Source of the DNA: Candidatus Poribacteria bacterium
GTDB taxonomy: Bacteria > Poribacteria > WGA-4E > B28-G17
Assembly (NCBI GenBank): GCA_021162805.1
Contig: JAGGXZ010000149.1
Location: forward strand, 1 to 44,215
DNA: 44,215 nt
Reading direction: 5' to 3'
Within the stretch, counting starts at the first letter, position 1; every line of letters starts with the position of its first letter. The notes below the pieces were generated by a model. That model did not search any database. It had not been told where the DNA came from and saw only the letters and a program-made list of their open reading frames with translations. Below, piece by piece: positions 1 to 44,215 of the stretch. The position numbers and the translations under genes are program-made.

Positions 1-28
1 CCTTTCGTTTGGAGTTAGGAAAGTGGAG

Positions 29-66
29 GGGGGAATATTTCCCCCTGCCCCTTCAGGTATTATAAT
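29..66 (+). promoter_or_regulatory. Leader with hairpin and possible -10 box
   Basis: A perfect 7-bp hairpin (GGGGGAA/TTCCCCC, positions 29-45, 3-nt loop) is followed by a TATAAT at 61-66, about 55 bases before the first gene. There is no good -35 box at 17 bp (TTTCCC) and no T-run after the hairpin, so both a terminator reading and a promoter reading are weak. Confidence 0.3.
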
Positions 67-120
67 ACTTTCAGCCTTTTGTGTTTGACAATACCATTTA
101 AGAGGAAGAGAGGTAAAACC

Positions 121-1350
121 ATGATAGCGCATATCTTGTTCACGGGCATGTTAACCTTCGGCGGATTCGATCTCTCATCCTACGAGGGTGGAGCGAAGGA
201 TGCCACTGAGGCGATTCAGGGGATGCTCGATAAGGCAGGCGAGAAGGGCGGCGGGGAGGTCTTTTTGCCCGCCGGGAGATATAGAATTGAGGGGAGCTTG
301 CGGGTTCCTCCGGGTGTGACGCTGACCGGCACGTGGCGGTCACCCCATCATTCTGAAGGATTACGGGGAACGGTTCTGCTCGCATATGGAGGTCGGGGCG
401 ATCAGAGTGGTCCCGCCCTCATAGAGCTCAGCCCGTCATCTGCCGTCAGGGGACTGACGATCCTCTATCCGGAGCAGACCGTTCCGGAGGTCATCCCGTA
501 TCCACCGGCGATTCGGGGCAGTGGAATGCACTCGTCCGTTATGGACGTCACCCTCGTCAACTCTTACATCGGAATCGATTTCAACCGTCCTCACGAGCTA
601 CACTACATCCGAAACGTCTTCGGCTGTCCCCTGAGAATCGGCGTCATCATAGATGGATGCACCGATATAGGAAGGGTTGAAAACGTCCATTTCAACCCCC
701 ATTACTGGGCCAGATCCGGTGCTCAGAACGTCCCCGATTGGAAGGCGCTCTTGAGATATATCTGGGAAAACTGCGAGGCGTTCGTGATAGGACGATCCGA
801 CTGGGAGTATCATCTGAACACCTTCAGCTATGGCTGCCATATCGGCTATCACTTCGTTAAGAGTGAGCACGGCGCATGCAACGGCAACTTCCTGGGGATA
901 GCCGCCGATTGGGCTTGGCGGGCGCTTTTGGTGGAACAGACTCAGAGACCCGGCCTGCTCATAACCAACGGCGAATGGGTTGGAGGAGAGGGTTCAGATG
1001 CGATGATTGAGGTCGCGGAGGGGAACGAAGGGGTCATTCAGCTTTCCAACTGCAGCTTCTGGGGCCCGGCCGAACGTATAGCGTTGATAGCCGGAAGGGG
1101 CGTGGTGACCTTCTCCCAATGCAACTTCTGCCAATGGGACCACAGCAAACGTGGATATCCGGCCATAGAGGCCGTGGGCGGCTCCCTCATCGTCCAGGGT
1201 TCGACCTTCTGGCTCGATAAAGCCCATCTCCTGCTTTCCGGCGATCTGAAGTCGGCGATCGTAAACGGCAACCTCTTCAGGGGAGAGCCCAGGATCGAAA
1301 ACCGAGGCGATGCCGATCTTCAGGTTGGGCTTAATTCATCGATGAAATAA
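121..1350 (+). CDS. Pectate-lyase-like right-handed beta-helix protein
   Basis: 409 residues. The N-terminal part has the layout of the Pectate_lyase_3 / GH28-like superfamily: an opening 'DLSSYEGGAKDATEAIQ' type motif, then GGGEVFLPAGRYRI and a strand-rich region ending in PPGVTLTG, followed by repeated short beta-helix rungs. Such proteins bind or cleave polysaccharides, usually outside the cytoplasm. The start at 121 is chosen because AGAGGT lies just upstream; an in-frame ATG at 79 lacks this signal and adds 14 polar residues. The N-terminus has only a short hydrophobic stretch (MIAHILFTGMLTFGG), so export is uncertain. No catalytic residues can be assigned with confidence. The next gene begins 17 bases downstream, consistent with a shared transcript. 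Confidence 0.7.
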   Translation: MIAHILFTGMLTFGGFDLSSYEGGAKDATEAIQGMLDKAGEKGGGEVFLPAGRYRIEGSLRVPPGVTLTGTWRSPHHSEGLRGTVLLAYGGRGDQSGPALIELSPSSAVRGLTILYPEQTVPEVIPYPPAIRGSGMHSSVMDVTLVNSYIGIDFNRPHELHYIRNVFGCPLRIGVIIDGCTDIGRVENVHFNPHYWARSGAQNVPDWKALLRYIWENCEAFVIGRSDWEYHLNTFSYGCHIGYHFVKSEHGACNGNFLGIAADWAWRALLVEQTQRPGLLITNGEWVGGEGSDAMIEVAEGNEGVIQLSNCSFWGPAERIALIAGRGVVTFSQCNFCQWDHSKRGYPAIEAVGGSLIVQGSTFWLDKAHLLLSGDLKSAIVNGNLFRGEPRIENRGDADLQVGLNSSMK

Positions 1351-1367
1351 GGAAAGAGGATGAGATC

Positions 1368-2400
1368 GTGATTCCGGCGTCATATGTCAAGGCTGTCGTT
1401 ATCGCCGTATTGCTGATCGGCATATCGAAAACCGGGTGGGGTTTCGATATCCTCTCCTCCGCCCGTTTGAGGCCCGGCGAAAGGCATGTGATCCGTTTCG
1501 ATGCGCCGCGCACGCCCACCGGACTGGAGGTGGTTCTCATGCTCAAGGCACGGCTTGATAATCCTAAAGTGGCGGGTTACAACGCGGCATCGCGTCTGTG
1601 GCTCAACGGCAGACCGATCGGCGGCAAGCGATTGTTAGATCGACCTCAGATCATGACGATAGCGGACGGGAGAGCGTTGTCCGCAGCTCAGATCGACAAC
1701 CTTTATGTTCCCTACGCGCCCGATTTTGAGGCGACGGATAGAGATCCGAGCTATGCGCTGCGTGGCGTCAAAGCATGTCAATTTACGCTGCGCGTCACCG
1801 ACCTGCTGAGGGAAGGGGAGAACGAGCTGGTTATTCAGAACGCCGGACGCGGCGGCATCAAACATGTGCTTGTCATAGCGGACGGTCGGATCGAATATCG
1901 GGCTCCCGTCAAGCCGAAACCGGAGACGAAGGTTGCATTTCCCCCGCTTCGTGGAGACCGGCTCCATCAGCAACTGTGTCCGCTCGCACCTCTTCACGCC
2001 CATCGTTCTCGGCGATCATCTGACGGAGCGAAACGAGACCGACGCATACCGGACGATGCTCCGGGCGCTCGATTACGGCTGCGTCTACTACTGGTATCAT
2101 GACCTGCAGGTCGGTATCCCGGCTCATTATCACCTGACCCGATATATGTTCCCGATCGCCCCGATCGAATTACACGAGGGCTTCATCATCGGCGAGGAGC
2201 GCATCGTCACCAACCGCAGCGGTCTGTTCGGGTGGAACGATGCCTCAGAACGTGAGGTTCACGTGTTCGACGACGAGGGACGAGAGGTGGAGCGAAAGTT
2301 AGCGTCGCGCTACGCGAAGCTCATCGAGCGTGACGGAAAAACCTTCACCGAACTGCGTCTTCCGGAGGGGTGGAGCGCGGCGATCATTCGGAGGAGATGA
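1368..2400 (+). pseudogene. Broken exported protein (internal deletion with frame change)
   Basis: The first part (1368 to about 1935) starts with GTG after a GAAAGAGGA site. It encodes a signal-peptide-like N-terminus (VIAVLLIGISKTGWG) and a beta-sandwich-like region that ends around KPKPETKVAFPP. The second part continues in another frame (about 1940-2400) with coherent protein: RFVETGSISNCVRSHLF, YYWYHDLQVGIPAHYH, and a C-terminal beta-rich tail ending at the TGA of 2398-2400. The two parts look like the N- and C-termini of one larger secreted protein whose middle was lost, with the junction near 1935-1950. After the junction, the first frame runs into arginine-rich nonsense to 2102. I do not recognise the family. 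The C-terminal half resembles ends of glycoside-hydrolase-like barrel proteins, but this is only an impression. Confidence 0.6.
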
Positions 2401-2423
2401 TGACCTAAGGTGAGGTGTAGATC

Positions 2424-3707
2424 ATGGGGAAGCTCAGCTTAGGGGTTTTCCGCGTGGACGTCACGCCGCCGGTGGGGCATCCGCTATGCGCGGGATGGAC
2501 GAATCCCGTCGTGGGTGTTTCCGACCCGCTGTACGCCTTAGGCGTGGTATTGGTCGGCGATGACGATCCCATCGTGCTTTGCGCCGTGGACTGGTGTGAG
2601 ATCAGCAACGGCGACCATATCCAATGGCGCGAGGCGCTTGCAAAAGCCGCTGATACTATCCCCGATAGGGTGGCTGTACAGTGTATCCATCAACATAACG
2701 CGCCGTGGCCCGATCATATGGCTGAGGAGCTTGTCATCCATTACGATGTGCCGATGCACGTGATGGATATCGCGTGGTGCGAAAGAGCGCTTGAGCGGGT
2801 TGCGGATGCGGTACGCGGAACGTTGCACACAACTCAGCCCGTCACACATATCGACATCGGGCAGGCGAAGGTGGAGAAGGTCGCCTCCAATCGGCGCGTC
2901 CTCGGAGCCGACAGCAGGGTGAAGGCCGTCCGCTGGACGGCGTGTAAGGATCCCGCTGTGCGCGCCGAGCCGGAGGGATTGATCGATCCGTATCTCAAGA
3001 CGGTGAGGTTCTGGAACGGCGAACAGAAGCTGGCGGCGCTGCATTACTACGCCGTACACCCGTGTAGTTACTACGGCGATGGATGGGTGACGAGCGATTT
3101 CGTCGGCTTAGCGCGCGAACGACGCACACGGGAGGAGGACGTGCCACATATCTACTTCACGGGCTGCGCGGGGAACGTCACACCGGGCAAGTATAACGAC
3201 GGCTCGCCCGAAAATCGTCCCGTCCTGACCGATCGGATTTACAGGGCGATGGTGGCCTCTGAGGAAAAGGCCGAGCGGGTACCCGCGGATGAGTTGGAAT
3301 GGCGTGTGAAGGGCGTTGTGCTGCCGCCGCGCGAGGATCTGAATGAGCCTACGCTGCTGGCGAAGATCACTGATCCCGCTCAATCGGTCAAGGAGCGCAT
3401 TCGCGCCGCATTACAGATGGCATACCTGCGGCGGTCATCGATCCCCATCTCCCTGACATGTCTTCACATCGGCGGTCGCGTCTGCCTGTTACATCTGCCC
3501 GGCGAGGCGTTCGTGGAATATCAGCTCTTCGCCCAAGAGCAACGTCCCGATCTCTTCGTGGCCGTCGCGAGCTACGGCGACTGCGGCACGGGCTATATAC
3601 CGCTGGCGAAATCGTTCGCCGAGGGCGGTTACGAGCCGACGGACGCCTTCGTGTCACCCGAAGCGGAGGGGATACTGAAGGAGGCGATAGCGTCTCTGGT
3701 TCAATGA
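2424..3707 (+). CDS. Neutral/alkaline ceramidase-like protein
   Basis: 427 residues. It begins with the characteristic LGVFRVDVTPPVGHPLCAGW motif and has CIHQHNAPWP (the His-rich segment of the N-terminal catalytic domain), HPCSYYGDG and FTGCAGNVTPGKYND, all typical of the neutral/alkaline non-lysosomal ceramidase family (PF04734-like). Members are zinc amidases, but many environmental paralogues act on unknown substrates. There is no signal peptide, unlike classical secreted ceramidases, and the protein is shorter than the roughly 650-750-residue enzymes that also carry a C-terminal Ig-like domain. The ATG at 2424 follows AAGGTGAGG. It lies 23 bases after the broken gene upstream. A remnant of a second homologue lies directly downstream on the opposite strand. 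Confidence 0.75.
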   Translation: MGKLSLGVFRVDVTPPVGHPLCAGWTNPVVGVSDPLYALGVVLVGDDDPIVLCAVDWCEISNGDHIQWREALAKAADTIPDRVAVQCIHQHNAPWPDHMAEELVIHYDVPMHVMDIAWCERALERVADAVRGTLHTTQPVTHIDIGQAKVEKVASNRRVLGADSRVKAVRWTACKDPAVRAEPEGLIDPYLKTVRFWNGEQKLAALHYYAVHPCSYYGDGWVTSDFVGLARERRTREEDVPHIYFTGCAGNVTPGKYNDGSPENRPVLTDRIYRAMVASEEKAERVPADELEWRVKGVVLPPREDLNEPTLLAKITDPAQSVKERIRAALQMAYLRRSSIPISLTCLHIGGRVCLLHLPGEAFVEYQLFAQEQRPDLFVAVASYGDCGTGYIPLAKSFAEGGYEPTDAFVSPEAEGILKEAIASLVQ

Positions 3708-3731
3708 TCGGACGCTATGAGCGGCGATCAG

Positions 3732-4257
3732 TCACAGCCGATGGATGATCTCGAGGGCCTTCCGTTCATAAATCTTCTGCCATTCCGGGGCCAGCAGGCA
3801 TTCCGTCACTTCATAACCGCCCCTGTCATAAGCATCGGCTGGTGGACCATAGTGTATGTAGCCGTTGGAGAAAGGCACGATGAAGGTGTACTTGTAAGGC
3901 GAGGCCTTTTTGATATTCAAGCCGATTTCGATGAGCAGCTCCGCCGGGGATGTGATCAACACACAGTCGCCGATCCTGATGCCCTGCACTTCCGCCGATA
4001 TGGTCGGCGAACCCGATTCCTCGTTGATCGCCTGATGTTTCTCCAGCGTGGCGATTTTGTCCTGGATCCTCGCCAGCCTTTCCATGGCGCGGATGTTATT
4101 GAGATACTTGTCGATCTGTCGACTGTTCCAGGCGTCCATGGCCACGAGATCATCGCTGCCTACTTTCTCGGCCTGTAGATAGCGGTAGGAATGGTGCAGC
4201 GGATAGTCGGGATGGAGGGCGTATTGGATATACAGCGGGAGAAACGTCTTGAAGTTT
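3732..4257 (-). pseudogene. C-terminal remnant of a second ceramidase-like gene
   Basis: On the minus strand about 175 residues can be read that parallel the end of the neighbouring ceramidase-like protein. 'IRIGDCVLITSPAELLIEIG' corresponds to the intact copy's 'HIGGRVCLLHLPGEAFVEY', and 'GGYEVTECLLAPE' corresponds to 'GGYEPTDAFVSPE'. The N-terminal two thirds, including the His-rich catalytic segment, are missing. Coding sense is lost near 4250, exactly where the transposase remnant begins. The likely history is disruption by insertion and deletion. The fragment is convergent with the intact copy, 24 bases apart, so an inverted duplication is possible, though the sequences have diverged strongly. 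Confidence 0.7.
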
Positions 4258-4887
4258 AAACTCGTGGATCGCAGTGACCTCAGCACAATAGGACTCCTTT
4301 ACGCGATAAAAGGAGCAGGCCAAAAAGCATTCTACAGATGGTTCAAGAGGGATTATCTTCATCTCTTCCCTCATCTTCCTGAAAGGACAAGACTTTTCAG
4401 GTTGTTCAAGACACATTTCAATTGGACAGAACGGTTCATGGCAGACCCCACCATCATGGGAGTAGCTGATAGCTACGGCATAGAGTTCATCCATCCCATA
4501 AGGGAAGGAAGAAGCAAAAGACAGATTTATCCCTCTTATCCAGAAATTCGATGGAAGAATGATAATTCTGGTTGATACAAGCTTCCACTCCCGCGATGGT
4601 GACCCTCCAAATATGAAAGTTTGCAAGGGAGGTCAGTGGAACGTGAGGATGTTGATTGGGATTGTCCTTTCCATGCTGAGCCAAGTGTGTCACATAAAGG
4701 AACTCCCTCACAGGGTGTGGCTGTATTTCAAAGCTCACTTGGCTTACATAATGGCTGCTTTCAACATCTTGGCTCTGTGGAATGGGTTGGAAGCTGATGA
4801 GAATGGATTCGTTCATCTCTCTATCGCCCGTTCCTGCCTATAACTAGCACCATTGGTTACTAAATCATACAATCATTGAAAAGCCCT
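4249..4887 (+). mobile_element. Degenerate IS982-like transposase remnant with one IS end
   Basis: Two plus-strand reading frames give one transposase-like protein. From 4249 to about 4515 it reads FKRDYLHLFPHLPERTRL, ADSYGIEFIHPIREGRSKRQI. From about 4515 to 4843 another frame reads KVCKGGQWNVRM, HRVWLYFKAHLAY, NGLEADENGFVHLSIA. The order and wording fit an IS982/IS4-like DDE transposase, but the family call is from memory of its C-terminal wording only. The N-terminus is missing at the junction with the ceramidase remnant and the frame breaks near 4515, so the element cannot move by itself. The sequence at 4859-4887, just after the stop, is found again in inverse orientation at 43985-44013 and is taken as the right terminal sequence. 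Confidence 0.6.
4859..4887 (-). repeat. 29-nt IS end, copy 1
   Basis: Read inward on the minus strand this begins AGGGCTTTTCAATGATTG. All 29 bases recur exactly on the plus strand at 43985-44013, and similarity stops abruptly on the inner side. Its place 16 bases after the transposase stop fits a terminal inverted repeat. Confidence 0.65.
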
Positions 4888-4918
4888 CGCCGGGTGGTCG
4901 AGTGAACGTCGAGGTAAT

Positions 4919-4947
4919 TTGACATCCCACTAATGCCGATGTAATAT
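4919..4947 (+). promoter_or_regulatory. Sigma-70-like promoter TTGACA-N17-TAATAT
   Basis: The -35 box is a perfect TTGACA (4919-4924), the spacer is 17 bp, and the -10 is TAATAT (4942-4947). No good small gene follows, so it may provide a second, longer transcript into the caspase-like gene about 350 bases downstream, or be a relic of the IS junction. Confidence 0.45.
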
Positions 4948-5037
4948 AACAGGTGAAGGTGACAGATTAAGTGAACGGGGTCTGTGCAGAAAAATCTACA
5001 CCGTATGTGATCCGTGCCGGATTTATCCACCTTAAGC

Positions 5038-5055
5038 TTGGCACATTGATTGCTT
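5038..5055 (+). promoter_or_regulatory. Sigma-54 (-24/-12) promoter candidate
   Basis: The sequence TTGGCAC-ATTGA-TTGCT matches the sigma-54 consensus TGGCAC-N5-TTGCW, with GG and GC separated by exactly 10 bases. It lies about 250 bases before the caspase-like gene. The same gene group encodes a sigma-54 activator with an intact GAFTGA loop, which supports a functional reading. Confidence 0.65.
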
Positions 5056-5064
5056 TATGAAAGA

Positions 5065-5086
5065 TAAACGCTCATATTATCGCTGA
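5065..5086 (+). repeat. 22-nt motif shared with 42491-42512
   Basis: TAAACGCTCATATTATCGCT plus GA. The same 22 bases with one change occur on the minus strand at 42491-42512, just before the arylsulfotransferase-like gene. The motif contains a TATTAT and may be part of a promoter or a remnant of a common mobile element. Confidence 0.4.
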
Positions 5087-5138
5087 GTGTAGCAGAGATT
5101 TTTAAAGCTACCGTCCGCTGCTTATAGGTCATTTTATC

Positions 5139-5194
5139 GTCATTTGTAGTCATTAATGACGGCGAAGCCAAATGACTTAATGACTACAAATGAC
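5139..5194. repeat. Inverted repeat, GTCATTTRTR element copy 1
   Basis: Perfect 18-bp arms (5139-5156 and 5177-5194; the left arm starts GTCATTTGTAGTCATT) enclose AATGACGGCGAAGCC, whose first bases overlap the left arm. The AATGACGGCGAAGCC core and the GTCATTTRTR unit recur at 26847-26890 and 41088-41156. A single-stranded copy would form a long hairpin. The palindrome argues for a small dispersed repeat rather than a protein site. Confidence 0.7.
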
Positions 5195-5230
5195 AGCTGA
5201 TCTATGGACGGCGGACAATTAGCCATAGAT

Positions 5231-5260
5231 AGTACGGGCGAAAAATCTTTCGCCCCTACT
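5231..5260. repeat. GGGGCGAAA-type palindrome
   Basis: Arms of 13 bp (5231-5243 and 5248-5260) with one mismatch and a 4-nt loop. The right arm read outward is TTTCGCCCCTACT, the same GTAGGGGC-type end as the palindrome at 40111-40136. It lies just before the Shine-Dalgarno site of the caspase-like gene. Confidence 0.55.
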
Positions 5261-5304
5261 CAAGGGAAATAAGAACGAGAATAAAAATTTAGGAGGTTGA
5301 TCCG

Positions 5305-7341
5305 GTGATGAAACGCGTATGTCTTTTGGTTATGATCATGCTGACGGTTTTTCTCTCCTCCGGTTTTCACCATGCCTCGGCGGAGGGATATGCCGTCTTG
5401 GTCGGGATAAACGACTACATGTATATAACACCCAAACTGAATTTCTGCGAGAACGATGTGAAGGCGTTCAAGCAAATCCTGATCGAGAAGGCGGGGTTTA
5501 AGCCGCAGAACATAAAGGTGCTGCTGAGCAAAGATGCCACCAAGGTGAATATAATGAAAGCCATAACTCAGTGGCTCGCCGACAGGGTGAAACCTGGAGA
5601 TAAGACCATCTTCTACTTCAGTGGACATGGCGTACAACTTTCGGACGATAACGGCGATGAGGCGGATGGGAAGGATGAAGTGCTGTGTGCCTATGATTCA
5701 GCATTGTACGATATAACCTTCATAAGGGATGATGAGCTGGATAGATGGTTCCATAAGATAAACACCACCGATAAAATCGTCGTTCTGGATTGTTGCCACT
5801 CCGGCACAGCCACCAAGGACGCCTCCATATGGAACACGGTCAAGGAGTATTACCCGGACCCGAAAAACCCGATCAAACACGTCACGGGGAAGGAGCTGGA
5901 GAAATTCAAGGATTACATCGATGAGGATTACCTCGCGTCGGCTAAGGGTCTAACCGGATTCAGGGAAACCTTTGAGAACACGGTTCTGGTCTCGGCCTGT
6001 GATGCGAATCAGGTCGCCGTCGAATCGCAGAAGGTGGGACACGGCCTGTTGACCTATTATCTGACGAAAGGATTGGCGGGGCCCGCGGATCTCAACAAAG
6101 ACGGCGTTATCACGGTGGAGGAGGCAGCTACCTTCGCCAGAAAACACATCAAATCGGATGGATATGAGCAGGACCCTCAGCTTGAGGGCGATTATGTCGG
6201 GAAGAGCTTCGTCGGAGCTGTGGAGACGACCATACCGTACGGCCTGGTTAAGTCCGTATCCGGCAAAACGGTAAAGCTCAGCCTGGGGAAGAAGGACGAT
6301 ATGGTCGAGGGATCGATCTACACGATCTTCCCATCCGATGCCACCCAGCTCACAAGCCAGGGCAAGGGCAAGGTGAAGATCGTCTCCCTCTCCGAGAACG
6401 AATCGCTCGCCACGCTGATAGACGGCGCCGTCTCTCAGGGCGATAAAGCCGTTTTGTACGCAAAACCGATCACCTCCTCTAAACTCCTCATCTACCTCGA
6501 AGACCCGATAACCGATGAGGACTCACCGCTTTTCAAGAGGTTCGCGGGACAGCTCAAATCTGCCATGACCTCATCGCTTAAGAAACAAAGGTTCATTCAA
6601 CTGGTTGACCGTAACGTCGTGCCCGATAAGTTCATCAAAACCTGGATCTCCAAGACCGACGGCGGCAAGATGCTAAAGGTAAGGATGAAGGTCATAAACG
6701 TGAACCTGAACAAGTCGTGGCAACCCTACGAGATAAAATCCTCACCTGGCAAGCTCGCTGAAGCAGGCAGGAAGCTGATCGAGAAGGCGACCGAGGACGA
6801 GCTGAAAATGGGATACGTCCTGAAAAACCTCATCGCCATTAAAAACCCCGCTCAAGCGTTCAAGATCAATCTTTCAGTGGATAAAGAGGTCTATAAGATC
6901 GGCGATACGGTCAAAATCACGGTTCAACCGGAGCGAGATTGTTATATAACCGTCCTCGACATAACCACCAGCGGAAAGGCCTACGTGCTTTTCCCGAATC
7001 AGTATGAGAAGGAGAACCTGGTAAGGGCAGGCCAGCGATTTACCATACCATCGGTAGGGGATTACGAGATCGAGGTGGGAGGCCCTCCGGGGATCGAGAT
7101 GGTGAAGGTAATAGCTACGACGAAACCGTTGGATCTCAGTTCGCTCAATCCGGATGATCCAAACTCTCCGATCAAGTTTTTCTCCTCGGATAACCTCTTC
7201 CAGCTGGTCGATCTGCCGACCAAAGATCTCAACCTCGTCCCCGTTAATCAATGGGCGACCGAATCCGTCACCTTCAAGATAGGCGAGAGGAACATATACA
7301 AGGAGGAACGCGAGCCCCTGATCCTGCCCATGCTTGAATAA
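5305..7341 (+). CDS. Secreted caspase-like (peptidase C14) protein with DUF4384-like domain
   Basis: 678 residues. A signal peptide (residues 1 to about 27, ending HHASAEG) precedes a caspase/metacaspase-fold domain. That domain has GYAVLVGINDY at its start, the catalytic His in FYFSGHGVQ (His108) and the catalytic Cys in VVLDCCHSGT (Cys164). A segment DLNKDGVITVEEA near residue 258 looks like an EF-hand-type calcium loop. The C-terminal part, from about residue 520 (VYKIGDTVKITVQPERDCYITVLDI, followed by a GKAYVLFPNQ motif), matches the DUF4384 domain often fused to bacterial caspase homologues. Both dyad residues are present, so proteolytic activity, probably in the periplasm, is plausible; the target is unknown. 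AGGAGG at 5291 serves either GTG 5305 (8 bases) or ATG 5308. The gene follows a sigma-54 promoter candidate and precedes the HIRAN-like and NtrC-like genes. Confidence 0.85.
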   Translation: MMKRVCLLVMIMLTVFLSSGFHHASAEGYAVLVGINDYMYITPKLNFCENDVKAFKQILIEKAGFKPQNIKVLLSKDATKVNIMKAITQWLADRVKPGDKTIFYFSGHGVQLSDDNGDEADGKDEVLCAYDSALYDITFIRDDELDRWFHKINTTDKIVVLDCCHSGTATKDASIWNTVKEYYPDPKNPIKHVTGKELEKFKDYIDEDYLASAKGLTGFRETFENTVLVSACDANQVAVESQKVGHGLLTYYLTKGLAGPADLNKDGVITVEEAATFARKHIKSDGYEQDPQLEGDYVGKSFVGAVETTIPYGLVKSVSGKTVKLSLGKKDDMVEGSIYTIFPSDATQLTSQGKGKVKIVSLSENESLATLIDGAVSQGDKAVLYAKPITSSKLLIYLEDPITDEDSPLFKRFAGQLKSAMTSSLKKQRFIQLVDRNVVPDKFIKTWISKTDGGKMLKVRMKVINVNLNKSWQPYEIKSSPGKLAEAGRKLIEKATEDELKMGYVLKNLIAIKNPAQAFKINLSVDKEVYKIGDTVKITVQPERDCYITVLDITTSGKAYVLFPNQYEKENLVRAGQRFTIPSVGDYEIEVGGPPGIEMVKVIATTKPLDLSSLNPDDPNSPIKFFSSDNLFQLVDLPTKDLNLVPVNQWATESVTFKIGERNIYKEEREPLILPMLE

Positions 7342-7362
7342 TCCGGGCACATAATGTAAAAT
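7334..7362 (+). promoter_or_regulatory. Promoter TTGAAT-N17-TAAAAT over the caspase stop codon
   Basis: The -35 box (7334-7339) overlaps the TAA of the caspase-like gene, the spacer is 17 bp and the -10 is TAAAAT (7357-7362). It could drive the HIRAN-like and NtrC-like genes independently of the upstream promoter. Confidence 0.55.
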
Positions 7363-7399
7363 AGCGTCCGCCAAATCTCTCCGAGGAGGGAATTACCGC

Positions 7400-7861
7400 A
7401 TGCCAGAGGACGCAATCGAAGCTGAGGTGATCGGTACAGAGGAATTTTACCCTCATACCGCTTCTCCAGGCGAAGAGGTGAAACTGTATAGACGTTTGGA
7501 GGATATGTACAAACCCAACGCTATAGCCGTGTTGAATCAGAAGGACGAACCTATAGGATACCTCGATCCATCGATCGCCGAGGAGATATTGGTGAAGATG
7601 AAAGAGGGGATCAAATTCAGGTGCGTTGTGACGGGCAAGGAAGAGGATGATAAGATCCTGATACGTATCTTTGAACTGGGGAAACCCGAGATCGAGCCCG
7701 CCTACCCGGGGGAAGAGGAGCTGGAGGAACTGCTGCTGGAAGAAGAGGAGGATGAAGAGGAGGAACTGGACGTGTTAAACATATCGGCCGTGCCCATCGT
7801 TGAGATAGATACCGAGGATGTACCCATCCCCATCGAGGAGATCGAAGGGGAAGAAGAGTAA
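7400..7861 (+). CDS. Acidic HIRAN-like domain protein
   Basis: 153 residues. Residues about 25-75 resemble a HIRAN domain: LYRRLEDMYKPNAIAV, then PIGYLDPSIAEEIL and a short strand FRCVVTG, like the 'DPNAIAV..IGYVP' pattern of that family. HIRAN domains bind 3' ends of single-stranded DNA in helicases such as HLTF. Stand-alone versions occur in bacteria with unknown roles. The last half is extremely acidic, with runs of Glu between residues 110 and 125, which could be an unstructured tail or a nucleic-acid mimic. There is no signal peptide, so it is cytoplasmic. It sits 2 bases before the sigma-54 activator gene, so the two are almost certainly co-transcribed. The HIRAN assignment is by pattern only. 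Confidence 0.65.
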   Translation: MPEDAIEAEVIGTEEFYPHTASPGEEVKLYRRLEDMYKPNAIAVLNQKDEPIGYLDPSIAEEILVKMKEGIKFRCVVTGKEEDDKILIRIFELGKPEIEPAYPGEEELEELLLEEEEDEEEELDVLNISAVPIVEIDTEDVPIPIEEIEGEEE

Positions 7862-7863
7862 CG

Positions 7864-9219
7864 ATGCGTGATAAGGTTTTAATAGTCGATGACGAGCAAA
7901 ACGTATGTCAATCCCTGAAGGACGTCCTGGAGGACGAGGGGTATCAGGTGGAAATTGCGTTCAGCGGCGAGGAGGCTCTGGAGAAAATACCGGAGTTCCA
8001 CCCCGATGTCGTCCTCCTGGACGTCCTTATGCCAGCTGGGATCGACGGAATTGAGACATTGAAACGGATCAAAGATGAATGGCCCTCCATAGCCGTGGTG
8101 ATGATCTCCGCCCACGGCACGATCGATATGGCCCTGAAGGCGATCGAGCTTGGGGCTGTGGATTTCATCGAAAAACCACCTCATCTCGAAAGATTACTCG
8201 CTAGAATCCGTCAGACCGTAGAGCGTCGCAAACTGGAGATGCAGCATAGGATCATCATGGATGAATTGAAGCAGCACAGGATCATCGCTGCCAGTCGACC
8301 GATGAGAAAAGTGATCGAAACCGTCGAGAGAGTCGCACCTACCAGCGCATATGTCCTCATAACAGGGGAAAGCGGAACCGGCAAGGAATTGATAGCGAGG
8401 GCCATCCATAACCTCAGCCCGCGGAAAGGATATCCCTTCGTTGAGGTCAACTGCGCCGCCATACCCAAGGATCTGATAGAAGCCGAGTTGTTCGGCCATG
8501 AGAAAGGTGCCTTTACCGGAGCGATCGCTCGTAAGGAAGGGAAGTTCGAACTGGCCGATAAGGGGACGCTCTTCCTGGACGAGGTCGGCGATATGTCACC
8601 TCAAACTCAGGCTAAGGTGCTCAGGGCGATAGAAACCCAAAGGTTCCAGAGGGTGGGCGGAACCAAGTGGATCAAAGTTGACGTCCGCATAATCGCCGCA
8701 ACAAACAAAAACCTCAAGGAGGAGATGGCGAAGGGAAATTTCCGCGAGGACCTCTACTATAGGCTGAACGTCGTGCCGATATATATCCCACCGCTTCGGG
8801 ACCGGCCCGAAGATATCCCTCCTCTAGTTAACCACTTCCTCGCCATCTTCTGCCGACAGAACAAAAAACCGATCAAGAAACTGTCGGACGAGGCGATGGA
8901 GGTGTTCACCAGGTATAGATGGCCCGGAAATGTGAGGGAACTGAGAAACCTGATCGAGAGACTAGTGATACTCTCAGACTCACAGGTCATCGGGGTGGAC
9001 GACCTGCCGGATGAACTGTTCGAGGCCGATTCAATCCAACCCTCATTTGAGGGTAAAACCCTGCGTGAGGCCAGAATAGCCTTCGAGAGGGAATTCATAC
9101 TGAGAAAATTGGAGGAACATGACTGGAACGTAACCGAAACGGCCAGGGAGCTGGGAATTGAGAGGACAAATCTTCATAGAAAGATCAAGCAGTACGGGAT
9201 TAGGAGGTCGAAAGGCTGA
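7864..9219 (+). CDS. Sigma-54-dependent NtrC-family response regulator
   Basis: 451 residues with the classic three parts. The receiver domain (1-120) has the acidic pair D9/D10, phosphoacceptor D53 in VVLLDVLMP, and K104. The AAA+ domain (about 140-375) has Walker A GESGTGKE (168-175) and the sigma-54-contacting loop GAFTGA (215-220), followed by GTLFLDEVGD (Walker B) and RWPGNVRELRN. The C-terminal Fis-type helix-turn-helix (about 410-451) ends in ETARELGIERTNLHRKIKQ. It should activate sigma-54 promoters when phosphorylated. No histidine kinase is encoded nearby, so its signal source is elsewhere. A sigma-54-like promoter at 5038-5055 upstream of the same gene group is a natural candidate target, implying positive autoregulation; this is inference. 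The start ATG at 7864 follows the previous stop by 2 bases. Confidence 0.93.
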   Translation: MRDKVLIVDDEQNVCQSLKDVLEDEGYQVEIAFSGEEALEKIPEFHPDVVLLDVLMPAGIDGIETLKRIKDEWPSIAVVMISAHGTIDMALKAIELGAVDFIEKPPHLERLLARIRQTVERRKLEMQHRIIMDELKQHRIIAASRPMRKVIETVERVAPTSAYVLITGESGTGKELIARAIHNLSPRKGYPFVEVNCAAIPKDLIEAELFGHEKGAFTGAIARKEGKFELADKGTLFLDEVGDMSPQTQAKVLRAIETQRFQRVGGTKWIKVDVRIIAATNKNLKEEMAKGNFREDLYYRLNVVPIYIPPLRDRPEDIPPLVNHFLAIFCRQNKKPIKKLSDEAMEVFTRYRWPGNVRELRNLIERLVILSDSQVIGVDDLPDELFEADSIQPSFEGKTLREARIAFEREFILRKLEEHDWNVTETARELGIERTNLHRKIKQYGIRRSKG

Positions 9220-9859
9220 GAGGTTATATCTGACCCTCATTTTTCTGTTCTTTTTAAACCCACCGGCCTCCTTCGCTGTCCTCAGCACCCCTTACACGGT
9301 CACGGCGGAGAGAGAGCTTTCCAAAACGCCTATCCTTCCCAGACCCACTGCCAATGTATATATCCCCATAGGACACATCAGAGTATACAAACGCATGTAT
9401 GTATATGGACCGCCTGAGGGTTTGGCCATCTGTCGATCGAAACATATCATCGTTAAACCTATAAATGTATTTGTTACCTCCAAGATCAAAGGGGGAGCGG
9501 AAGTCACTAAGGTGAGTTTTCGGCTCGAGGTGAAGGTGGAGGCTCAGGCACAGCCGGGAACGTATTACGCACCTATATACTTCAGGAAGCTACCCGACGG
9601 CACGACAGAGGCTATGGAGATCAGGATCGTCGTGACGAAGAAGGAATACGTTCCGACCCACGTGAAAGTGGAAAAGGCCGTGAGAGCGGTGATGGGTATC
9701 CTTGCCCTTACCTTCATAGGGTTGGTCGGATTGGGGGTCATAGGATATCTGATCGTAAGATTCCTCAGAGCCTCCGAACCTCTAGAGGAAGAGGATGGCG
9801 AGGAAGAGGAGATCCAGCCTGAGGATGAGGAACAGGATGAGAAAAAAATGATTGAATAA
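9158..9859 (+). CDS. Membrane-anchored protein with acidic cytoplasmic tail
   Basis: Up to 233 residues. A hydrophobic signal sequence (LYLTLIFLFFLNPPASFA) leads into a beta-rich exported domain (about 40-170) with an Ig-like feel (FRLEVKVEAQAQPGTYYAPI, as in NEW3-like domains). A single transmembrane helix follows (about 175-200, ILALTFIGLVGLGVIGYLIV), then a tail of about 30 residues rich in Glu and Asp. No family is recognised. The start is uncertain: the only in-frame conventional candidate is TTG 9158, inside the end of the regulator gene (62-bp overlap) with an AGGGAG site upstream. A start near 9229 would need CTG. The tail mirrors the acidic tail of the HIRAN-like protein in the same operon. 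Confidence 0.65.
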   Translation: MRGQIFIERSSSTGLGGRKAERLYLTLIFLFFLNPPASFAVLSTPYTVTAERELSKTPILPRPTANVYIPIGHIRVYKRMYVYGPPEGLAICRSKHIIVKPINVFVTSKIKGGAEVTKVSFRLEVKVEAQAQPGTYYAPIYFRKLPDGTTEAMEIRIVVTKKEYVPTHVKVEKAVRAVMGILALTFIGLVGLGVIGYLIVRFLRASEPLEEEDGEEEEIQPEDEEQDEKKMIE

Positions 9860-9880
9860 AGGTTCAAATCGTATTATAAT
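9852..9880 (+). promoter_or_regulatory. khpA: Promoter TTGAAT-N17-TATAAT before khpA
   Basis: TTGAAT (9852-9857) overlaps the stop codon region of the upstream membrane-protein gene; TATAAT is at 9875-9880 after 17 bp. A second TATAAT follows directly at 9881-9886. Confidence 0.6.
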
Positions 9881-9925
9881 TATAATGTATGGAAGATTAA
9901 AACTCACGAAGAACAGGGGTCGGTT

Positions 9926-10159
9926 ATGCTGAAGGAATTAGCAGAGTACATCGTTAAGGCTATAGTCGATTATCCAGACCAGGTCCAGATTAACGAGCTT
10001 GAGAGCGCCAGAAGCACGGTGCTGGAACTGAGGGTCGCTCCCGAGGATATAGGCCACGTTATAGGGAAAAACGGCCGAATGATAAACTCGATAAGGACGA
10101 TCCTGAGCGGCGCCGCTGCTAAGATCGGCAAGAGGGCTTCCCTGGAGCTCGTAGATTGA
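9926..10159 (+). CDS. khpA: KH-domain RNA-binding protein KhpA
   Basis: 77 residues, the usual size for KhpA (YlqC family). The single KH domain has the GxxG loop IGKNGR and the surrounding pattern IGHVIGKNGRMINSIRTIL. KhpA binds RNA and, in several bacteria, works with KhpB/Jag in cell-division or cell-elongation control. In many genomes it lies between rpsP and rimM; here those partners are absent, so the gene is out of its usual neighbourhood. It has its own promoter candidate and is followed by a strong terminator. Confidence 0.9.
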   Translation: MLKELAEYIVKAIVDYPDQVQINELESARSTVLELRVAPEDIGHVIGKNGRMINSIRTILSGAAAKIGKRASLELVD

Positions 10160-10171
10160 GAGGGATTCAAG

Positions 10172-10203
10172 GCCGGACGAGGAAGATCGTCCGGCTTTTC
10201 TTC
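10172..10203 (+). terminator. Rho-independent terminator after khpA
   Basis: A perfect 9-bp stem (GCCGGACGA/TCGTCCGGC) with a 6-nt loop is followed by TTTTCTTC, 12 bases after the khpA stop. Confidence 0.85.
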
Positions 10204-10285
10204 ACCGTAAACCAGGGGGATCTATCGTTAATTGCGCGGCTGGTTGCCCGCCTTTAATTTTATCCCACCTTTCCCCCTTGTGTGT

Positions 10286-10291
10286 TATAAT
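10286..10291 (+). promoter_or_regulatory. Possible -10 box (TATAAT) for the glycan operon
   Basis: A TATAAT lies 33 bases before the start codon of the beta-helix gene. No recognisable -35 box lies 16-18 bp upstream, so an activator or a different sigma factor would be needed. The Shine-Dalgarno AGGAGGG follows at 10313. Confidence 0.35.
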
Positions 10292-10324
10292 TCTAAACAT
10301 GTCAGTTCGTTTAGGAGGGACAGG

Positions 10325-12343
10325 ATGTTGTATCTGATCCTAAGCCTGAACATCGCTACGGCGTCGGCTTCGGTAGCCTTTTACGTCTCTCCGGATGGGG
10401 ACGACTCCTGGTCCGGAAAATTGCCGGTATCGGATGAAGATCGCACGGACGGCCCCTTCGCCTCCCTGGAGAGGACGAGGGATGCCATCCGTGAGCTGAA
10501 AACCTCTCAGGAGGGTAAGCTGAAACAACCCGTCATCGTCTACCTGAGGGGCGGCATACATTTCCTTACAAAACCCCTGGCGCTTACGCCTGAGGATTCG
10601 GGGAATGAGGGATGTCCCGTCATCTACTCCTCATATCCAGGCGAGGAGGCCATTATCAGCGGCGGACGGAGGATCGAGGGATGGAAAGAGGTCTCAGTCA
10701 ACGGCAAAAGGCTGTGGGCCGCTGAGATACCCGAAGTGCGGGAGGGGAAATGGTTCTTCCGCCAGATCTGGGTCAACGGTCAGAGGCGAAAGCGAGCACG
10801 CCACCCCAATAAAGGATACCTCTCCGTGGCCGAGGTGCCCGGCGTCTCACCTCAAACCCCATGGAATGAGGGGCAAACGCGGATAAGATTTCACGAGGGA
10901 GACATCAGGGCTTGGAGGACGATAGGCAACGCTGAGCTCGTGCTGATGACCCGCTGGGTGGAGTCACGCCTGCCTATAGTTGAGGTGGATGAGGCTGCGA
11001 AGACCGTGACATTCGGCAAAAAGACCGTCTTCCGACCCGATCCCGGCGACCTCTACTACGTCGAGAACGCCCTTGAACTGCTCGATGAGCCCGGGGAGTG
11101 GTACCTCGATCCCAAAGATGGAGCGCTCTATTACATGCCTCTTCCCGATGAGAGGATGGATGAGGTTGAGGTGATAGCGCCCGTTTTGGCCCAACTGATC
11201 AGGATGGAGGGTGAACCTGAGAAGGGGAGATTCGTCGAGAACCTGATCTTCAAGAATTTGGTCTTCGCCCATACCGAGTGGCCCATTCCGGACGATCGCT
11301 CCGGATTCTCCCAGGCGACCGTCGGCGTCTCGGGAGCGATCTGGGGTGATGGGGTTCGAAACTGCTCCTTCGAAAGATGCACCCTGGAACACCTCGGCAC
11401 ATACGGGATAGAGCTCGCCAGGGGATGCAAATACAATCGGATCGAGGGATGTACGGTTTCCGACCTCGGTGCCGGGGGGATCAAGATCGGCGAGACCGTC
11501 ATACGGGACGACGAGTTGGAGCAGACCCACGACAACACGGTTTCGAACTGCCATATCTACAACGGAGGACTGATCTTCCACAGCGCCATCGGCATCTGGA
11601 TAGGCCAGAGCTATAACAACAGGATCTCACACAACCACATCCATGACTTCTACTACAGCGGATTCTCCGTCGGCTGGACATGGGGATATGGCCGTTCGCT
11701 CGCCGGGGGAAACATCATCGAGCACAACCACGTCCATCACATCGGTGTCCGGTCGAACGGCGACGGACCCATCCTGAGCGACATGGGGGGGATCTACACC
11801 CTGGGCATACAGGAGGGGACGATCATCAGGAACAACATCTTCCACGACATAGCTGGGCTGAGATACGGCGGATGGGGCATATACTTCGACGAGGGCAGCA
11901 CGCATATCGTGGCGGAAAACAATCTTGTCTATCGGACGACACATGGGGGATTCCATCAGCACTACGGCAGGGAGAACGTCGTGAGGAACAACATCTTCGC
12001 CCTCGCCAGGGATCATCAGATACAGCGCAGCCGTCCGGAGGAGCATCAGAGCTTTACCTTCGAGCGGAACATCGTCTACTGGAGATCGGGCGCCCTGATA
12101 GCTGGAAACCTGAGCAACCTCCATTTCACCTTCGATCGAAACCTGTACTGGTGCGAGGAAGGCGGTGAGATCCGAATCGGGAGCATGAGCTGGGATGAGT
12201 GGCGGGAGAGGGGGATGGACGTCAACTCCATCGTGGCCGATCCGAGATTCGTCGATCCTGAAAGGGATGACTTCCGGCTCAGGCCCGATTCGCCGGCCTT
12301 CAAGCTCGGCTTCGTGCCGTTTGACATCCTCGACCTGCGCTGA
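10325..12343 (+). CDS. GH141/GH120-like right-handed beta-helix protein
   Basis: 672 residues. After a short signal-like N-terminus (MLYLILSLNIATASA) comes the hallmark opening of this glycosidase-like group: FYVSPDGDDSWSG, then DGPFASLERTRDAIRELK and VIVYLRGGIHFL, a carbohydrate-binding-like insert (ISGGRRIEGW), and a long parallel beta-helix (about 290-600) with NNIFHDIAG and HNHVHHIG rungs. Related enzymes include fucosidase-type GH141 and xylosidase-type GH120; the substrate cannot be assigned. The ATG at 10325 follows AGGAGGGACAGG; an upstream in-frame start at 10232 would add 31 residues before the signal. It is the first gene of a four-gene group with ribokinase, a GH123-like protein and an alpha/beta hydrolase. 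Confidence 0.78.
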   Translation: MLYLILSLNIATASASVAFYVSPDGDDSWSGKLPVSDEDRTDGPFASLERTRDAIRELKTSQEGKLKQPVIVYLRGGIHFLTKPLALTPEDSGNEGCPVIYSSYPGEEAIISGGRRIEGWKEVSVNGKRLWAAEIPEVREGKWFFRQIWVNGQRRKRARHPNKGYLSVAEVPGVSPQTPWNEGQTRIRFHEGDIRAWRTIGNAELVLMTRWVESRLPIVEVDEAAKTVTFGKKTVFRPDPGDLYYVENALELLDEPGEWYLDPKDGALYYMPLPDERMDEVEVIAPVLAQLIRMEGEPEKGRFVENLIFKNLVFAHTEWPIPDDRSGFSQATVGVSGAIWGDGVRNCSFERCTLEHLGTYGIELARGCKYNRIEGCTVSDLGAGGIKIGETVIRDDELEQTHDNTVSNCHIYNGGLIFHSAIGIWIGQSYNNRISHNHIHDFYYSGFSVGWTWGYGRSLAGGNIIEHNHVHHIGVRSNGDGPILSDMGGIYTLGIQEGTIIRNNIFHDIAGLRYGGWGIYFDEGSTHIVAENNLVYRTTHGGFHQHYGRENVVRNNIFALARDHQIQRSRPEEHQSFTFERNIVYWRSGALIAGNLSNLHFTFDRNLYWCEEGGEIRIGSMSWDEWRERGMDVNSIVADPRFVDPERDDFRLRPDSPAFKLGFVPFDILDLR

Positions 12344-12354
12344 GGAGGAGGTTC

Positions 12355-13269
12355 ATGAGACCAAAGGTTACCGTGGTGGGGAGTTCAAACACCGATCTGA
12401 TCGTTAAGGTCGAGAGGCTGCCCAAGCCCGGAGAGACCATCCTCGGCGGCGAGTTCATGACGGCGCCCGGCGGGAAAGGGGCGAATCAGGCCGTCGCCGC
12501 TGCAAGGCTCGGCGGCAAGGTCGCTTTCATCGCCAAAGTGGGCGCGGACTCTTTCGGCGACCAGATGATGGAGAACCTGAAGGGGGAGGGGATAATCACG
12601 GATTACATCCTCCGTGACCCCTCCTCTTCCTCCGGCGTCGCCCTGATATTCGTCGGCCCCGGCGGACAGAACATGATAGCCGCCGCCCCTGGGGCGAACT
12701 TCAAGCTCTCAGCCCAGGAGGTTCGAGCGGCTGAATCGGCCATTATCTCCGCCGACGTCCTACTCACCCAGTTTGAGGTGCCGATGGATGCCGTTGAAGA
12801 GGCGGTCTCGATCGCCGCCTCAAACGGCGTGCCGGTTGTCCTCAACCCCGCTCCCGCCGCCGAAGTGAAGGATGATCTGCTGAGGATGGTGGATTTCCTC
12901 ACGCCGAACGAGACCGAGGCGGAGACGATCTCAGGGATCGAGGTCAGAGATCTGGATTCAGCTCAGGAGGCGGCTAAGGCGCTTATCAGAAGAGGGGCCA
13001 AAAACGTGATCGTAACCCTCGGCGAGGAGGGGGCGCTCTACGTGTCGGAGGGGCGATCGTTACACATCAGGGCACCCAAGGTTCAGGCCGTGGATGCCAC
13101 CGCCGCCGGAGATGTCTTCAACGGCGCCTTCGCATGGGCCATCGCCTCGGGGATGTCCCCGATCGATGCCGTTGCCTTCGCTAGCGGAGCCGCGGCGATA
13201 TCCGTCACGCGCATGGGCGCACAACCCTCCATTCCAACCCTCGATGAGGTTCAAAGGACGTTGACATAA
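12355..13269 (+). CDS. rbsK: Ribokinase
   Basis: 304 residues, normal size. PfkB-family features are complete: VVGSSNTDLIVKVERLPKPG at the start, the signature GGKGANQAVAAARLGG, NPAPA, NETEAETISG, and the catalytic/anion-hole motif DATAAGDVFNGAFA near residue 245. The reaction is ATP-dependent phosphorylation of ribose to ribose 5-phosphate, although other sugars are possible in paralogues. It starts 11 bases after the beta-helix gene behind a strong GAGGAGG site, so it belongs to the same transcript. Placement among glycan-degrading genes suggests it handles a released monosaccharide rather than ribose transport; no ribose ABC transporter is nearby. Confidence 0.9.
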   Translation: MRPKVTVVGSSNTDLIVKVERLPKPGETILGGEFMTAPGGKGANQAVAAARLGGKVAFIAKVGADSFGDQMMENLKGEGIITDYILRDPSSSSGVALIFVGPGGQNMIAAAPGANFKLSAQEVRAAESAIISADVLLTQFEVPMDAVEEAVSIAASNGVPVVLNPAPAAEVKDDLLRMVDFLTPNETEAETISGIEVRDLDSAQEAAKALIRRGAKNVIVTLGEEGALYVSEGRSLHIRAPKVQAVDATAAGDVFNGAFAWAIASGMSPIDAVAFASGAAAISVTRMGAQPSIPTLDEVQRTLT

Positions 13270-13289
13270 GCATATCAAGGTGATAGAAT
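13261..13289 (+). promoter_or_regulatory. Promoter TTGACA-N17-TAGAAT at the rbsK stop
   Basis: A perfect -35 TTGACA (13261-13266) covers the last two codons of rbsK, immediately before its TAA. The -10 TAGAAT is at 13284-13289 after 17 bp. It would give the GH123-like gene an internal promoter. Confidence 0.55.
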
Positions 13290-13320
13290 TCCCAGGCTTG
13301 ATGCTGTTAGGAGGCGTTGA

Positions 13321-16300
13321 ATGATGGAAACCATACGCTTGCTCTGGATGATCATCGCGTTCTGCACCCCTTTGCTCTCCTACGACGGCGGGGGATACTG
13401 GCATAGATGCCTGACGGTCGAGGTGGTAAATCCCAGCGATCACCCCCTGGAGGGGGAATTCGCTGAGGTGATCGTCGGAACCGATATCCCCTTAACCGGC
13501 GAGGAGATCAAGGCGATCCGAATCTGCGACGAGGATGGAAGGGAGCTTCTCTACGATATCAGATCGGCCGAGGGTGAGCCCAGGAGAAAGGGGAGGCTTC
13601 AAAACGGCGACAGGCTGATCTTCCCCGTGTGGGTCCCGGCCGGCGGTGAAGCTCGATATCTCATATATGCCCATAATCCGAGGGCCTGGCCTGTGCCCGA
13701 TTTCATCAAATCGGGGCTTATTAACGGGGGTTTTGAGGTGGGCCGTGACGATCCATCCGAGTGGATCAGGGTCGGCGAGGATGAATCGCATCGCCTCTAT
13801 TGGACCGATGAGACAGCTCACTCCGGGAAACGATGCGTCAAGTGCGTCGTCAACCCCGGAGCCCAACCGACCTGGGTGAAGTTCTATCAACGCGATATAC
13901 CCCTTCGGCCGGGAGCCAGATACAGGTTCAAAGGATGGGTCAAGGCGAAGGACGTGAGAGGAAAGGCCGGATGGTACATACATGTCTTCGGCGATCGGGA
14001 ATGGCTGATCAACAGGGTCTTCAGCGCCGGGGAGGGAAACTACGGGTGGAGGCCGATAGAATGGCAGTTCACGGCGCCCGAAGGCGCTCGAATCGCCCAC
14101 GTAGGAACCGTGCTCTATGGGACGGGAGCAGCGTGGTTCGACGATGCCGATCTCGAACCGGTGGATCGATCGCCGTTGAAAGCCCGATTCGTGGGGGAGA
14201 AATCTATCGAGCTGAGATCCATCAAAGGCGAGAGAAAATGGGCTCAAGGAAGGTGGAGGTGGCGCGTCCCGATTATAGTGCGCAACTTCGAGGATAAACC
14301 TCTCGGCAACGCTCTCTTCGTCGCTGATCTCCGCAAGGTGATATGGCGTTTTTCACGTCTCAAGGACAAATTGGGCATGTTCCTGATCGACACGGCAAAT
14401 CACGAGATCTGTCCGTACATGAGGCTCGGGGACATGCTGATCTTCAGGGCAAACCTTGCGCCCAAAAGCGAGAAACGGATCGATCTCTACATTTCAGAGT
14501 CGGAGGAGAGCTTCAGCAGGATGAGCTATAAGGAGCTGATCTCAAGCCCGGCCAACCTGGTGAGAAACCCCAGCTTCGAGAAAGGCGAGGGGCTCCCCGA
14601 AATGTGGAGGGGTGATCCGGGCGGAAGGCGGGTTTCAGGAGGCAGGATAGGGAATTACGCCGCTATGATCGAAATACCGGAAGGGGCTAAAGGCGGATGG
14701 CTCGGATGGCGTCAGGAGATACCGGCCAGACCCAACACCCTTTATTTCTATGCCGGTTTTGTGAAGGTCGAGGAGGGTTCCTCGCCCGTTCGGCTTCACG
14801 GACACTGGCACGACAAGGATCACAAATGGACGAAGGATTCCCCCACCTTCAGCACCGATCCACAGGTATCCCCCGGCGAAGGATGGAGATTCACCTCTGC
14901 CCTGATCCACAGTCCTCCTGAGACGGCCTTTGTCGAACTACATCTCACCTCTAACGCGCCGGGAAGGATACTGCATGACGGGATCTTCTTCGGCGAAATC
15001 AAACGGGCGATCACGGGCGATCTGGAGTCGAGATCTGAGATGAAAGTCGGTTCGGATCTGATGGCATGGCCGGTGAATCCTCTGATCAAGATCTTCCCCG
15101 ATACCCCGCCCGAGCCCGCTCCGGAGAGGATAGATGTATGGGCCGCGAGGAACGAGTACGAGACGATCCAGATCGGCCTCAGATCGAAAAAAGCGCTTGA
15201 TGGGGTGGAGGTTAAGGTAAGCGAGGTGAAAAACAAAGAGGGAGGTAAACTTCCCGATCCAGAGCCTTGGCTCGTGGGTTACGTGAAGGTGGATCGCCCG
15301 AGCGCCTACTACTCCACCGATCTTCCCCCGCAGTTCAGGTTCATCCCCAAAGGTGAGGGCGGAAGCGACGGCTGGACGGGTGAATGGCCCGATCCCCTGA
15401 TGCCGATGAAATCCTTTAGGCTTTCGCCGAATAGGACCGTGCCCGTTGTGATCGTAATCCATGTGCCGGAAGGGGCCAAACCGGGCGATTACAGGGGAAA
15501 GGTGAGGATAGAGGCCAAAGCCGTTGATCCGATCGAGATCCCCATCGTCGTGCATGTCTGGCGTTTCGCCCTGCCCTGCCAAAACAGCCTGAAGGTGATA
15601 TTCGACCTCAGGAACGGGCCGGGATGGAACGTGATGCCGGATGCGGAATCGCTCAGGAGATGGTATCGCTTCCTAGCCGAATACCGCATCTCACCCGGAT
15701 GGATCAGACCGGAACCGGTCTTCAGATATGAGGGAGGACATGTGTTGATCGAGACCGAGAGATTCGACGAGATGGCTCGTCTCTGTCTCGATGAGCTCAA
15801 GATGAACGTCTTCTATCTGCCCTTCTTTTATGCCTTCGGCTGGGCCTATAAGCCTAAACCTCTGTTCGGCCTGGAGCCGTTCAGCGATGGATATGAAAAA
15901 GCCTTCGGGGAAGCCTACAAAGGATTCGCCGATCACCTCAAGGATCACGGGTGGTTTTCAAAGGCGATCTATTATATCTCCGACGAGCCGCACTACAGAC
16001 ACGATTATGTGATCGATCAGATGAAGAGGCTCTGTGATATGGCACACAGATTCGAGCCGGATCTCCCCATCTACTCGAGCACCTGGGCCTTCGTGCCCCA
16101 ATGGGAGGGTTATCTGGACATATGGGGCATCGGCCCGCACGGGTCATGTCCGGTGGATCGGATGCGGTATCTCAGGAAGAAAGGCTTCAAGATGTGGTTC
16201 ACCACCGACGGACATATGTGCATCGATACCCCATATCTGGCCATAGAGAGGCTTCTGCCGTGGCTCTGTTTCAAGTACGACGTCTCAGGATATGAGTTCT

Positions 16301-16707
16301 GGGGCGTTTCATGGTGGACGTATGACCCCTGGGATAGGGGATGGCACAGATATATCCGCCAAAGCGCTGAGGGGAAGAAGTGGAGATGGGTTAGGTATCC
16401 CAACGGCGACGGGTATCTGGCATATCCGGGGAGGAGGGTGGGACTGAAAGGGCCCGTGCCTAGCATTCGCATCCTCGCCGTTCGGGACGGTGTGGAGGAC
16501 TATGAGCTCTTCAACGCCCTGAGCCGTTACGCCGAGGCTGGCAACGAGGAGGCGAGGAGGGCGCTGGATCGGATTCGGTCCCTGGTTCAAATCCCGAACA
16601 GGGGTGGGCGCTACTCCACCCATCTCATGCCCGATCCCGACGCCGTGCAGACCGCCCGGATAAAGGCGGGAGAGATTCTTTCGAGGTTAACCGGAGGTGG
16701 AAGATGA
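13321..16707 (+). CDS. Large GH123-like (DUF4091) exported glycan-active protein
   Basis: 1128 residues. A signal-like N-terminus (LLWMIIAFCTPLLSYDGGG) leads into beta-sandwich modules, including carbohydrate-binding-like segments around residues 140-285 and 415-565. The C-terminal half (about 590-1110) has the wording of the DUF4091/GH123 group: YISDEPHYRHDY with an adjacent Asp-Glu pair as in GH123 catalytic sites, then WTYDPW, and the family-typical ending SIRILAVRDGVEDYELF. GH123 enzymes are N-acetyl-beta-galactosaminidases using substrate-assisted catalysis; this homologue's substrate is unknown. ATG 13321 follows AGGAGGCGTTGA; ATG 13324 is the alternative. The last 4 bases overlap the next gene (ATGA), indicating translational coupling. 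Confidence 0.8.
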   Translation: MMETIRLLWMIIAFCTPLLSYDGGGYWHRCLTVEVVNPSDHPLEGEFAEVIVGTDIPLTGEEIKAIRICDEDGRELLYDIRSAEGEPRRKGRLQNGDRLIFPVWVPAGGEARYLIYAHNPRAWPVPDFIKSGLINGGFEVGRDDPSEWIRVGEDESHRLYWTDETAHSGKRCVKCVVNPGAQPTWVKFYQRDIPLRPGARYRFKGWVKAKDVRGKAGWYIHVFGDREWLINRVFSAGEGNYGWRPIEWQFTAPEGARIAHVGTVLYGTGAAWFDDADLEPVDRSPLKARFVGEKSIELRSIKGERKWAQGRWRWRVPIIVRNFEDKPLGNALFVADLRKVIWRFSRLKDKLGMFLIDTANHEICPYMRLGDMLIFRANLAPKSEKRIDLYISESEESFSRMSYKELISSPANLVRNPSFEKGEGLPEMWRGDPGGRRVSGGRIGNYAAMIEIPEGAKGGWLGWRQEIPARPNTLYFYAGFVKVEEGSSPVRLHGHWHDKDHKWTKDSPTFSTDPQVSPGEGWRFTSALIHSPPETAFVELHLTSNAPGRILHDGIFFGEIKRAITGDLESRSEMKVGSDLMAWPVNPLIKIFPDTPPEPAPERIDVWAARNEYETIQIGLRSKKALDGVEVKVSEVKNKEGGKLPDPEPWLVGYVKVDRPSAYYSTDLPPQFRFIPKGEGGSDGWTGEWPDPLMPMKSFRLSPNRTVPVVIVIHVPEGAKPGDYRGKVRIEAKAVDPIEIPIVVHVWRFALPCQNSLKVIFDLRNGPGWNVMPDAESLRRWYRFLAEYRISPGWIRPEPVFRYEGGHVLIETERFDEMARLCLDELKMNVFYLPFFYAFGWAYKPKPLFGLEPFSDGYEKAFGEAYKGFADHLKDHGWFSKAIYYISDEPHYRHDYVIDQMKRLCDMAHRFEPDLPIYSSTWAFVPQWEGYLDIWGIGPHGSCPVDRMRYLRKKGFKMWFTTDGHMCIDTPYLAIERLLPWLCFKYDVSGYEFWGVSWWTYDPWDRGWHRYIRQSAEGKKWRWVRYPNGDGYLAYPGRRVGLKGPVPSIRILAVRDGVEDYELFNALSRYAEAGNEEARRALDRIRSLVQIPNRGGRYSTHLMPDPDAVQTARIKAGEILSRLTGGGR

Positions 16708-18683
16708 TCACCTTTTCATCCCACGTGGACGGCTACTACGATGTGGCCGACCAGATGGTGCATTATCTCAGGGTTCAAGCTGAGAGGGCCTTTACCCTTC
16801 AGCTTGAGGAGAAGGAGAGGATAAGCTCAGTCGAGGAGTTTGAGAGGAGACGTGAACGCGTGCGGCGTAACTTTCTAGAGGCGATAGGGGGGCTGCCGGA
16901 GGAAAAGACGCCGCTCAACCCCATATGCACCGGAACGATAGACAGGGGGGATTTCGTCATCGAGAAGATCATCTACGAGAGTTTCCCGAATTTCTATGTC
17001 ACCTCCGCCCTCTACATCCCTAAGGGACTCAAATCCCCCGCTCCGGCCGTGGTCTTCGTCCACGGCCACAGCGACTTAGGCAAGGGCTATCCGGTCTATC
17101 AAGCGGTATGCGTCGATCTGGTGAAAAACGGTTTCGTCGCCTTCGCTATCGATCCCCCCGGACAGGGGGAGATGAAACAGTATTACGATCCTCAGACCGG
17201 GGAGGTCAGGATCAAGCACTGCACGGATGAACATACATATGCCGGGCTACAATATGTCGTGAGCGGGGCCAATCTGGCGAGGGTCTTCATATGGGATGTG
17301 ATCAGGGGGGTGGATTATCTGGAGACGAGGGAGGAGGTCGACCTGAACAGGATCGGCCTGACGGGTAACTCCGGCGGCGGAACGCAGTCGAGCTACCTGA
17401 TGCTGATCGAGCCTCGCTTTAAAGCGGCCGTGCCGTGCACCTTCATCATGACCCTCGAATCGTACATGAAGACGGGGCAGTCGCAGGATAGCGAGCAGAT
17501 AATCAGGGGATGTTTCGTGGACGGCCCCGATCATGACGATTATGTCACCGGCATGGCGCCCAAGCCCGTTCTGATCGGCGCGGCGGCCTACGATTACTTC
17601 CCCATAGAGGGCACCCTTGAAACCCTCAGGCGGGCGAAAAGGATCTATGCGCTCTACGGCGCCGAGGACAAGGTCGATATCGCCATAGCTCCCACCAGAC
17701 ACGCATACTCACCCTACCTGCGCCAGGCCGCCGTCAATTGGTTCAAAAAACACCTGAAGGGCGAGGAACCGAACTTCAAGACGGGTGAGCCGGAAACTTT
17801 ACCGCCTGAAGAGCTTTGGTGCACGCCCAAAGGCTTCGTGCTCGACATGTTCCCAAACGCCAGGACCGTCTTCGATCTGAACAGGGAGTGGGTTGAGCGG
17901 AACTGTCCGCCCCAGCCCATACGCGACGTCGACGAATTGAGAGATGCCGTCGTTGAGGTTTTAGGGATAGACCTCTCGCTGCGAAACGAGCCGATCCATC
18001 CGAGGATCATCTGGGACGGTGAGACGGAGGGGTTCAAGGCGGAGAAGATCTTCTTCTTCAGCGAGCCCGATATCGTCGTGACCGGCGTCATGATCCATCC
18101 CAACATCCATCCGGTCCGCACGGATATAGTCGTTTTCGAGAACGGCACCTTGGAGATACCTCATAGGAAGGAGATGCTTGAGGATATGCTCCAGGAGGGC
18201 AGGAGGCTTTTCGTCTTCGACGTCCGAGGCGTGGGAGCGGTGCAGGTGAGGCCGGTCAACAGGGACGGCAAACCTCACGCCACCGAGTATAAGCTCGGAT
18301 GCGATGCCATGATGCTGAAGAGATCCACCCTCGGAATGAGGGTCTTCGACGTGCTGAGGGCCTACGATTATCTTGCGGGCCGAGACGACGTTGAGGAGAT
18401 AGGGATCGTCGGGGTGGACGCCGGCGCCGTATGGGCCTATTACGCCGCGGCGCTTGAGGATGGTATATGCCGTGCTGAGCTTCATAACATGCTCCGCTCA
18501 TATCGTGACCTGGTCAACACTAAAGATTATAATCGGGACCTCTATAACCTCAAGGTGATGGCCTGGGGGATACTGAGGAGGTTCGACCTGCCTGATCTGA
18601 AGATCTGCTTTAAGGGGAGAAAATGTATCTTGATCGATCCGCGGGACGCCCGCGGAGAGGTGATAACCGAATCACAGCCTTGA
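16704..18683 (+). CDS. Two-domain alpha/beta hydrolase (acetylxylan-esterase-like)
   Basis: 659 residues. The first domain (about 60-370) is an alpha/beta hydrolase: APAVVFVHGHSDLGKG (oxyanion region), AIDPPGQGEM, nucleophile elbow GNSGGG with Ser223, and a late His in APTRHAYSPY. The second half (about 420-650) repeats the fold's wording (LFVFDVRGVGAVQ, then IGIVGVDAGAVWAYYAAA), but the nucleophile position holds Asp (GVDAG) instead of Ser, so this half is probably inactive or structural. Relatives include acetylxylan-esterase and S9-like hydrolases acting on glycan esters. There is no signal peptide, so it is likely cytoplasmic. It overlaps the GH123-like gene by 4 bases. Confidence 0.78.
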   Translation: MITFSSHVDGYYDVADQMVHYLRVQAERAFTLQLEEKERISSVEEFERRRERVRRNFLEAIGGLPEEKTPLNPICTGTIDRGDFVIEKIIYESFPNFYVTSALYIPKGLKSPAPAVVFVHGHSDLGKGYPVYQAVCVDLVKNGFVAFAIDPPGQGEMKQYYDPQTGEVRIKHCTDEHTYAGLQYVVSGANLARVFIWDVIRGVDYLETREEVDLNRIGLTGNSGGGTQSSYLMLIEPRFKAAVPCTFIMTLESYMKTGQSQDSEQIIRGCFVDGPDHDDYVTGMAPKPVLIGAAAYDYFPIEGTLETLRRAKRIYALYGAEDKVDIAIAPTRHAYSPYLRQAAVNWFKKHLKGEEPNFKTGEPETLPPEELWCTPKGFVLDMFPNARTVFDLNREWVERNCPPQPIRDVDELRDAVVEVLGIDLSLRNEPIHPRIIWDGETEGFKAEKIFFFSEPDIVVTGVMIHPNIHPVRTDIVVFENGTLEIPHRKEMLEDMLQEGRRLFVFDVRGVGAVQVRPVNRDGKPHATEYKLGCDAMMLKRSTLGMRVFDVLRAYDYLAGRDDVEEIGIVGVDAGAVWAYYAAALEDGICRAELHNMLRSYRDLVNTKDYNRDLYNLKVMAWGILRRFDLPDLKICFKGRKCILIDPRDARGEVITESQP

Positions 18684-18685
18684 CC

Positions 18686-18714
18686 GGGGGCGGGTAAACC
18701 CGGTCTCACCCGCC
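18686..18714. repeat. GGGGCGGGT-type hairpin before dapF
   Basis: Arms GGCGGGT (18689-18695) and ACCCGCC (18708-18714) enclose 12 bases. The GGGGGC start resembles the GTAGGGGC palindromes at 5231 and 40111, so it may be a degraded relative. It lies right after the stop of the hydrolase gene and could end transcription, though no T-run follows. Confidence 0.4.
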
Positions 18715-18738
18715 GTGCGGGTGAAAGCGGGTTGTGCC

Positions 18739-19572
18739 TTGGATAGAATACCGTTCATGAAGCTGAGCGGCGCAGGGAACGATTTCATCATAATAGATAA
18801 CCGAAGCCGTAAGCTGCCCGAGGACGAAGGGGAACTGAGAAGGTTCATCATCAACGTCTGCAGGAGAAGGGTCTCCTTAGGCGCCGATGGGCTGTTGGTC
18901 GTGGAGGATTCGGATGTGGCCGACTTCAGGATGCGTTACTTCAACTCGGATGGGAGCGAAGCTGAAACATGTGGCAACGGCGCGAGATGCATCTCGCGTT
19001 TCGCATACCTGAACGGCATCGCTCCGGAGAAGATGCGATTCGAGACCGTGGCCGGCATATATGACTCCGAGATCATAGGGGATAGGGTTAAGGTCAGGAT
19101 GAGCGATCCGAGCGGGGTGAGATTGAACTTCCCGTTAAAGCTCTCCGATGGGATACATATCGTCAGCTTCATCAATACCGGCGTCCCACATGTCGTCTTC
19201 CTCCTCGACGACATCGAGGAGGTTGATGTGGTAAAGCTCGGCAGGGAGACGAGATACCATGAGGAGTTCGCGCCCGCCGGAACCAACGCCAACTTCGTTA
19301 AACCCATCGATGAACACAGGATGCTGATCCGAACCTATGAGAGAGGCGTGGAGGATGAGACGCTCGCATGTGGCACGGGATCGATCGCGTCGGCTATCGT
19401 CGGCGCTCTCCTGGGATACGTGAAACCTCCGGTGGAGATGCATACCCGCGGCGGGTTCCTCCTTAAGGTGTATTTCGAGATTGAAGGTCAAAACGCCAGG
19501 GATATCTACCTGGAGGGGGATGCCAGGGTGATCTGCTCCGGAGAGCTGAGAAGGGAGGCGTGGGATTACTGA
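18739..19572 (+). CDS. dapF: Diaminopimelate epimerase
   Basis: 277 residues from the preferred TTG start. It interconverts LL- and meso-diaminopimelate for lysine and peptidoglycan synthesis. Both catalytic cysteines are present in their motifs: ETCGNGARC in the N-terminal half and LACGTGSIAS in the C-terminal half. The N-terminus reads MDRIPFMKLSGAGNDFIIID, aligning well with the usual '..F.KMHGLGNDF'. Upstream GTG codons at 18715 and 18721 are alternatives; the ATG at 18757 would cut too close to the fold. The gene implies a DAP-containing cell wall. It is not linked to other lysine genes here. Confidence 0.92.
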   Translation: MDRIPFMKLSGAGNDFIIIDNRSRKLPEDEGELRRFIINVCRRRVSLGADGLLVVEDSDVADFRMRYFNSDGSEAETCGNGARCISRFAYLNGIAPEKMRFETVAGIYDSEIIGDRVKVRMSDPSGVRLNFPLKLSDGIHIVSFINTGVPHVVFLLDDIEEVDVVKLGRETRYHEEFAPAGTNANFVKPIDEHRMLIRTYERGVEDETLACGTGSIASAIVGALLGYVKPPVEMHTRGGFLLKVYFEIEGQNARDIYLEGDARVICSGELRREAWDY

Positions 19573-19645
19573 TCTCGGACGCGCCGGGATCGCCTTGCTC
19601 AGCTATCCAGCGATCAAATTCCGCCGAGAGCCGCCTGTTCTGTGG

Positions 19646-20386
19646 TCACCTTGACTTAACCTTACCCCATATCAGTGGAAGCTTGCCGGAAGGCTCAACG
19701 GCGGCGGGCTGAGTTGCCTGACCGATCTCGCCCTCGCTCAATACCCTATTCCAGAAACGTACCTCGTCGATAATACCCTTAAACATATCGTCGCCCCAAG
19801 CAGCAGGCCAGCCGACCCAGAGACCTATGCCGAAATGGTTTTGAACGTTGGGTATCGGCTTCGCTCCACCCTTCTCATCCACGAGCTTACCGTTGAGAAA
19901 CATCCGCCTATTACCGCTTTTCACATCCCAGGTCATCGCCACGTGCGACCACTGTTCGACCGGTATTGTCACATCGCTCACCCAGTCATCACCCCATATG
20001 ACCGATTTGAGTTTCAAACCCGTGAAGAGGGCCATGCCATATCCCTCGAATTGACCGAATATACAGCTTCTAGTCATATCGGTCGGGAAGACCCAGGCAG
20101 CTATCGTCGCCCCCTCCTTCGGCGTCATCTCCTGGGAGTAAGGGATATCAACTATGGAATCGACGCCGTTGAATTCCAACGCCTTGCCATACTTCTCATC
20201 CACCCACTTGGTGTTTTTAGCCGTTCCGTCATGACCGTTACCGGAGACATCCTTAACCTTGTCGCCGTTACCTTCGTCCATAGGCCAGTATCCTACCAGT
20301 CCGTTCTGTAAGTCGGACCAACAGGGCAGGGTAAAGATCAGCATCCCAGCTAAAAGCATCACACGGAAAAAGACATCCTTTCGCAT
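19646..20386 (-). CDS. Secreted LamG/concanavalin-like lectin protein
   Basis: 246 residues. A clear signal peptide (VMLLAGMLIFTLPCWS) is followed by one LamG/LamGL-type jelly-roll domain: NGLVGYWPMDEGNGDKVKDV, GKALEFNGVDSIVDIP, ATIAAWVFP, WSHVAMTWD, RMFLNGKLVD and IDEVRFWNRVLSEGEI, which is the full order of motifs for this fold. Such domains bind carbohydrates or other ligands at the cell surface; there is no extra catalytic domain. A Shine-Dalgarno AGGAGGTG precedes the ATG, with a well-formed promoter 36 bases upstream of the start codon. It is monocistronic and convergent with dapF. Confidence 0.85.
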   Translation of the reverse strand: MRKDVFFRVMLLAGMLIFTLPCWSDLQNGLVGYWPMDEGNGDKVKDVSGNGHDGTAKNTKWVDEKYGKALEFNGVDSIVDIPYSQEMTPKEGATIAAWVFPTDMTRSCIFGQFEGYGMALFTGLKLKSVIWGDDWVSDVTIPVEQWSHVAMTWDVKSGNRRMFLNGKLVDEKGGAKPIPNVQNHFGIGLWVGWPAAWGDDMFKGIIDEVRFWNRVLSEGEIGQATQPAAVEPSGKLPLIWGKVKSR

Positions 20387-20421
20387 CTTAAAACACCTCC
20401 TATCCGAGATTTCACGTTAAA

Positions 20422-20450
20422 ATTTTACCTTTCCTCTAGGGGGAAGTCAA
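20422..20450 (-). promoter_or_regulatory. Promoter TTGACT-N17-TAAAAT for the LamG gene
   Basis: On the minus strand TTGACT (20450-20445), 17 bp and TAAAAT (20427-20422) precede the LamG gene. The -35 box ends 5 bases from the MITE-like element. Confidence 0.6.
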
Positions 20451-20455
20451 ATTCA

Positions 20456-20542
20456 AGGGCTTTTCAACGCTTTGAAATAGCCACAAAAAGTTAATCTCTC
20501 CGTTCTCCCTGTCTCGGCGGTTTTAAATCATTGAAAACCCCT
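20456..20542. mobile_element. 87-bp MITE-like element
   Basis: The ends AGGGCTTTTCAACGCTTTGA (left, inward) and AGGGGTTTTCAATGATTTAA (right, inward on the minus strand) form an imperfect terminal inverted repeat. The right end matches the 29-nt IS end (AGGGCTTTTCAATGATTG) at 17 of its first 18 bases or nearly so. The flanks ATTCA (20451-20455) and ATTCG (20543-20547) could be a 5-bp target duplication with one change. There is no coding capacity, so movement would depend on a transposase supplied in trans. Confidence 0.5.
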
Positions 20543-20553
20543 ATTCGTCAGGC

Positions 20554-20582
20554 TTGACCTTACCTGAGGATTAGCATACACT
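20554..20582 (+). promoter_or_regulatory. Promoter TTGACC-N17-TACACT for the glycosyltransferase gene
   Basis: TTGACC (20554-20559) and TACACT (20577-20582) are separated by 17 bp, 31 bases before the ATG of the membrane glycosyltransferase gene. Confidence 0.55.
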
Positions 20583-20613
20583 AAGATGGGGAAACAGTCA
20601 AGAGAGGTGAGAG

Positions 20614-22239
20614 ATGCGAGCGACCTGGGTGATCGCCATCGGTTTTTCAGGGTTCATCCTTTCCCTGCTTTTAAGCTGGCTTTACTTTGATCTCTCCTAT
20701 TTCGAACCTGATACCGCCTCATATCTGTTTCAGGCGAAGCTTTTCGCCAGGGGAAAACTCTGTCTGCCCGCCCCGCCCGAATATGGTCTCTCGCCATCCC
20801 CCCACATAAACATCCTCAACGGCAAGTGGTATTCGAAATATCCGTTCGGAAACGCCTTGATGTTAACCCCAGGGGTTTTCATAAATGCCCCTTGGCTGAT
20901 CCCCGCCATAATGACCGGCTTTGTGCTGTGGTTGCTTTACCTGATAGTCAGGGAGGCATATGGAGAAGGGACGGCTCTGCTGGCATCCATTTTAGGACTT
21001 ATATCCCCCGCAACGCTTGGCATGGGGGCGACCTGGTTCAGTGAACCCGTAAGCAGGTTCTACCTTGCGCTTTTCCTGCTCGGCCTCTTCAGGATGGTCA
21101 GGAGTAGAAGGTGGATCTATGCCTTTCTTTCGGGCTTCGGCCTCGGATATGCCTTTAACACCCGACCCGTTCCGGCGGTGGCGTTCGGGCTCTGTGGAGC
21201 CGGATTTCTGATCTACCATCTGATTCGATCGCCGAAGAGGGCGTGGCTGATAAAGCTAATCGCTCTTTCCCTGATTCCCTTATCGTTTATGATCGGGCTT
21301 ACGATGGCATGGAACCTGTATTTCACCGGCAATCCCTTTAAATTCACCCATAACGCAGCTCAGCCTTATGATAGGATGGGATTCGGCAGAAGAAGCGAGG
21401 GGTATGATCCCGACCTGGAACATGCTTTCATCTTCACGCCCAAATGGGCCTTTGAGAGGATCTGGCGACATACGATACCATGTGTGAGTTTTAACACGCT
21501 GGGATGGGGATATTACCGTCCCGATCTGTTTCGCTCGTTTTGGAGGGGGGGTGAAAGGCTTCTGGTCTTGAGGGTCATCCCGCTTGCTTTTCCGATTATC
21601 CTGATGCTGCTACCGTTCATCCATCGATCGCGGAATAGATATGATCTGTTCTTCATCTCCCTTTTTCTGATGACGCTTTTCATCTACTCTTTCTTTTATT
21701 TTGAAGGATCGACATGGGGGATCACACCGGTCAATGCCAGGTATTATGCCGAGTGTACGCTCTTGGGGATAATCCCCCTCATCGCCAGGGGAATGATCAT
21801 AACATATAGAGGACTGAGATCGCTCGGCAGCAGGTCGTCGAAGCCGGTCAGGATGATCGGAGGGGTGTTGATCCTTTTTCTTCTCTGCGCTTTGACTGCC
21901 AATACGGTCTACTCTTATATCCTCTTCGCTCGTCCTTTCAGAAATTGGAGCGACGTCTATCAGAAGCTTCCGAAACTGGTTAAGGGGAAAGAGATACATA
22001 ACGCCGTTATTTTCATTCCGCGCTCTAGGAGCGCTCCTTTGGGGGATTATCCGTTCGAAACACTTCAAAAGGCTGACATAGTTTATTTTAAGCTGGGGCC
22101 ATCCAAGGTATGGAGGTTGACCAACAGCGATTGGAGGGAGATCTACAGGCGGTATTTCAAAGGTCGGAAAGCCTACATCTATGAGGGCGGGAAGCTGAAA
22201 CGTCTTCTCATACGCAAGCGAGATGGATGTCAGAAGTGA
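20614..22239 (+). CDS. GT39/ArnT-like integral membrane glycosyltransferase
   Basis: 541 residues with about ten transmembrane helices. After the first helix comes FEPDTASYLFQAKLFARG, the periplasmic loop pattern (acidic residue followed by YLFQA and a small G) typical of the PMT/ArnT (GT-C fold) superfamily, which transfers sugars from polyprenyl-phosphate donors. Later helices include LLYLIVREAYGEGTALLASILGL. The C-terminal 90 residues form a soluble extracytoplasmic part. The acceptor (lipid, protein or glycan) cannot be deduced. The GAGAGGTGAGAG site supports ATG 20614. It is transcribed alone, from its own promoter. Confidence 0.75.
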   Translation: MRATWVIAIGFSGFILSLLLSWLYFDLSYFEPDTASYLFQAKLFARGKLCLPAPPEYGLSPSPHINILNGKWYSKYPFGNALMLTPGVFINAPWLIPAIMTGFVLWLLYLIVREAYGEGTALLASILGLISPATLGMGATWFSEPVSRFYLALFLLGLFRMVRSRRWIYAFLSGFGLGYAFNTRPVPAVAFGLCGAGFLIYHLIRSPKRAWLIKLIALSLIPLSFMIGLTMAWNLYFTGNPFKFTHNAAQPYDRMGFGRRSEGYDPDLEHAFIFTPKWAFERIWRHTIPCVSFNTLGWGYYRPDLFRSFWRGGERLLVLRVIPLAFPIILMLLPFIHRSRNRYDLFFISLFLMTLFIYSFFYFEGSTWGITPVNARYYAECTLLGIIPLIARGMIITYRGLRSLGSRSSKPVRMIGGVLILFLLCALTANTVYSYILFARPFRNWSDVYQKLPKLVKGKEIHNAVIFIPRSRSAPLGDYPFETLQKADIVYFKLGPSKVWRLTNSDWREIYRRYFKGRKAYIYEGGKLKRLLIRKRDGCQK

Positions 22240-22293
22240 TAAGAGGAGATTGGAGCGTGGAGAATGGAGTATTCTGCCAGCTTCTCATCCTGG

Positions 22294-22322
22294 TTGACTG
22301 ATCGGGTGGCGAATGATATAAT
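22294..22322 (+). promoter_or_regulatory. groES: groESL promoter TTGACT-N17-TATAAT
   Basis: TTGACT (22294-22299), a 17-bp spacer and TATAAT (22317-22322) form a near-consensus sigma-70 promoter. The CIRCE operator starts 13 bases after the -10 box and covers the expected transcription start. Confidence 0.85.
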
Positions 22323-22334
22323 TAATTATCGCTG

Positions 22335-22361
22335 TTAGCACTCTCTTAAGATGAGTGCTAA
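22335..22361. promoter_or_regulatory. CIRCE operator (HrcA site)
   Basis: TTAGCACTC (22335-22343), 9 bases, GAGTGCTAA (22353-22361) is a perfect CIRCE element. HrcA repressor binds such sites and releases them on heat shock. No hrcA gene is in the window. Confidence 0.95.
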
Positions 22362-22389
22362 TAACACCCATGGGATTAGGAGGAGAACG

Positions 22390-22677
22390 ATGAAGATAGA
22401 ACCGCTTGCCGATCGAGTTGTAGTTGAGCCCGTCGAAAAGGAGGAGGAGAAGATAGGTTCTATTATCATCCCCGATACCGCAAAAGAAAGTCCGATCGAG
22501 GGGAAGGTCGTGGCGGTCGGCCCCGGCAGGACGTTGGAAAGCGGTAAACGGCTTGAGATGGCCGTTAAGCCCGGAGACAGGGTCCTCTACAACAAGTTCG
22601 CCGGGACGGAGGTTAAAATCGAGGGGAAAGAGCTCCTTATCATGCGTGAAAGCGATATTCTGGCGATAATCGAGTGA
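22390..22677 (+). CDS. groES: Co-chaperonin GroES
   Basis: 95 residues, the normal length. It starts [19 protein letters not shown] and contains the mobile-loop region [15 protein letters not shown] and the base motif [19 protein letters not shown]. It forms the heptameric lid of GroEL. ATG 22390 follows GGAGGAGAACG. An in-frame codon at 22351 lies inside the CIRCE operator and is not a start. Confidence 0.96.
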
Positions 22678-22691
22678 GGAGGGATTCAGAT

Positions 22692-24281
22692 ATGGCAGCG
22701 AAGCAGTTAATATTTGACACCGAGGCGCGTAACGCCCTGAGAAGCGGCGTCGATATAATGGCCAACACCATAAAGGTTACACTTGGGCCGAGAGGCAGAT
22801 ATGTCATATTGGAGAAGAAGTACGGCCCCCCGGTTATAACGAATGACGGCGTTACGATCGCTAAGGAAATAGAGCTTGAGGATAAATATCAGAACGTCGG
22901 CGCTCAATTGATCAAAGAGGCCGCGACCAAGACAAACGACGACACGGGCGACGGAACCACAACTGCCACCGTGTTGGCCCAGGCGATGATCCATGAGGGG
23001 ATCAAAGCGATTACCTCCGGCGCGGATCCGATGACGGTCAAGAGGGGCATGGATATAGCTACCGAAACGATCGTCAAGAAGCTCAAAGAGATGTCCCACC
23101 CGGTTGAAACCAACGAACAGGTGGAGCGGGTCGCTACCATCTCGGCCAATAACGACCCGCATATCGGTAAACTCATCGCTGAGGCGATGGAGAAGGTCAA
23201 AAGCGAAGGGGTCATCAATGTTGAGGAGGGCAAAGGGCTTGAGACCACCTTGGAGTTCGTCGAAGGGATGCAGTTCGATAGAGGCTACCTCTCCCCCTAT
23301 TTCATCACCGATCCCGACAGAATGGAGGCTGTCCTCGAAGATCCCTTGATTTTGATATATCAGGGTAAGATCAGCTCGGCTGAGAACCTCGTCCCTCTGC
23401 TTGAGAGCGTCGTCCACCAGGGCAAACCCCTTTTGATAATCGCGGAGGATGTCGAGGGAGAGGCGCTTGCTACCCTTGTCGTCAACAAGATAAGGGGTAT
23501 CCTCAACTGCGTCGCCGTTAAAGCGCCGGGCTTCGGTGAAAGACGGAAGGCCATCCTCGGCGATATCGCCACCCTGACGGGCGGTCAGGTCATATCCGAG
23601 GAACTGGGAATCAAGCTCGAAAACGTAGTGATCGGAATGCTCGGCAGGGCCGATAGGGTTGTGGTGGATAAGGATTCGACCACTATCGTCGGAGGAAAAG
23701 GCGACCAGAAGGAGATCGAACTCCGGATACAGCAGATCCGAAAGCAGATCGAGGAAACCACATCGGATTACGATCGGGAGAAGCTTCAGGAGAGGCTGGC
23801 GAAGCTGGTCAGCGGTGTGGCTGTGATCAATGTCGGGGCGGCGACCGAGATCGAAATGAAGGAGAAGAAAGGACGTGTGGAAGACGCCGTATCGGCCACA
23901 AAGGCCGCCGTAGAGGAGGGAATCGTCCCAGGAGGAGGCGTCGCCCTTCTCAGGGCAGCGCCGGCACTGGATGAGTTGAAACTCGATGATGATCGACAGA
24001 TCGGTGTCGAGATCATTAAAAGGGCTGTTGAAGAGCCGATCAGGACGATAGCCGAGAACGCCGGCGCCGACGCATCTCTGGTCGTCGGAAAGGTCAAAGA
24101 GGGCGAGGGTGGATTCGGATTCAACGCCGAAAAGGGCGAGTTCGAGGATCTGATTCAGGCGGGCATCGTCGACCCGACCAAAGTCGTCAGAACCGCCTTG
24201 CAGAATGCCACCAGCATAGCAGGTTTGCTGCTCACCACCGAATCGGTGATAACGGAGAAGCCCGAGGAAGAGGAGGAATAA
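22692..24281 (+). CDS. groEL: Chaperonin GroEL
   Basis: 529 residues. It begins [19 protein letters not shown] and has the nucleotide-binding motif [15 protein letters not shown], the intact apical domain, and [16 protein letters not shown]. It folds proteins with GroES, is ATP-dependent and cytoplasmic. The C-terminus ends in a short acidic stretch (EKPEEEEE) without the GGM repeats seen in many proteobacterial homologues. It starts 14 bases after groES and shares its CIRCE-regulated promoter. The ATG at 22692 follows GAGGAGGGATTC. Confidence 0.97.
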
Positions 24282-24285
24282 TCAC

Positions 24286-24307
24286 GGGGCGGATCTCACT
24301 CCGCCCC
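24286..24307. terminator. Hairpin between convergent groEL and eutN-like genes
   Basis: An 8-bp perfect stem GGGGCGGA/TCCGCCCC with a 6-nt loop follows the groEL stop by 4 bases and overlaps the end of the convergent EutN-like gene. There is no T-run in either direction, so it may act as a weak bidirectional terminator or protect the 3' ends. Confidence 0.5.
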
Positions 24308-24580
24308 ATCCGCCAGATCTACCCTGTCTATTATACCTATGACCAATTCTCTTATGGGCGCACAGTCCAGCTTGAACACCTCTCTCGCAACGCCCGGTCC
24401 TGCCCCTACCATGACTATATCCCCTTCACCTGCCCCGACATAATCGATGGCTATCGTGCTCTTCCCATGGGGCTCCATCGTATGTGGGTCCACAGGTTGA
24501 ACCAATAACAGCTTGCGGCTCCCATAAGCGCTATGTTTGGCAACTGATACGACTTTACCGATAACCTTGGCTATATACAT
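24296..24580 (-). CDS. EutN/CcmL-family microcompartment vertex protein
   Basis: 94 residues. It opens MYIAKVIGKVVSVAKH and continues LLLVQPVDP, STIAIDYVGAGEGDIVMV and GPGVARE, the exact motif order of EutN/CcmL/GrpN pentamers that cap the vertices of bacterial microcompartments. No hexameric shell proteins (BMC-H or BMC-T) or encapsulated enzymes are nearby, so either the shell genes lie elsewhere or this protein has another role. The start is set at ATG 24580, where the family begins; the longer reading to 24616 adds 12 non-conserved residues. It has its own promoter candidate over the stop codon of the upstream gene. Confidence 0.85.
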   Translation of the reverse strand: MYIAKVIGKVVSVAKHSAYGSRKLLLVQPVDPHTMEPHGKSTIAIDYVGAGEGDIVMVGAGPGVAREVFKLDCAPIRELVIGIIDRVDLADGAE

Positions 24581-24614
24581 CCCACACCCACCGGCTCGAG
24601 TAATCTGTCTCCAC

Positions 24615-24643
24615 AATATACAATTTCAAGCCTCCGAATTCAA
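24615..24643 (-). promoter_or_regulatory. Promoter TTGAAT-N17-TATATT for the EutN-like gene
   Basis: On the minus strand TTGAAT (24643-24638) contains the TGA stop of the dockerin protein gene; after 17 bp follows TATATT (24620-24615). Confidence 0.5.
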
Positions 24644-26814
24644 GGTCGGATCAGACCGACGACCTTTCTCAATATGATCGCCGCATCCTCCCTCTCGACC
24701 TTTCCGTTACCGTCTACATCGGCCGATCGGATCTGTATCATGTAAAGGTTTTCGTATCCGAGGATATATCTAAGCACCAAAGAGGCGTCGTATGCGGTGA
24801 TTTCACCGTTGAGACTGACATCCCCCATCTCAGGCGGTCCGATCGAGTTCGGAAAGCCCGGGGTTCCAAACGGCTCCAAGCTCGGGTCCCAATTGGCGTC
24901 ATCTCCTCCGCCGATGGAGCTATCGCCGACGTTGATCACCTGGGAACATCTTCTTTCAAGCGTCCTATCGGTGCCGTCCGCACCTTTTTTATCCCAACTT
25001 AACCTGTAGATAAGCCCATCCTGAACCCTACCCACATCGTCCTTAAGCCAGAGCACAAGCCCTTCGGCAGGGCTGTAGCTGTTGATCAGAGATAATCCCT
25101 TCAATTTAAGGATCGTAACGTCCGGCGGCACTGAGGGGTATATCGAGCGAAACGTCGCCTCGTCCGTTCGCGCCAGGATCAGATATCCATGGCCTGGGAT
25201 GACCGCTTCCGGCAGCTCGATCTCCCTCGATGTGGTTATCAGCTTCCATCCGCCGACGTTCACCGGATACCCGTTTAGATTATAAAGCTCGATGAATTCA
25301 CCCTGAGAGTCCCTCACCGATCCAGGGTTGGGATTTATCTCATTTAGGACGATCCCTTCCGAGAGAAGATTCGACCAGATACCTCTGCGCTCCGATCTCG
25401 CCTTCACCTCCAGGTCTTCCCAGGCGGAGAAGTTCAGCATGCTGTTTCTGAAGAACATCCTGGAGGCGAGTCCCTCGCTCAGCAGGGTAGCATTCAGGTT
25501 TTCGCCCTCCCATATCACGACACATAACAGCCTGTTATAATTATCCCGCTGGAACCTCTCATCGGAGCTCATCATGAGGATCACGCGCTTGTCCAACGTT
25601 TTATCCAATAGGGATTTCGCCTCCAGAGCAAAAGGTTCGGGATTTTCGTTGGGGCCGTTTATCTCCGGAGCATTGATCCCAACCAGGCGTATAACCTCTT
25701 TCCTCCCATCATCCAGGAGCACCGAGATGGTATCACCATCATAGACCGCTTTGACCTCGCCTTCCATCTGAACGGCGTTCTCCATCTTGATCAGATCCGT
25801 CTCGGATTGCGCTCCGCCAGGCGACCGGAACACGTGGGATCCATAGCTGCTGATCGGGATATGATGTTCGGCCCCCTTCATTTCAGATTCGCCGAGCTTC
25901 ACAGTTGCGTCGCCGCGAGCGATGATGATATATCCCAGGCCGGGGGAGATGAGGGTTTCACCTAAGGTATTGCCGGGGGATGGGATATAGGATCTGAATT
26001 TCCCCGTTTCGGGATCGATCCAGATGATGGCGGAGATCTGGCCTCCTGACATCCTTGACAGTTCCTCCATTCTCAATCCCAACCTTGCGGCGGGATAGGC
26101 AGAGATCAGGTTCAATCCCCTCCTGAGCTCGATAACGTTCCGCCTCCAAGGCATGCCGCGAAGCTCGATATGTTTGGCTCTTTTCACTGAGATCAGATAT
26201 CCTTCGCTTCCATCCACCATCTGATCCTCCTGCCCGGGCCTGTAGATTTTAAATCTCCGATCGGATGGATCGAGGCGAATGATACAGTTCAGATCATCCC
26301 CTATCATATCGGCCAGATCTCCAAGCTTCATCCCATCGGGCGGATCAAGGGGGATTGAGATGAGGTTTAGACCGGCTCGCAGATTTAGCGAGATGGTGTG
26401 CAGGAAGGTCACCGAACCCGAATCGATCTCCGGCGTTATCGTCTCATCGAACAGGGGCCGTTCGACGGATATCTCGCCCCTCATCCCCGGCTCGGCTTCC
26501 CCGGATAGGATCAGATGAAGTCTCAGCAGCTCACCCTCTTCCATCGGCACAGGAGAGGCGAGAGCCACCCTGATTCCGTTGGTTCCGGAAGCGCTGAGGA
26601 GGAGGGCATCCTGGGGAACCATCTTCCCAGCTTCAACCCCATCGCATGATACGAGGTCTGGATCAAAGGAGAGAATCATCTGACAGGCGATAGCGCCCCC
26701 GAGATCAACCCTCACCTCAGCGGTTGTATCCTCGCCCGGAACCCCCCATAGATCGGGGAGGTCGATAAAGATGGAGGGGATGAAGAGAAGAAAGGATAAC
26801 ATCCCCCATAACAT
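24640..26814 (-). CDS. Secreted cohesin / thermonuclease / lamin-tail / dockerin protein
   Basis: 724 residues with an unusual domain chain. A signal-like N-terminus precedes a cohesin-like domain (about 25-138, MILSFDPDLVSCDGVEAGK). Two related modules of about 85 residues each open with (R)AGLNLISIPL and RRGLNLISAYP. A staphylococcal-nuclease-type domain (about 350-482) keeps key positions: VYDGDTISV with D361, IRLVGINAPE with R376, a Glu at 393 or 398, and NYNRLLCVV with R428. A lamin-tail domain (about 486-600) contains VLNEINPNPG and EFIELYNLNG. A C-terminal dockerin (about 662-724) has two calcium loops, GDVSLNGEITAYDAS and ADVDGNGKVEREDA. It is probably an extracellular nuclease that can both offer and use cohesin-dockerin contacts. 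The ATG follows AAAGGAGGG. Confidence 0.85.
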   Translation of the reverse strand: MLWGMLSFLLFIPSIFIDLPDLWGVPGEDTTAEVRVDLGGAIACQMILSFDPDLVSCDGVEAGKMVPQDALLLSASGTNGIRVALASPVPMEEGELLRLHLILSGEAEPGMRGEISVERPLFDETITPEIDSGSVTFLHTISLNLRAGLNLISIPLDPPDGMKLGDLADMIGDDLNCIIRLDPSDRRFKIYRPGQEDQMVDGSEGYLISVKRAKHIELRGMPWRRNVIELRRGLNLISAYPAARLGLRMEELSRMSGGQISAIIWIDPETGKFRSYIPSPGNTLGETLISPGLGYIIIARGDATVKLGESEMKGAEHHIPISSYGSHVFRSPGGAQSETDLIKMENAVQMEGEVKAVYDGDTISVLLDDGRKEVIRLVGINAPEINGPNENPEPFALEAKSLLDKTLDKRVILMMSSDERFQRDNYNRLLCVVIWEGENLNATLLSEGLASRMFFRNSMLNFSAWEDLEVKARSERRGIWSNLLSEGIVLNEINPNPGSVRDSQGEFIELYNLNGYPVNVGGWKLITTSREIELPEAVIPGHGYLILARTDEATFRSIYPSVPPDVTILKLKGLSLINSYSPAEGLVLWLKDDVGRVQDGLIYRLSWDKKGADGTDRTLERRCSQVINVGDSSIGGGDDANWDPSLEPFGTPGFPNSIGPPEMGDVSLNGEITAYDASLVLRYILGYENLYMIQIRSADVDGNGKVEREDAAIILRKVVGLIRP

Positions 26815-26846
26815 GGATGCCCTCCTTTCCCCGCCATGCTGAAACG

Positions 26847-26890
26847 GTCATTCGTTATCATCTATAGTCATTTAGAATGACGGCGAAGCC
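26847..26890. repeat. GTCATTTRTR element, copy 2 (partial)
   Basis: GTCATTCGTT, TATAGTCATTTAG and the core AATGACGGCGAAGCC (ending at 26890) are shared with the copies at 5139-5194 and 41088-41156. The inverted right arm of copy 1 is absent. It lies in the 99-bp gap between two minus-strand genes. Confidence 0.6.
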
Positions 26891-26913
26891 GATTTCTCAA
26901 ACTGAGGATGGCA

Positions 26914-27969
26914 TCAATATGCCCCATATTCATGGACGAGCTCGATCACGTATTTATACCTCTCGAAGCTGACGTTATCGGGAACGGAATGATCGGAATG
27001 GTAGATATAGCCGCCTCCCTTTTTGGCGAAGGTGATTTTGGTTTTGATCTCCTCCTCGATCTCGCGCGGGTCCTCAGCAGCCATTTTCCGCACGTCTATC
27101 CCGCCCATAAAAGCCAATGTATCGCCATATGATTTTTTAAGCTCGATGAGGTCCATCCCCGCTTTCACCTCCAACGGTTGAAGACATGTGAACCCCGCCT
27201 CGATATAAAACGGCACGAATGCCCTAACGCAGCCGCAGCTATGAAGAATAATCGGCATGTTTTTGCTCTTGAAGAAATCGCAAAGCATCTTGTGATATGG
27301 GAAGAGCAGCTCTTTATATGCGGCCGGGGAGAAGAGGGTGGCGTTTCTATATCCGTTATCGTCGAACAGGAAAGCGCCGTCGAACTCGAATCCTTTTGCC
27401 ATCATCTCCTCGGCGCATGCGATCACGAGCTCGGCATTGGCGCGAAACATATCTTTCACCCATTCCGGATCATCCAGCATCGCCATGAGCAGATTAACGG
27501 AGCCGACCAGGCCTTGGGTCCTGTCATAACCCACCGCCGCGTTGAAGGTTACGAAATATCCCTGTTCCCGCGCTTTTTTACACGATTCAACGGCATTCCA
27601 ATTTATCCTGGAGTCGTTATAGGTCATCCGTTCCCTGTACTCCTCCCAAGTCCTGCGGTCTCTGATGAGGAAATCCCTCTTTTCGGGTGTAGAGGTACGG
27701 TGTTTCCAGTTTTTGACCACAGCTCCGTCCGAGTCGCGCACGATCCTGTATTCCTCCGTCTCCTCTATCACCTCGGTTGGAAGCTGGAGTGTTATATCGG
27801 CGCCGAAGCCGACGAATTCATATCCGAAGTACTGGTGTGGGGAGACACCCTGGGGTAACCCTTCCCTATGCCATCTGGTTGCAGTGGTGCCCCAGGGTGA
27901 ATCGTGTATCGGAACCCTATCCGGCTCTTTATGATTGAGGGCCAGGAGGACCCTCTCCCTTGAAGTCAT
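26914..27969 (-). CDS. Uroporphyrinogen-decarboxylase-family protein (MtaA/CmuA-like)
   Basis: 351 residues from ATG 27969 (preceded by GAGGTGTGAGG); a longer reading to 28017 would run into the upstream gene. It opens TSRERVLLALNHKEPDRVP, the typical start of the URO-D superfamily branch that includes corrinoid-dependent methyltransferases. It carries ILHSCGCV, the His-x-Cys zinc-type motif used there for thiol activation. The heme-pathway enzyme's N-terminal substrate motif is not evident, so a role in heme synthesis is unlikely. A corrinoid-activating ferredoxin-like protein is encoded at 36483-38354, but no corrinoid protein is nearby. Substrate unknown. It begins 2 bases after the stop of the GERHxH repeat gene, so the two are co-transcribed. 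Confidence 0.75.
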   Translation of the reverse strand: MTSRERVLLALNHKEPDRVPIHDSPWGTTATRWHREGLPQGVSPHQYFGYEFVGFGADITLQLPTEVIEETEEYRIVRDSDGAVVKNWKHRTSTPEKRDFLIRDRRTWEEYRERMTYNDSRINWNAVESCKKAREQGYFVTFNAAVGYDRTQGLVGSVNLLMAMLDDPEWVKDMFRANAELVIACAEEMMAKGFEFDGAFLFDDNGYRNATLFSPAAYKELLFPYHKMLCDFFKSKNMPIILHSCGCVRAFVPFYIEAGFTCLQPLEVKAGMDLIELKKSYGDTLAFMGGIDVRKMAAEDPREIEEEIKTKITFAKKGGGYIYHSDHSVPDNVSFERYKYVIELVHEYGAY

Positions 27970-27971
27970 CC

Positions 27972-29222
27972 TCACACCTCTATGACCTGTCCGTATTGGC
28001 TTATCGCCGTCTTCCATCCTTGATAATGCATGTGTCTTTCGCCCACGATCGGCTGTGTGCTGACCACCTCGACCGTTCCGGTCACATCCTTGAGCCTATC
28101 GTCGGGCACCGTCCAGAACCCCATCGGTCTGGCTCTGCCGGAGAACTGATGTCTTATCTGAGCGGTGTTTCTATCGCGGGCCACGAAGGTGATGATGGCG
28201 TCAGCTTCGCCGACGTTGAGAAACCTGAACCAATCGTAGGCGCCGGAGTAGACCTCGGGGAAGAAGAGCCTCTTGCCGACGGAACCCAGCTCCAAAGCGG
28301 CCCCTGGGAAGGAAAGCACCTGTGTGCCGCCGTGCTGATGTCTCTCGCCGACGATATACTGGTCGCTTCTGACCTCCAGGGAGACATCTATGTTTTTGAC
28401 AGCCTGATCCACGGGTGGTACCCAACACTGGAAGGGCCTGAGGGTTCTATCCTGAGACCACACCGTCTTGCCGTTTTGATCTCTGGCGATAACGGTGACC
28501 TTCGCCTCTTTCGGCCCGACATTAGTCAATATCACCCAATCGTACCACTGTCCCGGAGCTATCTGGCCGAAGAAGATCCTTTTCGGCTCACCCAACGAGC
28601 CGTCTATCACCTGTCCGTATTGGCCGACGGCGCTTTTACCTCCTTGATAGTGGGAGTGTCTTTCGCCCACGATCGGCTGTGTGCTGACCACCTCGAGCGT
28701 TCCCGTGACGTTTCTGATCTGGGCATCGGAAAGCGTCCAGAACCCGCTTGGCCTGATCCTGCCCGAAAACTGCCCCACCACTCTGCCCGTGTTTCGATCA
28801 TGCGCTATGACGTTGACTATAGCGTCTGCCTCACCGAGGTTGAGAAACCTGATGAAATCACCTATGTAAGACGCGACCTCCGCGAAGAAAAGCCTTTTGC
28901 CCGCTGTGCCTAACTCAGGAGCAGCGCCGGGAAAGTCCAGGACCTGGGTACCAAGGTGACAGTGTCTCTCACCCAATATCGGCTGATCGCTCATGACCTG
29001 AAGCGAGACGTCTCCTCTTCTATCGGCCACCCCTTCGGCCGGGACAACCCAGCACTGGAAGGGTATAAGGCTCTTCTCAGCCGACCAGACGGCTTTGCCG
29101 TTTTGATCACGCGCTATAGCTGTAACCTTTGCCTCTTTAGGCCCGACGTTGACCACCTCGACCCAATCTCTCCAGCCGCCGGCGGCTATCTGAGGGAAAT
29201 AAATCCTGTTCGGTGCAGGCAT
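27972..29222 (-). CDS. Fourfold GERHxH repeat protein, unknown function
   Basis: 416 residues built from four related units of about 100 residues in the order A-B-A'-B'. Each unit is beta-rich and ends with a (Q)PIVGERHxH-type motif (GERHCH, GERHSH, GERHQH, GERHMH). The two halves are very similar at DNA level: for example, the same stretch of about 40 bases appears at 28030 and 28658. There is no signal peptide; the protein starts MPAPNRIYFPQIAAGGW. Similar 'QPIVAER' beta-sandwich modules occur in secreted proteins of other phyla, but I do not recognise a named family. The invariant His-x-His suggests metal or ligand binding at four sites. Co-transcribed with the URO-D family gene. Confidence 0.75.
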   Translation of the reverse strand: MPAPNRIYFPQIAAGGWRDWVEVVNVGPKEAKVTAIARDQNGKAVWSAEKSLIPFQCWVVPAEGVADRRGDVSLQVMSDQPILGERHCHLGTQVLDFPGAAPELGTAGKRLFFAEVASYIGDFIRFLNLGEADAIVNVIAHDRNTGRVVGQFSGRIRPSGFWTLSDAQIRNVTGTLEVVSTQPIVGERHSHYQGGKSAVGQYGQVIDGSLGEPKRIFFGQIAPGQWYDWVILTNVGPKEAKVTVIARDQNGKTVWSQDRTLRPFQCWVPPVDQAVKNIDVSLEVRSDQYIVGERHQHGGTQVLSFPGAALELGSVGKRLFFPEVYSGAYDWFRFLNVGEADAIITFVARDRNTAQIRHQFSGRARPMGFWTVPDDRLKDVTGTVEVVSTQPIVGERHMHYQGWKTAISQYGQVIEV

Positions 29223-29265
29223 CTCTCATTCCCCCTTCTGGATTGTTTTCCTTACCAACACGGTA

Positions 29266-29294
29266 ATTTTATCACACTCGATCGAAGGGCGCAA
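29266..29294 (-). promoter_or_regulatory. Promoter TTGCGC-N17-TAAAAT for the GERHxH gene
   Basis: On the minus strand the -35 TTGCGC (29294-29289) and the -10 TAAAAT (29271-29266) have a 17-bp spacer. This is divergent from the promoter at 29301-29329; the two -35 boxes are 6 bases apart, so they may compete. Confidence 0.45.
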
Positions 29295-29300
29295 GTTCTC

Positions 29301-29329
29301 TTGACTTCCCCTTGCCCCTCTGCTAAAAT
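29301..29329 (+). promoter_or_regulatory. Promoter TTGACT-N17-TAAAAT
   Basis: TTGACT (29301-29306), 17 bp, TAAAAT (29324-29329), placed 35 bases before the ATG of the coiled-coil protein gene that opens the plus-strand cluster. Confidence 0.65.
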
Positions 29330-29364
29330 ATCCTCGTCCGTTGGGATGAGCGAGGGGATAGGAA

Positions 29365-30282
29365 ATGGCCTTCACAATAAAAGATTACATGGATCTTGTT
29401 AAACTTTTAGTTGAACATCCGGAGTGGAGATCAGAACTTCGGAGCCTGGTTCTATCTGAGGAGTTGCTAAATCTGCCGGAGATAATCCGGCAGCTTGTAG
29501 ATGCCCAGAGAAGAGGCGAGGAAAGGCTGACCAGGCTTGAGGAGACTGTAACGGCGCTGGCTGAAGCTCAAAGGAGAACCGAGGAGAGGTTAGGCAGGCT
29601 TGAGGAGACTGTAACGGCACTGGCTGAAGCTCAGAGGAGAACTGAGGAGAGGTTAAGCAGGCTTGAGGAGACTGTAGCAGCGCTGGTTGAAGCCCAGAGG
29701 AGGACTGAGGAGACTGTAGCAGCATTGGCTGAAGCTCAAAGGAGAACTGAGGAACAGATCGGGGAGTTAACCATAGGAGTCAGGGACTTGGCCGAAGGAC
29801 AGCGACGCCTGTGGGATAGATTGGGCAGAGTTGAGGGACGAACTTTGGAATTGGAGTATCGGGAGAAAGCCCCCGCGTATTTCAGCCGCGTGCTGCGAAG
29901 AACGAGAGTGATAGATAGAGCCAGCTTGGTCGATATGCTTGAGGAGAAACTGCCTCTTGATGAACTGGGGGACGCGCTGCTTGTCGATCTTGTGGTGAGC
30001 GGTCGGCCTCGAGGGATAATAGATAAAGAGAGGCTTTTTCTCGCCATTGAGGTTTCCTCCGTCGTGGATGAGGGGGATGTCGCCAGAGCGAGAAGAAGGG
30101 CCGGGTTATTAAGGAAAGCGGGGTATTTCGCTGTTCCCGTGGTCGCGGGTGAAGATATGACGGGGGAAGCGGAGCTTGAGGCAAGGGAACAGGGAGTAGC
30201 GATATTGAGGGATGGGAGACTCTCTCTTTGGGATGAGGCTATCAGCCATCTGATCAATTCTCAGACGGGGGGGAAAGCGTGA
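29365..30282 (+). CDS. Coiled-coil protein with PD-(D/E)XK-like C-terminus (DUF3782-like)
   Basis: 305 residues. The N-terminal helix (residues 1-47) is followed by a long coiled coil made of near-identical 21-residue units (RRTEERLGRLEETVTALAEA plus Q), residues 49-125, and then more helix. The C-terminal domain (about 165-300) reads LLVDLVVSGRPRG, RLFLAIEVSSVVDEGDVARA and YFAVPVVAGEDM, as in DUF3782-type proteins with a restriction-endonuclease-like fold. The second acidic position is followed by EVSS rather than ExK, so catalysis is doubtful. Such proteins are common in cyanobacteria and thermophiles, with no established function. The last 4 bases overlap the next gene (GTGA). Confidence 0.7.
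   Translation: MAFTIKDYMDLVKLLVEHPEWRSELRSLVLSEELLNLPEIIRQLVDAQRRGEERLTRLEETVTALAEAQRRTEERLGRLEETVTALAEAQRRTEERLSRLEETVAALVEAQRRTEETVAALAEAQRRTEEQIGELTIGVRDLAEGQRRLWDRLGRVEGRTLELEYREKAPAYFSRVLRRTRVIDRASLVDMLEEKLPLDELGDALLVDLVVSGRPRGIIDKERLFLAIEVSSVVDEGDVARARRRAGLLRKAGYFAVPVVAGEDMTGEAELEAREQGVAILRDGRLSLWDEAISHLINSQTGGKA
29509..29739 (+). repeat. 63-bp in-gene tandem repeat
   Basis: Three units of 63 bp (starting 29509, 29572, 29635) and a 42-bp partial unit (29698-29739) encode the coiled-coil heptads. Units are almost identical at DNA level, so recent expansion or contraction in steps of whole heptads is likely. Confidence 0.75.
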
Positions 30283-31454
30283 TTGAAGTTCGGGGCATAA
30301 GGCCTGACGAGATACCGGACGTCCTGGAGATGGTGCCCAGGGTTATGGGGGCGCCGAAGGAATACTTCGAGAGCGTCTGGCGCAACTCCCCCGGCTCCAA
30401 GCCTGAACACTCCAGGGTGGTTGTCATCGACGACCAGTACGTCGCTCATATCAGGCTCCACGATAGAACCATAAGGATCGGGGAGGTAACCCTTCGGCAG
30501 GGCGGGGTGGCAGATGTATGTACCTTGCCCGAACACCGGCGCAGAGGTTATGGCAGAAGGCTGCTTGAGGACGCGGCACATTACTTCCTGCGGGAAGGGT
30601 ATGATATCAGTATAATCATCTCCGGCGTGTTCCACTTCTACCTCAATTGCGGTTACGAGAGATATCCGCTGATCAGATATAAGGTGAGGGTTGACGATTC
30701 CGCCCTAACCAGGCCTTACGGGTATCACGTCAGGCGGTTCGAGCGGGATAACGACCTGGCCGCCGTCGCCGACATCTACGAGGTTTATAACTCGTCAAGA
30801 CCGCTCACGTGCGTAAGATCACATGAATATTGGAGGAGGCATTTCTGGTGGATAAGGAGGGAGACGGAGGACGGTTTTTATGTCGCCGAGCACAACGATC
30901 GGATAGTCGGATATATCCGAAACGGCCCATCGGCCACGCTTGAGATCGGATACCTACCTGAACATGAAGGGGCGGCAGTAGCGCTTTTCGAGGCGACCAT
31001 GCGGCTGATGGCCAAAAGACGGCATGAACAGATTACCGTTGCCATCCCCTCCGACGATCCGCTGGTCAAAATCATCAAAGAGAGGTTTCAAACCGAGGAG
31101 GAGATATACGAGACTACGCTCGTCAGGTTGATAAACCTCCCTCAACTTCTGAAGAAGCTATCACGGCATATGAGCCTGAAACTCGCTGAGAGCGGATATG
31201 AGGGCAAGATGAAACTCGGATTTCAGATCGGGGGACATGAGGGCGGGCTGATCGTGGAAGGATGCAGGGTGAAGGCGTTGGATCATCCGCCCGAAGATGG
31301 CGAGCTGATTCAGACGAACCAATCCGAGTTCATGAAGCTCATTACCAACTGTGATTTCGAGCCTCAGATAGAGATATCCCAGCGGGCTCTTGAGATATTC
31401 AAGCTCGCCTCACCCGATAGAAAACCCATCTTCTGGCCGATAGATGTCGTATGA
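30279..31454 (+). CDS. Eis-like GNAT N-acetyltransferase with SCP2-type tail
   Basis: 391 residues, the usual size for Eis-like proteins. The first GNAT domain has VTLRQGGVADVCTLPEHRRR followed by GYGRRLLEDA, which gives the acetyl-CoA-binding (R/Q)xxGxG turn. A second GNAT-like domain follows (about 145-275), and the C-terminal part (about 290-390, MSLKLAESGYEG, EFMKLITNCDF) resembles the sterol-carrier-like domain of Eis proteins. These enzymes acetylate amines; the natural substrate here is unknown, and the general fold is far clearer than any specific role. It starts with GTG overlapping the previous stop and overlaps the next gene by 4 bases (ATGA). Confidence 0.75.
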   Translation: MIEVRGIRPDEIPDVLEMVPRVMGAPKEYFESVWRNSPGSKPEHSRVVVIDDQYVAHIRLHDRTIRIGEVTLRQGGVADVCTLPEHRRRGYGRRLLEDAAHYFLREGYDISIIISGVFHFYLNCGYERYPLIRYKVRVDDSALTRPYGYHVRRFERDNDLAAVADIYEVYNSSRPLTCVRSHEYWRRHFWWIRRETEDGFYVAEHNDRIVGYIRNGPSATLEIGYLPEHEGAAVALFEATMRLMAKRRHEQITVAIPSDDPLVKIIKERFQTEEEIYETTLVRLINLPQLLKKLSRHMSLKLAESGYEGKMKLGFQIGGHEGGLIVEGCRVKALDHPPEDGELIQTNQSEFMKLITNCDFEPQIEISQRALEIFKLASPDRKPIFWPIDVV

Positions 31455-33754
31455 GCTCATACCTTATCTGCCTGGCGACCATATCGATAGCGACGTCGGC
31501 CCTTCAGTTTATGCCGCTTCTCGGAAGGCTCGGCTTTGAGTTTTCGGCTGTATCAGGGCTGATCGTCACCCTTGGATCGGGTTTCGTATCCGTCGTACGT
31601 GTTCGACCGGCATGTGCCATCCTGAGCCTCTCCACCTCGACATCCGGTGAGAAATTGGCCTCGCTCGTATTGGGTTCGGCCCTCCGTTCCCTTCCCGTTC
31701 TTTTCCTTCCGTTGATAATAGCCCTGATCAGATCGATCTTCGTCGGCATATGTGATTTCAAAGAGGGGATCGCCTTTTACCTCCTTATACCGGGCGTCAG
31801 CATGATATACGGCGTGTGCGTCGGGACGTTTTTCGGACTGCTTGTCAGCACATCCCTGCGCGGATATCTGATGTTCCTGGGATATATCCTCCTCACGCTT
31901 ATCTGGGCGGGGTATCTGTTGATCTTTCAGCCACAAACCTTCGTCTATAGCTCCTCCTTCGGGTTCTTCCCCGGCCCGATCTATGACGAGAAGGTCTCGA
32001 TAACCGGCACTTTAATCGTCGCAAGGATCATTGCGCTGGTGATCTCAGGGCTGTTTTTTACCCTATCGCTCAATCTGCTTGATCCGGATAACATGGGATT
32101 CGATTTCGGTCAGCTGCTGGGCGGCAGTAGCGATCTGCGGGTGGTGATAGATAGAATCTGGCTTGCGTTCTTCACCCTGGCCTATCTGATACTCTTCTTC
32201 CTCGGACCTCAGCTCGGCGTTCGATCCTCACGCTCCTTCATCCGTAAGGAACTGGGAGGGGTTTACGAGACGGAGCATTTCAGGATATACTATCCGAAGG
32301 GCACAAAGGCAGAACGGGAGATAGAGCTCATCGCAAGGGATCACGAGTTCAGGTATTACCAGCTTTCCCGTTATCTGAAAGTCAAATCGCGGCGGAAAAT
32401 GGGCTCATACATATACCCCTCGCCCGATGTCAAGAAACGCCTGATGGGAGCAAGGTATACTTCGATCGAGGATCCGATCGGATATGAGATGCATCTGAAC
32501 TACTCCGATTTCCCCCATCCCGTTCTCAAACACGAGATGGCCCATCTTCTGTCGGCAAATTTCCATCCTATCTTCAAGATGAGCATCAGGATAGGGCTGC
32601 ATGAGGGTCTAGCGGTCGCTGCAGCCTGGGATGGGAAACGGTTAACGCCACACCAATGGGCGAAGGCGATGGAGACCCTCGGCGTCCTTCCCCCTATGAA
32701 ACGGCTGATGGGAGCCGTGGGGTTCTGGACGGAGAGCGCATCACGGGCCTATATGGCGGCGGGATCGTTCGTGAGATTCCTGATCGATCGATACGGCATA
32801 GATAGGTTTAAGATCGCCTTCCCGACGGGCAACTTCAAAAAGGCCTATGGCAAGAAGATGGATAAGCTTGTGAGGGAGTGGCTGGGTTTTCTGAAAGGGG
32901 TGGAGCTCTCCGAGGATGATCTGAGCTATGCGAGGAATGCCCTTTTAAGGCCGTCGATCACCCGAAGACGGTGTCCGCATGAGCTCGCCGAGGTGATGGA
33001 TGAGGCATGGGGGAGGTTCAAGGAGAAGGATTATGCCGGTTCAGCCGAGGGATTCCGAAGAGCGTGGAAGCTCAACGAATCCGATCCATCCCCGCTTTAT
33101 CCCCTGGCTCTCAGTCTCTTCAGGTTGGGCGAGAGAAATGAGGCCGAAAAGGTCGCCCGAAGGCTCTTGAATCATCCAAATGCCACCCCCGCTCAGAAGG
33201 CCGCGGCCTGGGAGCTTATAGGGGACATACGCTGGATCGAGGGGAAAAGGGATGAAGCCATATCTCTTTACGGATCGGCGCTTGACCTCCTTCCACCTCC
33301 ACCGACAAGACGGGAGTTGAAGGTGAAACTGACCGCTCTGAGATCACCTGAGGGAGGGCGGTTCCTCATGGAATCGCTGATCTCCGACTCGGAGATGTCC
33401 GCCAAAATGAGCGATCTGATGGAGGCGATGAAGTTCGAGGGGTTAAGGGAGATCGCCCTATACCTTACGGGCAGGTGGCTTTTCATATCGAATGAGTTCA
33501 AACGCGCCCTCAGATATCTCGACCCGCTGACGACCTCGGCATGTCTATCGCGCCTGCCCGATGATAACTTCAGGTATGAGGTATATAGGATGAAGGGAAT
33601 ATCGCTTTACAGGATGGGGCGGATCGATAAGGCCATGAAAGCCTTCGAGAAGATGAAGATCTTCGCCACATGTCAGGCCGAAAGATATCGAGCCCAAGAT
33701 TGGGCCGAAAGATGCAGGTGGGAAAGGGATGTGCGTCAGGGTAAAGGAAGATGA
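31451..33754 (+). CDS. Membrane protein with gluzincin-like peptidase and TPR domains
   Basis: 767 residues. About six transmembrane helices fill residues 1-265. Then comes a metallopeptidase region of the MA type: KHEMAHLL gives the HExxH zinc motif (H361, E362, H365), and RIGLHEGLAVAAAWDG supplies the usual downstream Glu ligand. From about residue 510 to the end, repeated helical hairpins (YAGSAEGFRRAWKLNESDPS, ALRYLDPLTT) look like TPR units for protein contacts. It is presumably a membrane-bound protease or a protease-derived scaffold. The first helices may belong to a permease-like region. It overlaps the neighbour genes at both ends (4 and 26 bases), indicating tight co-expression. Confidence 0.7.
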   Translation: MSSYLICLATISIATSALQFMPLLGRLGFEFSAVSGLIVTLGSGFVSVVRVRPACAILSLSTSTSGEKLASLVLGSALRSLPVLFLPLIIALIRSIFVGICDFKEGIAFYLLIPGVSMIYGVCVGTFFGLLVSTSLRGYLMFLGYILLTLIWAGYLLIFQPQTFVYSSSFGFFPGPIYDEKVSITGTLIVARIIALVISGLFFTLSLNLLDPDNMGFDFGQLLGGSSDLRVVIDRIWLAFFTLAYLILFFLGPQLGVRSSRSFIRKELGGVYETEHFRIYYPKGTKAEREIELIARDHEFRYYQLSRYLKVKSRRKMGSYIYPSPDVKKRLMGARYTSIEDPIGYEMHLNYSDFPHPVLKHEMAHLLSANFHPIFKMSIRIGLHEGLAVAAAWDGKRLTPHQWAKAMETLGVLPPMKRLMGAVGFWTESASRAYMAAGSFVRFLIDRYGIDRFKIAFPTGNFKKAYGKKMDKLVREWLGFLKGVELSEDDLSYARNALLRPSITRRRCPHELAEVMDEAWGRFKEKDYAGSAEGFRRAWKLNESDPSPLYPLALSLFRLGERNEAEKVARRLLNHPNATPAQKAAAWELIGDIRWIEGKRDEAISLYGSALDLLPPPPTRRELKVKLTALRSPEGGRFLMESLISDSEMSAKMSDLMEAMKFEGLREIALYLTGRWLFISNEFKRALRYLDPLTTSACLSRLPDDNFRYEVYRMKGISLYRMGRIDKAMKAFEKMKIFATCQAERYRAQDWAERCRWERDVRQGKGR

Positions 33755-34433
33755 AGTGATCGACACCATTATATCGCCCCGGTTGAAGGTTATTCAGAAA
33801 CGTAAGGGGCCGAAATTCGCCGTGGACGCCGTCCTGCTGGCACAATTCACAAAGGTGAGCTCGGGGGATAGAGTCGTCGACCTTGGAACGGGAACCGGAG
33901 TGATACCACTCATACTGGCCCATACGACTAAAGCCGGTCAGATCATCGGGGTGGAGATCCAGACTGAGCTGGCGGATATGGCCGGGAGAAGCGTTCTTCT
34001 AAACGGGTTACAGAAGAGGGTGGAGATAATCGAAGGGGACATCAGGAGGATAGCCGATATCCTACCCGCCGGCAGGTTCGATGTGGTCACCTGTAACCCG
34101 CCCCATAGATCCCCTGAAACGGGTAGAGTAAGCCCGAATCCGGCTATAGCCATATCGAGACACGAGATCTTAGGAAGGCTGGAGGATTTCGTCGCCGCCG
34201 CGGGATATCTGCTTAAGAACCGGGGACGGGCCGTTTTCGTCCATAGGCCTGAGCGACTTCCGGATCTGCTTGAGTTGTTCCGAAGGGAGGAAATCGCCCC
34301 CAAAAGGCTCAGATTCGTCCATCCCATGGCGAATCGCAACGCCGAGCTGCTGTTGTTGGAAGGGATCAAGAAGGCCGGCGAGGGAATGATCATCTTGCCC
34401 CCTCTTTTCCTATCCGATGAGGAGGGCTCATAA
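33729..34433 (+). CDS. TrmN6-like N6-adenine methyltransferase
   Basis: 234 residues. Class I SAM-dependent fold: VVDLGTGTGVIPLILA (SAM-binding motif I), IIGVEIQTELADMA (motif II acidic residue) and VVTCNPPHRSP. The NPPH replaces the usual NPPY/F of N6-adenine methyltransferases, but the upstream start (ISPRLKVIQKRKGPKFAVDA) and the end (AELLLLEGIKKAGEG) match the tRNA1(Val)-A37 methyltransferase (TrmN6/YfiC) group. The His may weaken or alter base stacking. It overlaps the TPR protein gene by 26 bases. Substrate by family only. Confidence 0.75.
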   Translation: MCVRVKEDEVIDTIISPRLKVIQKRKGPKFAVDAVLLAQFTKVSSGDRVVDLGTGTGVIPLILAHTTKAGQIIGVEIQTELADMAGRSVLLNGLQKRVEIIEGDIRRIADILPAGRFDVVTCNPPHRSPETGRVSPNPAIAISRHEILGRLEDFVAAAGYLLKNRGRAVFVHRPERLPDLLELFRREEIAPKRLRFVHPMANRNAELLLLEGIKKAGEGMIILPPLFLSDEEGS

Positions 34434-34437
34434 CCGC

Positions 34438-34466
34438 TTGACACCTTCTCGGGGGCTGGATATAAT
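34438..34466 (+). promoter_or_regulatory. Perfect consensus promoter TTGACA-N17-TATAAT
   Basis: TTGACA (34438-34443), a 17-bp spacer and TATAAT (34461-34466) match the sigma-70 consensus at all 12 positions, 43 bases before the GDSL hydrolase gene. It is the strongest promoter in the window. Confidence 0.85.
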
Positions 34467-34508
34467 CATCTGCCACCACCGCGGCAGGAAAGATCGGGAG
34501 GATACACC

Positions 34509-35150
34509 ATGAAGGAGATCAGAATAGTCGCATTCGGAGATTCCATCACCAACGCCTCGAATTTACCGGAGGAGCTTTCTTATAGGAAACTCGTCGAGCA
34601 TGAGCTGAGAAGGAAAACGGGGAGGGATGTTCGAGTGATAAACGCTGGAGTTAACAGCGATATAACCACGCTGGCGCTTCAGAGAATCGAGAGGGATGTG
34701 TTGAGCCATCGGCCGCATATCGTCACGGTGATGTTCGGCGTTAACGACGCCGGATTCTTCCGTCCTGACGGCCCGCCTGCCGATACACCCAGGGTCTCTG
34801 AGGAGGATTTCACGGGAAACCTGATTCAGATCGCCGAAAAGATAAGAGAAAGCGGAGCGATACCCGTGCTTGTCACTCCGCTTCCCATGTCGCCTAGCTA
34901 TCCGTTGGCCGACCTTCCGGCCTACCTGGAAAACGGGCTCAACTACCTTGTGGATAGATATGCCGATATCGTTCGATCGGTTGCCTCGATGATGCATCTC
35001 CCCCTGATCGACGCACATCGATATTTCAGCGATCATCGCGAAACACAGGAGTTCCTCCCCGATGGGATACATCCGGATAGGAGGGGACATGAGACCATAG
35101 CGAATCTGTTCACGCCGGTGCTCGCCGATCTGATAGCCCGTATGGGGTGA
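34509..35150 (+). CDS. SGNH/GDSL-family hydrolase
   Basis: 213 residues. All four SGNH blocks are present: VAFGDSITNAS with nucleophile Ser12, INAGVNSD (Gly), MFGVNDAGF (Asn) and LPDGIHPDRRGHETI (Asp-x-x-His). It is an esterase or lipase-like enzyme acting on acyl or acetyl esters, and no signal peptide is seen, so it is cytoplasmic. ATG 34509 follows GGGAGGATACACC. The radical SAM gene follows 6 bases downstream and is probably in the same transcript. Confidence 0.88.
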   Translation: MKEIRIVAFGDSITNASNLPEELSYRKLVEHELRRKTGRDVRVINAGVNSDITTLALQRIERDVLSHRPHIVTVMFGVNDAGFFRPDGPPADTPRVSEEDFTGNLIQIAEKIRESGAIPVLVTPLPMSPSYPLADLPAYLENGLNYLVDRYADIVRSVASMMHLPLIDAHRYFSDHRETQEFLPDGIHPDRRGHETIANLFTPVLADLIARMG

Positions 35151-35156
35151 TCCCGG

Positions 35157-36077
35157 ATGCGTGGGAGAAGATATCGATCGTTCAGCGCGTATCTCAAAGA
35201 ACAGTTTGGATGTAGGGTTCATAAAGTTACCGTGGATGCCGGCTTTACCTGTCCGAACAGGGACGGCACGCTGGGCCGAGGCGGATGCGTTTATTGCGAT
35301 AGCTTCGGATCGGGATCAGGAGCTCATTCCAAAGGTATAAGCGTGTCGGAGCAGGTGAAAGCGGGAATCGAGTGGGCGAGACGACGGTACAAGGCGAAGA
35401 AGTTCATAGTCTATTTTCAAGCCTTCACCAACACCTACGCCCCGATCGATAAGCTGAAGGAGATCTATGACGAGGGGATCGATCACCCCGATGTCATCGG
35501 TATATCCATAGGCACACGTCCCGATTGCGTGCCGGATCAGGTTCTGGATCTGATCCGGAGTTATGCCGAGAGGATGATGGTATGGCTCGAGCTCGGTCTG
35601 CAATCGGCGAACGTCGAGACCTTGCGCCGGATAAACAGAGGTCATGGCGTGGCCGAATTCGTGGATGCCGTTCTCAGGGCGAAGAGGTATAGGATCAACG
35701 TATGCGCTCACGTGATCATCGGGCTGCCCAGGGAAGGACCGGAGGACTTCGAGGAGACCGCCAATCTGCTGGCGGCGTTACAAATCGAGGGGGTCAAAAT
35801 TCACTCGCTTTACATACCCAAAGATAGCGCCCTTGCGCGGGATTATCTGGCCGGACACGTGAGACTGATGGATAGAGAGGAGTATGTGAGGTCAGTCTGT
35901 GACTTCCTGGAACTTCTTCCCCCACATACAGTTATACAGAGGCTCACAGGTGAGACCTCTGCTGACAGGCTCTTAGCCCCCGATTGGGTTTTGGATAAGC
36001 GCAGAACCATCGAGATGATAGAGGAGGAACTGGAAAGGAGGGGAAGCGCTCAGGGTTCAAGATGCAAATTTCTGTAA
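35157..36077 (+). CDS. YhcC-like (TIGR01212) radical SAM protein
   Basis: 306 residues. It begins SFSAYLKEQFGCRVHKVTVD and carries the [4Fe-4S] cysteines in TCPNRDGTLGRGGCVYC, the hallmark layout of the TIGR01212/YhcC group. Further motifs are VYFQAFTNTYAP, GISIGTRPDC, WLELGLQSAN and AHVIIGLPREG. The reaction is unknown; radical SAM chemistry on an RNA or protein target is likely. Its six-base distance to the GDSL gene suggests shared transcription. Confidence 0.88.
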   Translation: MRGRRYRSFSAYLKEQFGCRVHKVTVDAGFTCPNRDGTLGRGGCVYCDSFGSGSGAHSKGISVSEQVKAGIEWARRRYKAKKFIVYFQAFTNTYAPIDKLKEIYDEGIDHPDVIGISIGTRPDCVPDQVLDLIRSYAERMMVWLELGLQSANVETLRRINRGHGVAEFVDAVLRAKRYRINVCAHVIIGLPREGPEDFEETANLLAALQIEGVKIHSLYIPKDSALARDYLAGHVRLMDREEYVRSVCDFLELLPPHTVIQRLTGETSADRLLAPDWVLDKRRTIEMIEEELERRGSAQGSRCKFL

Positions 36078-36101
36078 TCCGTATCCCCTATATGTTATAA
36101 T
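36073..36101 (+). promoter_or_regulatory. trxA: Weak promoter TGTAAT-N17-TATAAT before trxA
   Basis: A good TATAAT (36096-36101) has only a weak -35 (TGTAAT, 36073-36078) at 17 bp, overlapping the stop of the radical SAM gene. The trxA start is 42 bases further. Confidence 0.4.
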
Positions 36102-36143
36102 CTTAGGCGTGTTTTCAACTTCTCGTTTTGAATGAGGTGTGAG

Positions 36144-36473
36144 ATGGCGCTCGGCAACATAACACATGTAACCAGCGATAACTTCGAACAGGAAGTGATT
36201 CAGTCGAATCTGCCCGTTCTGATCGATTTTTGGGCGGAATGGTGTGGACCGTGCCTTATGATCGCCCCGATAATCGAGCAAATCGCCCAGGAGTATGAGG
36301 GCAAACTCAAGGTGGGAAGGTTGAACGTGGACAAGGACGGCCCTCTGGCTATTCGATACGGGATACGGGGTATACCCACGTTGATACTCTTCAAGGGGGG
36401 TAAACCCGTCAGTCAGCTCGTCGGCGCCGCGCCTAAGAGCGAGATCAAGAGATGGCTTGACGAACAGATATGA
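36144..36473 (+). CDS. trxA: Thioredoxin
   Basis: 109 residues, normal size. The redox motif is W-C-G-P-C in FWAEWCGPC (Cys34, Cys37), followed by the cis-proline segment [14 protein letters not shown]. It reduces protein disulfides in the cytoplasm. ATG 36144 is placed 5 bases after GAGGT; an in-frame ATG at 36132 would include the Shine-Dalgarno itself. It lies 9 bases before a ferredoxin/ASKHA gene, so it may help keep that protein or its corrinoid partner reduced. Confidence 0.95.
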
Positions 36474-36482
36474 GGCGTTGAG

Positions 36483-38354
36483 ATGAGATATAAAGTCACC
36501 TTCCAGCCGATGGGTAAGGCCGTCGATGTGGAGGAGGGAACGACGGTTATCGAGGCGGCCAAAATCATCGGCGTCATCATAGATTCCCCCTGCGCCGGCC
36601 GTGGGAGATGCGGCAAATGCAGGGTGATAGATCAGACCGGGAAAGGTCTCAGTCCCATAACGGATCAGGAGAAGAAACTTCTCTCACCACAGCTGTTAGC
36701 CAGGGGGTTCAGGCTTTCCTGTCTAGCGCGGGTTGTGGGCGACTGTGAGATTTTCGTACCGGCGGCCTCTCAGCTCGAAACCGGCAAGATCCTCACCTCC
36801 GGCCTTATACCTCTGGGAGCAGGTGAGATAAAACTCTCCCCAGCTGTCCGAAAGAGATTCGTCAGGGTCGAGAGACAAACCCTGCAGACACAAACATCCG
36901 ATCTGACCTCCCTCAAGATCGCCCTGAAGGCATCGGGGGAGAGGATGGAGGGGTTGAAAGCCGATCTGGAGGTGCTGAGAAGGTTGCCGGCCGTTCTGCG
37001 GGATTCCGATTTCGAAGTCACAGCCGTAATGAGGGGAGATGAGCTTATAGGGGTTGAGGTGGGAAATACTGAGAACAGGCTCTACGGGTTGGCCCTGGAC
37101 ATAGGCACCACCACCGTGGTCGGATCGCTCGTCAACTTGATCACCGGAGGGGAGGTCGCCGTTTCCTCGGAGATGAATCCACAGGCCGTCTACGGCGGGG
37201 ACGTGGTCTCCAGGCTGACCTACGCTATAGAACGGGAGGAGGGGCTGGACGCACTGAACGATAAGGTTGTGGGCGTGATAAACAAGATCGTGGACGAGCT
37301 TATAATCCTCTCAGGCGTAGATCGAGAGTCGATATACGATGTGACGGTGGTGGGCAATTCAGCGATGCATCACCTCTTCCTTAAGATCCCACCACATCAT
37401 CTCGCCGTTCTGCCCTATGTGCCGGCTGTGAGCGATCCGGTCGATGCACCCGCCTGGAAGCTGGGGATCAAAGTCAATGAAATGGCCAATGTGCATTACC
37501 TACCGAACGTGGCCGGGTTCGTCGGCGCGGACGCTGTGGGGGTGATCCTGGCGACCGGCTTGGGCAGGAGGAAGGGGTTAACCCTTGCGATAGACATCGG
37601 CACCAACGGGGAGGTGGTCCTCAGCAACGGTGAAAGAGTCATGGCCTGTTCCACCGCAGCTGGCCCCGCCTTCGAGGGCGCTAACATCACCCACGGAATG
37701 CGGGCCGCCCCCGGCGCCATAGAATCGTTCAGGATCAGGGAGAACGGTGAGATCGATATAAAGGTCATCGGCAACAACACGCCAGTTGGCATCTGTGGAT
37801 CGGGAATATTCGATATAGTCGCCGAACTGTTGAGAATCGGGGTGGTGGATAGCTCGGGCAGGATGAGAAAGCGCGAGGAGCTTGAGGGGAAACTGCCCGA
37901 AGCTCTGATTGAGAGGATCGTTGAGGATGAGACGCACGGGCTGAGCTTTAAGGTCGCACGTAACGAAGAGGATCAGATATTGATCACACAGGGAGATATC
38001 AGACAGGTGCAGCTAGCTAAAGGCGCCATACGGGCGGGGATAGAGGTGATAATGAAGGAGATGGGCGTTAAGGCCGAGGATCTGGACGAGGTGCTGATGG
38101 CAGGGGCATTTGGGAGCTACCTGCGTAAGGAGAGCGCCCTCAGAATTGGGATCATCCCGCCGGTACCTGAGGATAAGATCCATTTTATCGGCAACGCCGC
38201 CATGGTGGGCGCCAAGATGGCCCTTATCTCGGTCGATATGAGGGAGGAGGCTCGAAGGATCGCCAGATCGGTCCGATATGTACCTCTGGCCACCAATCCG
38301 GAATTCCAGACTTATTTCATGGAGGGGATGTTATTCGGGGCGTCCGAGATTTAA
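36483..38354 (+). CDS. Corrinoid-activating ferredoxin/ASKHA protein (RACo/DUF4445-like)
   Basis: 623 residues. An N-terminal [2Fe-2S] domain (about 1-95) carries CAGRGRCGKC and a fourth Cys in FRLSCLAR (Cys37, 43, 46, 80). A linker leads to an actin-like ATPase domain pair (about 195-620) with ALDIGTTTVVGS, VTVVGNSAMHHLFL, TLAIDIGTNGEVVLS and VGICGSGIFDIVAELL. This matches the reductive activators of corrinoid proteins (RACo, RamA-like, DUF4445), which use ATP to drive electrons to cobalamin. The corrinoid protein it would serve is not in the window; the URO-D family protein at 26914-27969 is a possible distant partner. Co-transcription with trxA is likely (9 bases apart). Confidence 0.85.
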   Translation: MRYKVTFQPMGKAVDVEEGTTVIEAAKIIGVIIDSPCAGRGRCGKCRVIDQTGKGLSPITDQEKKLLSPQLLARGFRLSCLARVVGDCEIFVPAASQLETGKILTSGLIPLGAGEIKLSPAVRKRFVRVERQTLQTQTSDLTSLKIALKASGERMEGLKADLEVLRRLPAVLRDSDFEVTAVMRGDELIGVEVGNTENRLYGLALDIGTTTVVGSLVNLITGGEVAVSSEMNPQAVYGGDVVSRLTYAIEREEGLDALNDKVVGVINKIVDELIILSGVDRESIYDVTVVGNSAMHHLFLKIPPHHLAVLPYVPAVSDPVDAPAWKLGIKVNEMANVHYLPNVAGFVGADAVGVILATGLGRRKGLTLAIDIGTNGEVVLSNGERVMACSTAAGPAFEGANITHGMRAAPGAIESFRIRENGEIDIKVIGNNTPVGICGSGIFDIVAELLRIGVVDSSGRMRKREELEGKLPEALIERIVEDETHGLSFKVARNEEDQILITQGDIRQVQLAKGAIRAGIEVIMKEMGVKAEDLDEVLMAGAFGSYLRKESALRIGIIPPVPEDKIHFIGNAAMVGAKMALISVDMREEARRIARSVRYVPLATNPEFQTYFMEGMLFGASEI

Positions 38355-38389
38355 CGCCCTGATGAACATGAAAACGGGAGGATTGGTAG

Positions 38390-40114
38390 ATGAAGTTAGT
38401 GATCGTAGGCGGTGGCGCTGGCGGCCCGACGGCAGCTGCTCGCGCAAGGCGATTGGACGAAAACGCCGAGATAGTGATGTTTGAGCGTGGTGAGCACGTC
38501 TCATACGGCCACTGTGGCCTTCCTTACTACATCGGGGGTGTGATAGAAAATAGAGAGGCCCTTCTGATCTCCACCCCGGAGAGGTTCAGGGAGAGATATC
38601 GGGTGGAGGCACGGGTGAAATCCGAGGTCAAGGCCATAATCACCGATGAGAAACAAGTCGAGGTTCTCGACCTCAGCACGGGACGGACATACCGCGAAAG
38701 CTACGACAAGCTCATACTCGCGACCGGAGCCAGCCCGATCAAACCGCCGCTGCCCGGGATCGACATGGACGAGATCTTCACGTTGCGAAACCTCACAGAT
38801 GCTGATAGGATCGTCCGGTTTATCGAGGAGAGAAAACCCCAAAGCGCTGTCGTCGTCGGGGGAGGGTTCATAGGGCTGGAGATGGCTGAAAATCTGAGAC
38901 GACGGGGATTGGATGTGACCGTGGTCGAGATGCTGGATCAGGTCATGCCGGTTCTGGATAAGGAGATGGCGGATACGCTGCATAGGACGCTGCTGATAAA
39001 CGGGGTCAACCTTGCCCTTTCAGATCCCGTGATGGCCTTTGAGGGCCGGAATGGAAAGGTGTTGGTCAAGTTGAAAAGCGGTAGGGAGATACCGTGTGAT
39101 ATGGTGATGCTCTCCATCGGCGTCAGGCCGAACGTTGAGCTCGCCAGATCCGCTGGGCTGGAGATGGGCGGGAGAGGTGGGATCAAGGTGGACGATTACC
39201 TCCGCACCTCCAACCCAGATATCTACGCCGTGGGAGATGCCGTGGAGACAAAACACGTGGTGACGGGTCAGCCGGTTTTGATGCCGCTCGCCGGTCCGGC
39301 CAATCGACAGGTGAGGATCGCCGCCGATAACGTCTTCGGCCGAAACGTCAAATACAGGGGGACATTGGGAACGAGCCTGGTGAAGGTCTTCGAGACGACG
39401 GCAGGGGCCACGGGAGTTAACGAGAAGACGCTCAAATCGCTGGGCATACCGTATGAGAAATCCTACATACATCCCTCCTCACACGCCGGCTACTATCCGG
39501 GGGCGGAGGGGATGGAGATGAAGCTTCTCTTCTCGCCGGAGGATGGACGCGTGCTTGGGGCACAGATCGTAGGGGGAGAGGGGGTGGACAAGCGGATCGA
39601 CGTGCTGGCCACGGCCATAATCGCCGGCATGAACGTGGAGGATCTGACATATCTGGAGATGGGATATGTGCCTCAATACGGATCGGCCAAAGATCCTGTT
39701 AACCTCGCAGGATACGTCGCCTCCAACATCCTCAAGGGCGATATGCCGGTAGCCCATTGGGAGGAATTGGACGAGCTGCAAAACAGCGGAGGACTCTTCC
39801 TGGACGTGAGGAGTGAGGATGAATATGCTGCCGAAGCGGTACCGGGCTCCGTAAACATATATCTGCACGATCTGCGGGATAGACTTGATGAGCTGCCCAA
39901 GGACAGGCCCATATATACCTACTGCGCCATCGGACTGAGAAGCTACATAGCGACGCGTATACTTCGCCAGCGTGGATTCGACGTCAAAAACATGAGCGGC
40001 GGTTTCAAGACATATAGGTGCGTCTGCCTGTACGACGGAGCAAAGACCAAACCTTCGAGTCTTTCCCCAGAGCTAATCTCCCCGAATGATAGGAAAGAAC
40101 AGCAGCACCTGTAG
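38390..40114 (+). CDS. CoA-disulfide-reductase-like flavoprotein with C-terminal rhodanese
   Basis: 574 residues. FAD/NAD(P)H pyridine-nucleotide-disulfide reductase: VIVGGGAGGPTAAARARRLD (FAD site), redox Cys42 in HCGLPYYIGG as in CoA-disulfide reductases, GGGFIGLEMAE (NAD site) and DIYAVGDAVE (second FAD motif). A dimerisation domain (about 330-455) follows, then a rhodanese domain (about 470-560): LFLDVRSEDEYAAEAVPGSV and active-site YCAIGLRS with Cys at about 512. CoADR-RHD proteins reduce CoA disulfides, persulfides or polysulfides. Here there is no TusA-like domain. It starts 35 bases after the corrinoid activator, with GGGAGGATTGGTAG upstream. The stop codon lies inside the palindrome at 40111. 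Confidence 0.88.
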   Translation: MKLVIVGGGAGGPTAAARARRLDENAEIVMFERGEHVSYGHCGLPYYIGGVIENREALLISTPERFRERYRVEARVKSEVKAIITDEKQVEVLDLSTGRTYRESYDKLILATGASPIKPPLPGIDMDEIFTLRNLTDADRIVRFIEERKPQSAVVVGGGFIGLEMAENLRRRGLDVTVVEMLDQVMPVLDKEMADTLHRTLLINGVNLALSDPVMAFEGRNGKVLVKLKSGREIPCDMVMLSIGVRPNVELARSAGLEMGGRGGIKVDDYLRTSNPDIYAVGDAVETKHVVTGQPVLMPLAGPANRQVRIAADNVFGRNVKYRGTLGTSLVKVFETTAGATGVNEKTLKSLGIPYEKSYIHPSSHAGYYPGAEGMEMKLLFSPEDGRVLGAQIVGGEGVDKRIDVLATAIIAGMNVEDLTYLEMGYVPQYGSAKDPVNLAGYVASNILKGDMPVAHWEELDELQNSGGLFLDVRSEDEYAAEAVPGSVNIYLHDLRDRLDELPKDRPIYTYCAIGLRSYIATRILRQRGFDVKNMSGGFKTYRCVCLYDGAKTKPSSLSPELISPNDRKEQQHL

Positions 40115-40136
40115 GGGCACAGGCTTGTGCCCCTAC
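40111..40136. repeat. GTAGGGGC palindrome supplying both stop codons of convergent genes
   Basis: Arms GTAGGGGCAC and GTGCCCCTAC form a perfect 10-bp stem (11 with the A-T of the loop). The first TAG (40112-40114) ends the flavoprotein gene; the mirror TAG (40133-40135 on the minus strand) ends the beta-helix gene. The hairpin could also end transcription from both sides. Relatives appear at 5231-5260 and possibly 18686-18714. Confidence 0.8.
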
Positions 40137-41065
40137 GGCGAAGAATTAATCTTCACCTCAGCCCATAGGAGCGTGATCTTATCCTCCTTTCTCAATCCCA
40201 TATCACCCAGCGGATCGTTCGTAAGCCACGGTTTGAAGAGCACCTTCCCCTCTATCGATTTGGGGGAAGGGCCTCCCGGATCGCCCCAGTAGTTTCCGAT
40301 CGCCGATATCGCCTTGGCACCCTGGTTATGGATGTGAACCTCGTTAGCGATAAGGGAATTTTCGCCGAAATCATCCTCAGAGCCGAGATTTGGTCTTGCG
40401 TCTATGCTCATAAGACCGTATCCGTTGCCCTTTATCAGATTACGGCGCAGGACGGGAGCGGAGTCCACACACTGAACCCCTATCTCGTTCCCGATGAACG
40501 AATTGCCTTTGATGAGCATAACCCCTCCACCGGAAAGTATGAGACCCGTCCCGCTGTCGGCGAGGATCGAGTCGGTTAAAAGCAAATCGCCGTAGGATAC
40601 CTGGACGCAGACGTTAAAGCTATCGGTTATACGGCAGTTGGAGATCTCGGCCGATCCGTTTGAGATCATCACGCCGTGATGAAAGCCGTTGATCTCCATA
40701 TCCTTTAAGGTGAGGGAGGAGTTCTGAGAGACGACTCCGCCATGGCTCTCGTCGGTGCCTCCGATCATCTTAAACCCCTCAACGGTAACCCACTTGGCGT
40801 CCACGATCTTGATCATCTCCTTCAATATCGGTTTGCCCTTGCCGATCAGATGTAGCTGCACGTTGGGTTTGAGGATCAAGATGGTCTCTCTATAGGTTCC
40901 AGGGGATACCAGGATCGAATCGCCGTCCCCGGCGGCCTCGACGGCGGCACGGATAGTGGGGAAATCGCCCGGCACGAGGATCTCACGTCCGGCTGATGGG
41001 GATGAGATCGAGATGGTGAAAATCGCCGCGCATAAAACTGTGCCTATGATGCCAACGATCCTCAT
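40133..41065 (-). CDS. Exported right-handed beta-helix protein (NosD-like)
   Basis: 310 residues from ATG 41065. A signal peptide (MRIVGIIGTVLCAAIFTISI, ending near SAG) precedes ILVPGDFPTIRAAVEAAGDGDSI, the opening typical of periplasmic copper-binding/NosD-type parallel beta-helix proteins. Rungs follow: NCRITDSFNV, NSFIGNEIG, IGNYWGDPGGPS. The role is unknown; such proteins bind or trim surface glycans. An upstream in-frame ATG at 41092 lies inside the repeat at 41088-41156 and is unlikely to be the start. Confidence 0.75.
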   Translation of the reverse strand: MRIVGIIGTVLCAAIFTISISSPSAGREILVPGDFPTIRAAVEAAGDGDSILVSPGTYRETILILKPNVQLHLIGKGKPILKEMIKIVDAKWVTVEGFKMIGGTDESHGGVVSQNSSLTLKDMEINGFHHGVMISNGSAEISNCRITDSFNVCVQVSYGDLLLTDSILADSGTGLILSGGGVMLIKGNSFIGNEIGVQCVDSAPVLRRNLIKGNGYGLMSIDARPNLGSEDDFGENSLIANEVHIHNQGAKAISAIGNYWGDPGGPSPKSIEGKVLFKPWLTNDPLGDMGLRKEDKITLLWAEVKINSSP

Positions 41066-41087
41066 GAGCGATTCACTTCGAAAAAGC

Positions 41088-41156
41088 GTCATTTATAGTC
41101 ACTTGTGGTCATTTATGGTCGTTTGTAGCCATTTTAAATGACAGCGAAGCCAGATG
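41088..41156. repeat. GTCATTTRTR element, copy 3 with 10-bp periodic units
   Basis: Five consecutive 10-bp units starting GTC or GCC (GTCATTTATA, GTCACTTGTG, GTCATTTATG, GTCGTTTGTA, GCCATTTTAA) lead into the shared AATGACAGCGAAGCC core. Ten-base phasing puts each GTC on the same face of the DNA helix. The remaining 154 bases up to the next gene end (41310) show no gene. Confidence 0.65.
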
Positions 41157-41310
41157 ATCTATCATGCGCCTCAGGTAAATCGTCCACCGTCCATCGTCCG
41201 CGGTCTGCAGTAAAAATATCGGCGGACAGCCGACTACGGACGTTTCAATGACAGCGAGTGACCAAACCGCAGGGGGCAGATAATCAGTCAGAGCGTTTAT
41301 CCCCTCCAAA

Positions 41311-42474
41311 CTACTCTGAGGATGATCGGGCCTCGAGAAGAGGTCTGACGTATTCGGGGGAGTAACGCGTCGCCCTGTAAATCCCATATGTCCCTTTAAC
41401 CCTGAATGGGCTTTTATACTCCCAAACGGTCTCCCCATCCCGTGTTACCTCGAAGAGCCTTCCCCGTCCCCCCTCACAGATAAATATGTTACCGTTTGGG
41501 AGCAACTGTGCGCCCGAGATATAGGCGCTGAAGAAGCTCTCAGGCGGCGTCGCCTTATACTGCCACACGATCCTCTCCTCGATAGGATCGAGTTCGATGA
41601 TCCTCGACCATCCCCGTCTGGTGCCGTTATCGAATATGAGTATATGGCCGTTGGGGAGCATCGTCGGCTTATGTTGTCCATCCAGCTCGCCCGTCCCCCA
41701 CGCCCAGACGATCCGGCCCGTATCCCTGTCTATCACGCCTATGATGTCGAGGCTCCTATAGCTGAACAGGATGTTTCCCTTTCGGAATCTTCCGTCTCTC
41801 CTGCCCGATGGATTTTCGGGGATCGATTCACATGTATTGTTGTGTGCCCAGTCGAACGTGAAATCCTTTCGGATCCTCTCCTCCACCTTTGGCCATCTAT
41901 CGCCCAACAGCTCCTTAAGCTCCTCGATGTGATCCTCTCCGTGCCACTCCCACACCAGATTCTTGCTACGGGTGATCTCTATCATGTAAGGGCATCTCTT
42001 CAGCTCAGGTCCCAGCTCCGGCACCATCTTATCCATGATGCAATGGATCAGGATGTTGCCGTTATCCAACACTCTAAAATCGTGATCTATGCGGCAGTGG
42101 TAGTACCACACCACGTTGCTCTCCGGATCGATCTCCCTCAGCCCTGCTTTCGAGATATCGGATCTGTCGCGGGTTGAGTAGAGCAGATTTCCGTTGGGCA
42201 GGAGCTCAAGGAGCTGGACTGCCGTCTTGGCCGTCCACTCATGGACTACCTTTCCTCTCATATCGATCAGATACATATGAGCCACTCCACCGGGGCCCAC
42301 CCGCGGGTCCTCATAGGTATGGCAGAACAGGGTATATCCGTTAAAAGCCTTCTCGGGTTTGTATATGGTAACCCCTCTTTCCTCCGTCCGGCTCTGTCCC
42401 CAGCAGAGGTTGAGCCCTATGACGGGCATAGCGGCCGTCACCATCAGAGCCAGATAACCGCCCATCAACTTCAT
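41311..42474 (-). CDS. Exported arylsulfotransferase-like beta-propeller protein
   Basis: 387 residues. A signal-like N-terminus (YLALMVTAAMPVIGLNLCWG) precedes repeats of the arylsulfotransferase (ASST) type propeller: NGYTLFCHTYED, GKVVHEWTAKTAVQLLELLP, PNGNLLYSTRDRS, NLVWEWHGEDH, FDWAHNNTCESIPENP, GHILIFDNGTRRGWSRIIEL, GNIFICEGGRGRLFEV. PAPS-independent sulfotransferases use a catalytic His in such a propeller; FDWAHNN resembles that site, but activity is not certain. It is preceded by AGGAGGAGAAA. The upstream region holds the 22-nt motif shared with 5065-5086. Confidence 0.75.
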   Translation of the reverse strand: MKLMGGYLALMVTAAMPVIGLNLCWGQSRTEERGVTIYKPEKAFNGYTLFCHTYEDPRVGPGGVAHMYLIDMRGKVVHEWTAKTAVQLLELLPNGNLLYSTRDRSDISKAGLREIDPESNVVWYYHCRIDHDFRVLDNGNILIHCIMDKMVPELGPELKRCPYMIEITRSKNLVWEWHGEDHIEELKELLGDRWPKVEERIRKDFTFDWAHNNTCESIPENPSGRRDGRFRKGNILFSYRSLDIIGVIDRDTGRIVWAWGTGELDGQHKPTMLPNGHILIFDNGTRRGWSRIIELDPIEERIVWQYKATPPESFFSAYISGAQLLPNGNIFICEGGRGRLFEVTRDGETVWEYKSPFRVKGTYGIYRATRYSPEYVRPLLEARSSSE

Positions 42475-42490
42475 TTTCTCCTCCTGATAT

Positions 42491-42512
42491 TCAGCGATAA
42501 TATAAGCGTTTA
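42491..42512 (-). repeat. 22-nt motif shared with 5065-5086
   Basis: On the minus strand this reads TAAACGCTTATATTATCGCT plus GA, one base different from the copy at 5065-5086. It lies 17 bases before the arylsulfotransferase-like start codon and contains TATATT/TATTAT, so it may form the -10 region. Confidence 0.4.
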
Positions 42513-42681
42513 AGCTTGAGTGTAACCCAATAGGTAGCCAACTTGTTCTTCACATCCACAGGCAAGGCTGATTTTCTTCAGCTCCCCAGCTGGGATTGAA
42601 ACCTCGATGTTTGGTTACAAAAATATCATACCTCCGGGCGCAAGTCAAGGAGATAATAGCGCTGGATTGTGAAGGGTTGAG

Positions 42682-42963
42682 CTATATGCCGCTGAACTTG
42701 GAGAACACCTCCACCAGCTCGTCTATCTTTTCCGATCTCTCCCTCTCAGATCCGGAGGTCATCGCCTCGGCGACACAGCTTTCGATATGTCGTTTGAGGA
42801 TCACAGCGGCGAGGCTCTGAAGGGCGGCCCTTGCGGCGGAGATCTGGATGAGTATATCGACGCAGTACCGCTCCTCCTCCACCATCTTCGCTATTCCCTT
42901 TACCTGCCCCTCGATCCTCCTGAGCCTTCTCAAGGCCTCCAGTTTGGTTTTTTCGTCTATCAT
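42682..42963 (-). CDS. csoR: CsoR-family copper-sensing repressor
   Basis: 93 residues. The four-helix CsoR/FrmR fold begins with [20 protein letters not shown]. The three Cu(I) ligands are intact: Cys34 in RYCVDIL, His59 and Cys63 in RHIESCV. Copper binding releases the repressor from its operator. It overlaps the end of the copA pseudogene by an ATGA junction, so it was translated coupled to copA. A CsoR-type operator sits before copA at 43944-43958, so the regulator could still work although its target pump is dead. Confidence 0.9.
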
Positions 42964-43920
42964 ATCTTCGTCCTCCTCAGCAGATTAGCGTTGCTCACCA
43001 CCGTTACGGAGCTGGTAGCCATGGCGATCTCGGCCAGGACGGGGTGCATCCATCCCATAACGGCGGTGGGTATCATGATCACGTTGTAGAAGAAAGCCCA
43101 GAACAGGTTCTGCTTGATCTTCCGGGATGTAGCTCTGCTCAGCCTTATCGCTCTGACGACCTCAAAGAGGTCGCCGCTAACCAGAATCACATCCGCAGCC
43201 TCTATGGCGATGTCCGTCCCGGTGCCTATAGTGATCCCCACGTTGGCCTGTGTCAGCGCCGGCGCATCGTTTATTCCGTCATGGCGACCGGCTCGAATTC
43301 CCCCTGTAGTTTCCGGATCGCCTCCACCTTCCCATCCGGCAGCACCTCGGCTAGGACGTAATCGACGCCGGCCTTTTCGGCTATCGATTCGGCGGTACGG
43401 CGATTATCGCTTCTCCCTCCAGCCTTTTTATCTCCTCGCTCAGGGGTCGAACGTCCAGTCCGTGATCGGCCATCAGCCTCTTCGAGCCGACCATCACCCG
43501 CCTATCCTCCACCTTTCCCGCTATACCTTTCCTCCGAGCGGAGTGAAATTCTGAGACCTCACCGAGCTTTATCCCTTTTTCCTCCGCCTTTTGGACTATC
43601 GCCTTTCCCAAAGGATGCTCGCTTCCCCGTTCGACCGATCCGTCCAGATAAAGCAGGGATTCCTCGTTGAACTCGTTGGCTGCCACCACATCCGTCACTT
43701 TCGGCTTCCCTTTAGTGAAGGTGCCGGTCTTATTGAAGACGATGAGCCTCACACCCTTTAAGGTCTGAATCGCCTCGAGCTCGACGGTAGCCTATCGAGA
43801 AGTCAGATTGACGTTCACCTCTCCCGTTCCCTTCACCCCTCTGAGGGCGTTTTCGACCTTTCTGGCACAGGCGGCACATGTCATGCCTCCGATGGGAAGC
43901 GTGACTCTTTTATCTCCCAT
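42960..43920 (-). pseudogene. copA: Decayed copper P-type ATPase
   Basis: Reading the minus strand from ATG 43920: an HMA domain with metal site MTCAACARK; an in-frame TAG; then a direct jump to the phosphorylation loop TFTKGKPKVTDV, skipping all N-terminal membrane helices and the actuator domain. That loop has Asn in place of the essential Asp (FNKTGT for FDKTGT). The nucleotide domain (SEHPLGKAIVQKAEEKG) follows, then a second deletion joined in another frame to [15 protein letters not shown] further frame change occurs at [16 protein letters not shown], then the last helices up to [10 protein letters not shown]. Several independent lesions show the gene cannot make a working pump. The normal length is about 750-820 residues, but only about 320 codons remain. 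Confidence 0.9.
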
Positions 43921-43943
43921 GAGAATCATCCTCCTTACTGCTT

Positions 43944-43988
43944 TACCCCCCTAGGGTATATTGTAGCATACCGGTTTATCCCCTAGGG
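43944..43988 (-). promoter_or_regulatory. CsoR-type operator and -10 box of copA
   Basis: TACCCCCCTAGGGTA (43944-43958) fits the GC-rich CsoR operator pattern. A second CCCTAGGG palindrome (43981-43988) lies 32 bases away. Between them, on the minus strand, TACAAT (43965-43960) is a good -10 box. The expected -35 position (43983-43988) is not a match, and the 29-nt IS end starts at 43985, so insertion may have replaced the original -35. Confidence 0.6.
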
Positions 43989-44013
43989 CTTTTCAATGAT
44001 TGTATGATTTAGT
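43985..44013 (+). repeat. 29-nt IS end, copy 2
   Basis: Exact copy of 4859-4887 in opposite orientation. It marks the left border of an element extending beyond the window and abuts the copA control region. Confidence 0.65.
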
Positions 44014-44051
44014 ATACTATCACAAAGACCACCAGGAAGGAGGTGAGAAAG

Positions 44052-44180
44052 ATGCTCGTGGCGGGCCGATATGTCCATCCCAACAGCTTATTCGCCAGGC
44101 TGTCCAGAATAACCGACTACCGCTTAACAAGATATTATCACTGCTTATCCTGGCATCAGTCTGCGGTGAGAGATCGCTAA
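44052..44180 (+). pseudogene. Start of an unidentified, probably IS-encoded ORF
   Basis: An ATG with a strong AAGGAGGT site 7 bases upstream opens 42 codons (MLVAGRYVHPNSLFARLSRI then TDYRLTRYY) and stops at TAA 44178. A sensible continuation in another frame (SLRGMWLWAVNRW) suggests a frameshift. Lying just inside the IS end, it could be the N-terminus of the transposase whose C-terminus is at 4249-4843; I cannot verify this. Confidence 0.35.
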
Positions 44181-44215
44181 GAGGGATGTGGCTTTGGGCG
44201 GTGAACAGATGGGAG

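Follow-up and report, generated by a model that had tools for sequence, protein, structure and literature searches.

A cohesin- and dockerin-bearing protein with a staphylococcal-nuclease domain from Candidatus Poribacteria

Cohesin-dockerin (Coh-Doc) assemblies have been described chiefly in connection with polysaccharides. In Ruminococcus bromii, the amylosome enzyme Amy4 has a cohesin and a dockerin on a single secreted chain; the dockerin shows Ca2+-dependent binding to cells, and the authors of that study proposed that Amy4 may self-aggregate by means of these two modules (PMC5814915). Paenibacillus guangzhouensis encodes 28 monovalent dockerin-cohesin adaptors, and a catalytic domain is present in many of them (PMC11557425). 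In clostridial-type adaptor scaffoldins, the dockerin and the cohesins of one chain differ in type, and their binding partners are other proteins (PMC4959524). In ANME archaea, non-cellulosomal Coh-Doc proteins can combine a dockerin with several cohesins in a single polypeptide, and the authors of that work caution that the presence of a module alone does not reveal its function (PMC9012536). The lamin tail domain (LTD) has been suggested to help direct proteins to membranes, and the LTD of the nuclease ExeM is dispensable for most of its extracellular DNase activity (PMC6085458).

Here, we describe a protein encoded in a 44,215-nucleotide stretch of Candidatus Poribacteria DNA (contig JAGGXZ010000149.1; referred to as the window, to which coordinates refer). 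It has the features of an Amy4-like enzyme-adaptor, namely, a catalytic domain, a cohesin, and a dockerin on one, probably secreted, chain, an arrangement in which the Amy4 enzyme doubles as a scaffoldin (PMC5814915). Amy4 is a GH13 amylase with CBM26 from a cultured gut bacterium, whereas the protein described here combines a staphylococcal-nuclease (SNase) domain with an LTD and a repeat domain that we name gln. As in this genome, dockerins and cohesins share chains in P. guangzhouensis, where nearly every dockerin is accompanied by a cohesin and often by an enzyme domain as well, but glycoside hydrolases and SLH anchoring in that organism contrast with a nuclease and FlgD_ig/Por_Secre tails here (PMC11557425). 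A large Coh-Doc repertoire without a cellulosome is shared with archaea, including ANME; the examples described in the available part of that report are scaffoldin-like or transport-binding, and no nuclease is mentioned there (PMC9012536). A nuclease joined to a lamin tail is also found in a Thermobacillus composti plasmid thermonuclease family protein and in Shewanella ExeM (PMC6085458). Unlike the protein described here, the T. composti match has no visible cohesin or dockerin, and ExeM, for which neither module is reported, is of the EEP class rather than an SNase. We found no published dockerin-SNase fusion in the open-licence literature, where papers naming dockerin, cohesin, and staphylococcal nuclease dealt, in their available parts, with engineered surface display or adhesion. 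The enzyme is unusual, but it fits into a type of surface-assembly network already known and does not represent a new kind of system.

Domain organization of the nuclease protein

The open reading frame (ORF) spans positions 24640 to 26814 on the minus strand (724 amino acids, with an ATG start and the stop codon included), exactly as delimited in an earlier, sequence-only reading of the window. A Shine-Dalgarno-like AGGAGG (26821 to 26826, minus strand) lies 6 nt 5' of the ATG, and no other in-frame ATG, GTG, or TTG occurs between the upstream stop codon and this start. The GC content of the gene is 54.2%, against 54.5% for the window. From the N to the C terminus, the chain consists of a leader, a cohesin, a pair of gln repeats, the SNase domain, the LTD, and a dockerin. 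The earlier reading had placed a cohesin, a nuclease, a lamin tail, and a dockerin on this one chain. All four hold: the latter three pass their Pfam cut-offs, and the cohesin, which scores below its own, is accepted by way of a profile built from the same genome and its predicted fold. The layout of cohesin, dockerin, and SNase in this ORF is confirmed as real, with the corrections given below.

The leader (residues 1 to 15; 26770 to 26814, minus strand) is short and hydrophobic, with a mean hydropathy of about 2 over its 15 residues, and may be a signal peptide. Together with the nature of the other domains, it suggests that the nuclease is probably exported. Export is not certain, since the leader is short and has no basic, positively charged n-region.

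The SNase domain (residues 351 to 483; 25366 to 25764, minus strand) was assigned by Pfam, by a phmmer search of the PDB, and by alignment of the active site. PF00565 matches residues 375 to 482 over profile positions 2 to 107 of 107 (2.1e-18; 67.2 bits against a cut-off of 21), and phmmer aligns residues 355 to 482 with S. aureus nuclease. NCBIfam returned NucI and EcnA, both far under their cut-offs. The main catalytic positions had been described as kept, which stands for D19, D21, R35, E43, and R87 of S. aureus nuclease (D359, D361, R376, E384, and R428 in the ORF) but does not extend to D40 and T41, which align with N381 and A382. Four of the five residues of the active-site set D21, R35, D40, E43, and R87 are thus retained, and the D40-to-N replacement removes the side chain of one Ca2+ ligand. 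The change at T41 is minor, because T41 contributes a main-chain ligand in S. aureus nuclease. Judged from these residues, nuclease activity is likely, though not certain. A stand-alone SNase gene at C98 is the only other one found in this genome.

The N-terminal domain (residues ~16 to 138; 26401 to 26769, minus strand) is a divergent cohesin. It does not reach the Pfam gathering score for PF00963 (11.6 against 24.1 bits; E value of 0.32). A profile built from 30 Pfam-detected cohesins of the same genome, however, matches residues 26 to 123 at 30.4 bits, and still gives 25.8 bits when one similar-looking copy is left out of the profile. hhalign pairs the domain with the cohesins of the genome at 95%, and an iterated search seeded by the domain alone recovers those cohesins in return. 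The combined alignment, used as a profile, matches solved cohesins in the PDB. Further, an AlphaFold2 (AF2) model computed from a 32-row alignment (pLDDT of 82.5) matches solved cohesins in Foldseek with a best E value of 1.5e-9 and TM scores of about 0.7 to 0.78; all 50 listed matches are to cohesins, alone or in complex, and among them is the non-cellulosomal Archaeoglobus fulgidus structure 2xdh. On this profile and model evidence, the assignment as a cohesin is sound, and we do not take the sub-cut-off Pfam score as a refutation, given the own-genome profile, the reciprocal search, and the fold match.

The C-terminal part of the chain comprises an extended LTD and a type I dockerin. The LTD (residues 484 to 660, with a Pfam core at 487 to 552; 24835 to 25365, minus strand) passes the PF00932 cut-off narrowly (34.9 against 34.3 bits; 2.1e-8), and relatives from the phylum align across its extended length. 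By analogy with ExeM, we assume that it may play an accessory role. The dockerin (residues 661 to 724; 24643 to 24834, minus strand) was identified by Pfam (PF00404, residues 664 to 717; 1.6e-9; 38.3 against 22.9 bits) and by two EF-hand-like loops, whose Ca2+-ligand positions are intact (D665, S667, N669, and D676 in one; D699, D701, N703, and D710 in the other).

The gln repeats

Between the cohesin and the SNase domain lies a region overlooked in the sequence-only reading (residues 140 to 312; 25879 to 26397, minus strand). It consists of two repeats of ~85 amino acids with no Pfam match, each containing the motif GLNLIS once (at residues 148 and 233). The AF2 model of this region is confident, with block means of 81 to 97 over construct residues 1 to 170. 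A fold search of the PDB and of viral structures gave no match at an E value of 0.001 or below, and the gln profile run against PDB sequences gave a single, chance-like match (0.014). Within the phylum, the profile matches in all 81 genomes searched, often as a lone repeat, and in several proteins scanned gln sits N-terminal to an FlgD_ig/Por_Secre tail. This chain reveals a repeat domain without prior description, for which we coin the name gln, present across the phylum.

The gln domain also occurs at many other loci (e.g., L058, L064, L093, and L096). An early version of the profile matched inside the LTD, which we put down to profile drift. Likewise, cohesin and gln fragments were aligned separately after aligning them together had misplaced cohesins onto gln.

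Relatives and the cohesin-dockerin repertoire

A relative (G001 C112; 423 amino acids up to the contig end), which belongs to the same family but to a different genus, shares 54% identity and the order of gln end, SNase, LTD, and dockerin. The conservation of this part across genera indicates that it is not an assembly chimera. The contig of the relative stops inside gln, before the point where a cohesin might lie, so that the layout compared across genera runs from the end of gln to the dockerin. When 85 genomes of the phylum were searched with the SNase-LTD portion, only this gene and its relative had both parts in one full-length match. In the T. composti plasmid thermonuclease, one match covers residues 331 to 553, that is, the SNase domain and part of the LTD, so the SNase-LTD pairing exists elsewhere.

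As the sequence-only reading had proposed to check, other genes of the genome do carry these modules, with 23 dockerin and 31 cohesin matches in Pfam. Its premise that cohesins and dockerins usually lie on separate proteins fails in this genome. Own profiles combined with Pfam identified 26 chains with a cohesin, at least 18 of which also have a dockerin (a lower bound, as contig or locus ends truncate some of the chains); 8 have a cohesin only, and a further 10 chains have a dockerin only. The pairing is thus the local norm and by itself suggests that the protein is an adaptor or a relay within a large Coh-Doc network, without specifically indicating self-assembly of the nuclease. Across the phylum, dockerins occur in all 83 genomes searched and cohesins in 82.

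A recurrent layout in the genome is a dockerin followed by a cohesin and an FlgD_ig/Por_Secre tail. The 21 Coh/Doc chains scanned contain Ig, PKD, beta-propeller, beta-helix, LRR, and CARDB domains, with one M23 peptidase and one DUF3160 protein. None of the 21 has a glycoside hydrolase catalytic domain, so the hallmark of a cellulosome, dockerin-borne glycoside hydrolases on cohesin scaffoldins, is absent among them; no second nuclease was found among the network proteins scanned. Several cohesin-bearing chains end in an FlgD_ig/Por_Secre tail, which the nuclease protein does not have. Two are candidate anchors: a 592-amino-acid protein (C108) with two cohesins, gln, and the tail, and a 3093-amino-acid protein with three cohesins, a gln pair, and the tail. 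The latter belongs to a cluster of Coh/Doc proteins (L093 and L094) along one 40-kb contig, C229, of the same genome. Elsewhere in the genome, a secreted-looking protein of 231 amino acids (L073, 4451 to 5143, plus strand) has nothing but a leader, a single cohesin, and a single dockerin, making it a minimal Coh-Doc adaptor.

Possible roles and gene neighborhood

We consider it reasonably probable that the protein is a secreted, Ca2+-dependent SNase-type nuclease working in a non-cellulosomal Coh-Doc network, either on the cell or outside it. The C-terminal dockerin would bind a cohesin of another, surface protein, leaving the N-terminal cohesin free to take the dockerin of a further protein, such that the protein would be enzyme and relay at once. 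The LTD and gln may be accessory or spacer modules. The likely benefit would be to keep the cleavage of extracellular DNA or RNA close to the cell, on its surface, where it could serve to capture nutrients or turn over the matrix. Of this picture, the domains, the predicted cohesin fold, the active-site residues, and the Coh-Doc repertoire of the genome are observed; export, activity, partners, and benefit are inferred.

The sequence-only reading, whose interpretation is partly supported, raised the idea of a self-assembling nuclease, in which the cohesin of one copy binds the dockerin of the next to form chains or aggregates. The two modules do lie at opposite ends of the chain with gln, SNase, and LTD between them, as this would require, and Amy4 offers a proposed precedent for aggregation through a protein's own modules (PMC5814915). 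More than 30 cohesins and more than 20 dockerins in the genome are available as alternative partners, however, and in clostridial-type adaptor scaffoldins the dockerin and cohesins of a chain differ in type and have other proteins as partners (PMC4959524); self-assembly is unlikely in our view. A wider proposal, which we hold to be doubtful, is a Coh-Doc complex specialized for extracellular nucleic acids, a DNA/RNA analogue of the amylosome in which the nuclease would serve as enzyme and linker, with either its own copies or the lineage's Coh-Doc surface proteins as assembly partners. More generally, a nuclease acting as an adaptor as well would extend the Coh-Doc principle to nucleic acids, and it would offer a testable case for the purpose of large non-cellulosomal Coh-Doc repertoires in uncultured bacteria.

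An SNase domain that only binds DNA or RNA, the protein then tethering extracellular nucleic acid to the cell surface, is improbable. It would fit the substitution at position 40, where the cross-genus relative and 11 of 12 other SNases of the phylum compared have D, and the network partners scanned, most of which are non-enzymatic surface proteins (mostly with Ig, PKD, or beta-propeller domains). D21, R35, E43, and R87 are all retained, however, and N is also found at position 40 of L118, another stand-alone SNase from the phylum. Also improbable is a vestigial cohesin and/or dockerin, inherited by domain shuffling in a module-rich genome and no longer binding: the cohesin is too divergent for Pfam, and the authors of the ANME study urge caution in inferring function from modules alone (PMC9012536), but both dockerin loops keep their metal-ligand positions, the dockerin is present in the cross-genus relative, and the modeled cohesin has a complete cohesin fold.

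The genes next to the nuclease gene, for EutN/CcmL, URO-D, and GroES/EL, lend no functional support to its reading as a network nuclease. The EutN/CcmL microcompartment vertex gene is isolated (24296 to 24616, minus strand) and would lie 59 nt 3' of the nuclease gene if it starts at the ATG at 24580. We considered it as an operon clue and treated it as unrelated, as inspection by eye of the ORFs on the 6.2-kb contig of the relative showed no such gene. The genome has three EutN/CcmL genes and five BMC shell-domain matches, the others being on different contigs. Elsewhere in the window, two long ORFs, neither with a Pfam match, overlap on opposite strands (27960 to 28913, plus strand, and 27972 to 29222, minus strand).
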